Positions 1-49,856 of a stretch of DNA of 49,856 nucleotides are shown one piece after another; the stretch's first letter is position 1; every line of letters starts with the position of its first letter. This DNA is from a bacterium ADurb.Bin236 (GTDB lineage Bacteria > UBP15 > UBA6099): contig MWCD01000027.1 in NCBI GenBank assembly GCA_002069885.1, positions 1 through 49,856 of the forward strand. The letters are read 5' to 3'. The translations under genes and the position numbers were made by a program. A model generated the notes under the pieces. That model was given only the letters and a program-made list of their open reading frames with translations. It made no database searches and was not told where the DNA came from.

Positions 1-634
1 GTCCCGCCTGCAAATCCCTCGCCGCCACGGCGACTTCCGCCATTACTTCCAGATAGGTGGTCATTGTCATCACGCGCCTGACCTCCCCATCCAACAGGAC
101 TCTGGCCCTCAAAGCCTGCGCTCCGTGCCTCTTCGGGGACCCGTCCATCTCATATTCAATTTTCAAGTCGCCGTAAGGGAGAACAATATCTCCGGGCTCT
201 CCCTTGACTGTTATCGTCAGGTTGTCCCTGCGCCATTGCAGGTTCTTTCTCAGATATTCCGCCGCGCCTTCCACAAGCTCTTTTCCTGCGACCGCCACCG
301 CTTTCCTCTTTATGGTCGCGGTCTCCGGCAGCTTAAGAGCCACATCGCCCACTGCCACGCCGGCGTTGTAAAGTTTTCCTTTTACCTGCGCGGCGTTGAA
401 AGTCAGGGACTCTCCGGGGCGGGGCGACATTCCGAACCTCAAGCCCCGGATTCGACCGGCTTCAGCCTCCGACATTCCGACCACATCGGCGACGTCTCCC
501 ACAAGAATCACCGAGCCGGTCACTTCGGCGTAAGCCTTGACCTCTATCGCTGGGCCGGATGCGCGAGCCTGCGGGGCGATTATCGCCGCCGCAGCTATCA
601 GAGCAACTATCGCAAGTCTAATTTTCACTCGCAT
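1..634 (-). CDS. flgA: Flagellar P-ring formation chaperone FlgA (3' end cut by the window)
   Basis: Reading the minus strand from an ATG at 634 gives about 211 codons that stay open to the window edge, so the C-terminus is missing. The product starts with a Sec signal peptide (basic MRVKIR, then an Ala/Ile-rich core ending in QARA) and continues with a SAF-like region and the basic, beta-rich body typical of FlgA. FlgA is the periplasmic chaperone that helps FlgI assemble the P ring around the flagellar rod. It lies 93 bp downstream of flgG, and the order flgF-flgG-flgA is a common rod/ring gene order, which strengthens an assignment that rests on fairly weak sequence conservation. No strong Shine-Dalgarno precedes the ATG; the stretch GCGGGG abuts it. 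flgH and flgI would be expected just beyond the left edge. Confidence 0.85.
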   Translation of the reverse strand, partial: MRVKIRLAIVALIAAAAIIAPQARASGPAIEVKAYAEVTGSVILVGDVADVVGMSEAEAGRIRGLRFGMSPRPGESLTFNAAQVKGKLYNAGVAVGDVALKLPETATIKRKAVAVAGKELVEGAAEYLRKNLQWRRDNLTITVKGEPGDIVLPYGDLKIEYEMDGSPKRHGAQALRARVLLDGEVRRVMTMTTYLEVMAEVAVAARDLQAG

Positions 635-727
635 CCCCGCCGGACGATGCCGAATAAGTTTTCGATTCCAGCGCCCCTTTCCCGACGCGCCGCGCCACTT
701 TCATCTATGCCGCGGCGCCTTCAAATC

Positions 728-1516
728 TTACCGTTTCAGGTTGTTCGCCACGCCGAGCATGTCGTCCGACGTCTGAATGGCTTTCGAGTTCACCTCGTAC
801 GCCCTCTGAGCGACTATCAAGCTGACCATTTCCTCGACTATCTTCACGTTCGACTGTTCGAGGAAGTTCTGCCGCACCGAGCCGAATCCGTCCAGTAGCG
901 GCTGGCCCTCTATCGGAGCTCCCGAAGCGGCCGTTTCCACGTACAGGTTATTGCCTATTCTGTTTAGGCCCGCGGGATTGACGAACCTCACTAGGGTTAT
1001 CTGTCCTATTTCCTGAGGATCGACCTGACCGGGGATGTTCACTGTCACCGCGCCGTCCTCGGTCACATTGAACCTGAGAGCGTCTTCGGGAACGGTGATG
1101 GGCGGCTCTACGAAGTAACCGTTGGCGGTCACAAGCGAGCCGTCCCTGTCGATTTTGAACGAGCCGTCGCGGGAGTAGCCTATCTCGCCGTTAGGCATGC
1201 GTATCTGGTAGAAACCCTCTCCCTCGATGGCTAGGTCGAACATGTGTTCAGTCGATATCAGGTTGCCCTGAACGAACATTTTCTGTTCAGCGACCGGCCT
1301 GACTCCGAGGCCTATCTGCAACGGGACGGGGATGGAAGCTCCCTGAGTGATAGGCGTGCCGGCCTCTCTCATCGTTTGATAAAACAGGTCTTGAAACTCG
1401 ATTCTGGATTTTTTGAAACCCGTCGTGTTCACGTTTGCCAAGTTGTGGGAAATGGCGTCCGTGTTCAACTGCTGAGCGAGCATCCCGGATGCCGCCGTGT
1501 ACAATGAGCGCATCAT
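728..1516 (-). CDS. flgG: Flagellar basal-body distal rod protein FlgG
   Basis: A 262-residue protein of the usual FlgG length. The N-terminus (RSLYTAASGMLAQQ, then NLANVNTTGFKKSR) is the rod-protein signature. The central part carries the FDLAIEGEGFYQI motif, and the C-terminus (SNVKIVEEMVSLIVAQRAYE, then NSKAIQTSDDML) is the helical segment that packs with the N-terminal helix in the rod. FlgG forms the distal rod that crosses the periplasm through the P and L rings and is exported by the flagellar type III system, so it lacks a cleavable signal. The first of two adjacent ATGs (1516) is 10 nt from a GGAGG. It follows flgF after 285 bp and precedes flgA, presumably in one transcript. Confidence 0.97.
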   Translation of the reverse strand: MMRSLYTAASGMLAQQLNTDAISHNLANVNTTGFKKSRIEFQDLFYQTMREAGTPITQGASIPVPLQIGLGVRPVAEQKMFVQGNLISTEHMFDLAIEGEGFYQIRMPNGEIGYSRDGSFKIDRDGSLVTANGYFVEPPITVPEDALRFNVTEDGAVTVNIPGQVDPQEIGQITLVRFVNPAGLNRIGNNLYVETAASGAPIEGQPLLDGFGSVRQNFLEQSNVKIVEEMVSLIVAQRAYEVNSKAIQTSDDMLGVANNLKR

Positions 1517-1801
1517 AATAGATATTCCTCCAAGATTTTCGCCGCGGCGCGTGACGCGGCATTGAATTATTTTTCATGGGATCGCCGATAGCGAGCGCAA
1601 TCGTGAGGGCCGCGCCAGTCCGGCGCTTTTCCTTGCTGTGGAGCGGGCCGCGTCTGTCGGTCGGCGGCTCCTCATAGCCCCTGCGTGCAGTCCGGCTACG
1701 TTTCTCTCCCAGCGATCCCTTTCGCCTTTCTCTCTCCGTGCCCGGCGCTGTTCCCATCGGCCTCGCACTTCCGGCCTATCAGGATTCCCGCCGTTTATTT
1801 C

Positions 1802-2593
1802 TTATATCCTTCCGATTTCGCTTGCCGACTTGCCTAGCAGCGTGTCCTTCGTTACTACGACTTTCGAGTTCGCCTCGTACGTCCTCATGACTTCAATCAT
1901 GCTTCTGAGCATTTCTATCGAGTTCACGTTGGACTGTTCGAGTTTTCCCTGATGGACTCTGGCTTCCGACGCTATCCGGGGCTGTTCGTGCTCCTCCGGA
2001 ACCATGAACATGTCATGCCCGACTTTTTTGATCGTCTTGTAATCGTCCACGTCGACAATCTTCAGCTTGTCCAGATATTCGTCTCCCTTAGCTCCGACGA
2101 ACACCGTTCCAGCATCATCGATCACAAAAGATTTTCCGTCGAGATTTATCGGCCCGTTCTCTCCCATAACGCGATATCCGAGCTTGTTGACTAATTCTTT
2201 GTTGGCGTTGATCGTGAAATTCCCCGCCCTAGTCATCCTTTCGCCGAACGGCGTTTCAATAACGAAGAATCCCTGCCCTTCAAGCGCGAGGTCGAAACGG
2301 TCTTCCGTCGTCAGCAAAACTCCCTGCTGGAAATCAGTGGCTATCTCATCCACCACCGCGCCCATCGTGCTCAACCCTACCATCGGCCTCAAATCCATGT
2401 TGCCTTCCACGCCGGAAACCTTCAGATACGTGTCATTAATCCTGTGAACGAGCATCTGAGGAAACGATTTAATCGCGCTAACGTTGCCTTTGAAACCGGG
2501 GGTATTCACATTGGCCAGATTGTTGGATATGTGATCGAGCCTGATTTCTTGAACAAGCATTCCCGTCGTAGCTGTGTATAGACCTCTTTCCAA
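1802..2593 (-). CDS. flgF: Flagellar basal-body rod protein FlgF
   Basis: 263 residues with the rod-protein N-terminus (RGLYTATTGML, then NNLANVNTPGFKG), the central FDLALEGQGFFVIET motif and the C-terminal helix (QSNVNSIEMLRSMIEVMRTYE). It is shorter and more divergent in the middle than FlgG, and its place upstream of flgG supports FlgF, a proximal rod subunit. The start is a TTG at 2593: GGAGG sits seven bases upstream, and the next residues (ERGLYTA) align with the family start, so the rare initiation codon is well supported. It is the first gene of the operon; a promoter-like sequence lies about 50-75 bases upstream. Confidence 0.95.
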   Translation of the reverse strand: MERGLYTATTGMLVQEIRLDHISNNLANVNTPGFKGNVSAIKSFPQMLVHRINDTYLKVSGVEGNMDLRPMVGLSTMGAVVDEIATDFQQGVLLTTEDRFDLALEGQGFFVIETPFGERMTRAGNFTINANKELVNKLGYRVMGENGPINLDGKSFVIDDAGTVFVGAKGDEYLDKLKIVDVDDYKTIKKVGHDMFMVPEEHEQPRIASEARVHQGKLEQSNVNSIEMLRSMIEVMRTYEANSKVVVTKDTLLGKSASEIGRI

Positions 2594-2610
2594 TTCTTCA
2601 CCTCCCTTCT

Positions 2611-2630
2611 GTATATTTCTCTCAATATAC
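2611..2630 (-). promoter_or_regulatory. Inverted repeat in the flgF leader
   Basis: A perfect 7-bp inverted repeat (GTATATT, 6-nt spacer, AATATAC) lies between the predicted promoter and the flgF ribosome binding site. If transcription starts near 2635, it would form a small A+T-rich hairpin at the very 5' end of the flagellar mRNA. It could stabilise the transcript or be an operator. The structure is seen directly; the function is a guess. Confidence 0.35.
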
Positions 2631-2641
2631 GAATCCCGATT

Positions 2642-2670
2642 ATTCTATATGATTTTGAAAATTTAGGCAA
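2642..2670 (-). promoter_or_regulatory. Candidate sigma-70-type promoter of the flgF-flgG-flgA operon
   Basis: On the minus strand TTGCCT (2665-2670) and TAGAAT (2642-2647) are separated by exactly 17 bases: four and five matches to the -35 and -10 consensus. It lies about 50 bases upstream of the flgF TTG start. No sigma-28 or sigma-54 consensus was recognised nearby. The extended -10 context ATATAGAAT recurs in the promoter proposed at 6448-6476. Confidence 0.5.
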
Positions 2671-3154
2671 CTCAGGGCGAAAAAAAAGAAAGCCCCATCT
2701 TGAAGTTAAATTTGCGCTTCGTTAAAGGCTTATTTGACCAGCCAACTCTCCCGCGCGCTGTTTTTTTCGCCGTTGTGACGCAAATCATGCGTCTTTCGCC
2801 ATCTCTCACGCGTGTTCCAATATCCGTACAAGCCTGAAACGGCATGTCGGAATGTGTCGAATCTAAAAGCATCTGGAGCGTCGAACTCGCCGCTCAAACC
2901 GAAGAGTCGGCAGCGTTCCTTAATATCCGCCGTCGGAAGAGCATTGTCCGAAACTTTGCGCCGCCGCCGCGATGATTGAATATCTTCGGGCGTTTTCTTC
3001 ATTCCGCCGCCCTGAATGTTTTTATTTCGTTTTACGCCGCAATGTGCTACGAATAATTTCTGCCGCGCTCGACAGATAATTACTATGTTTTATGTCGTGT
3101 CGCCATCGGTCGCGCCAATTCGTTTTAGCTTTGTAATCGGCTAGGATATATTCT

Positions 3155-3180
3155 ATTTTGTTTGTAGCGTCAAACAAAAT
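3155..3180. repeat. Perfect 10-bp inverted repeat
   Basis: ATTTTGTTTG (3155-3164) is followed after six bases by its exact complement CAAACAAAAT (3171-3180). It lies downstream of the 3' end of the large minus-strand gene ending at 3275. An A+T-rich hairpin of this kind is weak as an intrinsic terminator because the stem has little G+C, so an operator or an mRNA 3'-end structure is as likely. Confidence 0.45.
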
Positions 3181-3197
3181 ATTATTTCGATACTAAT

Positions 3198-3236
3198 GCA
3201 AATATAAAACAAACAGTATGTTCGGTTTATATTTGC
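3198..3236. repeat. Perfect 11-bp inverted repeat, longer loop
   Basis: GCAAATATAAA (3198-3208) is mirrored by TTTATATTTGC (3226-3236) with a 17-base loop. It is the second inverted repeat in 80 bases and lies 39 bases past the stop codon of the large membrane protein gene. The two structures together probably mark the end of that transcript. Confidence 0.45.
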
Positions 3237-3274
3237 TTTGGAGCGCTTTTAGCGCGCTGAAAGCTCGCTGGAAA

Positions 3275-6200
3275 TCAGGGGCGCGCGTTCATCAAACGCA
3301 ACGCGCGCTTTTTTAGATGAAGCGCTTCAAGCGAGTCCGGAGCTATCTTAAGCGCGGCGTCCAGATGCCCGACTGCCGCGGAATATTCGCCCGACTTCAT
3401 CAGCCAGTTTGCCAGTTTTACCAGCGCTTCTAGGTTTGACGGTGTCGCGCTCACGGTTTTTTTCAGATATTCCGTTGCAAGCTTGCCGTCTTTCATGTCT
3501 TCTGCCACATAGGCTATCGCCATGTAAACGGAAGCCAGTCTCGGATCTCCGCTCTGCATTTCGCGCTCGATAGACCTATATTGTTCGAGCGCCGCCTTCA
3601 TATCTCCATTCAGATGGAGCACATCTCCTCTGAGTTTTTTCACCGCCAACGAGCCGGGAGCTTTTTCCATCAAAGCGTCGATTTCGATAAGAGCAACATC
3701 ATACAGGTTCTGCTGGACGTATAAGCGGATGATATTCGTTGCGATTTGAGCGTCATTTGGACGAATATTGCGGACGCGCGTGTAATAGCTGATAGCCATA
3801 AGCGGCTTGTTCATGCTTTTATAGAGGGACGCTAAGGCCATCATGGCGGCTTCCATGCCGGGATCCGCCTTGAGCGCGTTAAGATACATCTTTTCCGCTC
3901 TCGCTGGGTCTTTCATTTGAAAAGCAAAGAAATTGCCCATCGAGTGCCATGTCGCGGAGCCGAAGTTCTCTGTTCCGACGCCGAAAACTGCCGGATTATC
4001 ATCAAAATTCTCCATATACCTCTCCCCCATCACGTCGTACGGGGTCTTATGGAGGTCTACCGGAGCTACGAATTCAAGGAGCGGGCGGTCATCGGTGTTT
4101 ATCATTTCGTAACCTGCGGTCATCTCCGCAAGTTGCTCGGCGCCCATCACATACGTCGTTAAAAGAAAAGAAAGCGTGTCGTGAATGCCGAAGCTATCCA
4201 GCCTGTTTTTCAGAGACTGAATTTTTGATAGACGCGCGTCTATCCTGAAAGCGTCCGTGTCTATAGGCTCAACTGAGCCAATTAAAATAATGTCCGCTAA
4301 CCCGCTCCTGAACACGAGCGTGTTGGGAAATACATCCCTGTACGTTGCGATAACCATCAGAAGAGACTCTTCTGAAAGCCCGTAAGCCTGAACCCATTGG
4401 CAAGAGAGGCCGCCGGGTTTAAGCCGGTCGCGTATTGCCGCGAACGACTCGCGTGTGAACAGTCCCGCAGCTCCGGACAGCCACGGGTTGGACGGCTGGG
4501 ATATTATCACGTCATAGCCGCCCTTCTCCCTTAGAAGGAAGTTCCGCGCGTCTTCCAGAGCGAACTTATGTCTCGGATCCTCCCAATATGAGCCGTTCAC
4601 ATCCTTAAAGTACTTCGACGCTTCGATTACGGAAGGTTCAAGTTCGACGCTTCTGACGCGCTCCACCGGGAACTCCAGAGCCGCGCCGGCGGTGGTCCCG
4701 CTGCCTACTCCGATTATCAGGACATCCCGCGCGTCGCCTTTGAGCGCAAGCGGGATATAAGAAAGCATCATCTGGGTGCGCAGATCGACCACGCTGGACG
4801 CGTCCGTCTTGCCGTTTACTCTCAGGAACATGTTTCCATCGCGCTGATGGACGGAAACGGTTGCGGCAAGCCCGTCGTGATAGTAGATAATGTCATCCGC
4901 CGTAGATTTCACTATTTCTATGTATTTCGCGACGGAAACGCCTGCCGCGCCCGCCGGGGACATATAAGGGCCAGCCGTCATCACGCCTGCGTTCCAGAAC
5001 GGGCCGGTTGCGATCGCCGCGCAGGCCGCGATGGGAATAACCCCCAAAGCCGCCCGCCTGAACATTCCCTTGGCCGGCCCCGCCGCAAGCGCCGCGACCG
5101 CGCCCGCGCATCCCAGCGCAAGCCCAAGCGCGAGCGTGTTCCTTGCCCCGATTGTTGGAATAAGCCAGAACCCCGTCAGCAGCGAGCCTAGTATCGCTCC
5201 CGCCGTGTTCGCCATATATACCCTGCCTACGGCTCCCGGCGCGGCGGCATCGCTCTCCGAACTCATCTCAGCCGCTATCGGGAAAGCCGCTCCCAGAAAC
5301 ACCGCCGGAAGCAACAGCAAAAAACAGCAGACCGCAAAACTCCCGGCGAACATCAGATAGTCGTAATCTTTCAGAATCGATATCAGAACCGGAACAGTTC
5401 CTGCCACGAAGGGCAGCGCGGGAAGAACCACCGCCGCCGACACCGCCGAGGCGAAAAGGCAGAAAGCGAGCGCGCCGGACCCGGCGGACGTCTTTTTAAG
5501 GTAATACCTTCCGGCAGCGAATCCGCCGACCGCTATTCCTATCAGAATCGTTAAAAGCGCAAGTGAAAATGAATATATTGATCCGCCGATAAGAAGCGCC
5601 GCCACTCTCATCCACGCTACTTCAAACAGCATAGAAGTGAACCCAGCGACGAAAACCGCGCCCAGAAGACAGAGCGCCCGGCGGCCCCGCAACGGCTCCC
5701 GCGGCTGCCTTGCGCCTCCCGGAGCTGCGTCCTTGCCTTTTCCTTCGGTTTGTTCGGCGGATGTCCTCAGCGAGATATAAACCAGAAGCAGCCCGACTCC
5801 TACGTTCGCGCAGGCTGCCGCGGCTATCGTCTTGAAAATCCCCAACGACGGCATGGCTAAAAATGTGGCAATAAAAACTCCCGCCACCGCTCCGGCGGTG
5901 TTCAGCCCGTAAAGAAACGACACTGAGCTTCCCACTTTGCCGCCGCGGGAAACGTGATATTTTGTCAGCAGCGGAAGGGAGGCCCCCATCAGAAACGTCG
6001 GCGGCAGCAGAACAGCCAGCGACACCGCGAAGCGGACGAAAAACAGCGCGTAGCCGTATTCCTCCCCCGCTGGAGGAAAATACTGCGCAAGGGACTTTAT
6101 AAGATATGTCAGCGCGGGCATCGCGAAGGCGTACACGCCCACAATAATCTCGACAATACCGTATATCCTTACGGGGTCTCCCCAGCGCTGTATCCTTCTG

Positions 6201-6391
6201 CCGAACCAGTATCCGCCCGCGCCAAGCCCCGCCATGAACGCCGCCACCACCGCGCTCACCGCGAACACCGTGTTCCCGAAAACAAGCGTGAACAGCCTCA
6301 CCCACGCCAATTGGTATATCAGCGAAAAACATCCTGTTAAGAAAAAACACGCCAGAACAGCCGCTCCGGCGACTCCCATATTCTTCTTCAT
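3275..6391 (-). CDS. Polytopic membrane protein with spermidine-synthase-like methyltransferase domain and C-terminal TPRs
   Basis: About 1,038 residues. The first ~480 form two blocks of hydrophobic helices of the MFS-like type found in fused MFS/spermidine-synthase proteins (FSLIYQLAWVRLF near the start, FEVAWMRVAALLIGGS in the second block). A Rossmann methyltransferase-like domain follows, with DVLIIGVGSGTTAGAALEF, the acidic VRSVELEPSVI, and QPSNPWLSGAAGLFTRESF. The last ~220 residues are tetratricopeptide repeats. True spermidine synthases transfer an aminopropyl group to putrescine; members fused to membrane helices are mostly uncharacterised, so the substrate is unknown. The ATG at 6391 was chosen because GGGAA precedes it and MKKNMG leads straight into the first helix; an in-frame ATG at 6421 would add ten polar residues. 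It is transcribed alone, downstream of lpxC. Confidence 0.85.
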   Translation of the reverse strand: MKKNMGVAGAAVLACFFLTGCFSLIYQLAWVRLFTLVFGNTVFAVSAVVAAFMAGLGAGGYWFGRRIQRWGDPVRIYGIVEIIVGVYAFAMPALTYLIKSLAQYFPPAGEEYGYALFFVRFAVSLAVLLPPTFLMGASLPLLTKYHVSRGGKVGSSVSFLYGLNTAGAVAGVFIATFLAMPSLGIFKTIAAAACANVGVGLLLVYISLRTSAEQTEGKGKDAAPGGARQPREPLRGRRALCLLGAVFVAGFTSMLFEVAWMRVAALLIGGSIYSFSLALLTILIGIAVGGFAAGRYYLKKTSAGSGALAFCLFASAVSAAVVLPALPFVAGTVPVLISILKDYDYLMFAGSFAVCCFLLLLPAVFLGAAFPIAAEMSSESDAAAPGAVGRVYMANTAGAILGSLLTGFWLIPTIGARNTLALGLALGCAGAVAALAAGPAKGMFRRAALGVIPIAACAAIATGPFWNAGVMTAGPYMSPAGAAGVSVAKYIEIVKSTADDIIYYHDGLAATVSVHQRDGNMFLRVNGKTDASSVVDLRTQMMLSYIPLALKGDARDVLIIGVGSGTTAGAALEFPVERVRSVELEPSVIEASKYFKDVNGSYWEDPRHKFALEDARNFLLREKGGYDVIISQPSNPWLSGAAGLFTRESFAAIRDRLKPGGLSCQWVQAYGLSEESLLMVIATYRDVFPNTLVFRSGLADIILIGSVEPIDTDAFRIDARLSKIQSLKNRLDSFGIHDTLSFLLTTYVMGAEQLAEMTAGYEMINTDDRPLLEFVAPVDLHKTPYDVMGERYMENFDDNPAVFGVGTENFGSATWHSMGNFFAFQMKDPARAEKMYLNALKADPGMEAAMMALASLYKSMNKPLMAISYYTRVRNIRPNDAQIATNIIRLYVQQNLYDVALIEIDALMEKAPGSLAVKKLRGDVLHLNGDMKAALEQYRSIEREMQSGDPRLASVYMAIAYVAEDMKDGKLATEYLKKTVSATPSNLEALVKLANWLMKSGEYSAAVGHLDAALKIAPDSLEALHLKKRALRLMNARP

Positions 6392-6447
6392 AAGATTTCC
6401 CTGTTCATAATGCGGCGTCATTCCGCGTCCGCCCGGATGATTTCATG

Positions 6448-6476
6448 ATTCTATATCAATCGGTATTAAAATCCAA
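6448..6476 (-). promoter_or_regulatory. Candidate promoter of the spermidine-synthase-like gene
   Basis: TTGGAT (6471-6476) and TAGAAT (6448-6453) on the minus strand are 17 bases apart. The -10 sits in ATATAGAAT, the same nine bases as in the flgF promoter candidate. The predicted start (about 6441) leaves a leader of roughly 50 bases to the ATG at 6391. It lies between lpxC and the gene, suggesting that the gene is not only read through from the envelope operon. Confidence 0.45.
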
Positions 6477-6550
6477 TTTGGCACAAAGCAACTAGCTGAC
6501 GAGCGCGCCGCTAATAAGCCGGGGCATCGTATGTCAATCGATGAAAAGAG

Positions 6551-7381
6551 TCATCGCGCCGAGCAGATGAGCCTTACAAGCTCTACGTTTAGAGCGTGGC
6601 CGCTGCGTTCGCCCTTGAATCTGCCTCTCAGCCGCCGTCCCGCAAGCGCCAAGTCCCCCGTCAGATCGAGCAGCTTATGCCGCGCGAATTCGTTGTCGAA
6701 CCTCAAAGGCGACGAATAAGAGTCCGGATAAACGACAACAGCGTTAAATTCAGAGCCGCCTAGGGCTAGCCCGGCGGCCCTCAACGCCTCGACCTCCTCT
6801 GAAAGCCCGAATGTGCGCGCCGGCGCAATCTCGCGCAGGTACTCATCAGCGCCACCCTCAAATCTCGCCGACTGTATCCCAATCATCGGATGCTCGTATT
6901 CCATTTCATATTCGACGACGAACCCGTCGAACGGCTCCGCCGTAACCCGGCTCCGCCCTTTCTCGATAGTCGTCTTCTTCGCAATCGTCAGATACTCTCT
7001 AGTCGCGTCAAGTTCCTTTAAACCCGCGCGGCGGATTCCGGCGGCGTAAGGCTCCGCCCCTCCGTCCAGAGCCGGAGGCTCATCGGCGGACATCTCGATT
7101 TCAGCGTTGTCGATCCCCATGCAATAAAGCGCGGACATCACATGTTCGATTGTGTGGAGTGATATGACGCCGTCGCTGACGACAGTGTTCCGCGCCGCCT
7201 GAACTGCGGATTCCGCTCCAGCCCTGACTCGCCGGCCACGGTGAGCAAAAACAACGCCTTCGCCGGGTCCCGACGGCAAAATCCTCAGCGAGCAGACGGC
7301 TCCCGTGTGCAACCCGACGCCGTCGAATTCTATCGGGTTCGCTATGGTCGTCTGCCTCTGAGATTGCATCGTCAAGTTCAA
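6551..7381 (-). CDS. lpxC: UDP-3-O-acyl-N-acetylglucosamine deacetylase LpxC
   Basis: 276 residues; catalyses the committed step of lipid A synthesis, zinc-dependent deacetylation of UDP-3-O-acyl-GlcNAc, in the cytosol. Known active-site residues are all visible: HTIEH at 76-80 (general base Glu79 and zinc ligand His80), RHKLLDLTGDL at 234-244 (zinc ligands His235 and Asp239) and GHALN at 261-265 (His262). The N-terminus IEFDGVGLHTG is the family start. It is somewhat shorter than the ~305-residue enterobacterial enzyme, mainly at the termini. Its ATG overlaps the lpxD stop (ATGA), showing translational coupling. It is the last gene of the bamA-lpx operon; fabZ and lpxA, which often follow, are not here. 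Confidence 0.96.
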   Translation of the reverse strand: MNLTMQSQRQTTIANPIEFDGVGLHTGAVCSLRILPSGPGEGVVFAHRGRRVRAGAESAVQAARNTVVSDGVISLHTIEHVMSALYCMGIDNAEIEMSADEPPALDGGAEPYAAGIRRAGLKELDATREYLTIAKKTTIEKGRSRVTAEPFDGFVVEYEMEYEHPMIGIQSARFEGGADEYLREIAPARTFGLSEEVEALRAAGLALGGSEFNAVVVYPDSYSSPLRFDNEFARHKLLDLTGDLALAGRRLRGRFKGERSGHALNVELVRLICSAR

Positions 7382-8406
7382 CCCTTTTCGTTTCCTTTTT
7401 CTATGCAGAGCAACAACTCTTCAACTTTTTTTATCAGTTCCGGAAGTTTCTCGGCGGCCGCGATCATTTTAATGTTTTCCCTGTGCGGGCGGGCCGGGAA
7501 CCCGGAATAAAATTTGCCGTCAGGCACATCAGAAATAACGCCCGCCTTCCCGCCGATGATAGCCCCTGAACCTATATTGACGTGGTCCGATACTCCGGCC
7601 TGACCGCCCATAATGGTGTCAGAGCCGACTGTGACGCTTCCGGACAATCCCGAAGATCCGCAGATAATGCAGCGGGCGCCAATTACCGTGTTGTGTCCGA
7701 TTTGCACGAGGTTGTCAATTTTCGCGCCGCGGCCCACTCTCGTCTCTCCGAGCGTCGCGCGGTCTACCGCCGAGTTCGCCCCGATTTCCACATCGTCCTC
7801 TATTACCACGCGGCCCGCCTGCGGAACTTTGTAATGGCTGCCGCTCTCGTCCCTCACATAGCCGAAACCGTCCGCCCCTATGACCACCCCGCTGTGCAGC
7901 GTCACGTTGTTTCCAAGCTCGCATCCATCCAGCACGACTACGTTCGGATGCAATAGACAGCCTTCCCCGACTCTCGCTCCGAGACCCAGAAAAACATTCG
8001 CTCTCAGAACCGAGCCCGCGCCGACATCTGCTCCCGACTCGACGCAGCAGTTCGGGCCGATCGCGCTTGTCGGATGCACATTCGCGCCGGGCGACACCAC
8101 CGCGGAAGGATGGATTCCCGGCTCGTGTTTCCTGTATGGGTTAAACAGCTCGACTGCCTTTGCGAAAGCCAGCTTGGAGTTCTTCGCCCTTATGACCGTC
8201 CGCCCCTCCAACTCCACGTCCGGAGGACATATCACGGCCGCTGGGTCTTTGCCGTTCAGCAATTCGACATCCCGCCGCCGCTCAAGCCACACCACGCTGC
8301 CTTCCGCGGCGACGTCCAGCGAGCTTACCCCGCATGCCTCTCGCCCGGCGTCCCCTTCGACGTCGCCCCCTATTATCTTCGCCACTTCACTTATTCTCAT
8401 TTTCAT
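7378..8406 (-). CDS. lpxD: UDP-3-O-acylglucosamine N-acyltransferase LpxD
   Basis: About 342 residues. An N-terminal uridine-binding domain is followed by a left-handed beta helix built of hexapeptide repeats (for example VTLHSGVVIGADGFGYV) and a C-terminal helix. QIGHN contains the catalytic histidine that activates the 3-hydroxyl of the acyl-ACP-charged reaction. LpxD adds the second acyl chain in lipid A synthesis, directly after LpxC. The ATG at 8406 was preferred over an upstream in-frame TTG at 8430 because GAGGGG lies ten bases before it and MKMRISEVAK is the expected start. The gene start overlaps the end of the upstream Skp-like gene by 20 bases, and its end overlaps lpxC. Confidence 0.96.
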   Translation of the reverse strand: MKMRISEVAKIIGGDVEGDAGREACGVSSLDVAAEGSVVWLERRRDVELLNGKDPAAVICPPDVELEGRTVIRAKNSKLAFAKAVELFNPYRKHEPGIHPSAVVSPGANVHPTSAIGPNCCVESGADVGAGSVLRANVFLGLGARVGEGCLLHPNVVVLDGCELGNNVTLHSGVVIGADGFGYVRDESGSHYKVPQAGRVVIEDDVEIGANSAVDRATLGETRVGRGAKIDNLVQIGHNTVIGARCIICGSSGLSGSVTVGSDTIMGGQAGVSDHVNIGSGAIIGGKAGVISDVPDGKFYSGFPARPHRENIKMIAAAEKLPELIKKVEELLLCIEKGNEKG

Positions 8407-9475
8407 CGCTTGTCTGCCCCTCGCTTTCAATCTTTCCCGCGCCCGTCAGAAAATCCCCCGTAACATCAACCGCGCCGCTAGGGAGCGGATGCCGCGAAAT
8501 GACGATGACGGACAGCCCGCGTTTATCCGCCACCGCAGGAGCGCGGCGCATCATGCCGCGTATAAATTCCTTTCTCAAATCCTTTTCCAGAGAATCGAAC
8601 GCGGAGACTGAAGGCGGCGCGGGACTAGCTTCTGCCGACCGCGCTTTAGCCGCCATCTTTTTCCTTTCCGCTGCCGACGACCCCGCTCGGGACGACAGAT
8701 CGTTTTTGTGCGCGGCCGAGACCATCGACAACATTATCTCAGACTCTTCGAGCATCCGGGCGGCGCGCTCCTTCAGTTCCGATTCCCGGCGACGCGAGCC
8801 GCTGAGGAACTCCTCCCTTTCTGCTCCCGCGACCCTGTCATATTCCCGTTGAAGCGCCACGATCCTCGATCTCTCGTATTCATCTATTGCAGCGCGCAAC
8901 GCCTCCGCTTCCGACTCCATCCTCGCTAGTCGGTCTTCAGAGAAAACATATGGATCTCGCGTGAGCGCCTTCAACTTAAGCCTGAGCGCGAAAAGCTCAA
9001 ACTTCTCTTTCGCCATCGGGTCTTCCGGGTCCGGCCTGTTGAGTTGCCTGTGAAACGATTCGAGCCGCCTCGCGGTCGCTTCATGCGCGCGCGCGTCTTC
9101 GGTCGAATAAACTTCCCTATATGAGATATAATCCCTGCGCAGCGCGTCTAGCGCGCTTGCGGACATCAGGCTGCCGATGTTACGGCCTCTAGCCGCGAAA
9201 CCTTCTTCGAGACTTCGGATTTCAGAGCCGAGAACGCGGGATGGGAAAGACGCGCCGAAAGCGGTTCCGGCTGCGTCGCGCCGACGGTCGCCTTCCATCT
9301 CGAAAGACATCCTGACAGCTTTCAACAATTGATATTCGGGAGTTGACTCAAAAAGGAGTTGCGCGTCCGCGCAACCTATCAAGATATCCTGCCGGGCAGG
9401 CTCGCGGAGAGCAAGGTAGAGCGCCGCCGCAACGCACAGCATGGCGGCCGTCAGCCATATCAACCGCCTCTTCAT
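8387..9475 (-). CDS. Second Skp/OmpH-like coiled-coil protein, membrane-anchored
   Basis: 362 residues of no firmly recognised family. Residues 6-23 are a single hydrophobic segment, an uncleaved anchor or a signal peptide. The middle (about 60-290) is long, charged and heptad-like, rich in Arg, Glu and Ala, so mostly coiled coil. The very end (GLSVIVISRHPLPSGAVDVTGDFL) resembles the C-terminal strand of Skp/OmpH, where a hydrophobic strand is followed by G-(x)-D-V/L-T-D-E/D-hydrophobic. It starts seven bases after the stop of the real skp and ends inside lpxD. I infer a duplicated, roughly twice-enlarged Skp-type periplasmic chaperone; a structural scaffold is the alternative. Confidence 0.6.
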   Translation of the reverse strand: MKRRLIWLTAAMLCVAAALYLALREPARQDILIGCADAQLLFESTPEYQLLKAVRMSFEMEGDRRRDAAGTAFGASFPSRVLGSEIRSLEEGFAARGRNIGSLMSASALDALRRDYISYREVYSTEDARAHEATARRLESFHRQLNRPDPEDPMAKEKFELFALRLKLKALTRDPYVFSEDRLARMESEAEALRAAIDEYERSRIVALQREYDRVAGAEREEFLSGSRRRESELKERAARMLEESEIMLSMVSAAHKNDLSSRAGSSAAERKKMAAKARSAEASPAPPSVSAFDSLEKDLRKEFIRGMMRRAPAVADKRGLSVIVISRHPLPSGAVDVTGDFLTGAGKIESEGQTSDENENK

Positions 9476-9482
9476 AAGCTCT

Positions 9483-9986
9483 CTATTTGGGCAGCTTCTT
9501 GATGACTTCGTCCGTCAGATCGATGCCGCCATGCAGCACGACTTCGCGTTCAAGCACGACCTGCGCCTTGAACTCGACGCCGACCTGCTGGATAACGCTG
9601 TTGACGGCGTCCACCACCGGCGTCCACTTCTGCTGCCGCAGCCTCTCCATTTCTTTCTGGTAGTCCTCGTCCGCTTTCTCCACCATCTGCTGTACTTCAA
9701 TCTGCGAACTCGCCGGCAAAGCGGCAATATCGCCTGTTCCGAACTTAGCCGTTATCTGCTCTCTAAGGCTTTCCTCGCTCTTTTTCCTAAGCTCGCTCAG
9801 TTCCATGTTGACCCTTACTGCCTGCGGAAAAGCCTCAAGAATTTCTTCCGAATCGACGAAAGCGATGACGACAGACGATTGAGCCTCTGCGGCTCCCGTC
9901 GCGCGCTTGGTCGATATAAACGCGCCCGCTCCCGCTATCGCCGCTATCGCCGCGATTATCGTCAACGCTCTTATATAAATGTTCAT
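9483..9986 (-). CDS. skp: Periplasmic outer-membrane-protein chaperone Skp (OmpH family)
   Basis: 167 residues from the ATG at 9986, which has GGAGG twelve bases upstream; an upstream in-frame start would add residues overlapping the preceding gene. An N-terminal hydrophobic segment leads to VIAFVDSEEILEAFPQA, the first strand of the family, then a long charged helical pair, and VVLEREVVLHGGIDLTDEVIKKL, the classic C-terminal strand. Skp holds unfolded outer membrane proteins in the periplasm on their way to BamA. Its position between bamA and lpxD is the standard one. Confidence 0.9.
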   Translation of the reverse strand: MNIYIRALTIIAAIAAIAGAGAFISTKRATGAAEAQSSVVIAFVDSEEILEAFPQAVRVNMELSELRKKSEESLREQITAKFGTGDIAALPASSQIEVQQMVEKADEDYQKEMERLRQQKWTPVVDAVNSVIQQVGVEFKAQVVLEREVVLHGGIDLTDEVIKKLPK

Positions 9987-10033
9987 CTCAGTGTTTCCTC
10001 CCGATGGATGTTGCCGGCTCAGCCGCGCCCGCA

Positions 10034-11335
10034 TTACAGGTTCGCCACTATCCTCAACCACACTTTTGTGTTGAAATCCGTCACCACGTCGAAACTGAAA
10101 TAGTCGTGCGCCTTGAACTTGACGCTTCCCTCGTTTCGCTCGTCTATAATATCCGACACATTCTTCTCGTATGAAATGATTATGTCTTCAGTGATAAACC
10201 AGTCTAGCCATACTCTTCCGAAATCGTCGACGAAGTTCCAGCCTCCTGCGGCATAGAAATTTCCGAACCTCCGTCCTGCGCCCGCGTTCATCTGTATGTC
10301 CAACGGGCCGGGGAGAAAATTCGTTTCAAGGAAAAGTTCGGTTTTCGGCCCCGCAAAAAATCCGAAATGCCCTTCGATGTCCGGGTTCCGTTGTTCTCGG
10401 TCCACGCTGACTTTCGCCCGCGCGAACGCGCTGTACTTCTCCGATTCCGCCAGCGTCCTTATCACAGTGTTCTTCCCGAAAGTGGGCTTTATGTCGTATC
10501 TCAAACCGAACTTGTCCGTCTGACTGTTCGTCGCAAGGTATTTAAAGAAATAATCCACGATTTCCCTCTCGTATCTCTCGGCAAAAACAATAGGCAGGCC
10601 CACTATGAATTCCGAGTGGGAGGCCAAATCGAACTTAAGCCTGTCCAGCAGAAGAGAGGGCATTGTCGTGGAGCGAGGCTTGACGAAAACAAAACTTATT
10701 GTGTCCGAAGAAGTTCTGATATCGAGAGTGATGAGAGTCTGCTCCCCGATGGTCGCGTTGGGGGTAAGAATGAACCCGGGAAATCTGTTTTTGTCCTTAA
10801 GCCAGTCCGACACTATGGAAGAAACGATCTCCGTGGACCATCTCGCCGAGCTAACGGGGACGCCCGATATCAGAGAAAGGATTTCTCCGCGTGCCATATC
10901 CAACCTATTTTCGAAGAAATCGTTCCAATACGGAGCTAGTCCCGCAGGGCGGCGAATCTCGAACTTGACCCTTTTTATCGCCGGTTGGGAAGGCAACAGC
11001 CTCATCTTCACTACAGCGTTCTCGGCAACGTCGATTTCCAGCGTCTCCACGCTGAAGCCGCTCAGCGTCTCGTTGAAAATCATCTCCATAGCCTGAGCAA
11101 GAGAAGCCTTTACCGCTTCTGCTTCTTGAATGGTTTTTCCTTCGAGCGCTCGGGACGCCACCGTTTCCGCCGCGCTTCTGATTCTTGCCAGTATGGGCTG
11201 AGGGACAGGAGAGGCGAGTTCGATTCTCACTGAAGTTGAAGAAACCGTCCCGCCGGGGGCGTTCGCGAAGGCGGAAGAGTTAATAACGACCGCCGCGGCG
11301 AGCGACAGAATGCTGATTGTCAACCATAGTCTCAT
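10034..11335 (-). CDS. Unknown exported, probably outer-membrane protein in the bam operon
   Basis: 433 residues, not recognised. A signal peptide is clear (MRLWLTISILSLAAAVV, cleavage probably after AFA). The N-terminal half has mixed helix/strand texture resembling POTRA-like folding (SVETLEIDVAENAVVKM; AIKRVKFEIRR). From about residue 290 there are alternating polar/hydrophobic strands with many aromatics (FGFFAGPKTELFLETNFL; FGRVWLDWFITEDIIIS), as in an outer membrane beta barrel, ending in VWLRIVANL. It begins 28 bases after bamA and is followed by skp, so it is very likely co-expressed with the assembly machinery. It could be an accessory of BamA or a divergent barrel client. Confidence 0.6.
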   Translation of the reverse strand: MRLWLTISILSLAAAVVINSSAFANAPGGTVSSTSVRIELASPVPQPILARIRSAAETVASRALEGKTIQEAEAVKASLAQAMEMIFNETLSGFSVETLEIDVAENAVVKMRLLPSQPAIKRVKFEIRRPAGLAPYWNDFFENRLDMARGEILSLISGVPVSSARWSTEIVSSIVSDWLKDKNRFPGFILTPNATIGEQTLITLDIRTSSDTISFVFVKPRSTTMPSLLLDRLKFDLASHSEFIVGLPIVFAERYEREIVDYFFKYLATNSQTDKFGLRYDIKPTFGKNTVIRTLAESEKYSAFARAKVSVDREQRNPDIEGHFGFFAGPKTELFLETNFLPGPLDIQMNAGAGRRFGNFYAAGGWNFVDDFGRVWLDWFITEDIIISYEKNVSDIIDERNEGSVKFKAHDYFSFDVVTDFNTKVWLRIVANL

Positions 11336-11363
11336 GCGGGCGCCGCGTCTCCCATACTGAGGA

Positions 11364-13133
11364 TTAGAACATGTGTCCGAATCCGAAATGGAGTTTGGAA
11401 TCTTTATCCTCGACCGTTACGGCGTAGTCGAGCCTCACCGGGCCGATTCCGAAAGCAGGTATCTTCAATCTCAGCCCCACGCCGTATGAGCGATACATGT
11501 CTTTGCCGGGCAGGAACTTCATGTCCGAAGCGCTCATCCAAGCGTTGCCTGCGTCGGCGAACAGGGCCGCGCTCAGGTTTCCGGAGAGGCTTACCCTGTA
11601 TTCAAGGTTGTAGAGCACCAGTTTCGTCCCGCCGAACTGGTATTCGTCATAGCCGCGCAGGGTGTTGACGCCGCCAAGGTCGAAATAGTCGAATCTGGGA
11701 ATGTCTCCCTGTCCAAGCCCGATCATAATCCTGCCGCAAATCGTGTGGTTCTTCCTAATCGGATAGTACCGCCTGCCCTCAAGCGTCAGCTTTTCATAGT
11801 CGTAGTCCCCGCCGAGCAACCCGCCGTTGAGTTCAAGCGACGCGCTGTCATACCGGCCTGTCGTGGGATTGAAAATATAATCGCGGGTGTCCGTCCTTAT
11901 CGTCCCGGTCACGCTGCGCGACGAACCGTCCAGATATGAATACAACTCCTCAGGCGTGACGGCCACATTCTCGATTTTATAGCCCACGAACACTCGCGTA
12001 TAGTTCGATATCGGGCGCCCGAAGGTCATGTTGAAACCTCTGCGGATTTCCTCGTAATCCTCGGTGATAAGCCCTGACAGGCCATACCGGAGATTTTCCC
12101 TGTATGTGCTGTAAACATTCACTTCGCCGCTGGTCTGTTTCTTGTCCAGCCACGGCTCGAAATAACCTAGTTCGAAGTTGTCCCTCTTGCCGCCGAACTC
12201 CGTCTTAGCGTCCACCCGGCGCGCCTTCCCTTTCAGGTTCCTCTCCGAATACGTCAGGAATCCTGTAAGGCCTGTGTTCGAGCTATACCCCGCGCCGAAA
12301 CCCGCCGAGCCTGTTTTGCCCTCCTCGACCTCTACCACAAGGATTATATGACCGGGCTTGTCGCCGGGATCCACCCGCGTGTGGACATCGTCGAAAAATC
12401 CCAAATTGTAAATCTTCTGGAGATCGCGGCCAAGATTGTTCTTGTTATAGATGTCTCCGGGTTTAATTTTCATCTCGCGAGTTATCACGTAATCCTTCGT
12501 TTTGCCGGTGTCGGAAACCGAAGGCTCTTCCGTATTCAGTTCATCGCTTGCGACAACCACATACGCAACTTTAATCGCTTGAATCACGCCTTCCGAGATG
12601 ACGATGTTCAGATTTTTGGCGGCGTCTATCCTTGCGTCTATCACTCTGGCGGCAATGTACCCGTCGCCGATGTATTTGTTTTCAATCGCTTCGACATCCG
12701 TCCTGAGGTTATTGCTGTTGAGAATGGTGTTGCGTTTTGCGCGCATCAGTTCGCCGAGTTGCGCTTCGGTGTAAACGCTCGCGCCCTCGAATATGACCGA
12801 GTTTATTACAGGATTCTCAGTCACCCTGAAAGTGACCCGCGCGCCGCCCTGAAATTCAGCCAAACTGGCCTTTACGTCTTCTGAAAAGTAGCCGAGGTCG
12901 AATATTCTCTGGAGGTCGTCCTGAAGGGTTTCTGTGGACAGCTTTGAGCCTACCGCCGACTTGACTACCGCGAGGATTTCGCCTTCGTCGACTTCGAACG
13001 CTCCCGCAACTTCGATTTTCGTGATAATGACATCCGTTTCCACTGTTGCGTCCTGCGCGAGCGCGGGAGTCCAAAGAGCCGCGAGAAGCGCTATCATCGC
13101 CGCCGCCAATTTTTTATTGCGCACCTTCATCAT
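11364..13133 (-). CDS. bamA: Outer membrane protein assembly factor BamA
   Basis: 589 residues with a signal peptide (cleavage likely after ALA). The N-terminal ~270 residues form about three POTRA domains (repeated I-x-V-x-G and L-G-Y/F-F-x-D-V patterns), fewer than the five of proteobacterial BamA. The C-terminal barrel contains LRGYDEYQ, the conserved loop-6 R-G-F/Y motif, and ends in a terminal phenylalanine (FGHMF). BamA inserts beta-barrel proteins into the outer membrane. Two consecutive ATGs (13133 and 13130) follow GGAGG; the second has the better spacing of six. A -10-like TATAAT lies at 13180-13185 without a convincing -35. It is the first gene of the operon running to lpxC. Confidence 0.95.
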   Translation of the reverse strand: MMKVRNKKLAAAMIALLAALWTPALAQDATVETDVIITKIEVAGAFEVDEGEILAVVKSAVGSKLSTETLQDDLQRIFDLGYFSEDVKASLAEFQGGARVTFRVTENPVINSVIFEGASVYTEAQLGELMRAKRNTILNSNNLRTDVEAIENKYIGDGYIAARVIDARIDAAKNLNIVISEGVIQAIKVAYVVVASDELNTEEPSVSDTGKTKDYVITREMKIKPGDIYNKNNLGRDLQKIYNLGFFDDVHTRVDPGDKPGHIILVVEVEEGKTGSAGFGAGYSSNTGLTGFLTYSERNLKGKARRVDAKTEFGGKRDNFELGYFEPWLDKKQTSGEVNVYSTYRENLRYGLSGLITEDYEEIRRGFNMTFGRPISNYTRVFVGYKIENVAVTPEELYSYLDGSSRSVTGTIRTDTRDYIFNPTTGRYDSASLELNGGLLGGDYDYEKLTLEGRRYYPIRKNHTICGRIMIGLGQGDIPRFDYFDLGGVNTLRGYDEYQFGGTKLVLYNLEYRVSLSGNLSAALFADAGNAWMSASDMKFLPGKDMYRSYGVGLRLKIPAFGIGPVRLDYAVTVEDKDSKLHFGFGHMF

Positions 13134-13230
13134 ACGCCTCCATAAAGGTTCATATACATATTAATATCCAGCTTACGCCATTATACATTGCCATCTTGCT
13201 GAATAATGCTTGCGAAACAAAAAGAAACCC

Positions 13231-13806
13231 TCATCCGGCCAGCCTGCCGATGAGCCAAACGATGTTGTCGGCAAGCTCGTCCATCGTTTTCATGCCTTCC
13301 TCGTCGTTGAGCGCATCCCCCGGCTCTCTACCGACCGCAATATTCCAGTAGCCGGCTCCAGGCACTATCATGTTGTTTATGAGAAAAAACTGATTTATCT
13401 GGTTGAAAGTGGCAAGACCGCCCTGTCGCCTTACAGACACTACCGCCGCGCCGACCTTCCTCGACAGCAAATGTCCGTTCGCCCTGCTCACTAGCCCTGC
13501 TCGGTCTATCAATGCTTTCATCTCGGCGGTGACCGATCCGAAATACACCGGAGAGCCGAGCAAAACCGCGTCTGCGGACATAATGGCCGTTATCATCGAA
13601 TTGATGTCGTCCTTGCGCCCGTGGCATGCCCCATCCTTGGCGTCGAAACACTTATAACAAGCAGTGCACCCCCCCGCAGCGGCTCCTCCCAATTGAATAA
13701 ATACCGTCTCTATGCCGTCCTTCTCAAGCCTGTCCAAAATTCTGCGCAATGAATTATGCGTGTTTCCTTTTTTTCTGGGACTGCCGTTTATCGCGACAAC
13801 TTTCAT
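13231..13806 (-). CDS. Flavodoxin-fold NAD(P)H-dependent FMN reductase
   Basis: 191 residues from an ATG at 13806 preceded by AGGAGG at ideal distance. The start MKVVAINGSPRKKGNT is the FMN phosphate-binding loop of the NADPH-dependent FMN reductase/iron-sulfur flavoprotein group. CTACYKCFD and an additional Cys in ACHGRKDD resemble the compact cysteine motif of iron-sulfur flavoproteins, and LLGSPVYFGSVTAEMKALIDRAG is the second flavin-binding loop. It is a cytosolic redox enzyme; its electron acceptor is unknown. It sits between bamA and pdaD on the same strand, without obvious functional link. Confidence 0.88.
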   Translation of the reverse strand: MKVVAINGSPRKKGNTHNSLRRILDRLEKDGIETVFIQLGGAAAGGCTACYKCFDAKDGACHGRKDDINSMITAIMSADAVLLGSPVYFGSVTAEMKALIDRAGLVSRANGHLLSRKVGAAVVSVRRQGGLATFNQINQFFLINNMIVPGAGYWNIAVGREPGDALNDEEGMKTMDELADNIVWLIGRLAG

Positions 13807-13843
13807 AAAAGCCTCCTGTCGAAAAAACAAATTCTAATAATCT

Positions 13844-14407
13844 TCAGGGAACAAAAATCGCGGCGGCTACTACGCTCGTCCATAATTTCTGTTCGCCCTT
13901 GGCAGCCTGCACAATCGAGCGCGGACGATATATCTTTCCGGCTATCGCCCATTCCTCTTTGCGTTCATTCCATGATTTATCCGGGTCGAAAGCCAATCCC
14001 AGCGTCGACGCCAGCATCTCTGCGGCGAGGTCCTCGGCAAGCTCCGAAGTCTTGTCCGCTGTCATCCCGAACTCATGGACTTCGCTCAAATATCCGTACA
14101 TATCGGAATCGATAGGTTGGGCAAGCCCGACCCCTGCGGATATCAGCCTTCCATGCTCGTTCGTTTCATTTCTCGCAATGACCGTATAAACAATCTGCCC
14201 GGGACTAAGAACATATTTCACGCCATCGCCGGGTTTTTCCACTACCATCTCCCGCTTAAGAATTACGCAATGCGGCGGAAATATCGAAGAAACCGTAACC
14301 AGATTGAACTTCTCAATGCCCGCCTTGCGGAGAGCAAGCTCAAAGCTCGCCAGCTTAAGTTTGTGGCGTCCGACGCCCCTTGTGAAATAAAGTCCTCTCG
14401 GTATCAT
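13844..14407 (-). CDS. pdaD: Pyruvoyl-dependent arginine decarboxylase
   Basis: 187 residues. The sequence NLVTVSSIFPP holds the self-cleavage site: the proenzyme is cut between Ser40 and Ser41, and Ser41 becomes the pyruvoyl cofactor. The opening GLYFTRGVGRHKLKLASFE and the middle GVGLAQPIDSDMYGYLSEVHEFG also match the family. It converts arginine to agmatine, the entry to polyamine synthesis in archaea and several bacterial phyla lacking the PLP enzyme. The ATG has GGAGG ten bases upstream. The family length (~165-190) is matched. The polyamine-like large membrane protein at 3275-6391 is the only other possible polyamine gene in the window. Confidence 0.92.
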   Translation of the reverse strand: MIPRGLYFTRGVGRHKLKLASFELALRKAGIEKFNLVTVSSIFPPHCVILKREMVVEKPGDGVKYVLSPGQIVYTVIARNETNEHGRLISAGVGLAQPIDSDMYGYLSEVHEFGMTADKTSELAEDLAAEMLASTLGLAFDPDKSWNERKEEWAIAGKIYRPRSIVQAAKGEQKLWTSVVAAAIFVP

Positions 14408-14658
14408 CTACTTTGCTCCTCCGCAATGTTTGTGCGCGCCCGCGCGCGGCTCGGACCCGGTCGGCTGCCGCCGTCCCGTAATCTTCCGGCCCGGAATTAT
14501 AATACGATTTCCCATACGCCACAATCATTCCTGCCACTTCCGTTCCTATCATCCACATTTTAGACATCCTTCCTCGACTCTTGTTCCGTTGTCACGCTCA
14601 TTTTTGCTATCTGCGCGGCTTGAGCATTGCTTGTCGCGAGCCGCCGACCGCTCAGGCA

Positions 14659-14686
14659 TTGCATTATCAACGCCATCGTATAAAAT
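14659..14686 (+). promoter_or_regulatory. Candidate promoter of the small DMT transporter gene
   Basis: TTGCAT (14659-14664) and TAAAAT (14681-14686) are 16 bases apart on the plus strand, with a short leader to the ATG at 14722. The -10 has five consensus matches, the -35 only three, so this is a weak candidate. Confidence 0.35.
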
Positions 14687-14721
14687 GCTTGCGATCGGTC
14701 TGACAAATACGGAGGCGATTA

Positions 14722-15159
14722 ATGGAAGGCATCAGAGAAGTGATAATTGGCGGACTGCTGCCGGCTATTCTTTTCGGCGCCGGGTCGATCCTTCAAAAAG
14801 CAGGCAACAAAATCGGCATAGCGCAGTCTCATTATCTTATTTCGTTCGCGGCGGGCATCATAGCGGCTGGCGTTATTTCATTTCTTGTTGTGAAAGGCGG
14901 CACGTTCTCTTTCAAGGCCGGAGCATTCGCCGCTGGTCACGGATTGCTATTCGGAGCCGGATTCGCCCTTATCGGCTTCGGCATCGTTGTCTTTAACATG
15001 CCGATATCAAAAATCGTCCCGCTTGTGAACATGAGCGCGCTTGTGGCTGTGGCGCTAGGCCTCGTCGTTTTTAAGGAATACGCCGGCGTTAACGTGTTCA
15101 ACCTGCTGGCAGGCGCGATCCTCATAGTGGCAGGGGGGATACTTGTCGGTAAATCTTAA
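14722..15159 (+). CDS. Half-size EamA/DMT-type membrane transporter
   Basis: 145 residues with about five hydrophobic helices and an N-terminus (GGLLPAILFGAGSILQKAG) typical of small EamA-like proteins. The C-terminal pair (IVPLVNMSALVAVALGLVVFKEY, then AGAILIVAGGILVG) is the conserved EamA end, with the Glu in the penultimate helix region. Such single-EamA proteins probably work as dimers exporting small metabolites; the substrate cannot be told. GGAGG lies seven bases before the ATG. It stands alone between two minus-strand genes. Confidence 0.8.
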   Translation: MEGIREVIIGGLLPAILFGAGSILQKAGNKIGIAQSHYLISFAAGIIAAGVISFLVVKGGTFSFKAGAFAAGHGLLFGAGFALIGFGIVVFNMPISKIVPLVNMSALVAVALGLVVFKEYAGVNVFNLLAGAILIVAGGILVGKS

Positions 15160-15194
15160 CGCGTCGTCCTAGAATCCGCCTCTACGCCGCCATC

Positions 15195-15821
15195 TTATTT
15201 GTTTTCGTCCTCTGTCAGCGCCAGCATCCCAACAAGCGTCCAATAATTATCGAACATCAACAAGGTTAGATGAAGGTTTTCTTCGCTTGTTATCATTCGC
15301 AACGTCGAACAACCCTGAATGTCGAACTCTCGACCTGAAGCCGCCAGCACTTTCGTAGTCGCCGGAACCGTTCCGTTCATAAGCCCTTCGGCTTCCAACT
15401 TCTCATAAAGGTCTTCGCAGTCTAACCGTTTAGCGTCGAAATGCCTGCATTCGGCGACAGGTTTCTCTCCGAAATATTCCGCTCCCATGCCCTCGCGGTA
15501 GTTGCCATTTTCATCCGTCATGTCCGCATCTCTCAAGGCCGTTTCGATAAGTTCGGATATGCTTACCTCGTTTTCCTTCAAGAATTCGACGAGCGAATTC
15601 TCGCCTCCCAGTTCCCCGGATATTGCGACTCTCATGATAAACCGCAGCGGCACGAGGTCTATCGTGCGCGCGGGATTGGTCTTCATTATTCCGCACAACT
15701 CGTCGCCGAACTCCGAAATCTGCTGGGGTTTTTCCCTCTCCCGGCGCTCGGCGTCCGCGTTCGTCGCGGCAAAAACCAATGCGACACAAGCCGCAAAACA
15801 AAAGGCTATTATTCTTTTCAT
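15195..15821 (-). CDS. Secreted protein of unknown function
   Basis: 208 residues, not recognised. A clear Sec signal peptide (MKRIIAFCFAACVALVFA, cleavage near ADA) is followed by an acidic, mostly helical soluble domain. Four cysteines (CGIM, CRHF, CEDL, CSTL) could form disulfides in the periplasm. The ATG at 15821 has GAAGGGA nine bases before it; an ATG at 15830 directly abuts that site and is less likely. It converges with the DMT gene and does not share an operon with its neighbours. Confidence 0.7.
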   Translation of the reverse strand: MKRIIAFCFAACVALVFAATNADAERREREKPQQISEFGDELCGIMKTNPARTIDLVPLRFIMRVAISGELGGENSLVEFLKENEVSISELIETALRDADMTDENGNYREGMGAEYFGEKPVAECRHFDAKRLDCEDLYEKLEAEGLMNGTVPATTKVLAASGREFDIQGCSTLRMITSEENLHLTLLMFDNYWTLVGMLALTEDENK

Positions 15822-15950
15822 TTTGAACATTCCCTTCTTTATTAGCGGGTTTTCCCGCAGTGTCGCCTCGGTGGCCCTTACATGCTATTTCATTTTATCA
15901 TTTGCCGTCTAATAATGCTCGCGTCTCAAAAAAACAAGCGCCATCGCTCA

Positions 15951-17096
15951 TCATGCCCGGCGGCACTTCTTCATCCGCATCCCGAATAGAAAACGTGTCG
16001 CTGCCCATCTTCTGACAAGCGTTTCATACGCAAGCGCCGTGCCCCCGAAAGACGCGACAACAACTATTAAATACTTCGTCGCCACGCTCCAGCCGGTTTG
16101 AACCACATAGTATCCGATAATGATGATGACCGTCTGGTGAATGATATAGAATGGCAGCGCGGCTTCCGAAGCGTATTTGAGAAATTTGTTCGTGAAGTTC
16201 AGATGTCTTTTCCCATATCCGAGAATTGACAGCAACAGGCCCCAAGTTCCAACCGCTCTTAGAATCAACCAACCGATGCCCGCCGCCGGATTCCCGCGCA
16301 CGACGTTTATTGCGTCGCTGTATTCTATTGCCTGAGTCGTCGCGAAACAGGCTATCCCGGCGATTCCGAAGAACAATCTGTTCTTCTCCGCGCCGCGCCA
16401 GAATTTGTCCGACGAGCACAGCATACAACCATAAAGAAACACGAAGAAATGCTGCGCGAAGTTGTCCATGTCGCCTATGAGATTCTGGTCTCCGTTCGGC
16501 CAGCCTTCTCCGGCGACGCATTGAATTACTAGGAATGGCAGCGGGAGCGCGATTATCGCCGTCCGACGCGAAGCGAGTGACGCCAGTTTGTCTCTGACGG
16601 CCTGCCCGCGTTCTGACCTCAGATAGCGCAATATAGGAATTGCTATCATCGACATCAGAAACAAATAGAGCAGAAACCAAAGATGTTGCCACGACAAGTT
16701 GCCTTCCGGGTACGGCCCGTTGAAGAAATGCGGATAAAACTTGATGAACGAGCCGGAGAATTCGCCCTTTTGCAACCGTTCGAAATACAACTGCGGAGGG
16801 CACATCGCCGCCAATCCGAAAAAGAAAGGGAGCATAAGCCGGGAGGCGCGCTCTCGCGCGTATTCGCCGAACCGCCTGAAATCAAGCGCGAGCCACGCGC
16901 TCGCTCCTGAAAGGAAGAAGAAAAGTGGCATGTGCCACAAATTGATAAAAGCGTTCTGAACCGTCAACGCGACGCTCAATTCGTCGTTTTTTAGATGGAA
17001 GCCCCAAAGACAGAAAATCATCCCGGTGTGAAACGGCACAAGCATAGCAACCGCCATCACTCTCAGCCAATCTATGTCGCTCCGTCTCTGACTCAT
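15951..17096 (-). CDS. Acyltransferase 3 family membrane protein
   Basis: 381 residues with about ten hydrophobic helices. The beginning RRSDIDWLRVMAVAMLVPFHTGMIF has the family's D-x-LR and the conserved His in the first helix, and LWHMPLFFFLSGAS is the second hallmark. The layout and AALPFYIIHQTVIIII near the end resemble OpgC/MdoC-type enzymes. They O-acylate sugars of glucans, exopolysaccharide or lipid-linked glycans using acyl groups delivered across the membrane. The acceptor is unknown; a polysaccharide flippase gene lies elsewhere in the window. A TATAAT box on the minus strand (17134-17139) may be its -10, without a good -35. Confidence 0.88.
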   Translation of the reverse strand: MSQRRSDIDWLRVMAVAMLVPFHTGMIFCLWGFHLKNDELSVALTVQNAFINLWHMPLFFFLSGASAWLALDFRRFGEYARERASRLMLPFFFGLAAMCPPQLYFERLQKGEFSGSFIKFYPHFFNGPYPEGNLSWQHLWFLLYLFLMSMIAIPILRYLRSERGQAVRDKLASLASRRTAIIALPLPFLVIQCVAGEGWPNGDQNLIGDMDNFAQHFFVFLYGCMLCSSDKFWRGAEKNRLFFGIAGIACFATTQAIEYSDAINVVRGNPAAGIGWLILRAVGTWGLLLSILGYGKRHLNFTNKFLKYASEAALPFYIIHQTVIIIIGYYVVQTGWSVATKYLIVVVASFGGTALAYETLVRRWAATRFLFGMRMKKCRRA

Positions 17097-17189
17097 GGGC
17101 GCATTGATAAACCTTTCCTTAGTATTTCGGCATATTATATCACGCTCTACAATTCTATTCAGGATAAGAATATCGTTTTTTCTGTTTTC

Positions 17190-17218
17190 TTGCCATTTAA
17201 GGCGCGGCGCTTTATCTT
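17190..17218 (+). promoter_or_regulatory. Candidate promoter of the winged-helix/ferredoxin gene
   Basis: TTGCCA (17190-17195; five matches) and TATCTT (17213-17218; four matches) are exactly 17 bases apart, about 27 bases before the first reasonable ribosome binding site. It lies in a divergent intergenic region shared with the acyltransferase gene. Confidence 0.5.
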
Positions 17219-17251
17219 ATCCGGAAAACCGGAGCGCGGAGCGTGCGGCTT

Positions 17252-18559
17252 ATGAGCGGCGATAGAAAAGTGAAAGTCGTATACAAAAACCTGATGGACA
17301 GGCTGAACAGGAACCCAGTCGGGGCGCCTGAGACGCCGGAGTTTTTCGAGATATTGGAAACTCTATACAGCGAGGAGCACGCGAGGGTGGCGTCGCTGAT
17401 GCCGCTGAAACCGACGCCTCTTGAAAAGCTTTCGGAACGCACGGGAGTGGAGAAAGAGCGTCTGCGCGGAATGCTCGGCGAAATGGCCGGACGCGGCCTC
17501 GTCGTCGATTACAACAACCCGAAAAACGACAGGACTTACTATATTCTCAACCCTCCCATCGTGGGATTCTTCGAGTTTTCTCTGATGCGGGAGAGGGACG
17601 ATTTCGACCAGAAGCGGCTTGCGGAACTGATGAGCCATTTTCTGCACGAAAAGTCCGGGAAGTTCATCAAGGAAGTTTTTCGGGAGTCCACTCAGATAGG
17701 CAGGGCCGTGGTTCACGAGACCGCTCTGAAACCAGAAGCGTTAAGTTCGATACTAGACATCGACAGCGTGTCGGATTACATAGAGAACTCGCGCAGGCGC
17801 TCAGTGGCGCTCTGCTACTGCCGCCACAAACAGAAGCTGATCGGAAAACCCTGCGAGAAGCCTATGGAAATATGTTTCGCGCTGGACAACGGGTCGGACT
17901 ATCTTGTGGGGAACGGGCTTGCAAGGGATGTTTCAAAGGAAGAGATGAAAGATTTGCTTGAAGTCGCGCGAGGCAACGGGCTGGTGCAGGTTGCGGACAA
18001 CGTGAAGCGCGGCGTGACTTTCATCTGCAACTGCTGCGGATGCTGCTGCGGGATGATGGTGGCGATCAATGAGCACGGACTCAAATACGCGGTGCACACG
18101 AGCGCATACATCGCTGCAATCTCTGCCCCGCAATGCACAGGCTGCGGCAAGTGCGAAAAGATATGCCCGGTAAAAGCGATAACCATGATCGAGCGCCCGG
18201 CGGACGCGGCGGACGCGCCAGACGGCAAAAAGAGAAAACGTCTGGCGGTTGTAGACGAATCGGTGTGCCTCGGATGCGGAGTCTGCCACCGCGCTTGCTC
18301 GGCGGAAGCCATTGAGCTGAAAAAGAGGGATAAACGGACGCTTACGCCGGAATCAACTCTGGAACGGATCTTCAACATGGCGGTCGAGAGAGGAAAGATG
18401 CATCACCTTATCTTCGACGAAGTGGAAGGGCCGCCCTTGCAGTTCATGAAATCTCTGGCGGGCGCTTTCCTCGCCCTCCCGGTGTCAAAACAGATACTTC
18501 TGAACAAAGAGATAAAATCCCGGTTCTTGGACTTCATCACGGGGTCGGCGAAAATCTGA
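17252..18559 (+). CDS. Winged-helix domain fused to a cysteine-rich 4Fe-4S dicluster ferredoxin
   Basis: 435 residues from ATG 17252 (GGAG ten bases upstream; an in-frame GTG at 17243 is possible). The first ~100 residues look like a winged helix of the MarR/ArsR kind (LEKLSERTGVEKERLRGML, then a wing with NDRTYYILNPP). The middle has CYCRHKQKLIGKPCEKPMEIC and the very unusual CNCCGCCCGMM. Near the end two classical 4Fe-4S motifs follow: CTGCGKCEKICP and CLGCGVCHRACS. The ferredoxin part should bind two cubane clusters; the middle cysteines may bind more. It could be a redox-responsive regulator or an electron carrier with a protein-docking domain. Related proteins occur in anaerobes, but their role is not established to my knowledge. 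Confidence 0.75.
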   Translation: MSGDRKVKVVYKNLMDRLNRNPVGAPETPEFFEILETLYSEEHARVASLMPLKPTPLEKLSERTGVEKERLRGMLGEMAGRGLVVDYNNPKNDRTYYILNPPIVGFFEFSLMRERDDFDQKRLAELMSHFLHEKSGKFIKEVFRESTQIGRAVVHETALKPEALSSILDIDSVSDYIENSRRRSVALCYCRHKQKLIGKPCEKPMEICFALDNGSDYLVGNGLARDVSKEEMKDLLEVARGNGLVQVADNVKRGVTFICNCCGCCCGMMVAINEHGLKYAVHTSAYIAAISAPQCTGCGKCEKICPVKAITMIERPADAADAPDGKKRKRLAVVDESVCLGCGVCHRACSAEAIELKKRDKRTLTPESTLERIFNMAVERGKMHHLIFDEVEGPPLQFMKSLAGAFLALPVSKQILLNKEIKSRFLDFITGSAKI

Positions 18560-18597
18560 CGACACTCTTATTTACGGCCTTAAAGCGGACGCCGCAA

Positions 18598-20145
18598 TTA
18601 TTCCGTTATCTCGATAGTGACCGAATCCGAAGCTTCCTCGCCTTGGCTGTCTTCGACAGAAAGAGTTATGGTATGAAGGCCGGGGGTCAGGTTGTTCTTC
18701 GTGAAGTAAGCTCCGGTTCCGATCGGGCCGTCTGTGTCTATATTCGAAGTCCAGACAAGGCCGGCTCCCGTTATCGCTCCGTCCTCCGGGTCAACTGCTC
18801 CGCCAGCAAAGAACAACAACGTGCCGCTTGCGACGCTGGAACCGCTAACAGGCGACGCAATGGCGACCACAGGCGGCTGGTTTTCCGCTCCCGCTTCGCC
18901 GACTGATATAGTGACCGTCGCCGTGCCGACCTCATCATCCGAGTCGGTAACCGTCAGGGTGATTACGTGCTCGTTCTCGGATAAGTTTGTTTTTGTCAGA
19001 TATGTTCCTGTGCCTAGATCGCCGTCCTCGCTGGAATGCCAACGCAGGGAAGCGCCTGTCAAAACGCCGTCCTGAGCGTCAAGTCCCGTGCCGATAAAGG
19101 TGACAACGGCTCCGGTAGCGAAAGCATATCCGTTCACAGGAGAGACGATTGTCGCGACGGGTGCAGAAGTCTGGGCGGGGTTCACCACAAGCGTTATCGT
19201 GTCCGTGTCGGTTAAACCTTCCTCGTCTGATACTTCAAGCGTTATGACATGAGTTCCTTCCGAAAGATTGTTGCTTGTGACCAGATTCCCGGTTCCGATA
19301 GGGCCGTCCAAGTCGGACGTCCATACCAGGGAAGCTCCGGCAAGGTTGCCTTCCTCGCAATCGGCGCCGACTCCGGTAAAAGTCACAATATTGCCTAGAT
19401 AAACCTCGGCTCCGTCGGCGGGCGAACTGATTGTCGCCAACGGCTTCATGTTTCCGCCAGAAGGCACAAGAGTGAAGTCCACGCTCTGCTGCCCGCCGGA
19501 AGTTATGGTCACATTTTTTGCCGCGGGAACCTGATAGCCGTCCGCCCTCACAAGAATTTCTCGAAGGCCGGGCGCGATGTCGTTTATCACCGCAACCGGA
19601 GTCTTGTAGGTGGTTAGCAACCCTCCGACATAAATGTCGCCCTCCACCGGGATGGAGACTTGGCAGTCGGCGACGGAGGTGACGGTCAGAGTCCCTTTGT
19701 CCGTCGGAGTCATGGACATCTGATCGTCTCCCGCAGCGTCATTCACCACATTTGTAGTGTCTGCGACGACCGTCACATCGAATTCGATATCCGCCATGCC
19801 GTCTTTAATCGCCTTGAGAGTATATGCTCCGGCCTCTATGTCCGAGAAGATGAATTTGCCGTCTCCGTCTGTCTGAACAGGAAGAGGAGCCTGAGCGGGA
19901 GTAAAACCTTTGGCTGTCAAAGTCACTTGAGCTCCTGCGACCGGGACTTGCCCGTCCGGCACAGCCCTGCCAGCAGCGCGGAGCGCGGGTCTGGCGGCAA
20001 GTCCGCTGTTGTAACTGTCCGCGTAAATGTAGCCTTCGACATCCCCGTATTGAATTTGGTAGGGAGTCATGTAACCTTTGCCGCACCCCGCCGCGAACAA
20101 TGCCGCCGCAACTATCGCCACCGCCAAAGCCGCTCTTTTTTTCAT
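18598..20145 (-). CDS. Lipoprotein with a carboxypeptidase-regulatory-like domain and three PKD-like repeats
   Basis: About 515 residues. The signal ends in the lipobox LFAAGC, so the cysteine should be lipidated and the protein held in the outer membrane or periplasm. After it comes a carboxypeptidase-regulatory-like (transthyretin-like) domain (VPVAGAQVTLTAKGF, DGKFIFSDIEAGAYTLKAIKDG), then a PEGA-like segment (VRADGYQVPAAKNVTITSGG). Three tandem repeats of about 92 residues close the protein, each with A-x-I-x-SP-x-x-G at its start, L-x-WTS/WHS and a D-G-x-(I/L)-GTG motif, and H-x-ITL-x-V in the last strand. Such domains mediate adhesion or surface display. The ATG at 20145 was preferred to one at 20157, whose Shine-Dalgarno directly touches the codon. 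Confidence 0.82.
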   Translation of the reverse strand: MKKRAALAVAIVAAALFAAGCGKGYMTPYQIQYGDVEGYIYADSYNSGLAARPALRAAGRAVPDGQVPVAGAQVTLTAKGFTPAQAPLPVQTDGDGKFIFSDIEAGAYTLKAIKDGMADIEFDVTVVADTTNVVNDAAGDDQMSMTPTDKGTLTVTSVADCQVSIPVEGDIYVGGLLTTYKTPVAVINDIAPGLREILVRADGYQVPAAKNVTITSGGQQSVDFTLVPSGGNMKPLATISSPADGAEVYLGNIVTFTGVGADCEEGNLAGASLVWTSDLDGPIGTGNLVTSNNLSEGTHVITLEVSDEEGLTDTDTITLVVNPAQTSAPVATIVSPVNGYAFATGAVVTFIGTGLDAQDGVLTGASLRWHSSEDGDLGTGTYLTKTNLSENEHVITLTVTDSDDEVGTATVTISVGEAGAENQPPVVAIASPVSGSSVASGTLLFFAGGAVDPEDGAITGAGLVWTSNIDTDGPIGTGAYFTKNNLTPGLHTITLSVEDSQGEEASDSVTIEITE

Positions 20146-20338
20146 CTGTTCCGTCATCTCCCTGTGTGTTTATCAATCTGCATACGATTATGAGTCGTTT
20201 CCGGGGCTGGTTTTATTCCATCCCGCGCCGCGCTGTTTGAAGAGCTATCATATCACAGAGAAAAGCGGGAGTCCACAATCGAGCGCCGCGCGGGTCACGA
20301 AGTGGCATTATCAGCCGCGCGCCGCTATAATTGGCGGA

Positions 20339-21640
20339 ATGAACAACGAAATAGAAAAAACGATAATTGACGGCGGAGCGGTGACGCTCGTCGAGCGGAT
20401 GCCCTCGATGCACACCGCGTCGGTCGGATTCTGGGTGGCGTTCGGCTCCAGATACGAGCCGGAGGGCGACTACGGAGCGGCGCACTTCATTGAGCACATG
20501 CTGTTCAAGGGCACGCGCAGCATGGGGCCGAGGGAGCTTGCAATGGCGGTCGAGGACGTGGGCGGCTCCATTGGCGCTTCGGCCTCCGAGGAGCGCACCC
20601 GCCTATATGCCCGCGCGCTGCCAGAACACATCCCTCTCGTGATAGACATCATGGCCGATATGTTCCGCCGCTCGGTGTTCCCGGTGGACGAGTTCGACCG
20701 GGAGCGGGAAGTCGTGCTTGAAGAGATTAAAGGCCACGACGACACTCCGGAAGAAATCGTCACGGACAATTTTATTCAGGATATTTACGGGCTTGAGGGG
20801 CTGGGCCACAGCATTCTCGGCTACGAATCGGACATCGCCGGGATGACGCGCGACAAGCTGTTCGATCTATATGAAAAATTTTACCGGCCCGCGCATCTCG
20901 TGGTGTCGGCGGCGGGAAACCTCGGCGGGCTGGACATCCCGGCTCTTGTCGCAAAAGCCATCGAGCCGTGCTCGCTTCCGCCATGCAAAGCGCTGGTCTC
21001 CCCTCAATCCGAACCCGACTTTTCTACCAAGGCGGTTATCAGGCGCAAGGATATCCAGCAGACGCACTTCTGCCTCGGATTCCCCGGCGCGCCTTACAAA
21101 AGCCCGGACCGCTACAAATATATGCTTCTCGACATGATACTCAGCGGCGGGATGAGCAGCAGGCTGTTCTACGAGGTGCGAGAACTCCGGGGCCTCGTCT
21201 ACGACATAATGACGAGCAACTCCAGTTTCAGCGACACCGGTTTCTTCTACGTGTCCGCGTCGACAAGACCGGACAATCTCGCCGAAGTCCTCGACGTGAC
21301 CATATCGGAACTGAACAAAGTGGCCTCCGGCGAGGTTTCGCAACAGGAGCTTGACCGCGTCAAATCGCAACTCAAAGTTTCCATCACGATGAGCATGGAA
21401 AGCGTCGGCGGCAGAATGAGCAAACTGGCGCAATCGGAAATCTTCTATGGAAGAAATGTGACCGACGAGGAAATTCTGGAAAAGATATTGGAAGTCAAAC
21501 CGGAAGATGTCTGTGAGCTGGCGGCGGAAGTGTTCAGAGCCGACCGCGCGGTCTTCTCCGGCCTTGGCCCTTACAAGGGGAGAAAAGCCGCAGCCGCCGA
21601 ACGTCTCGCCTTGGATTCGATTTCAAAGCTCTCCCGCTGA
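20339..21640 (+). CDS. M16-family zinc metallopeptidase (processing-peptidase-like)
   Basis: 433 residues. HFIEH at 49-53 is the inverted zinc motif HxxEH of the family (His49, Glu52 catalytic, His53), within GAAHFIEHMLFKGTRSMGP. The C-terminal half carries the second M16 domain with GMSSRLFYEVRELRGLVYDI, the R/Y motif that binds substrate. Length and motif agree with single-chain bacterial mitochondrial-processing-peptidase-like enzymes. No signal peptide is seen, so it is probably cytosolic. The ATG at 20339 fits the family start (a longer upstream frame has no coding character). It diverges from the PKD lipoprotein gene. Confidence 0.93.
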   Translation: MNNEIEKTIIDGGAVTLVERMPSMHTASVGFWVAFGSRYEPEGDYGAAHFIEHMLFKGTRSMGPRELAMAVEDVGGSIGASASEERTRLYARALPEHIPLVIDIMADMFRRSVFPVDEFDREREVVLEEIKGHDDTPEEIVTDNFIQDIYGLEGLGHSILGYESDIAGMTRDKLFDLYEKFYRPAHLVVSAAGNLGGLDIPALVAKAIEPCSLPPCKALVSPQSEPDFSTKAVIRRKDIQQTHFCLGFPGAPYKSPDRYKYMLLDMILSGGMSSRLFYEVRELRGLVYDIMTSNSSFSDTGFFYVSASTRPDNLAEVLDVTISELNKVASGEVSQQELDRVKSQLKVSITMSMESVGGRMSKLAQSEIFYGRNVTDEEILEKILEVKPEDVCELAAEVFRADRAVFSGLGPYKGRKAAAAERLALDSISKLSR

Positions 21641-21702
21641 AACGCGAACGAAAGAATAGAAATTCCGTATCATGCAAGAAACTTCGGCTTAATAAAACGC
21701 TA

Positions 21703-22548
21703 TTATTCGACTACGGGTTGTTCGGGCGGAGAAATACCGAGTTGGTCGTATATCATCGGCGACACATCTTTTAGCATCTGATCCGAAACAATCTTAAAAG
21801 GAATGCCAACTGGACTATTCAAAAACAAATCGGTTTCCTTGTGAAACTCCTGATTGCCTACGGATGGTCCAATCTCTTTGTTAACGATTATGCAGTGGTC
21901 CTGCAAAAACCTGTTTACAAGACCGCTCCATTTTTTACTGCCGATTTCTGATTCATTTGCGTAATATTTAAACCATAACGTTTTATCTTCTTGAGCATCA
22001 TAAAGTATTGCGGTTATGTCAACAGTTGCGATAAATGTTGTCTTTCCCTTGTAAAGAGTTGTTTTTCCGCCCTCTCTAACGGCTGTCCTTTCCTTCATTT
22101 CCCGAATATCCGTCATTAGAATAATTCTAGCGTTGTGTCTTTTCGCTAATGCGCGCGCTTCATCGAAGTTGATTAGTTTTTCAGCATTTTTGTAATTGCC
22201 GACTTTGTTGAATAATGCGTTCTCAATATCGCTGTCCTCCTCGTCTGTTCCATGCGCCACCACTGTTCTTAATCGACTGTCCGCAAGAAATCCTCGCGAA
22301 ACATATTCCGTAAGCATCTTCCTTACCTGCCGAATATTCGTATCCAAAGCATATTTGTTGCTCGATTTAGACGTAAATGTCTTTACGATCAGCAAATCAT
22401 TAGCGAGCGTGGCGTTTTCATCGTCTATTATCGCAACTTCTTCGCTATCAATTTGCGCAGAAAATGAAGTCGACGCGCTTAATGACAGCATTAAAACCGC
22501 TATGCAAACCACAGGATGAAGGTTCGATCTCAATCTAAATATGTTCAT
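21703..22548 (-). CDS. Secreted protein of unknown function in lower-G+C DNA
   Basis: 281 residues, not recognised. A signal peptide (VVCIAVLMLSLSASTSFSA) is followed by a mixed alpha/beta domain; LAKRHNARIILMTDIREMKER and FIATVDITAILYDAQEDKTLWFKYYANESE look like the CsgG-type or lipoprotein-assembly folds that generate a helical-strand periplasmic body, but this is only an impression. The DNA here uses many AAA, ATT and TTT codons and is more A+T-rich than its neighbours, suggesting later acquisition. GGAGG lies five bases before the ATG. Confidence 0.7.
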   Translation of the reverse strand: MNIFRLRSNLHPVVCIAVLMLSLSASTSFSAQIDSEEVAIIDDENATLANDLLIVKTFTSKSSNKYALDTNIRQVRKMLTEYVSRGFLADSRLRTVVAHGTDEEDSDIENALFNKVGNYKNAEKLINFDEARALAKRHNARIILMTDIREMKERTAVREGGKTTLYKGKTTFIATVDITAILYDAQEDKTLWFKYYANESEIGSKKWSGLVNRFLQDHCIIVNKEIGPSVGNQEFHKETDLFLNSPVGIPFKIVSDQMLKDVSPMIYDQLGISPPEQPVVE

Positions 22549-22616
22549 GCCGCCCTCCGCCTTCTCAATATCTGCTGAATGTTTTTTTGTTCATCACTCA
22601 AAATAGTCGATATTGA

Positions 22617-22646
22617 TTTCTAACACATTTATCTGTTTTTCGTCAA
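22617..22646 (-). promoter_or_regulatory. Candidate promoter of the secreted-protein gene at 21703-22548
   Basis: On the minus strand TTGACG (22641-22646; five matches) and TAGAAA (22617-22622; four matches) are separated by 18 bases, about 60 bases upstream of the ATG. Confidence 0.45.
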
Positions 22647-22704
22647 TTCTGTTCCATCAAATAGCATTTAATCAAACGTGTCATCGAGATTACGACGAAA
22701 ATAC

Positions 22705-22727
22705 CGGCGGGAATCTGTTTTTCCGCC
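22705..22727 (-). terminator. Possible terminator hairpin downstream of the cupin gene
   Basis: Minus-strand reading gives GGCGGAA, a short loop and TTCCCGCC (one bulged base), followed by GGTATTTTCG. The stem is G+C-rich but the T-run is short and interrupted, so termination is uncertain. The remainder of 22647-22846 is A+T-rich and shows no gene. Confidence 0.3.
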
Positions 22728-22846
22728 TTATAAAATTGAAAACACAGCATTAAAACATAGTTTGTGATTGCTTTATAATTGGACAGCATTGTTTTCCATG
22801 CACAAATAATTCGGCCTTGATCGCGCAGATCGCAAATTAACCCCGC

Positions 22847-23188
22847 TCAACGTTCGTAGTCGTCTTCTACGCGGACTACGTCGTCGAGTTCGGGGGTGGA
22901 AACTTCGAAGAACCGGCTGTCCTCAACGGCTTCCATTCTGTGTTTTCTTCCCGGCTCCACCACTCTGTATTCTCCCGGCTCTATGACATGCTCCTCGATT
23001 TCGCCCGCCGCATTTTCGAGCGTGAATTTTACTTTGCCTTCCATCAGATAGAGAGTTTCATGCTTGACCTTGTGGTACTGATAGCTGAGCCTGTGGCCGG
23101 CGTTTATCTCAAGGAATTTCGCCGCGTATTTGCCGTTGTCATACGCGATCCAAACTTCTCTTCCCCAAGGCTTATCGACTGTTTTCAT
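22847..23188 (-). CDS. Cupin-domain protein, mannose-6-phosphate isomerase-like
   Basis: 113 residues from ATG 23188, which has GGGAGG ten bases upstream. The sequence forms one small cupin barrel: KPWGREVWIAYDNGKYAAKFLEI, then HRLSYQYHKVKHETLYLMEGKVKFTL (metal-binding motif 1 with H-x-H-like residues and Glu) and PGEYRVVEPGRKHRMEAVEDS (motif 2, conserved His). The opening KPWG and YQYH-x-x-KHE match the cupin domain of the bifunctional mannose-6-phosphate isomerase/GDP-mannose pyrophosphorylase, here as a free protein. It may isomerise or bind a phosphosugar. It follows the GH2-like gene after about 77 bases on the same strand. Confidence 0.85.
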   Translation of the reverse strand: MKTVDKPWGREVWIAYDNGKYAAKFLEINAGHRLSYQYHKVKHETLYLMEGKVKFTLENAAGEIEEHVIEPGEYRVVEPGRKHRMEAVEDSRFFEVSTPELDDVVRVEDDYER

Positions 23189-23265
23189 AAGGGTTGTTCC
23201 TCCCGAAAAATCGCGATTCAGTATTTTTTCTCGGATTCCCCGGCATCCTCCAAATGAAGACGCTC

Positions 23266-25725
23266 TCAGAGAATCACATTTAATATAAAAACGGCTATCA
23301 AGACGATTATTGCTGCGGCGGCGGCAAATCCGGCCGCTACCGCAATGGCTGCTCTGTCGATAGGTTCCCACAATGTTCGCGATACCGCGCCCGTAAGAAC
23401 GAATACTTCCCAACCCGCAATCAAAACCGCGAAGCCCCAGAGCGGGATTGGGATGAAAGGCGCAAAAACGAAAAGCATCCTCAATGCTGAACAACGCGCT
23501 GAAAGCTCAAAGATTTTTAAAGGCTCCACGCCTAGAATCGCCGAGGATGTCATGCCTGCGGCTGCTGCGAAGAAGATTTGCGCGACGAACATGACAGCGA
23601 GCCTAACCGGGAAAGGCTCTATCCACAGCTTAGCTGCTGAGATGACAGCCGGAGAAGTTGTCGCCGGATTCAGCGGGCGCAGGTCGAGAGCGGCGGACGC
23701 GGCGAACGACATCGCCGCGGCTCCCGCTATGAGCATCGGAAGCCCGAACAGCAGAAAACTCTTCGCGTCATCCCGCGAGTCCCCATCGAACGGACGCAGT
23801 TCCTCCGGCTCAATGAGCGCTTGCCACACTCTGCCGAAGCCGCTCCAGATGGAAAATCCCGCAAGCGCAGCGACGGCCAGCAGAGCGAGTTCCGCGCCGG
23901 GCAACCTGAAACGGAGCCGCGACCACCGCCAAGCGACGTCCTCGGGCCGCCCCGCGTCGGATAGTTGCTGATAGACAATCTTCGGCTTGCGGTCCTCGTC
24001 GAGCAGGCCGGTGTCCACGATATGTCTTTCAACGCGCGGGCCGCCGAGGGCCGGCCCTTCGTAATCAGCCAGAGAATCAATGAAACCGCCTCCGACGTTC
24101 GAGGCCGCAGCCATGGCGTCGCGCGTCGCCGCGATAGCAAAATACTGATGAAGCTGGGAGCCTTTCAGTCCGGCGGCTCCCGCGCGCGCGTCCGCGCCCG
24201 CGCCGTATGCCAAGAGGACAAGCGGCCTTTCGGACGCCGATATTTTTTTGGACGACAGCGCGCGCTTCAGCGACGCCGTCGAACGGCCCGTCCAGCCCGC
24301 GTATTCCTCGAAAGCGAAAAAGTCTATTTCCTTGGGAGCTTTCCATAGGGAAACGCCCCTCGTGCCCGCGTAAACCAGCCTGCCGGGGTCAGCTTTCTTC
24401 AGCCTAGCGGCAAGACGTTCGACTGCGGCCGCGGTGGCCGGGTCGCCGACATCAATGCCGCTACCCAATCCCCACGCGACGACGGAAGGGTGGCTCTCGT
24501 CGCGGGCGACCATCTCGTCAAGCGCGGCTTCAAGCTCCGCATATGCGGAATCGCCGCCGCTCAACTTTCCGCTGAAAGAAAGCTCCTCAAAAACCATCAG
24601 CCCGGCTCTATCGCACATATAAAGGAGTTCCGGATGCGGAGGAGCGACGAACCTGACCGCGTTGAAGCCCGCCGCTCGGATGAATCGGATGTCTCTTTCC
24701 GCCGCCGCGCGGGTCGCGACCGGCCCCCAGCCATCCCCGAAATGAGTCCTCCATACCACTCCGTCGAGCTTTATCCGCCCGCCGTTTAGGAGGAATCCTT
24801 TTCTATCGCGCTTGAATTCCCTGACGCCGAAATATTTCTGCGCTCCGTCCGTCATTCCTTCCGGAGTCACAGCCACCAGACCGGCTTTATAAATCTGGGG
24901 ATTCTCAGGACTCCACCGTACGGCCTGCGGCAGTTCCCCCCGCCAATCTAGATAGGCGTAACCAGAGGAGTCGGAAGACAGCAACGAATCGAAGATAGAG
25001 CCGCCCCATCCTTCCTCCGGGTTTATCCTGCCGAAAACCTGAGCCTCTCCATCGGGAACCGCGACGCGAGCAGTCACACGCGCGGATGCGGTCGCCCAGT
25101 CCTCGCCAGCAGCCGCGGTTTTCGCCGCCGCGCTCGCTTCCTCGAACCTTAGCGGTCGCCTGAACTCAATATAAACCTCTCTTAGAATCCCGCCGAAGTT
25201 CTTTTCTCCTGCAGTCGCCAGCGGGGCACGCGCGGACCTGTTGTCCACTATCACCCTAAGCTCATTTCTGCCCGGCGACACGACATGTTTTGAGATGTCA
25301 ACCTCGAACGGCGTCGGCCTAGAAGTCCTTTTGGCGACTCTGATGTCGTTTATCAGAACCTCAGCCGCTCCCGCCACTCCCTCAAAGCGGAGAATGGGCG
25401 ATTCGCCAGCCCAATCCTCGTCTATGGCAAATTCTATCCTATACTCAGCCGCGCCCTCGTAGTTCTCCAGACCGGGAATGCTATTCCAGACATGCGGGAC
25501 CGCCACGGTGTTCCACTCCCCGCCCGAGCCTGTCCTGAATTCCCAGTTGCCGTTGAGCCAGAGGGTTTTCCTGAACGGGTTAGGAGCGTTCTCTATGGGA
25601 GCGAAAAGAATTTTCTGTTCGGAGAATCTCGGGACCGGGGCGCGGCCGAGCGCGCTCAGCGCGGCCCCCGCCGCAATGAGCGCCAACAACGCCACTCCCG
25701 CGATGTATTGGTTCCTTGCTCTCAT
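23266..25725 (-). CDS. Membrane-anchored GH2-like protein without catalytic glutamates
   Basis: 819 residues: an N-terminal membrane segment (8-26), a GH2 sugar-binding/jelly-roll domain (about 50-190; LWLNGNWEFRTG, PHVWNSIPGLENYEGAAEYRIEF), a central immunoglobulin-like domain, a TIM barrel (about 310-590), and a C-terminal part of about five hydrophobic helices (610-819) resembling Yip1-type domains. In GH2 beta-glucuronidases/galactosidases the acid/base Glu follows Asn in VVxWSxxNE; here VVAWGLGSG places Ser422-Gly423 there. The nucleophile Glu of I-T/S-E-Y-G is Ala506 (PLVLLAYG). Both catalytic residues are therefore absent although flanking sequence aligns well. It is most likely a non-hydrolytic carbohydrate-binding or scaffolding protein on the outer face of the inner membrane. 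Confidence 0.8.
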   Translation of the reverse strand: MRARNQYIAGVALLALIAAGAALSALGRAPVPRFSEQKILFAPIENAPNPFRKTLWLNGNWEFRTGSGGEWNTVAVPHVWNSIPGLENYEGAAEYRIEFAIDEDWAGESPILRFEGVAGAAEVLINDIRVAKRTSRPTPFEVDISKHVVSPGRNELRVIVDNRSARAPLATAGEKNFGGILREVYIEFRRPLRFEEASAAAKTAAAGEDWATASARVTARVAVPDGEAQVFGRINPEEGWGGSIFDSLLSSDSSGYAYLDWRGELPQAVRWSPENPQIYKAGLVAVTPEGMTDGAQKYFGVREFKRDRKGFLLNGGRIKLDGVVWRTHFGDGWGPVATRAAAERDIRFIRAAGFNAVRFVAPPHPELLYMCDRAGLMVFEELSFSGKLSGGDSAYAELEAALDEMVARDESHPSVVAWGLGSGIDVGDPATAAAVERLAARLKKADPGRLVYAGTRGVSLWKAPKEIDFFAFEEYAGWTGRSTASLKRALSSKKISASERPLVLLAYGAGADARAGAAGLKGSQLHQYFAIAATRDAMAAASNVGGGFIDSLADYEGPALGGPRVERHIVDTGLLDEDRKPKIVYQQLSDAGRPEDVAWRWSRLRFRLPGAELALLAVAALAGFSIWSGFGRVWQALIEPEELRPFDGDSRDDAKSFLLFGLPMLIAGAAAMSFAASAALDLRPLNPATTSPAVISAAKLWIEPFPVRLAVMFVAQIFFAAAAGMTSSAILGVEPLKIFELSARCSALRMLFVFAPFIPIPLWGFAVLIAGWEVFVLTGAVSRTLWEPIDRAAIAVAAGFAAAAAIIVLIAVFILNVIL

Positions 25726-25775
25726 AAGCTGAAAAAGTATAGCACAAACCGTCGGAACGCGCTCCGCTCTCCAAC

Positions 25776-26957
25776 CTATTCGGACAGCTTGAGGATCGCG
25801 TCCAGAACCTCCGCGCGGTCCGCCGCGCCGGGGGCAAGATAAAGATATCTATAATAATATTGTATTGCTTTGCGCCGCTCGCCTGTCATCTCGAGACATG
25901 CCGCAAGGTTGTACGCCGCCGCCGCGTTCTCTGGAGAAATGAAGAGGTAAGCGGAGTAGTAAGCCGCCGCCGTATCGACGCGCCCTTTCTCATTCGCCGC
26001 CGCCGCCGAAGCCGCCAGATTCTTCGGCTCCGGAAGCCCGCCCATCAGCTTTACCTCGTTCAATATGATTCGCAGGCCGGACAATTCGAGCCTGAAATAA
26101 TCGTATTCCGGCGCGTCTAGGGCAAACCCCTTTCCGAAGAAACGCCTCATGGCGTCCTCCGCGGCGGCCCTTTCGCCGGCATATATCAGAGCCGCGACGA
26201 AATGGTATCCTGCCTGAAGGTTCACGGGGTCCGCGGCGAGCGCGACTCTCAAATCCTCCATCGCCCGATTGGCAAAACCTCTGTTGAGCTGCGCCACCGC
26301 TCGTTCGAGCAGAAAGTGAGGATTCGGCCCTCCGATAGCAACGGCCCTATCGAAATCAACGACGGCCGCGGCATAGTCCGCCATATCCGAACGCGCCAGT
26401 CCCCGGTTGTAGAAAGCGGCCGCTCCGGGATCAATTTTCGCCGCTCGGTCGAAATCGGCGGCGGCGGATACCAGACGCCCTTTTTTCAGCAGCGCTTGGC
26501 CCCTCGCGCCGCGCGCCTCGGCGTCGTCCGGCTCCAGTTCCACGGCACGGTTAAAATCTGTGATCGCGGCGTCAAGATTGCCGGAGCGCAACAAAAGCCA
26601 GCCCCTGCTGCGCCAAGCCAGAGCCATATCCGGGTTAAGCTCGATTGCTTTGGAGTAACATTCCATCGCGTCAGCCCCGCCCGCCAGCCCTCTGAAAAGA
26701 TGCGCTTCGGCAAGTTTCGAGCGAAGCTCCGCCGCGCGCTCCCCTTTCGCGAACTCCGCAGCCTGAGATAGATACTCTATCCTCGCCGCGTCGTCTCCCG
26801 TCTCGAGCGCCGCTTCCGCCGCCGCTTCGCAGTCCTCCAGAAAATAACACTTCCTAGATTCTTCCGACGCGCCGGATGAAGGCGCGAAAACGAGCAGGCA
26901 AAGCGCCGCAATCGCAAAAAACACCGCCGATTTTTGGGCCAAAACCATTCTTTTCAT
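25776..26957 (-). CDS. Exported tetratricopeptide-repeat protein
   Basis: 393 residues from the ATG at 26957 (an upstream ATG at 26969 is possible). A signal peptide (KSAVFFAIAALCLLVFAPSSGA) precedes two cysteines (CYFLEDCEAA). Tetratricopeptide repeats then run for most of the length, for instance AMECYSKAIELNPDMALAWRSRG, AITDFNRAVELEPDDAEA and AVVDFDRAVAIGG, with a second group near the C-terminus (AYNLAACLEMTGERRKAIQYYYRYLYLAP). Such proteins are periplasmic assembly or docking scaffolds. It lies 50 bases upstream of the GH2-like gene on the same strand, suggesting co-expression and perhaps a shared complex. Confidence 0.85.
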   Translation of the reverse strand: MKRMVLAQKSAVFFAIAALCLLVFAPSSGASEESRKCYFLEDCEAAAEAALETGDDAARIEYLSQAAEFAKGERAAELRSKLAEAHLFRGLAGGADAMECYSKAIELNPDMALAWRSRGWLLLRSGNLDAAITDFNRAVELEPDDAEARGARGQALLKKGRLVSAAADFDRAAKIDPGAAAFYNRGLARSDMADYAAAVVDFDRAVAIGGPNPHFLLERAVAQLNRGFANRAMEDLRVALAADPVNLQAGYHFVAALIYAGERAAAEDAMRRFFGKGFALDAPEYDYFRLELSGLRIILNEVKLMGGLPEPKNLAASAAAANEKGRVDTAAAYYSAYLFISPENAAAAYNLAACLEMTGERRKAIQYYYRYLYLAPGAADRAEVLDAILKLSE

Positions 26958-26996
26958 TGCGCAATCCATTTATATAAACCGAGCTTGGCTCAGACA

Positions 26997-27386
26997 TCAA
27001 TCGACGAAGAACGCGGTCGCTTGAGCCGCCGAAATCTTTTTGCCTTCCTGATTTGTCGCGTCGAGTCTGTATGAAGCCATTTTCTTGCCCACCCGCACAG
27101 GCTCGCCCGCCGCCGTCACCACATCGCCGATTTTTGCGGGAGCCAGATATTGAATGTCGACCTGAACAGCCACCGCCGGGCGGCTCATAGAGTTCACCGC
27201 CGCCTCGAAAGCCGCGTCCGACACCGCAAACAGGACGGAGCCGTGCGCCGTGCTGTGAATATTGGCGTGCTCTGGCTTTATCTCCAAAACAGCTTTCGCC
27301 CGACCTTCACCCACATCTGAAATCCTTATCCCAAGCATGTTGTTAAACGGATTCTTCGATAGTTTTTCGAGATAATCGCTGTCCAT
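26997..27386 (-). CDS. PaaI-type hotdog-fold thioesterase
   Basis: 129 residues, the size of a single hotdog domain. NPFNNMLGIRISDVGEGRAKAVLEI, the central HANIHSTAHGSVLFAVSDAAFEAAVN (conserved HGG/HGS motif with the catalytic Asp/Asn position downstream) and VQVDIQYLAPAKIGDVVTA follow the PaaI pattern. It hydrolyses acyl-CoA thioesters in the cytosol, usually as a tetramer. GGGGGA precedes the ATG. An enoyl-CoA-hydratase-like gene lies upstream on the same strand, so both may act in one acyl-CoA pathway. Confidence 0.88.
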   Translation of the reverse strand: MDSDYLEKLSKNPFNNMLGIRISDVGEGRAKAVLEIKPEHANIHSTAHGSVLFAVSDAAFEAAVNSMSRPAVAVQVDIQYLAPAKIGDVVTAAGEPVRVGKKMASYRLDATNQEGKKISAAQATAFFVD

Positions 27387-27436
27387 TCGGCTCCCCCGTA
27401 AAAAACAGACGCCGCGTCTCTAGTCCGCGTCTAGCG

Positions 27437-28234
27437 TCATTTAAAATTAGGTTTCCTTTTTTCTTTCTGCGCGGTGACGCCTTCGCGGGCGTCGTCGCTC
27501 ATGAATATCGGAGCGCCGATGGCCACTTCGACGTCGAGAGCGTCAGCTAGCGATTTCCCCTGTATCTGGCGCGAGCACCTGACCATGCCCCGGATCGATT
27601 TCGGGCCGTTCGAAGCTATGATCCCGGCCAGCCCCATCGCCTCCTCCATCAGCTTCTCTCGCGGGACGACCCTGTTAAGGAATCCCCATTCGAGGAGCCG
27701 CTCCGCCGTGAAGTTGCCGCCCGTCAACAATATCTCCATAGCCCTCGCCTGCCCCACCTGCGCGGGCAGAAACACGTTCGACCCGCCTATCGGCATTATC
27801 CCCAGCGTGGTCTCCCGCATCTGAAACACTGCGTCTTCCGACGCAACCCGAAGCTCGCACCCCATCGCCATCTCGAATCCGCCTGTGAGGCAATAACCGT
27901 TCACCGCCGCTATCACGGGGCGGTCCAGCGTCTTGTGCTTCAGCATCGCTTTGCCGACGGATTTGTTGTCGGACATCAGCCACTTCTCGCCATCCGTCTC
28001 AGGCTTCCTCATGCCCGTCCATATCGGTATGGCCGTCTTGAGGTTCATGCCGGAGCAGAAAATGTCCGGCAACTCGGAGTAGAACACTACCACCCGCACC
28101 TTGTCGTCGGCTTGGCACTCTTCCCACACATTGTTCAGAGCCAGCAGTTCATCCGGGCCAAGAGCATTCCTTGTTTCCGGGCTGTTAAGCCCGACCTTTG
28201 CGATGTGGCCTTCTTTTTCAAAAACTATTCCCAT
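27437..28234 (-). CDS. Enoyl-CoA hydratase/isomerase family protein
   Basis: 265 residues from ATG 28234, which has GGAGG about nine bases upstream. Crotonase-fold motifs are present: LNSPETRNALGPDELLAL at the start, SGMNLKTA (oxyanion-hole region), GYCLTGGFEMAMGCELRVASEDA with the first catalytic Glu, and MRETTLGIMP with the second Glu. Thus a hydratase activity is plausible, although a CoA isomerase or hydrolase cannot be excluded. The product hydrates 2-enoyl-CoA to 3-hydroxyacyl-CoA. It lies 50 bases upstream of the hotdog thioesterase gene, probably in one operon. Confidence 0.9.
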   Translation of the reverse strand: MGIVFEKEGHIAKVGLNSPETRNALGPDELLALNNVWEECQADDKVRVVVFYSELPDIFCSGMNLKTAIPIWTGMRKPETDGEKWLMSDNKSVGKAMLKHKTLDRPVIAAVNGYCLTGGFEMAMGCELRVASEDAVFQMRETTLGIMPIGGSNVFLPAQVGQARAMEILLTGGNFTAERLLEWGFLNRVVPREKLMEEAMGLAGIIASNGPKSIRGMVRCSRQIQGKSLADALDVEVAIGAPIFMSDDAREGVTAQKEKRKPNFK

Positions 28235-28392
28235 CGTCGTCAAACCTCCGGAATGCGCCGGGCGCGTCAGTCCATACCCCCGGAGCGGCATTATATGAAT
28301 ATATTCTTACTTGCCTTATTTGTCGATAACCGCTCGCGCCTTGTCTCCTTTTCTTTTCCCACACATAGCTTTTTCCTCCGCTTCCTGTTTCT

Positions 28393-28421
28393 TTGAGCGT
28401 TGTTTTCTATTAGCTTATATT
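28393..28421 (+). promoter_or_regulatory. Candidate promoter of the nucleoside phosphorylase gene
   Basis: TTGAGC (28393-28398) and TATATT (28416-28421) are separated by 17 bases. The predicted start leaves a leader of only about 14 bases containing GGAGG (28430-28434), which is tight, so the start may be slightly upstream. Confidence 0.4.
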
Positions 28422-28441
28422 AAGGAACCGGAGGAACAGAC

Positions 28442-29275
28442 ATGAGCGCAGACGCCGATATACTTCCAAACACGGGATTGAGCGCAGGCATGATATGCGA
28501 AAAGGTCGTTCTGGTTTGTGGTGAAGACCCTGCAGAGACCGGGCGGGCGCTGGCAGCCCTTCGATTCAAGCCTCGCCTTATTAAGATTAACAGAGAGTTT
28601 CACACATATTCAGTAGATTGCGACGACGGCGGATTCACAGTCTGCGTGACAGGCATCGGGTCAGCTTCCGTAGAAATATCAGTCACCGAACTATACAAGT
28701 GCGGGGCGCGAGTTTTCGCGCACACAGGCACATGCGGTTCTCTGTCAGGAGCCGGGCGGCCCGGAGAAGTCGCGCTTGTCGAGCAGGCTCTAAGATTCGA
28801 TGGAGCCTCGTTCCACTATTCGCCCGGAGCGCCCGGAGAAGCGGTGGCCGCCAACCCGGCTCACAACCGGCTCGCCGCTTCCGCCATAAAGGACGCCAGC
28901 TTGGGCTTCATCTCGCGCGACATCATTTCCACAGACACTTTTTATTGTATGGGCGCGAGCAAGAACAGCGACGGCAAAACAATCTACCCCGGCGTCCCCC
29001 TCAAAAAGGATTTCTTCCCGCCTCCGGGATACGCCGCATTCAAGGCTCTTCTTGATTCCGGCAAACCTTATGTGATAGACATGGAAGCGGCGGCGTTCCT
29101 CCTCATCTGCTCCGCCATAGACGACGATATCTTCTATGTTTCAATTAAAGGGGTCTCCAACGCCGTGCCTTTCGAGCCGGGAGAACAGGTCGCGGAAACA
29201 GGAGCGGCGCTGAAGGCCGCGATTGAAGCTTCGATAGCTGTAATCGAGCGCGCAGGCTCCCACTCCGTGTCTTGA
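28442..29275 (+). CDS. Nucleoside phosphorylase (uridine-phosphorylase-like)
   Basis: 277 residues. VTGIGSASVEISVTELYKCGARVFAHTGTCGSLSG holds the phosphate-binding G-x-G/G-T-x-G motifs of the PNP/UDP family, and PYVIDMEAAAFLLICSAID has the M-E nucleoside/ribose-binding motif. The N-terminal R-x-F-HTYSV segment (residues ~45-60) is also conserved. It splits nucleosides by phosphorolysis into base and ribose-1-phosphate in the cytosol; the base preference is unclear, uridine being most likely by resemblance. GGAGG lies seven bases before the ATG. It stands alone, upstream of the cold-shock gene. Confidence 0.85.
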   Translation: MSADADILPNTGLSAGMICEKVVLVCGEDPAETGRALAALRFKPRLIKINREFHTYSVDCDDGGFTVCVTGIGSASVEISVTELYKCGARVFAHTGTCGSLSGAGRPGEVALVEQALRFDGASFHYSPGAPGEAVAANPAHNRLAASAIKDASLGFISRDIISTDTFYCMGASKNSDGKTIYPGVPLKKDFFPPPGYAAFKALLDSGKPYVIDMEAAAFLLICSAIDDDIFYVSIKGVSNAVPFEPGEQVAETGAALKAAIEASIAVIERAGSHSVS

Positions 29276-29310
29276 CTGTCCCGGTCATTGAAAACATTAT
29301 TGTAAAAAGC

Positions 29311-29339
29311 TTGACAAATATTCTGCCAACGGCAAGAAT
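29311..29339 (+). promoter_or_regulatory. Candidate cold-shock gene promoter with long leader
   Basis: A perfect TTGACA (29311-29316), 17 bases, and AAGAAT (29334-29339). If used, the mRNA has a leader of about 230 bases before the cold-shock gene. Long structured leaders are a known feature of cspA-type genes, so the length itself supports the assignment. The region 29276-29575 has no other convincing gene. Confidence 0.5.
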
Positions 29340-29575
29340 AACGATGGAATTGGAAAGTCAGGTTCAAGTAAGAGGCAGGGAAAGAGAAATAAAAACTATC
29401 ATTAATACACATTTCCACAGCGTCCATTGCAAGAATCCTGACCTGCAATTTAACCGTGCGCAAGGCGAGTTGTTTCTAAGCTGACGGGTTGGGATGCAAT
29501 TCAGCAAACTATTCCTGCAAGCGGAACAACCGGCAAACCTAGCACGAGTATTGTGAAAAGGAGGCTGGTCCTATT

Positions 29576-29773
29576 ATGAAGGGAACTGTAAAGTGGTTCA
29601 ACGCGGCAAAGGGTTACGGATTCATCCAGAGGCCTGACGGCAACGATGTTTTCGTGCACTACAGCGCAATTCAGGGCGACGGTTACAAATCGCTCGAAGA
29701 AGGTCAGGAAGTCGAATTCGACGTCGTGGCCGGACCCAAGGGCGATCAGGCATCCAACGTCAGCAAAGCCTGA
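29576..29773 (+). CDS. csp: Cold-shock domain protein (CspA family)
   Basis: 65 residues forming one OB-fold cold-shock domain. [20 protein letters not shown] contains RNP1 (KGYGFI) and [11 protein letters not shown] contains RNP2 (VFVHY). It binds single-stranded RNA/DNA and melts mRNA structure. AAGGAGG (29558-29564) lies eleven bases before the ATG. An intrinsic terminator follows at 29797. Gene, leader and terminator make a compact self-contained unit; autoregulation through the leader is an inference from other Csp genes. Confidence 0.97.
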
Positions 29774-29796
29774 TTTGGATTAAGAGCGCAAAACAC

Positions 29797-29828
29797 AGCC
29801 CCTCCGGTTAATCCGGCGGGGCTTTTTT
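29797..29828 (+). terminator. Intrinsic terminator of the cold-shock gene
   Basis: AGCCCCTCCGG, a five-base loop, then CCGGCGGGGCT form an eleven-pair stem with one mismatch, followed by six T residues. This is the best terminator seen in the window. Confidence 0.9.
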
Positions 29829-29987
29829 ATTTTGTCCGCTTCGGGTTATCAAACAGCGTAAATCGGATGATAAACGCATCTACTATCAGCAATTTTTTCT
29901 GTGGATTTATAAATATATGCGACAATGGAGCGACAGCTCTCTTGTCTGAAATCATTCCATACTTTGAATATTCTGTCGCGCGGCGCG

Positions 29988-31172
29988 TTACAGCTTGGAG
30001 AGCCGGTCGACCGTTTCCTGAATCCTGTCTTCCGGCTCGACGAGCGCGAAACGGATGTGGTCGTTGCCGGCTTCGCCGAACCCGATGCCCGGCGCGACCG
30101 CCACGCCTGTCTCCCTGACGATAAGCGACGCGAACTCTGTGGAGTTCATCTCTTTGAACGCTTCGGGAATCTTCACCCAAACGTACATGGTCGCTTTCGG
30201 GCGGCGGTGTTTCCATCCGAGCTTGTCCAAGCCGTCGCAAAGGATGTCGCGCCGCCTCTGGTACGCCGCGGCCGTTTCGGACACTATCTCGTCGTGCATC
30301 TCAAGCGCCACTATCGCGGCTTTCTGAATCGCGGAGAAAACCCCGAAGTCAACGTAACTCTTCATTTTTTTCATCACCGAGAGTATCTGCGGGTTGCCCA
30401 CCACGAACGCCATCCGCCACCCGGCCATGCTGAACGTCTTGGAAAAACTGTGGAACTCGATGCCGATGTCCCGCGCCCCCTCCGCCTGCAGGAAACTGGG
30501 AGCCTTGTAACCGTCGAAGCATATCTCGGAATACGCCGCGTCGTGGCTTACTATTATGCGATGCTCTTTCGCGAATTTAACGATGCCGTCGAAATGGCTT
30601 TTCTCCACTACGGTGGTCGTCGGGTTGTGCGGGTAAGAGATAAACATCAGTTTGGCGCGGCGAAGCACCGCCGGGTCGATTCGCTCGAAATCGGGCAGAA
30701 AATCATTTTCCTCCAGAAGCGGGACGTTGTAAAGCGAGCCGCCGAAGATGGTGATGCTGTTGAAGAATATCGGATATGTCGGCGTCGGGATAAGCGCGTA
30801 GTCGTCCCTGTTCATGAACGCCGAAGACAAGTTGGCGAGGCCTTCCTTGGAGCCTATGAGGGCGAGAACCTCGTCGGCGGGGTTGAGGTCCACATCGAAC
30901 CGCTTCGAATACCAGTACGCCACCGCGCGCTTGAACTCTATCGAGCCGTCGCCTGCGGGATACCTGTTTATATGGCGCTCGTTGACGGCGCGAGCAAGCT
31001 CTTTGCGTATCGGTTCCGGAACCGGCATGTCGGGGCTGCCCATGCCGAGGTCGATTATATCCATCCCCCGCATCCTAGCCTCGTTCTTGAGCTTGTTTAT
31101 CGTTGTAAAAACATAGGGCGGCAGTTTGCTTATCCTGTTAGACATCATGCTTTCGAAATCAATTTTGCTCAT
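29988..31172 (-). CDS. Class I/II aminotransferase (AlaC/diaminopimelate-aminotransferase-like)
   Basis: 394 residues from ATG 31172 (GGAGA upstream; the in-frame TTG at 31178 was rejected). SFSKTFSMAGWRMAF contains the PLP lysine; YPHNPTTTV the conserved Asn/Pro region; HDAAYSEICFDG the Asp and Tyr that bind PLP. The fold-type I start IDLGMGSPDMPVPEPI matches enzymes of the alanine- and LL-diaminopimelate-aminotransferase group. It moves amino groups between an amino acid and 2-oxoglutarate or pyruvate in the cytosol; the exact substrate cannot be read from these motifs. It diverges from the meaB gene over a 200-bp gap. Confidence 0.9.
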   Translation of the reverse strand: MSKIDFESMMSNRISKLPPYVFTTINKLKNEARMRGMDIIDLGMGSPDMPVPEPIRKELARAVNERHINRYPAGDGSIEFKRAVAYWYSKRFDVDLNPADEVLALIGSKEGLANLSSAFMNRDDYALIPTPTYPIFFNSITIFGGSLYNVPLLEENDFLPDFERIDPAVLRRAKLMFISYPHNPTTTVVEKSHFDGIVKFAKEHRIIVSHDAAYSEICFDGYKAPSFLQAEGARDIGIEFHSFSKTFSMAGWRMAFVVGNPQILSVMKKMKSYVDFGVFSAIQKAAIVALEMHDEIVSETAAAYQRRRDILCDGLDKLGWKHRRPKATMYVWVKIPEAFKEMNSTEFASLIVRETGVAVAPGIGFGEAGNDHIRFALVEPEDRIQETVDRLSKL

Positions 31173-31289
31173 CGTCAATCTCCGTCGATTTCCCGTCGCC
31201 GGCCTCCATAGAAAGGCTTGCGGCTCGCAGTTTAATCTTTAATTGTAACGTCGCGCCGCAAAATTCAAAGTATGCGCGGCAATTTTGTT

Positions 31290-31318
31290 TTGCGCGGCGG
31301 GAAAACTCATTATATAAT
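31290..31318 (+). promoter_or_regulatory. Candidate promoter of the MeaB-mutase operon
   Basis: TTGCGC (31290-31295) lies 17 bases before a perfect TATAAT (31313-31318). Because this overlaps possible early ATGs of the following frame, it supports initiation at the later ATG 31371. Confidence 0.5.
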
Positions 31319-31370
31319 GGGCGCGGAGAGAAGGGACCGGGCGGCGGGGCCGTCCGGCAAACAATATCTG

Positions 31371-32336
31371 ATGAACACGCCCGAAAACGAACTCGACGCG
31401 CTTGTGCGGAAAATGCGCGGCGGAAATGTGCGCGCCCTTTCACGGCTCATGACTTTAGTCGAAAGCGATCCGAAGGCCGCGCCCGCTGTGATGAAGCGCG
31501 TTTATTCAGGCAGGTCAAACGCCCGCAGAATCGGCCTCGCCGGCCCTCCCGGAGCGGGAAAAAGCACCCTGCTCTCCAACTTGCTCGACGCCGGCGCCAA
31601 AGAGGGAAAACGCGTCGCCGCCCTCTGCATCGATCCCACCTCCCCAATCTCCGGCGGCGCTCTCCTCGGCGACCGCATTCGCATGGCCGGCTCGTTCAGC
31701 CTAGACAACGTTTTTATCCGCAGCGTGGCATCCGGGAAAAGCCTCGGCGGACTCGCCGAAGCCACTAAATACCACACCCTGCTCCTTGAAGCTTTCGGCG
31801 CAGACCTCATTCTCATCGAAACCGTAGGCATCGGTCAGGTCGGCTATGACATCCGCTCCGTCGCAGAATCTCTTGTCCTCATACTCGTCCCGGAATCGGG
31901 CGACACAGTGCAGATTCTCAAATCCGGCATACTCGAACTCGCCGACGTCGTGGCCGTAAACAAATCCGACCGGGACGGCGCGGACGAGATAGCCGCCACT
32001 CTTTCGTTCACTTTCGAGACTCCAAGAGACGGATGGCGCATCCCAGTCATCAAAACCGTCGCCAGCGAAAACGAAGGAACTCTCGACATCATGCGCGCCC
32101 TCGACGAGCACTACGCCTATCTGAAAGAAACCGGCGGGCTTGAGCGATACCGCAACCCCGAAACCGACTTGCGCGAGGCTCTGGAACTCAGATTCAGGCG
32201 GTTCATCGACGGCGGGGCAGTCGCCCGCGACGCGGACGCGGCTCAAGTCTCCGAGCGCGTCAAATCCGGTTCCCTCGACCCGTTCTCCGCCGCGGCGGAT
32301 ATTATGGACATCTTATTCAAAGGAAACAAACCATGA
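31371..32336 (+). CDS. meaB: MeaB/ArgK-type G-protein chaperone of a B12-dependent mutase
   Basis: 321 residues from ATG 31371. AGPPGAGKST is the P-loop; CIDPTSPISGGALLGDRIRM is the diagnostic switch region of MeaB; ETVGIGQVGYDIR and VAVNKSD (guanine-binding NKxD) follow. The protein uses GTP hydrolysis to gate loading of adenosylcobalamin into, and to protect or repair, an acyl-CoA mutase. Earlier in-frame ATGs overlap the promoter box and encode a basic, non-conserved stretch. The stop overlaps the mutase ATG (ATGA), so both products are made in step, as expected for chaperone and client. Confidence 0.95.
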   Translation: MNTPENELDALVRKMRGGNVRALSRLMTLVESDPKAAPAVMKRVYSGRSNARRIGLAGPPGAGKSTLLSNLLDAGAKEGKRVAALCIDPTSPISGGALLGDRIRMAGSFSLDNVFIRSVASGKSLGGLAEATKYHTLLLEAFGADLILIETVGIGQVGYDIRSVAESLVLILVPESGDTVQILKSGILELADVVAVNKSDRDGADEIAATLSFTFETPRDGWRIPVIKTVASENEGTLDIMRALDEHYAYLKETGGLERYRNPETDLREALELRFRRFIDGGAVARDADAAQVSERVKSGSLDPFSAAADIMDILFKGNKP

Positions 32337-33937
32337 GCGACGAGATTAGAAGAAACGAATTTACATCCCTGTCGGGCAGACAGGTCAAAAGCGTTTACAC
32401 GGCGGCGGACCTCGACGGATTCAACCCGGCGACGGACCTCGGCGCGCCCGGCGAATTCCCATACACTCGCGGGATTCATCCCGATATGTACAGAGGCAGG
32501 CAGTGGACGATGCGCCTGTTCGCAGGTTTCGGCTCGGCGGTCGAGACCAACCAACGATATAAATTCCTCCTCGAACGCGGCCAGACCGGACTCAGCGTGG
32601 CTTTTGACATGCCCACCATCATGGGCTACGACAGCGACCATCCCCTCTCTCGCGGAGAGGTCGGCCGCTGCGGCGTCGCCATCTGCACCCTCGACGACAT
32701 GGAGACCCTCTTCGACGGCATCCCCATGGACAAAGTCACCACCTCCATGACCATAAACGGCCCCGCCTCCATCCTCCTGTCCCTCTACGCCGCAGTTGCC
32801 AAACGGCAAGGCGTTCCCCTCGACAAAATCGGCGGGACCATACAGAACGACATCCTCAAAGAGTACATGGCTCAGAACTCTTGGATATTCCCTCCCGAAC
32901 CTTCACTAAGGCTGATAACGGACATATTCGCGCACTGCGCCGACGAAATACCTCGTTGGAACACCATCAGCATCAGCGGCTATCACATCCGCGAGGCCGG
33001 TTCCACCGCCCAGCAGGAACTCGCCTTCACTCTTATGAACGGCCTGTTCTACGCGCAGCGCGGCGTCGAAGCCGGACTAGACATCGACTCGTTCGCCCCC
33101 CGCCTCTCATTCTTCTTCGACGCGCACATCGATTTCTTTGAAGAGATAGCCAAGTTCCGCGCCGCACGCCGCATCTGGGCGCGCGAGTTGAAAAAACGCT
33201 TCAACGCCTCCGACCCGCGCTCGCTCAAACTCCGCTTCCACACTCAGACCGCCGGCGTATCTCTCACAGCCGAAGAGCCTGAAAACAACATTATCAGAAC
33301 CGCCTTCGAAGCCCTCTCCGCCGTGCTCGGCGGAACCCAGTCCCTGCACACCAACAGCATGGATGAAGTGCTCGCTCTGCCGACGGAGAAATCCGCGCAG
33401 ATAGCCTTGCGCACCCAACAGATTCTCGCCCTCGAAACCGAAGTGGCCAACACCGCCGACCCGCTTGCCGGCTCATACTTTGTGGAATCGCTCACGAACG
33501 ACATGGAGGCCGCGTTCTACGATTACGATGAAAAAGTGCGAAAGCTCGGCGGCCCTCTGAAGGCCCTCGATCAGGCGTTCTTCCAGAAGGAAATCGCCGA
33601 CGCGTCGTTCAGATATCAACGCGCCCTCGAAGAGAAAAGAAAATATCAGGTCGGCGTCACTGTCTATAACATCAACAGACCGCCTGACATCGAGTTGCTC
33701 AAAATCGACCAAGCCACAGAGGACAGGCAGGTCGAGCGCGTGAGAAAATTCAAATCGAAGCGAGACTCCGCCGCAGCCGCAAACGCGGTCGCCGAACTCA
33801 AGCGCGCCGCCGCCTCCAACGACGAGAACCTCATCCCTCTCATCATCGGCGCGGTCGAATCCCACGCGACTATGGGCGAAATCATTCAAGGCTTGAAAGA
33901 AGTCTTCGGCTCTTACAAAGAGCGCTTGTTCCTGTGA
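32333..33937 (+). CDS. B12-dependent acyl-CoA mutase large (substrate) subunit, substrate probably not methylmalonyl-CoA
   Basis: 534 residues: only the TIM-barrel substrate domain ([51 protein letters not shown]); the cobalamin-binding domain is a separate polypeptide not in this window. Aligning by eye without gaps to P. shermanii methylmalonyl-CoA mutase (offset 26), the residue equivalent to Arg207, which holds the substrate carboxylate, is Gln181; Tyr89 is Phe63, Tyr75 is His49 and Thr77 is Asp51. Gln and Phe at the first two sites are the isobutyryl-CoA-mutase pattern. Residue numbers of the reference are from memory. Isobutyryl-CoA/butyryl-CoA or another branched acyl-CoA is therefore more likely; a plain mcmA1 label would be the conservative alternative. 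Confidence 0.85.
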
Positions 33938-33962
33938 CCAGCCCACGCGCGGCTATTCCGGA

Positions 33963-34388
33963 ATGAACAATAACGCCGAGAAACACGAAAAAAGAAAAAC
34001 CGCGATGACTGCGGCTCTTGCCTTCGCCGGCGCGGCCGCCATCTTCATTTTCTTCCGCTTCATCTTTCCATCGCTCAGCGGGATTCCCGCGTGCGCTTTC
34101 CACTCAATGACAGGCTTGCACTGTCCGGGATGCGGCGGACTCCGCGCGATGCATGCTCTGGCAAACGGCAGGTTCGCCGAAGCCGCCGGACACAACGCTT
34201 TGTTCGTCCTCATTTTTCTCCCCCTCGGAGCCTTCGCCGCCACGCTGTGGTTCAACAGACGAATCACAGGCCGGGCTGGATTGCCTCCCTTCCCCTCCGC
34301 CGCCGCATGGTTTCTGGTCGCGCTCGCCGTCATCTTTGCAATACTCCGCAACCTGCCCTTTTACCCTTTCACAATCCTCGCCCCTTAA
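33963..34388 (+). CDS. DUF2752 small membrane protein
   Basis: 141 residues with three or four hydrophobic helices. Between the first and second lies HSMTGLHCPGCGGLRAMHAL, the defining C-P-x-C-G-x-x-R motif of DUF2752. The family has no proven function; two cysteines at the membrane surface suggest metal or disulfide chemistry. It starts 25 bases after the mutase stop and begins a plus-strand run that continues to 37144, so it is either the tail of the mutase operon or the head of the next unit. Confidence 0.85.
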   Translation: MNNNAEKHEKRKTAMTAALAFAGAAAIFIFFRFIFPSLSGIPACAFHSMTGLHCPGCGGLRAMHALANGRFAEAAGHNALFVLIFLPLGAFAATLWFNRRITGRAGLPPFPSAAAWFLVALAVIFAILRNLPFYPFTILAP

Positions 34389-34486
34389 CGCCGTTCCTTT
34401 TCACGCAAAGGCAAAAAAACGGCTTGTTTTTGGAAACTATTACAAAAGGGCGCTTGCGCGCGGCTTCGCTTTGGGATGGCGGCATT

Positions 34487-35014
34487 ATGATTAAATACAG
34501 ATACAACAGGGTGGTTCACGCGCCCCGTGACTTCGTTTTCATAACTATGCGGGACCATCAGACGGAACTTAACGAGATGCTGCCCAACGTGTCCACGTGC
34601 TCCATCGTCGAAGACCGCCCTTGCGAGGGCGCCCGCAGAATCGTCGCCGAAGTCACCGGCAACGCAGAAATTCCTTTCTTCCTTAAACCCTTCATCAACA
34701 TCAGGCAGTTGGTCTGGCACAGCATACAGATATGGGACGACGATGAGTGGTCTTGCGATTACCGCATCGAAACCGCCTACTACAGAGAGCACGTCGAGGT
34801 GCGGGGCAAATGGTGGTTCAAAGAGCGCACCTTTGACAAAACCAACATTTACATCGACAGCATGATAGGCATCGACGCGAAAGGAATACCGGGAGTGCCC
34901 GTCCAGCTCGCAAGCGGAATTTCCACTTTCGCCGAACAGATTCTACACAAGATGACTCTGCCGAACCTCAACCGGATCTGCGCGATAGTCGAGGAGATGA
35001 ACGGATGCCATTGA
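34487..35014 (+). CDS. SRPBCC (START-like) family protein
   Basis: 175 residues from ATG 34487 with GGGATGG seven bases upstream. MIKYRYNRVVHAPRDFVFITMRDH followed by alternating strands and a long C-terminal helix (ASGISTFAEQILHKMTLPNLNRICAIVEEM) is the shape of the SRPBCC lipid/polyketide-binding fold (Bet v1-like). KWWFKERTFDKTNIYIDSM supplies the central strands. It should bind a hydrophobic ligand in a deep cavity; no ligand or enzyme function can be read. It is in the DUF2752-to-ExbD plus-strand run. Confidence 0.7.
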   Translation: MIKYRYNRVVHAPRDFVFITMRDHQTELNEMLPNVSTCSIVEDRPCEGARRIVAEVTGNAEIPFFLKPFINIRQLVWHSIQIWDDDEWSCDYRIETAYYREHVEVRGKWWFKERTFDKTNIYIDSMIGIDAKGIPGVPVQLASGISTFAEQILHKMTLPNLNRICAIVEEMNGCH

Positions 35015-35048
35015 GAAAACGCGCCACGCGCGCTTAAGGCGGAAATCT

Positions 35049-35288
35049 GTGAAACACGACCAGAAAAACGAGCCGGTTGTCATTTACAGGACATCCGACT
35101 ATTTCGACGCCAATATTATTAAGGGAGTGTTGGAAACAAACGGAATACAAAGTTTTCTTTCAGGAACGCCGATGTCGCATTGCTTGGACGTCGCAAGACA
35201 TTTTGGCGCGGTTGACATTAGAATAAATGTTCGGGAGCAGGACGCCGAAACGGCGTTAAAAATCATTAATGAGTCCCAAGCGCCTTAA
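35049..35288 (+). CDS. DUF2007 protein, first of a tandem pair
   Basis: 79 residues, starting at a GTG preceded by GGCGGA. EPVVIYRTSDYFDANIIKGVLETNGIQSF... VDIRINVREQDAETALKIINE is the small two-helix, beta-sheet DUF2007 (putative signal-transducing, PII-like) domain. These proteins are thought to fold like a ferredoxin/PII domain, but no function is proved. The next gene is a paralogue 29 bases downstream. Confidence 0.8.
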   Translation: MKHDQKNEPVVIYRTSDYFDANIIKGVLETNGIQSFLSGTPMSHCLDVARHFGAVDIRINVREQDAETALKIINESQAP

Positions 35289-35317
35289 ACCGTTCTTACA
35301 GAGAAGAAACGACGCTT

Positions 35318-35572
35318 ATGAATCAGGATACAAAAAAAATGGAACTGGTGACGATTTACCGCGCCGCGAGTTACAATGAAGCTGAGATTATCAGGGGGCT
35401 TCTGGAAGCCAACGGGATAAAAAGCGTCACTTCAGGAAACGCCGCGCCGTCAGTCCACATCTTCACTATCGACGGCATGGGCGATGTGGGCGTGATGGTG
35501 GCTGCTAAAGACGCGCAAGCCGCTTCGGAACTGATTGCTAGCTCGGAAAACGAATCGCCGGACCCGGAATGA
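35318..35572 (+). CDS. DUF2007 protein, second of a tandem pair
   Basis: 84 residues. ELVTIYRAASYNEAEIIRGLLEANGIKSV... VGVMVAAKDAQAASELIASSE repeats the plan of the preceding gene (IYR, E/N-II-(R/K)G-(L/V)LE-(A/T)NGI, D-A-x-x-A), showing a local duplication that has diverged. Its ribosome binding site is weak. The stop TGA overlaps the ATG (ATGA) of a possible longer start of the next gene, so the two are coupled. Confidence 0.8.
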   Translation: MNQDTKKMELVTIYRAASYNEAEIIRGLLEANGIKSVTSGNAAPSVHIFTIDGMGDVGVMVAAKDAQAASELIASSENESPDPE

Positions 35573-35607
35573 CTTCGACGAACGGCGATGCTGGAGGAAA
35601 CACTGTT

Positions 35608-36627
35608 TTGAAGAAAATCGCGACAGCGGCCATTGCCGCCGCAATATTTTTCGCCGCATCCGCCGCCCTCGCGGTGGATATTCTGGACGCCGAAATAACT
35701 ATCAGAGATGGCTACGCTATTATCATCGACGGCGCCACAGTCCAGCCCGACGTTCCCCCCGTCGAAAAAGGCGGCATGATATTCATCCCCATAAGGTTCG
35801 CCGCCGAGGCCCTCCGCGCGGACGTCACTTGGCACAAGGAAAACAAAATAATCGATCTACGATTCCCCGGCAACAGGCAAATGACCATGAAAATCGGCGA
35901 CACGACGGTGGACATGGGCGACACGGAAAAAATCCTTCCCGCCGCCCCCTTCATCTTCGAGTCACGCGCCATGATCCCCCTGCGGCCGGTAGCAGAACAG
36001 GGTTGGTTCAAAGTCAAGGAACAGCAGGACGCCTCCATCCTAGTGACCGACCCCGACATTTACGGCTATCAGGTTCCGCCGGAGGAAAGCGTCGTCCCCG
36101 GAGAAAAATCTCATTCCGGCTCTTTGGACGCTATTAGGGAAAAAGCGCGCAAAGACGAAACCACAAAAAAACTAAAAATCCCCGTTCTGACCGCATGGGC
36201 AGCGCTTCTGGCCCTATGGGCATGGCTGTTCGCTTTTCGCTTGTTCGGCAAGAAGGAATCTGCCAAAGACTTGGTGATAATCGGCCTTTGCCTCACCGCC
36301 GGGATGGTTTTCGTCCTTTATGGCGGCATACTTATGAGCACGTACTGGGCGGGAATAGTGATACTTGTAATGAGCGCCATCGGGCTTGTCTCGAACGAGA
36401 GTTATCAGGACAAACTTGTTACGATGGCGTCCACCGCCCAAGGCGCCGGGCTGATTTGCACGCTCTTCGGACTTGGCCTTCTCATCGGCCCAGCTATCGC
36501 TCAACGCGACATCGAAGCTATCGGCTTCGGCATCTACGTCAAGATTGAGCCGACCATCACAGGTCTCGCTCTCTCAATAATTCTGAATATGTTATTCGGC
36601 TATGAAGCAAGAAGAAAACGGATCTAA
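35608..36627 (+). CDS. Fusion: exported copper-amine-oxidase-N-like domain + ExbB/TolQ-like channel
   Basis: 339 residues from a TTG at 35608, chosen because GGAGG (35593-35597) is ten bases upstream and KKIATAAIAAAIFFAASAALA then forms a clean signal peptide; an ATG at 35569 would add 13 residues. Part 1 (~25-145) is a Cu_amine_oxidN1-type beta domain: FIPIRFAAEALRADVTWHKENKII and AAPFIFESRAMIPLRPVAEQGWFKV are its paired repeats. Part 2 has about five hydrophobic helices. The last two match the ExbB/TolQ pore: ASTAQGAGLICTLFGLG against the S/A-T-A-P-x-x-G-L-x-G-T pattern, and EPTITGLALSIILNMLFGYEA against the T-x-x-G-L-x-x-A/S-I pattern. The next gene is ExbD-like, confirming the reading. 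I infer a proton-driven motor with its own extracytoplasmic sensing or anchoring domain. Confidence 0.72.
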   Translation: MKKIATAAIAAAIFFAASAALAVDILDAEITIRDGYAIIIDGATVQPDVPPVEKGGMIFIPIRFAAEALRADVTWHKENKIIDLRFPGNRQMTMKIGDTTVDMGDTEKILPAAPFIFESRAMIPLRPVAEQGWFKVKEQQDASILVTDPDIYGYQVPPEESVVPGEKSHSGSLDAIREKARKDETTKKLKIPVLTAWAALLALWAWLFAFRLFGKKESAKDLVIIGLCLTAGMVFVLYGGILMSTYWAGIVILVMSAIGLVSNESYQDKLVTMASTAQGAGLICTLFGLGLLIGPAIAQRDIEAIGFGIYVKIEPTITGLALSIILNMLFGYEARRKRI

Positions 36628-37144
36628 TAAGCGGGTATCATTCCTGATGCCGTACATCGACTTCTGTTTCATGCTGATTATTATTTTCGCCGGCATGCTC
36701 TCCATCGCATACTTCGAGCCTCTCGGCCGCACCGACATTCAGACCCGCCAAGCGACTACCATCACGAACAGAGAAGGACAGTTCGACACCAAACCGCTCG
36801 GAGTCCAGTGGGAAAGCCTAGCGCCCGGAGACCTCGACGATAGCGAACAGATACGCCCCATGCGCGGCGGAGAAACAACTCCCCCGGCGACCACGGCGGC
36901 AGTCAGGCCTCTGCGCGACCTATCGAAACCCTCCGGCGCAGACCCCGAAGAACTCGAAAAACTCAAAGAACAACTGCGCCTCAAAGAAGAAGAACTAAAG
37001 AAAATGTCCGAAACACAACATGCCGCCGCCGATGGCAAAGAGCCGGACGGAACAACCGCCTCCCCCGCGCCGCCCTCCACTCCCGACGAACCCGGCTCCG
37101 GCAACCACCACTACATCGACCTGCGCAAAAAAAATAATCACTGA
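36602..37144 (+). CDS. ExbD/TolR-like single-helix protein with coiled coil, no usual periplasmic domain
   Basis: 180 residues; its start overlaps the ExbB-like gene by 26 bases. The N-terminus KRVSFLMPYIDFCFMLIIIFAGML has the ExbD/TolR helix layout I/V-x-x-x-P-L/Y-I-D-V/F-x-x-x-L-L-I-x-F; Asp20 is at the place of the proton-carrying Asp25 of E. coli ExbD. After the helix there is a Thr/Pro-rich linker, a short coiled coil (DPEELEKLKEQLRLKEEEL) and a disordered tail rich in Pro. The compact folded domain of true ExbD is absent. It should pair with the upstream channel; what it pulls on is unknown. Confidence 0.65.
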   Translation: MKQEENGSNKRVSFLMPYIDFCFMLIIIFAGMLSIAYFEPLGRTDIQTRQATTITNREGQFDTKPLGVQWESLAPGDLDDSEQIRPMRGGETTPPATTAAVRPLRDLSKPSGADPEELEKLKEQLRLKEEELKKMSETQHAAADGKEPDGTTASPAPPSTPDEPGSGNHHYIDLRKKNNH

Positions 37145-37181
37145 AACAATGTGCTGAATTATCGCAAATCCCAGTTGGAAT

Positions 37182-37583
37182 TTATCTCCAAACAAACGCT
37201 GATATGTTCGGTCCGCCTTCGAGAAGTTTCACTGCTTTATATAACTCGTATTGGCAAAGCTCCTCGCCCCGGTCGCAACGAGCCCCTTTTTCATAACCCT
37301 TGAAGTGTTTTTTCACGGCGGGCAACGCGCGCGCGTCCCCCAACTGGCCCAGCGCCCACACTGCCGAATTGCGCGCTCTATAATCGGCGGCATCATCTTC
37401 AAGCAGACCTATCAGCGCTTCCACCGCGTCTCCCTCGTATTTCAACATCGCTTCTTCGCAGACCTCTTTCACCTCGTATCCGATCCAACTCGCTGTCGCG
37501 AAAAACATGAACAGCAACATGAGAAAACCGATTCCCGCGACACAGAAACCAAGATTCTTCAGCCGTGCCTTCTGCCGTGTCAT
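37182..37583 (-). CDS. Small HEAT-repeat protein with one membrane helix
   Basis: 133 residues. Residues 11-35 are hydrophobic (LGFCVAGIGFLMLLFMFFATA); after it AVEALIGLLEDDAADYRARNSAVWALGQLGDARALPAVKKHF forms one or two HEAT repeats. The protein is probably anchored with its HEAT part acting as a protein-binding adaptor. Its ATG overlaps the XRE stop by four bases, so it is the last gene of the DUF2178-XRE operon. It converges with the ExbD-like gene after 37 bases. Confidence 0.75.
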   Translation of the reverse strand: MTRQKARLKNLGFCVAGIGFLMLLFMFFATASWIGYEVKEVCEEAMLKYEGDAVEALIGLLEDDAADYRARNSAVWALGQLGDARALPAVKKHFKGYEKGARCDRGEELCQYELYKAVKLLEGGPNISAFVWR

Positions 37584-37801
37584 CGCGCCTCCCCTCCCTC
37601 CTCATACCTAAAAACGTTCTCCACCGATTCGCCGAACACGCGGGCGATCCTGAACGCCAGCTCAAGAGACGGCGCGTACCTGTTCTTCTCGATAGCAATA
37701 ATCGTCTGGCGCGTGACGCCGACCCTGCGCGCTAGCTCCTCCTGCGTCATGTCCCGCGCCGCGCGCCACACTTTTATGCTGTTATTAATATTCTCCGCCA
37801 T
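37580..37801 (-). CDS. XRE-family HTH regulator
   Basis: 73 residues, almost entirely one Cro/C1-type helix-turn-helix: VWRAARDMTQEELARRVGVTRQTIIAIEKNRYAPSLELAFRIARVFG. This compact type is usually found next to small DUF2178-like membrane proteins, as here. It overlaps the DUF2178 gene by 17 bases and the HEAT gene by four. It probably represses its own operon through the repeats at 38187-38228. Confidence 0.93.
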   Translation of the reverse strand: MAENINNSIKVWRAARDMTQEELARRVGVTRQTIIAIEKNRYAPSLELAFRIARVFGESVENVFRYEEGGEAR

Positions 37802-38177
37802 GTTCCCTGTCGAAATATTTAAATGTTATCGAATATACCGCGCAGTTAAGGCACACGATATAACTGAAAACCGTTCCAAGCGCTTCGAGTCCGCCGTCCC
37901 CCGTGTTTCTTCCGATAAAAATGAAAGCCAGAGACAGTAGTCCCAAGAAAACCGACATGATGACGAACGTCGCGCGCGCCGCTCGGCCTCCGAGAGCCTC
38001 CACCCGCTCATCGGTATGAACCTCTCCGCTTCTGCGCCTTACCAGCGCCATGAACAGCGCCCCTATCACTATCCCCGCAAGCGCTAGATACATTTTTCCA
38101 GATGTCGCCCCCACAGCCACTATCGCGCACAAGAATGATGTAACTAGTATTTTTGCGCGCCTCAATTCAATCACCAC
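37785..38177 (-). CDS. DUF2178-type small membrane protein
   Basis: 130 residues with about four hydrophobic helices in two pairs and a conserved short loop (VHTDERVEALGGRAARATFVIM) typical of the DUF2178 group: charged D-E-R followed by A-A-R-A-T-F. Function unknown; such proteins are often co-transcribed with compact XRE regulators. The start is a GTG at 38177 (GTG at 38174 equally possible). It is the first gene of a three-gene operon. Confidence 0.75.
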   Translation of the reverse strand: MVIELRRAKILVTSFLCAIVAVGATSGKMYLALAGIVIGALFMALVRRRSGEVHTDERVEALGGRAARATFVIMSVFLGLLSLAFIFIGRNTGDGGLEALGTVFSYIVCLNCAVYSITFKYFDREHGGEY

Positions 38178-38186
38178 CCCACTAAA

Positions 38187-38228
38187 TGTAATGTCGTTAT
38201 AACATATTGTAATGTTTATCTTACATTA
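38187..38228. promoter_or_regulatory. Candidate operator of the DUF2178-XRE-HEAT operon
   Basis: TGTAATGT occurs at 38187-38194 and again at 38208-38215, exactly 21 bases apart (two helical turns), on one face of the DNA. The second copy is also half of an inverted repeat with ACATTA at 38223-38228. The cluster starts ten bases upstream of the first gene. This fits binding of two dimers of the XRE protein encoded in the operon. The repeats are seen; the binding is inferred. Confidence 0.5.
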
Positions 38229-38304
38229 GTAAAGAAAAGCACATAAAAAGCATCGCCAGATCAAAAGAAATGTTCTAGAAGAAAATCAGTGCTAAAACTC
38301 TTGT

Positions 38305-38817
38305 TTATTTCACTTCGATATAGATGTCGTCCACTGTCCCGCCGGGGCGAAGCCCGACGACGGTCGCCTGGCCGAGTCCGTCTTTGTGGCTGGCCGGGCA
38401 ATAAGGGTCGGTCACCAGACAGTACGGCGGGGAAGTGTCCCACACCGCGTTTATCTGAGGATTGCCTACGGCCGGAACGGTCATTTCAAATTCAAAGTAG
38501 TCGGATGTTAACTGAGAGGAGGCGAAGAACGCCGATGCGACCACAACCACTTCTTCGGGAAGTTTCATCGGCTCGATGACATACAGGAAGAGATGTCCTC
38601 GCCGCTCGGAGTAATCGCCGAGTTGAATCGTTCCCCGGACAATGCCGGTTCTCGACGGCTCGGTTTGGGGAAGTTCCGAAGCGGGGCGCACCGCTAGTTC
38701 GGGTTTGCGCGTTTCCGCCACCGGCTTGTCTTCCGGAATCTTATAAGGCTCCTTCGAGCACGAGCATCCGCCCGCGACAAACGCCAGTAGAAGAAGAGCG
38801 AGCGCTATTCTTTTCAT
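38305..38817 (-). CDS. Lipoprotein of unknown function
   Basis: 170 residues from ATG 38817 with GGAGG at optimal distance. The signal LALLLLAFVAGGC ends in a lipobox, followed by CSC. The body is mostly beta: an N-terminal Pro/Glu-rich linker, then GIVRGTIQLGDYSERRGHLFLYVIEP and PEEVVVVASAFFASSQLTSDYFEF, reminiscent of a carboxypeptidase-regulatory or transthyretin-like sandwich, ending in DDIYIEVK. Periplasmic or outer-membrane location is expected. It follows the operator region on the same strand but has its own gap. Confidence 0.72.
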   Translation of the reverse strand: MKRIALALLLLAFVAGGCSCSKEPYKIPEDKPVAETRKPELAVRPASELPQTEPSRTGIVRGTIQLGDYSERRGHLFLYVIEPMKLPEEVVVVASAFFASSQLTSDYFEFEMTVPAVGNPQINAVWDTSPPYCLVTDPYCPASHKDGLGQATVVGLRPGGTVDDIYIEVK

Positions 38818-38871
38818 AATAACCTCCAAAGGCCGGGAGACTCGCTGCTGATATTCTATCGCGAACAGGCC

Positions 38872-40575
38872 TCAACCGCCATCGCCGGATTCCTGACTAA
38901 CGGCGCGCCCCGCGCGCGGCTTGACGAACAAAGGGCTTAGCCTAAAAAACTTTTCCATCGCGTCAATCGCCGGGACGACGATTCCCGCGCCGCTCGACCT
39001 GAAAGTGTCCCGCGCCATGTCGAAGTCGTCCGAGTCTATGCCTCCGGCCAGCCCGAGCGCGACCAGATAAAAAACGGAGCCGCAGACACATGCCGCCGCA
39101 ACTGCCGCCACTGACACCGAATCAAAAGGCAGAGCGCGGAGCGCAACGGCGGCGGCGATCGCGGCGGCCGTCGGCCTCGCCACTGTCTTCCACGGCCATC
39201 TTATTCCTCCGAGCCTTTTTAAACAGTATAGCAGAGCCGCCAGCCCCATAAAAACCGTCGCGCTGAAAGCCCCCGCCGCCGTCAACACGGAGTCCGAATA
39301 AACCTCCGCCGCAGCGAGAGCCGCCACAACCGCCGCTGTCATCGCCAATGAAACCGCCGCGGGAGCCGCGGGCTTTTTTATCCCCACAAGCACGTTGACA
39401 GTCAGCATCGCTAGCATGCCCGCGCTCATCCCGGCAAAAAGCGTCAGCGTCAGCGGCCCCATGCGCCCGCGCGGAAATTCCTTCCCGCTGAAAAGCTCCA
39501 CTATCGTCCCCGCGCTAACGGCGTATATCGCCATCATCAGCATTATTATCGAGAGGGCATATTTGACGGCGAGGTCAAAATACCTCTGCATCAGTTCCGG
39601 GTTCTTCTTCGATTCCGCTTCGGATATCGCTGGGACTATCGCCATCACCATGCCGATCAGCAACATGGGGGCCATGGCGTAAGTGAACGCGGCGCAGAAG
39701 CGGCCGGCGTTAATGATTTTTTCTGGAGCCGCGCCGCCGAGCGCCGAGCTGTGCGCCGCGAACGACACCACCGCCGGGGGAAGGAACTGCACGCCGGACG
39801 CCGCTATGACCGCCAGCGCCGCCACCCACCCGAACGACAGCAAACGTTTCGATTCTCCCCAGCCAGCCCTCCACGTAAAAATCCGTTTCAGGCTCAATTC
39901 CGCTCGCCGGAACATCGCCAGCGACACAACGCACTGTGCCACCGACGCGAACGCCACTCCCCCCGCCCCGGCTAGTATCCCGGCGGCTTGGCTCCCCGGC
40001 CAGTATGTCTTTGCCGCGTATACCATCCCTATGGAAGACCCCAGCATCGCTATCGGGAACACAATGTTGCACGCCGCCAGAAGGTCCATCCTTTGAATCC
40101 CGCCCGCTGTGGCGAAAAACGACATGTACATCTGCTTTCCCGCCACCGATACTATCATCAGCCATGCGAGTCCAGAATAAACATTGGCGGCGGGTGAAGC
40201 GCCGTAAATTGCGACGAGCGCGGCGGCAGCAGCCCCGCAGAACAGCGCCCCCATCGCCACCAACAGCCTTGTTCCTTCCGCCATTATCAGCGCCGCGCCT
40301 TCAGAATCCCTGTGCCGCCTGTCGGATATGAACGTCATCATCGCTTGCGGAACGCCGAAGGATGTCGCCAGCGACAACAACCAGAATAGGTTCAGGAAAG
40401 GTCCGGTCAGGCTAAATCCCTCAGGCCCGAGCAGCCTCTGCATCGTGGCCGACCACGCGAATTGCATCACTCCCGACGCCGCGGACACAACGAAGAGCAA
40501 AGAACTGCCCGCCACGAACCTGCCGACTTTCTCGCGGTCGGTGTCCCCGCTCTTAAACGCGTTTGCGGACGCCAT
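38872..40575 (-). CDS. Polysaccharide flippase (Wzx/MATE-like)
   Basis: 567 residues from ATG 40575 (AGAGG upstream; an in-frame TTG at 40596 was rejected). About 12-14 hydrophobic helices. GRFVAGSSLLFVVSAASGVMQFAWSATMQRLLGPEGFS is the usual start of the MurJ/Wzx/MVF superfamily; LLSLATSFGVPQAMMTFIS follows as the second helix with conserved G-V-P-x-A. The protein probably flips undecaprenyl-linked or lipid-linked oligosaccharides across the inner membrane. The specific glycan is unknown. It follows the larger metallophosphoesterase gene on the same strand after 67 bases. Confidence 0.88.
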   Translation of the reverse strand: MASANAFKSGDTDREKVGRFVAGSSLLFVVSAASGVMQFAWSATMQRLLGPEGFSLTGPFLNLFWLLSLATSFGVPQAMMTFISDRRHRDSEGAALIMAEGTRLLVAMGALFCGAAAAALVAIYGASPAANVYSGLAWLMIVSVAGKQMYMSFFATAGGIQRMDLLAACNIVFPIAMLGSSIGMVYAAKTYWPGSQAAGILAGAGGVAFASVAQCVVSLAMFRRAELSLKRIFTWRAGWGESKRLLSFGWVAALAVIAASGVQFLPPAVVSFAAHSSALGGAAPEKIINAGRFCAAFTYAMAPMLLIGMVMAIVPAISEAESKKNPELMQRYFDLAVKYALSIIMLMMAIYAVSAGTIVELFSGKEFPRGRMGPLTLTLFAGMSAGMLAMLTVNVLVGIKKPAAPAAVSLAMTAAVVAALAAAEVYSDSVLTAAGAFSATVFMGLAALLYCLKRLGGIRWPWKTVARPTAAAIAAAVALRALPFDSVSVAAVAAACVCGSVFYLVALGLAGGIDSDDFDMARDTFRSSGAGIVVPAIDAMEKFFRLSPLFVKPRAGRAVSQESGDGG

Positions 40576-40642
40576 TCCGGGGCCTCTTTTGCTCAAGCGG
40601 ATTCCCGCCGACGCAAGCTATATCTCGTCTCTGTCAGGATTG

Positions 40643-42679
40643 TCATTCAGCGGTCAACACGGCGGACGCCGTTCCCTTCGCGGGGATGTCGAAATTTATT
40701 GTGACTAGAGTCTTGCCGTCTTTGTCAAAACTCGACACGACGGAGCAGCCATCGCATGAATATCCTTTCGCGGTCGGCATTTCGACCCGCGCTGCCGCGT
40801 TCGGCAACGCCATAGTTCCGGAATTTTTCGCCTTTATCGCCACCGCGCGCCCGTCTTCCGCGCGTTTTGTCGCCGATATGACCATTCCCGTTTTGAACGC
40901 CGTGAATCCGTCCTTCTTCGCGTTCATTTCCACAACGCGCCCGTCCGCCAAATCCAAAACCCGGTAGGAGCCTTCGAACGCCGCCCCAGTCTGAACGTAC
41001 GCCACAGGAGGCAGCTTGTCCACCACATCCATGTGCAAATGGCCATACAGCGCCAGCCTGACATCGCGTTGCGCGGCGATCTCTTTCACTTTCGAGTCCG
41101 TATTGTGCAAAGGCACGTGGAACATGATTATCCGCATCAAAGCGCCAGACGCCGCGGCTAGGTCCGCGTCCAGCCATTCAAGTTGCTCCGGCGAAAGGTC
41201 TTCCGCGTGCGGCTCGTCGCTCCCCCCAGACCTGTACACGAATGAGTTGTCGAACGCCGTGAAATGATACGCGCCATAGTCGAAACTGAAATCGGTCGTG
41301 TCGAAATACCTATTCCATACCAAGTAGTCCTCTTCTTTTTTATACGGGCTTAAGTCGTGATTGCCGGGAACGATAAAAACCGGCGCGTTGTAGGAATTCC
41401 AGAGGTCCAGCATTGCCGGATACTGGTCGGATTCAGGCCAGCGCTCGCTTGTGTATCCCGTCGTGTCCGTCAGGTCTCCCGTGATCACCACGAGGTCAGG
41501 GTTCACCAGATTTATCTCTTCCGCCAACTTCTTATATACGTCGAAAAGGCTTTCCGACTTGTAAACATGCACGTCCGTGAGATGAACCACTCGGATGGAA
41601 TTCTTAAATTCCGGCGACACCATAACCGAGCGGGGTTGAAAATCCTCTCCGCCGCTGAATTTGACTCTTAGTCCATACAGCAGGGAAGATGCGCCGCCGG
41701 GGACAATCGCCTTCAACGTCCAGCGCCCATTATCCGGATTGAACGAAGCTTCGGCGATTTCCAATGGATAGTTTGCAAACTCATTTTCGAGCGCCGCGCT
41801 CCACTCGCCCGCCTCCGCAGGCGCGATAACTTCTATCACAAACTCGTCCCCCGGCCTCGCGAGCGCCGGCCTTGCCCTGTTCGGCATCCGGATATCCTTC
41901 AACGGCCTCGCTCCGGTTCTCTCCTCGAACATCACTCGCCCGAGCGAAATCTCCTCTCTGGATTCAATTTTCAACGCCGTTTTTTCAAGCGGCTCAAACC
42001 CCGGCTTCTCGAACCTCAAAACGTACTCGCCCGGCGGCAGAGCGTTGAAAACGAACTCGCCGGACACCCCCGTTATCGCCCTAAGCTCAACAGAATCTCC
42101 CGTCGCCGAAATCTTCGCCCGCGTCACTGGCAATCCCTCGTTGTGAACACATTCCAGAGTTCCAGACACCGCTCCGTATGACGCCGCAGCGGCGCGCAAC
42201 GCGTCCACCGCCACCAGCGCCCCCTTGCTGCCCGGATTCGATTCGTTGAGAATCTCCAGACGCAATTTGTGCGCGCCCGGCTTCAATCCGTTCACCAGAA
42301 CTATCCTTTCAGGCGACGGCGTCATAATGTTTTTGTAAAGGTCGATTGTGGCGGCGGGCCGCCCGTCTACCGAAGCCAGCGCCCTCCCGCCCGTCTTTCC
42401 AATCACAAAATCACCCGCGACAGCCTCGCCTGTGAAATCAAATTCCATCGCCGCTCCGCGCTTTTCAGTCGCGACCGCCGCGCCTCCGGACAGCGTGTCC
42501 ATCCTCATCAGTTTCCAGTCCGCAACGTCATAAGCCACAACGCCGCCGGCCTCCGCCTCGAAAACCGCCTCTGAAAAAACAGCCTCTCCCGCTGCCGTCT
42601 GTTCCTGAGCCCGCAAAACCAAACTGTTGCATGTCAAACTCAGCGCTAGCGCCGCTGCCGCTAAACACATCTTTCTCAT
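40643..42679 (-). CDS. Exported calcineurin-like metallophosphoesterase with regulatory domain
   Basis: 678 residues from ATG 42679 with GAGGAG upstream. After a signal peptide (AAAALALSLTCNSLVLRA) comes a long N-terminal part including a carboxypeptidase-regulatory-like domain (VSGEFVFNALPPGEYVLRFEKPGFEPLEK). The phosphoesterase domain shows all metal-binding motifs in order: LTDVHVYK, VITGDLTD, VPGNHDLS, FHVPLHN and YGHLHMD. The end is a small beta domain. It probably cleaves a phosphoester in the periplasm; substrate not deducible. It diverges from the second phosphoesterase gene at 42921. Confidence 0.88.
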   Translation of the reverse strand: MRKMCLAAAALALSLTCNSLVLRAQEQTAAGEAVFSEAVFEAEAGGVVAYDVADWKLMRMDTLSGGAAVATEKRGAAMEFDFTGEAVAGDFVIGKTGGRALASVDGRPAATIDLYKNIMTPSPERIVLVNGLKPGAHKLRLEILNESNPGSKGALVAVDALRAAAASYGAVSGTLECVHNEGLPVTRAKISATGDSVELRAITGVSGEFVFNALPPGEYVLRFEKPGFEPLEKTALKIESREEISLGRVMFEERTGARPLKDIRMPNRARPALARPGDEFVIEVIAPAEAGEWSAALENEFANYPLEIAEASFNPDNGRWTLKAIVPGGASSLLYGLRVKFSGGEDFQPRSVMVSPEFKNSIRVVHLTDVHVYKSESLFDVYKKLAEEINLVNPDLVVITGDLTDTTGYTSERWPESDQYPAMLDLWNSYNAPVFIVPGNHDLSPYKKEEDYLVWNRYFDTTDFSFDYGAYHFTAFDNSFVYRSGGSDEPHAEDLSPEQLEWLDADLAAASGALMRIIMFHVPLHNTDSKVKEIAAQRDVRLALYGHLHMDVVDKLPPVAYVQTGAAFEGSYRVLDLADGRVVEMNAKKDGFTAFKTGMVISATKRAEDGRAVAIKAKNSGTMALPNAAARVEMPTAKGYSCDGCSVVSSFDKDGKTLVTINFDIPAKGTASAVLTAE

Positions 42680-42846
42680 CCGCGCATCTCCTCTGTCGCA
42701 ATAGCTTCGTCGGCCGCCCTCAGAGCGCGCCGCCATTCAAAGCCCAATTTATGTATTTTATCCAATACTCATTTTGAAATCCAATATATGTGAGCCGCGA
42801 GCGCGTTTCACTGTCAGAATCTTCCCCCTTGTCCCAAAACTTGCGG

Positions 42847-42874
42847 TAGCGGAAAACCGCTATTGATATATAAT
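42847..42874 (+). promoter_or_regulatory. Palindrome plus -10 box between the divergent phosphoesterase genes
   Basis: A perfect hairpin TAGCGG-AAAA-CCGCTA (42847-42862) ends six bases before a perfect TATAAT (42869-42874), where a -35 box would normally be. No good -35 hexamer is seen, which may mean that an activator binds the palindrome. It precedes the phosphoesterase starting at 42921. Confidence 0.4.
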
Positions 42875-42920
42875 AAAAGCCATTGGTCGGCTGGTCGGCA
42901 TCAAATCGGGAGGATGGCAA

Positions 42921-44177
42921 ATGAACGGACTGAGAACAAAAATCATGGGAGCAAGAGCGGGTGCGGGGATGGTCGCGTTTTTTCTGATATTCGCAATCTG
43001 CGTAGCTTGCGCCGGCCCGGCGGGAACCGCTCCGTCCTCCAGACCTGAGAGAATCATTCTCAATCCCACACAGAACCCCTCCACCTCAATGGCCGTCACA
43101 TGGAGAACGACCGATGCGGTGAAAAAACCTCAGGCGCAGATCGCCGTGGCGTCTGCCTCTCCCGATTTTATTGACGACGCGGTTTCGGCTCCCGCAAAAA
43201 CAGAGACCATCAAGATCGACGGCGTGAATCCCGTCTATTACCATTCTTTTGTTTTTGAATCCTTGAAACCCTCCACGCTATACGCCTACAGAGTGGGAAG
43301 CCCGGCGGGATGGAGCGAATGGAACCACTTCCGGACTGCCTCTGAATCAGCCGAGCCGTTCTCGTTCGTTTATCTTGGCGATCCGCAGAACGAAATCGAA
43401 TCCATGTGTTCGCGGGTGTTCCGGAAGGCGCAGATGAAAGCGCCCGACGCGGCCTTCTGGCTGTTCGTCGGCGACATCGTCAACAACGGGGAAAACGACG
43501 ATGAGTGGCGCGAATTCTACGACGCCGTCGGCTGGATTCCTCGCTCAATCCCCATGATATTGCTTCCGGGCAACCACGAATACAAAAAAACGGCGGGCGT
43601 CTCCGAGGGCCTCACCTACCTCTGGCGGCCCCAGTTCACTTTCCCGGAGAACGGCCCGGCGGGCTTGAATGAACTCAAGGAAGCTTCTTACTTCATCGAC
43701 TATCAAGGCGCTCTTTTCGTTACGCTGAACGGCAACGAACGCCTTGAGGAACAAGCGAAATGGCTTAAAAAAGTCCTCGCCGACAACCCCCGCAAATGGA
43801 CCATCGTCTCAATCCACCAGCCGTTCTACTCCACCGCCGGAAACCGCGACAACCCTTACCACAAGATGCTGTTCACAGACATTTTTGACAAATACGGCGT
43901 CGACCTCGTCCTTCAGGGACACGACCACACATACGGAAGGACTCACAGAGTTTTCAAAGATAAAAAACGCAAGGACAAAGGCTCTGTGTACGTCGTCACC
44001 GTGACAGGCCCGAAACAGTACAAACCAAGCGAACTGTACAAAGACCTGATGGCTAAAACGGGAACGCAGACACAACTGTTCCAAGTCATAAGAATCGACG
44101 GGGATAAGCTTGCTTACGAGTCCTACGCTGTGACCGGGGAGCTATTCGACTCTTTCGAACTTGCGAAAACAAACTGA
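42921..44177 (+). CDS. Purple-acid-phosphatase-like metallophosphoesterase, exported
   Basis: 418 residues. The signal segment (VAFFLIFAICVACAGP) may end in a lipobox-type cysteine. Residues ~40-140 form a fibronectin-like domain typical of purple acid phosphatases (PERIILNPTQNPSTSMAVTWRT, STLYAYRVGSP). The catalytic part has FSFVYLGDPQ, FVGDIVNNGENDDEW, LLPGNHEY, VSIHQPFYS and VLQGHDHTYGRTH, giving the full two-metal set. It should hydrolyse phosphomonoesters outside the cytosol. GGGAGG precedes the ATG. It converges with the HD-GYP gene, four bases apart. Confidence 0.92.
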   Translation: MNGLRTKIMGARAGAGMVAFFLIFAICVACAGPAGTAPSSRPERIILNPTQNPSTSMAVTWRTTDAVKKPQAQIAVASASPDFIDDAVSAPAKTETIKIDGVNPVYYHSFVFESLKPSTLYAYRVGSPAGWSEWNHFRTASESAEPFSFVYLGDPQNEIESMCSRVFRKAQMKAPDAAFWLFVGDIVNNGENDDEWREFYDAVGWIPRSIPMILLPGNHEYKKTAGVSEGLTYLWRPQFTFPENGPAGLNELKEASYFIDYQGALFVTLNGNERLEEQAKWLKKVLADNPRKWTIVSIHQPFYSTAGNRDNPYHKMLFTDIFDKYGVDLVLQGHDHTYGRTHRVFKDKKRKDKGSVYVVTVTGPKQYKPSELYKDLMAKTGTQTQLFQVIRIDGDKLAYESYAVTGELFDSFELAKTN

Positions 44178-44181
44178 TGAC

Positions 44182-45483
44182 TCACACGAAATAACCCGCG
44201 TTGTCTGGCAGTGAGAGGTCCATGTCCGAGCCGGGAGCCGCAGGGAACGCCGCGGATAGTTTCTCGATAATTTTTATCAGCGGCCTGAGGCGGTTTTCTG
44301 ATGGAAGAACTTCCGCGAGGGCGGCCGGTTCGCTGTTCTTCAACTCGTAAACATTCAATCTTTCGCCTTGTTCGTAAGGGTTCAGGATGGAGAGGAAGGC
44401 GCGGACGGCGTCGCCCGTGAATCCCCTGCCCGCCCCCTGAAGTATCAGCCTTACTACTTTCCCGCGCGTGAACTTCGTCGCGTATTCGTCGTACATGTCG
44501 CACACCGAAAGTATCTGCGCGAACAGGTGAAGGTCTTTTTCTTTTTTTCCGGCGGGATACCCTGAGCCGTCCGCCAGTTCGTGGTGATTTTTTATGATGT
44601 TGCGCGCGAGCGGGCGCTCGTCGTGCAGGATGGCCAGACGGTCTTTTATCACTTTGTTCGACGCGTCCACGTGCGACTTCAACTTTTCGTCTATGCGACC
44701 TTTGACGGAAATGAGAATCTCCGGCTCGTCGAGGAACGCGGCGTCGTGGAAGAGAGCCGCGAAGAATCCGCTGAGGACGAGGCTGAGGTCGCCTTTTTTA
44801 GATTGCTGGATGTCGCCTACGGCGCGTTCCCAGCCGTAGTAGTCGTAATACAGAGGAGGATCGACCTTCGCGCCGCGCGGGCCTGCGAGCCGGCTCATTT
44901 CGTCCTTGCTTTTCGAGCGCCACACTTCTATCGAACCCGCCTCGGACGCCCGCTCGCGGTTCAGCCGCGCCATCGCCGCCAGCCAGTATACCGCCGTGTT
45001 CACAAGATGATCGTAATATGATGAAACCGGCCTGATGTCCGCCGGTCCGACGCTCAATCCTTCAAGTATCTTTTCGTATCCCAGAACCCCTTCGAGCATC
45101 TCCGCCGCGCTCGCCGCCAGCCCCTGCACCTCCGCCTTGTATCCCGGTTTCTCCACCGTGAATATTCCGGTCAGATACCTGTGCATCTGGTTGGCGTAAT
45201 GGGATATCGATTTTGTGGACACATCCAGAAACTCGTCCACGGCGTCGATGTCGCGTGTGACCCGGATGACTTTGTCCCGGTTGACGCCCCAAGAGTCGCA
45301 GAGGTTGCGGACTATGCCGGGAGTGAGAACGCTGCGGGGATCGATAAGTTTTCGTTTCGTTCGCGGGTCCCGCAGAGCGTCAACGCAGTAGTACGGCTCT
45401 TTCGCCGCCGCAAGTATGGATTCTAGGTCGCAAAGCGCGTGCTCTTCAATCACTTCGCTTGCGGATATCGGCGTGTCGCTCAT
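44182..45483 (-). CDS. Divergent HD-GYP-type phosphohydrolase-like protein
   Basis: 433 residues. An HD-GYP-like domain occupies the second half: LFHDAAFLDEPEIL has the HD pair but lacks the usual G-K after it, and NHHELADGSGYPAG carries the HHE-x-DG-x-GYP signature (canonical HHERxDGxGYP). The N-terminal ~200 residues have no recognised domain; MHRYLTGIFTVEKPGYKAEVQ appears helical. HD-GYP proteins hydrolyse cyclic-di-GMP. With altered metal site residues the activity is uncertain and it may be a sensor. It is transcribed alone. Confidence 0.78.
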   Translation of the reverse strand: MSDTPISASEVIEEHALCDLESILAAAKEPYYCVDALRDPRTKRKLIDPRSVLTPGIVRNLCDSWGVNRDKVIRVTRDIDAVDEFLDVSTKSISHYANQMHRYLTGIFTVEKPGYKAEVQGLAASAAEMLEGVLGYEKILEGLSVGPADIRPVSSYYDHLVNTAVYWLAAMARLNRERASEAGSIEVWRSKSKDEMSRLAGPRGAKVDPPLYYDYYGWERAVGDIQQSKKGDLSLVLSGFFAALFHDAAFLDEPEILISVKGRIDEKLKSHVDASNKVIKDRLAILHDERPLARNIIKNHHELADGSGYPAGKKEKDLHLFAQILSVCDMYDEYATKFTRGKVVRLILQGAGRGFTGDAVRAFLSILNPYEQGERLNVYELKNSEPAALAEVLPSENRLRPLIKIIEKLSAAFPAAPGSDMDLSLPDNAGYFV

Positions 45484-45565
45484 CTAAACCCGTTCTCTCT
45501 TTCGTACTAAGACATGATATCGGCGAGCGGGCGGCGCGTCAACGAGCAGCCGCCGGACTCCCCGC

Positions 45566-46906
45566 TCAACCGCCGCCGGATATGTGCGCCGCTCCCACCA
45601 GCATCGACGGCATCTCGTTGCCCGGCTCGCGCCTCATGTCGGACGACATTTCCTCTATCGATTCAAGAAACTCGAATATCTCCCCGCCTATCATCACGTT
45701 TTTCACAGGGTACGCTATCTCGCCGTTCTCTATCCAGAACCCTTGGTCGACCGTGCCGGAAATCTGTCCGGTGACTGAGTGCGGAGCTATCGACGCCATC
45801 AGAATAAACAGGCCCCGCGACATCCCGACGATAATCTCCGCCTCGGTCCTCGCTCCCGGCGCGACGCTTATGTTAGTCGCGGCTATCCCGACATCCGACA
45901 TGTGGGACGAGCGGTGAGCGTGCCCGTTGTTCGGCTCTCCCGCCTTGTTGGCCGTGTATGAATTATGCAGATACTCCGTGAGAACGCCCGAATCTATGAG
46001 AGCGGCCTTTCGGCGCGGAACCCCTTCGCCGTCCGCCGCCGATGAATAAATGCCCGCCTCGAACAGAGGGTCCTCAACAACTGTGAAGAAGGAAGGGGCG
46101 ATGCGTTCTCCCCTGCGGCCCGCCAGAAACGAGCGTTTTCTTTGAATGCTTTCCGCGTCCGCCGCGTCGATCACCCCGCGAACCAAATCAGACGCCGCGT
46201 GCGGCCCCAGCAGCGCCGGATATTTCCCGCCGGGGATTTTTCTCGCGCCGAGCAAAGACACCGCCCGCGTCGCCGCCTCGACCGCCACTTCGCGGGGCGG
46301 CTTCAAGTCCGCCAGACTCCTCCCCAGCGTGTAATCGTAATAAGAGCCCACATCGTCCCCGCGCTTCGCCACGCACACCACCGACAAGCCGACGGAAGAA
46401 TGCTCTTCAGCAACCGCCACCCCCCGCGAGTTGGCGAGCGCCCGCCTTGAGTAACCCGCCCCGGCTGAACATTTCACCACTATGTCCGGCATTATCTCCT
46501 TCGCCGCTTCCACGCATTCCAGACACCAGCCGACAACGCGCGACGGCTCGATTTCAGCGGTGCGCGAATCAAAAAGACCGCGCGGCTCGACAGCCCTTTC
46601 CGGCTCCGGCAGCGCGACGAAATCCGGGTCCGCCTCCGCCTCGCACGCCATCCTCACCGCCTCCGCTCCCGCCTCCCTCGCTTCTTCCGCGCTTAGCCCC
46701 GCGCACCTCGCGAATCCAACTCCGCCCCGGCACATCGCCCTCACGCTGAAACCAGACGAATATTCCACCTCGCACGCCTTCACCGTGTTCTTCTCTATCA
46801 AAGCCGACGCTTCCCGGGAATACACCGCCAGAGTGTCGCAATCGCCCGCGCCTTTTGCCGCGCGCGTCCCCTCAGACGCCAACTCAAGCAATCCATCTTT
46901 ATCCAT
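45566..46906 (-). CDS. pmbA: TldD/PmbA family protein (PmbA/TldE type)
   Basis: 446 residues. DAADAESIQRKRSFLAGRRGERIAP, HNSYTANKAGEPNNGHAHR and TGQISGTVDQGFWIENGEIAYPVKNVMIGG are the landmarks of the TldD/PmbA fold. The metal motif HExxxH of TldD is absent, which is how PmbA/TldE differs. PmbA and TldD form a heterodimeric metalloprotease that degrades unfolded peptides and processes peptide antibiotics; the TldD partner is not in the window. GGAGG lies seven bases before the ATG, and a TATAAT without good -35 (46967-46972, minus strand) is a possible -10. Confidence 0.93.
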   Translation of the reverse strand: MDKDGLLELASEGTRAAKGAGDCDTLAVYSREASALIEKNTVKACEVEYSSGFSVRAMCRGGVGFARCAGLSAEEAREAGAEAVRMACEAEADPDFVALPEPERAVEPRGLFDSRTAEIEPSRVVGWCLECVEAAKEIMPDIVVKCSAGAGYSRRALANSRGVAVAEEHSSVGLSVVCVAKRGDDVGSYYDYTLGRSLADLKPPREVAVEAATRAVSLLGARKIPGGKYPALLGPHAASDLVRGVIDAADAESIQRKRSFLAGRRGERIAPSFFTVVEDPLFEAGIYSSAADGEGVPRRKAALIDSGVLTEYLHNSYTANKAGEPNNGHAHRSSHMSDVGIAATNISVAPGARTEAEIIVGMSRGLFILMASIAPHSVTGQISGTVDQGFWIENGEIAYPVKNVMIGGEIFEFLESIEEMSSDMRREPGNEMPSMLVGAAHISGGG

Positions 46907-47272
46907 AACACCGCCTCCGCGCCGCCGACGAAAACACCGTCCGCGTGCTCCTTCACAAATCGGATTATTATACCGCTTATCAACCCGAAAAAACTATCAA
47001 AAGAGCATTTCACAAAGCAGTTGAAACACCATAACCGTCCATCCCCAACTCCCAAACTTGCCTTTCGCATCCCCCCGTTTGAACCAAACACATAGACAAC
47101 ACCCCTTCCGGAAAACACTCACAAGCTTGCTTCATGCGTGAGACATAGTTTGCCTCGCCCATGCGCCAATCGTGAAAAACAGGGACTGGCAGCGCGCAAC
47201 CCAGCGATGCCTGTACCCGCTTTTCGCCACTCGGAAAACCTACCACTCCACGCCAAATATTGAGCTAATACC

Positions 47273-47291
47273 GCGCGCGAATTCCGCGCGC
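47273..47291. repeat. REP-like hairpin 1
   Basis: GCGCGCG, loop AATTC, CGCGCGC: a perfect seven-pair stem. It is separated by only eight bases from a second hairpin, the twin arrangement typical of REP/BIME elements. Confidence 0.5.
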
Positions 47292-47299
47292 TTTGGTGT

Positions 47300-47317
47300 G
47301 CGGCAATTCATTGCCGC
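47300..47317. repeat. REP-like hairpin 2
   Basis: GCGGCAAT, two bases, ATTGCCGC: a perfect eight-pair stem. Together with the hairpin at 47273-47291 it forms a twin-palindrome unit. Only one copy is present in this window, so repetition in the genome is inferred. Confidence 0.5.
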
Positions 47318-47379
47318 TTTGCCATTCAGGGATTTCATTCCCCCCTCTTCCCTCCCCCCTCCCCCCCATAAAGCTTTCC

Positions 47380-47403
47380 CTTTGTGACTTCGTGACTCCG
47401 TGG
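47380..47403. repeat. Three degenerate octamer repeats at the compositional break
   Basis: CTTTGTGA, CTTCGTGA and CTCCGTGG follow each other without gap (complement: CCACGGAG, TCACGAAG, TCACAAAG). From general experience, intergenic runs of this CACGAAG type occur in genomes of many unrelated bacteria; that is recollection, not a search. The sharp rise in G+C begins directly after them. Confidence 0.55.
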
Positions 47404-47455
47404 ACTTGCAGGAGCGGCGTGGACTAGAATGCGTCGCCCTCGTGAGGCTTCCCCG

Positions 47456-48619
47456 ATGGACATGATCTACCTCGACAACGCGGCCACCTCGTTCCCGAAG
47501 CCCGAGGAGACCTACGTCTTCATGGATCGCTTCTACCGCACCCACGGGGTGAACCCCGGGCGGTCGGGATTCGACCTGTGCATGGAGACGGGCCACCTGG
47601 TGGACGAGACCCGCGCGCTGCTGACCCGCTTCTTCAACGGCACCGACCCCAACCGCCTGGTCTTCGGCTACAACTCCACCGACGCGCTGAACCTCGCGCT
47701 CTTCGGCCTCCTCGCCCCGGGCGACCACGCGATCACGACCACCCTCGAGCACAACGCCGTTTTGCGGCCGCTGTACCACCTGGAAGCCCTGGGCGGCGTC
47801 GCGGTGGACTACGTGAGGTTCGACGGCCGCGGCCTGGTCGATCCCGGCAACATCGAACGCGCCATCCGCCCCAACACGAAGGTGGTGGCCCTCAACCACG
47901 CGTCGAACGTCATCGGCACCGTGCAGCCGGTCGCCGAGATCGGCCGCATCTGCCGCGAGCGCGGGGTGCGGCTGGTCGTCGACGCCTCGCAGACCGCGGG
48001 CAAGATCCCGATCGACGTGCAGGCGATGCACGTCGACGTCCTCTGCTTCACCGGGCACAAGTCGCTGATGGGGCCGATGGGGATCGGGGGCATGTACGTG
48101 CAGGAGGGCGTGGAGATCCGCCACACCCGCGCGGGCGGCACCGGGGTCCGCTCGGCCCACCGGGCGCACCTCGACGAGTACCCGTGGCGGATGGAGTACG
48201 GGACCCCGAACGTCCTCGGCATCGCGGGCCTGAACGCCGGCGTGAAGTGGATCGAAAGCCGGGGGCTCGAGGCGATCGACGCGCACGAGATGCGCCTCAC
48301 CAGGCGGCTGGTCGAAGGGCTGCGCGAGATCCCGGGCGTGAGGCTCTACTGCCAGGACGACCTCGAGAACCACATCGCGGTCGTGCTGTTCAACGTGGAG
48401 GGGTTCGAGGCGGGCAACACCGGGACGATCCTCGACGTCGACCACAACATCGCCTGCCGCACGGGGCTGCACTGCGCCCCGCTCGTGCACGAGCAGATCG
48501 GCACGGCGGCCATCCACGGCGGCGTCCGCTTCGGCATCGGCCCCTTCAATACCGACGCCGACATCGACGCGGCCATCGCGGGCGTCCGGGAGATCGCCGC
48601 CGCGCGCGCAAGGACCTGA
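47456..48619 (+). CDS. Cysteine-desulfurase-family class V aminotransferase
   Basis: 387 residues from ATG 47456 (GAGG eight bases upstream). MIYLDNAATSFPKPEETY is the family start, FTGHKSLMGP contains the PLP lysine, VVDASQTAGKIPID the PLP-binding Asp and Gln, and ACRTGLHCAPLVHE the loop with the catalytic Cys position. This resembles the group of NifS/CsdA-like enzymes annotated as cysteine desulfurase-family proteins, which release sulfur from cysteine. The codons are almost all G/C-ending (GAG, AAG, CTC), unlike genes before 46.9 kb. It is convergent with the following GDPD gene. Confidence 0.92.
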   Translation: MDMIYLDNAATSFPKPEETYVFMDRFYRTHGVNPGRSGFDLCMETGHLVDETRALLTRFFNGTDPNRLVFGYNSTDALNLALFGLLAPGDHAITTTLEHNAVLRPLYHLEALGGVAVDYVRFDGRGLVDPGNIERAIRPNTKVVALNHASNVIGTVQPVAEIGRICRERGVRLVVDASQTAGKIPIDVQAMHVDVLCFTGHKSLMGPMGIGGMYVQEGVEIRHTRAGGTGVRSAHRAHLDEYPWRMEYGTPNVLGIAGLNAGVKWIESRGLEAIDAHEMRLTRRLVEGLREIPGVRLYCQDDLENHIAVVLFNVEGFEAGNTGTILDVDHNIACRTGLHCAPLVHEQIGTAAIHGGVRFGIGPFNTDADIDAAIAGVREIAAARART

Positions 48620-48633
48620 GAGCGGCCACGTGA

Positions 48634-49431
48634 TCATCCGCGCCGAAGGTCCGCGACGATCGCCGCCGCCACGTCGGGCCGGTCGGTGATGATCCCGTCC
48701 ACCCCCCACCCCAGCAAGCGCCGGATCCGGTCGGGCTCGTCCACCACCCACACCTGCACCGCCACGCCGGCGCGATGGGCCGCCCGGACGAAGCGGGGGC
48801 TCACGATCCGGTGGGCCTCGCGCCGCTCGGGCACCTGCAGGGCGCGGTAGGGCACGCCGTCGGAAGGCCAGCGCAGCCACGAGCGGTACAGCGCCATCCG
48901 GACCTCCCACCCCGACGCGCCGGTCGGCACCGCGGGCGCGAGCCGGCGCACCTCGCGGAGCGGCGGCCCATAGAACGAGCCGGTGCAGGCGCGCGAGGGC
49001 GCCGCGGCGGCGAACAGCCGTACCACCGCGCGGGCCAGCTCGAGGTCCGCCTCCTTCAGCTCGACAATCAGGGGCAGGTGGCCGTAGCGGGCCAGCACGT
49101 CGGCGAGCAGCGGCAGCCGCACGCCCCGCCCCCGATAGGGCCAGTCGCCCTGGGGGCCGCGGAAGTGGAAGCCGGCGTCCACGCCGGCCAGGTCGGACGC
49201 GTCGTACGCGCGCAGCGGACCGGTGGCGTCGGTCGTGCGGTCGAGCGTGGCATCGTGGCAGACCACGGGCTGGAGGTCGCGTGTGAGGCGCACGTCCAGC
49301 TCGAGGCCGTCGGCCCCGGCCTCGAGGCCGCGGTCGAAGGCGGCCAGGGTGTTCTCGGGCGCGAGCTTCGCACCGCCGCGATGGGCGAAGACCAGCGGGC
49401 GGGCGGCCGGCGCCGATCTATGGACACTCAC
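48634..49431 (-). CDS. Glycerophosphodiester phosphodiesterase
   Basis: 265 residues, starting at a GTG. FAHRGGAKLAPENTLAAFDRGLEAGADGLELDVRLTRD has the H-R-G...E-N-T and E-x-D metal-binding residues; VVCHDATLDRTTDATG the catalytic His; IVELKEADLELAR and VQVWVVDEPDRIRRLLGWGVDGIITDRPD complete the GDPD barrel. It splits glycerophosphodiesters into glycerol-3-phosphate and an alcohol. No signal peptide, so cytosolic (UgpQ-like). Very high third-position G+C as in its neighbours. Confidence 0.93.
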   Translation of the reverse strand: MSVHRSAPAARPLVFAHRGGAKLAPENTLAAFDRGLEAGADGLELDVRLTRDLQPVVCHDATLDRTTDATGPLRAYDASDLAGVDAGFHFRGPQGDWPYRGRGVRLPLLADVLARYGHLPLIVELKEADLELARAVVRLFAAAAPSRACTGSFYGPPLREVRRLAPAVPTGASGWEVRMALYRSWLRWPSDGVPYRALQVPERREAHRIVSPRFVRAAHRAGVAVQVWVVDEPDRIRRLLGWGVDGIITDRPDVAAAIVADLRRG

Positions 49432-49527
49432 CGCCCTCGATCTTAGCGTGCCGCGGGCGGCCGCTCACGGATCACTCGCTCTTTCCCGCGCGCTGACGCT
49501 GCGCCCTTTCTTGCATACGGCTGGTCC

Positions 49528-49856
49528 ATGTCCAGCCCTGCCACCCTCGGCGAACTTCGCGCGGCGGTCGAGAGCGGCCGCGTCCCCCGGCGCACCGTCC
49601 GTCAGGAGGTGCGCGAGAACCTGATCGGGAAGCTCGCCTCGGGCGAGACCCTCTTCCCTGGCATCGTCGGCTACGACGAGACGGTGATCCCGCAACTGGT
49701 CAACGCGATCCTGTCGAGGCACAACTTCATCCTGCTCGGGTTGCGCGGGCAGGCGAAGAGCCGGATCCTCCGGGCCCTCGCCTCGCTGCTCGACCAGGCG
49801 ATTCCCGTCGTCCCCGGGTGCGAGATCCACGACGACCCGCTCCAGCCGATCTGCTC
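49528..49856 (+). CDS. Magnesium-chelatase-like AAA ATPase, N-terminal fragment
   Basis: About 109 codons, cut by the window edge. [42 protein letters not shown] contains a P-loop of the [10 protein letters not shown] type seen in chelatase/MoxR-like ATPases described as sigma-54-interacting. [12 protein letters not shown] is also conserved there. The ATG at 49528 has no Shine-Dalgarno, and translation may be leaderless. The function (often linked to a VWA-domain partner) cannot be settled with the C-terminus missing. Confidence 0.8.

Follow-up and report, generated by a model that had tools for sequence, protein, structure and literature searches.

What kind of machinery is encoded by two overlapping genes on the forward strand at 35608-37144 of the window, i.e., of the whole stretch of 49,856 nucleotides that was analyzed? 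The initial annotation had proposed a motor of the ExbB/ExbD type with a fused, secreted sensor domain. The open frames confirmed the coordinates and the overlap, which comprises 26 nt. The two genes are called A and B in the following.

Architecture of genes A and B

35608..36627, + strand: gene A, TTG start, 339 aa, with a signal peptide, a Cu_amine_oxidN1 (CuAO) domain, an anchor TM and a four-helix MotA/ExbB-like core
35608..35673, + strand: signal peptide of A, about residues 1-22 (hydropathy, sequence)
35725..36027, + strand: Cu_amine_oxidN1 domain of A, residues 40-140 (PF07833, E 2.3e-20)
36178..36234, + strand: TM0 of A, anchor helix (hydropathy; its counterpart is the C-terminal TM of a separate CuAO protein in a second phylum)
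36274..36393, + strand: TM1 and TM2 of A, motor-like core (hydropathy)
36415..36501, + strand: TM3 of A, LVTMASTAQGAGLICTLFGLGLLIGPAIA, with the invariant Thr285 (aligned with ExbB TM2)
36529..36600, + strand: TM4 of A, GIYVKIEPTITGLALSIILNMLFG, with the invariant Thr316, Lys312 and Glu314 (aligned with ExbB TM3)
36602..37144, + strand: gene B, ATG start, 180 aa, with an ExbD/TolR-like helix, a Pro-rich linker, a coiled coil and a conserved C-terminal tail
36650..36715, + strand: ExbD/TolR-type TM of B with Asp20, codon 36659-36661 (profile comparison, HMM ranking, hydropathy)
36941..37018, + strand: predicted coiled coil of B (heptads by eye; coiled-coil Pfam matches of the second-phylum B)
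37103..37129, + strand: C-terminal tail of B, NHHYIDLRK (counterparts DHFYLDLRE in an order relative and SSEYIDIRK in the second phylum)

The fusion of a signal peptide and a Cu_amine_oxidN1 domain to membrane helices in one chain was borne out. In a Pfam search A passed the cut-off of PF07833 with 73 bits versus 24.2, and a hydropathy analysis yielded five hydrophobic helices besides the signal peptide. Hydropathy and the alignment of the core showed TM2 and TM3 to be about 8 residues apart, and the large cytoplasmic domain of ExbB and MotA was absent between the A helices. Structure predictions of the whole A protein and of its core were poor, with mean pLDDT values of 47.5 and 53.8, respectively.

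Gene B encodes a single N-terminal TM with a P-x-I-D motif, and Asp20 lies within PYIDFCFMLIIIF. When 542 ORFs were ranked with an HMM built from seven canonical ExbD proteins only, all eight B-family proteins were placed right behind the canonical ones, with E-values from 9e-4 to 0.03, and the next unrelated ORF followed at 0.54. A profile-profile comparison of B with ExbD (hhalign) gave 1.1e-6. The annotated TolR/ExbD helix with Asp20 was thus recovered, and these sequence comparisons firmly support an ExbD-type identity of B. In the Pfam search the window B did not match PF02472, and a second-phylum B reached 18.2 bits, below the cut-off of 25.4. The globular periplasmic domain of ExbD was not detected in the sequence of the window B; the profile match ended after the TM and was followed by the linker, the coiled coil and the tail, in agreement with the annotated lack of the usual periplasmic fold. 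The initial annotation had also noted that no TonB, TolA or OmpA-like domain is encoded nearby. Indeed, inspection by eye of the ORFs neighboring the pair revealed neither TonB nor TolA, and Pfam gave no match to an OmpA-like peptidoglycan-binding domain in B.

The relation of A to ExbB-type ring proteins

The annotated similarity of the A helices to the ExbB/TolQ pore patterns was upheld in part. The last two helices matched MotA, TolQ and ExbB in register, and an alignment revealed that canonical ExbB shares Thr285, Thr316 and eight other positions, Gly and Leu among them, with the A core. Among the Pfam families PF01618 (MotA_ExbB) ranked best with the first member of the core, and all five core members matched it, the best one with 7.7e-4 and the window core with 0.012, but with 13.3-19 bits they stayed below the curated cut-off of 22.9. 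With an HMM of canonical ExbB, A did not rise above noise (E of 6 or more), and the profile-profile comparison of A with ExbB (hhalign) gave only 0.027. With the A profile, MFS transporters outscored canonical ExbB, which was due to the Gly-rich A helix. Sequence searches against the PDB yielded nothing significant. The low-confidence model of the A core was compared with 350,542 PDB chains, and the top two were MotA (6ykm_A) and TolQ (9ddn_C), with E-values of 0.4-0.6; because of the poor model confidence this fold match is weak and without significance.

The weak ExbB scores (hhalign, canonical ExbB HMM) and the MFS matches to the Gly-rich helix would also fit a small transporter-like membrane protein that does not belong to ExbB and that gained its ExbD-like partner by convergence. 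Such an origin of A is improbable in view of the PF01618 matches of all members with both threonines in register, and of the gene for an ExbD-type helix that constantly adjoins the A core in two phyla. MotA and TolQ also ranked first in the model search, albeit not significantly. An ExbB-type identity of A is therefore supported by the sequence comparisons, more weakly than the ExbD-type identity of B. We classify A/B as a 5:2 motor variant that falls outside strict PF01618 and PF02472 membership on the points tested.

The domain-wide profile search also returned transporters, such as those of the MFS type (G132, G161, G181, G265, G362), which were inspected and set aside. Matches in G081, G352, G270 and G376 were dropped because of stop codons or short frames, and a match in G079 was a canonical ExbB/ExbD pair.

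Conservation in two phyla and exported partners

The A/B pair was present in six of the seven genomes examined of the window's phylum, with the same genus, family and order represented. It was missing from G006, a genome that is only 78% complete. The pair is under purifying selection: within the genus A had dN/dS values of 0.03-0.07 and B of 0.19-0.24, with no amino-acid change in the B helix. The low dN/dS values, together with conservation across the order and into a second phylum, showed that the pair is not due to chance. A search of IMG/VR yielded no relatives. The G004 contig has a frame change, either real or an assembly error, that breaks the reading frame of A (L011:4944-5962), and B is open there. 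Upstream of A, on the same strand at 34091-35572, the window contains genes for a DUF2007 protein and for an unassigned protein resembling by eye the product of the G004 gene upstream of A (L011:3980-4516).

A profile of the N-terminal part of B gave the first matches in a second phylum, in three genomes at 2e-15, and the module was found in all four genomes examined. The co-conservation of A and B, which the initial annotation had named as a check, was thus found in both phyla. In the second phylum A is represented by two genes, one for a CuAO protein with a single helix at its C-terminus and one for a four-helix ExbB-like protein. The window A is 38% identical to the stand-alone CuAO-TM protein over 108 aa, and the ExbB-like protein, which has 133 aa (141 in one genome), is 43-44% identical to the A core. 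The split coincides with the boundary between TM0 and TM1, and therefore the same membrane topology is expected for the fused and the split forms. The C-terminal motif of B is kept, with YIDIRK versus YIDLRK in the window. The label "sensor" for the exported domain was not supported, as no test indicated sensing, and the separate CuAO protein of the second phylum, with its single TM, fits an anchor or a collar equally well.

The second-phylum genes are arranged on one strand in the order CuAO-TM, ExbB-like, ExbD-like, T215, T178 and barrel. The last three encode exported proteins, and the final one, of 623 aa, is a probable outer-membrane barrel. Its barrel nature was read by eye from the sequence, and a Pfam search gave no match for it. 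Homologues of all three were found in the window's phylum, for the barrel with E-values of about 1e-18 to 1e-23 (1e-18 to 5e-21 in the genus), for T178 with 8e-11 and for T215 with 9e-5 (both hhalign). In the window's genome and its relatives they lie in the second-phylum order at one locus, which is apart from A/B. This locus also contains genes for an SLH-domain porin-like protein, an OstA/LptC-like protein and an ELM1-family protein. The OstA/LptC-like gene (PF06835, 1.2e-4; 489 aa; L097:4162-5631) possibly encodes a divergent LptD. At the partner locus of G005 a 354-aa ILEI-domain protein (1e-9; L102:6219-7283) is encoded, the N-terminal part of which resembles T178.

The separate location in the window's phylum leads to the alternative that A/B is an ExbB/ExbD-like motor to which T215, T178 and the barrel are unrelated, and that it serves peptidoglycan anchoring or remodeling through the CuAO domain alone. 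The neighbors of A/B indeed vary: G005 has an FlgF/FlgG-type gene next to the pair, and the window and G004 have a different gene upstream. This alternative is unlikely, however, because strong matches to B and the barrel occurred in exactly the same 9 of 386 genomes surveyed, a statistic not to be over-read, as the nine genomes represent only two independent lineages. The barrel and A/B were also both missing from the incomplete genome G006, and the order T215-T178-barrel is common to two phyla. Taken together, T215, T178 and the barrel are well supported as a partner set of A/B. This link to three exported partners, including a probable outer-membrane barrel, is new and goes beyond the initial annotation.

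A candidate trans-envelope machine

The window contains, on the reverse strand, genes for LpxC (3.3e-83) followed by an LpxD-like protein at 6551-8430, i.e., for LPS synthesis in a little-studied phylum, for BamA at 11364-13133 (Omp85 1.9e-44, POTRA repeats) and for two flagellar rod proteins of the FlgF/FlgG type at 728-2593. The host is therefore probably a diderm that has LPS and flagella. With a possible link to LPS transport in mind, LPS-export families were searched for as well. PF04453 (LptD) was found in none of nine genomes and LptF/G in all nine, but a control found LptD in only 2 of 14 genomes, and G006 also lacked it, so that with this narrow model the non-detection may mean divergence only. 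At a separate locus (C12) the same genome has canonical ExbB/ExbD-family genes together with a gene that is TolA-like by eye, and relatives have ordinary MotA/MotB pairs. A/B is therefore an additional motor and not a local version of those. Genome G001 also encodes a 624-aa MotA/ExbB-family protein with a long tail (L023:1105-2979), which we take to be reminiscent of ZorA.

The four core helices of A, as in MotA, the FlgF/FlgG gene adjoining the pair in G005 and the two rod genes of the window raised the question of whether A/B might be a flagellar stator or an accessory related to MotA/MotB. This is very improbable given the ordinary MotA/MotB pairs of the relatives and the second-phylum operon, which is devoid of flagellar genes; moreover, the A core has no cytoplasmic torque domain and B no OmpA-like wall-binding domain.

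The assignment of A/B to a motor class is likely, and the two proteins would make up a divergent 5:2 motor of the ExbB/MotA:ExbD/MotB type, powered by protons (or ions). We infer that five A cores may form a ring around a dimer of B helices, with an ion path between Asp20 of B and the threonines of TM3 and TM4 of A. With one CuAO-N1 domain per A chain, the ring would bear a five-fold periplasmic collar, which may fix it against the wall or attract partners. As a shaft, B would extend its coiled coil into the periplasm, and the YIDLRK tip of B may contact T215, T178 and, via them, the outer-membrane barrel. As the partner cluster adjoins the OstA/LptC-like gene and the SLH porin, it is tempting to guess that an outer-membrane assembly or export step is the likeliest cargo. 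That A/B represents a subfamily of 5:2-type PMF motors with an exported collar, which drives a machine that spans the envelope and differs from Ton, Tol, Mot and Gld, has in our estimate a probability of about two in three. A wider proposal we regard as evenly poised: A/B would be the motor of an undescribed ion-powered trans-envelope machine of six components (CuAO collar, ExbB-like ring, ExbD-like shaft, T215, T178 and outer-membrane barrel), which would handle a cargo of its own in the outer membrane and stand apart from the Ton, Tol, Mot, Gld and Agl systems.

With ExbB-ExbD and TolQ-TolR the pair has in common the ExbD-type TM with its Asp, the ExbB TM2/TM3 motif with two threonines, the adjacent genes and the diderm host. 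In contrast to ExbB/TolQ, A has a CuAO-N1 domain and a four-helix core almost without a cytoplasmic loop, and its last helix differs from that of ExbB by the invariant Lys312 and Glu314. B has a coiled coil and the YIDLRK tail where ExbD/TolR have the ExbD domain. MotA-MotB is alike in the four core helices of the ring protein and the ion-carrying Asp in the partner helix, and differs in the torque-generating and wall-binding domains named above. GldL-GldM of type IX secretion and gliding also consists of a ring protein and a partner, the periplasmic part of which has been proposed to be a shaft (PMC9389320), as is proposed here for A/B. However, its partner set is another one, the periplasmic part of B is a short coiled coil, and no sequence relation to A/B surfaced in the searches, none of which was aimed at GldL-GldM directly.

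The annotated statement that ExbB/TolQ proteins normally have no large exported domain was too strong. Like A, the ExbB proteins of Serratia and of many Alphaproteobacteria have a signal peptide and a periplasmic extension (PMC9008036), and ExbB-family A subunits with an exported N-terminal DUF3450 or DUF2341 appendage on an ExbB-type core are known (PMC12505986). The exported domain of A is therefore not new in kind. Compared with the DUF3450/DUF2341 subunits, the A core is shorter and the partners are different, and a Cu_amine_oxidN1 appendage is not mentioned in PMC12505986. A literature search, which left subscription papers mostly aside, brought up neither the CuAO appendage nor the stripped core, the B tail or the partner set.

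Few machines are known to carry energy from the inner membrane to the outer membrane. To these, A/B contributes a ring protein that has an exported collar but hardly any cytoplasmic domain, and the pair may represent the 5:2 motor in a minimal form. With T215, T178 and the barrel, concrete partners can be named in two phyla, one of which has complete single-contig genomes, and the identity of the outer-membrane process that receives the energy in these lineages becomes testable.
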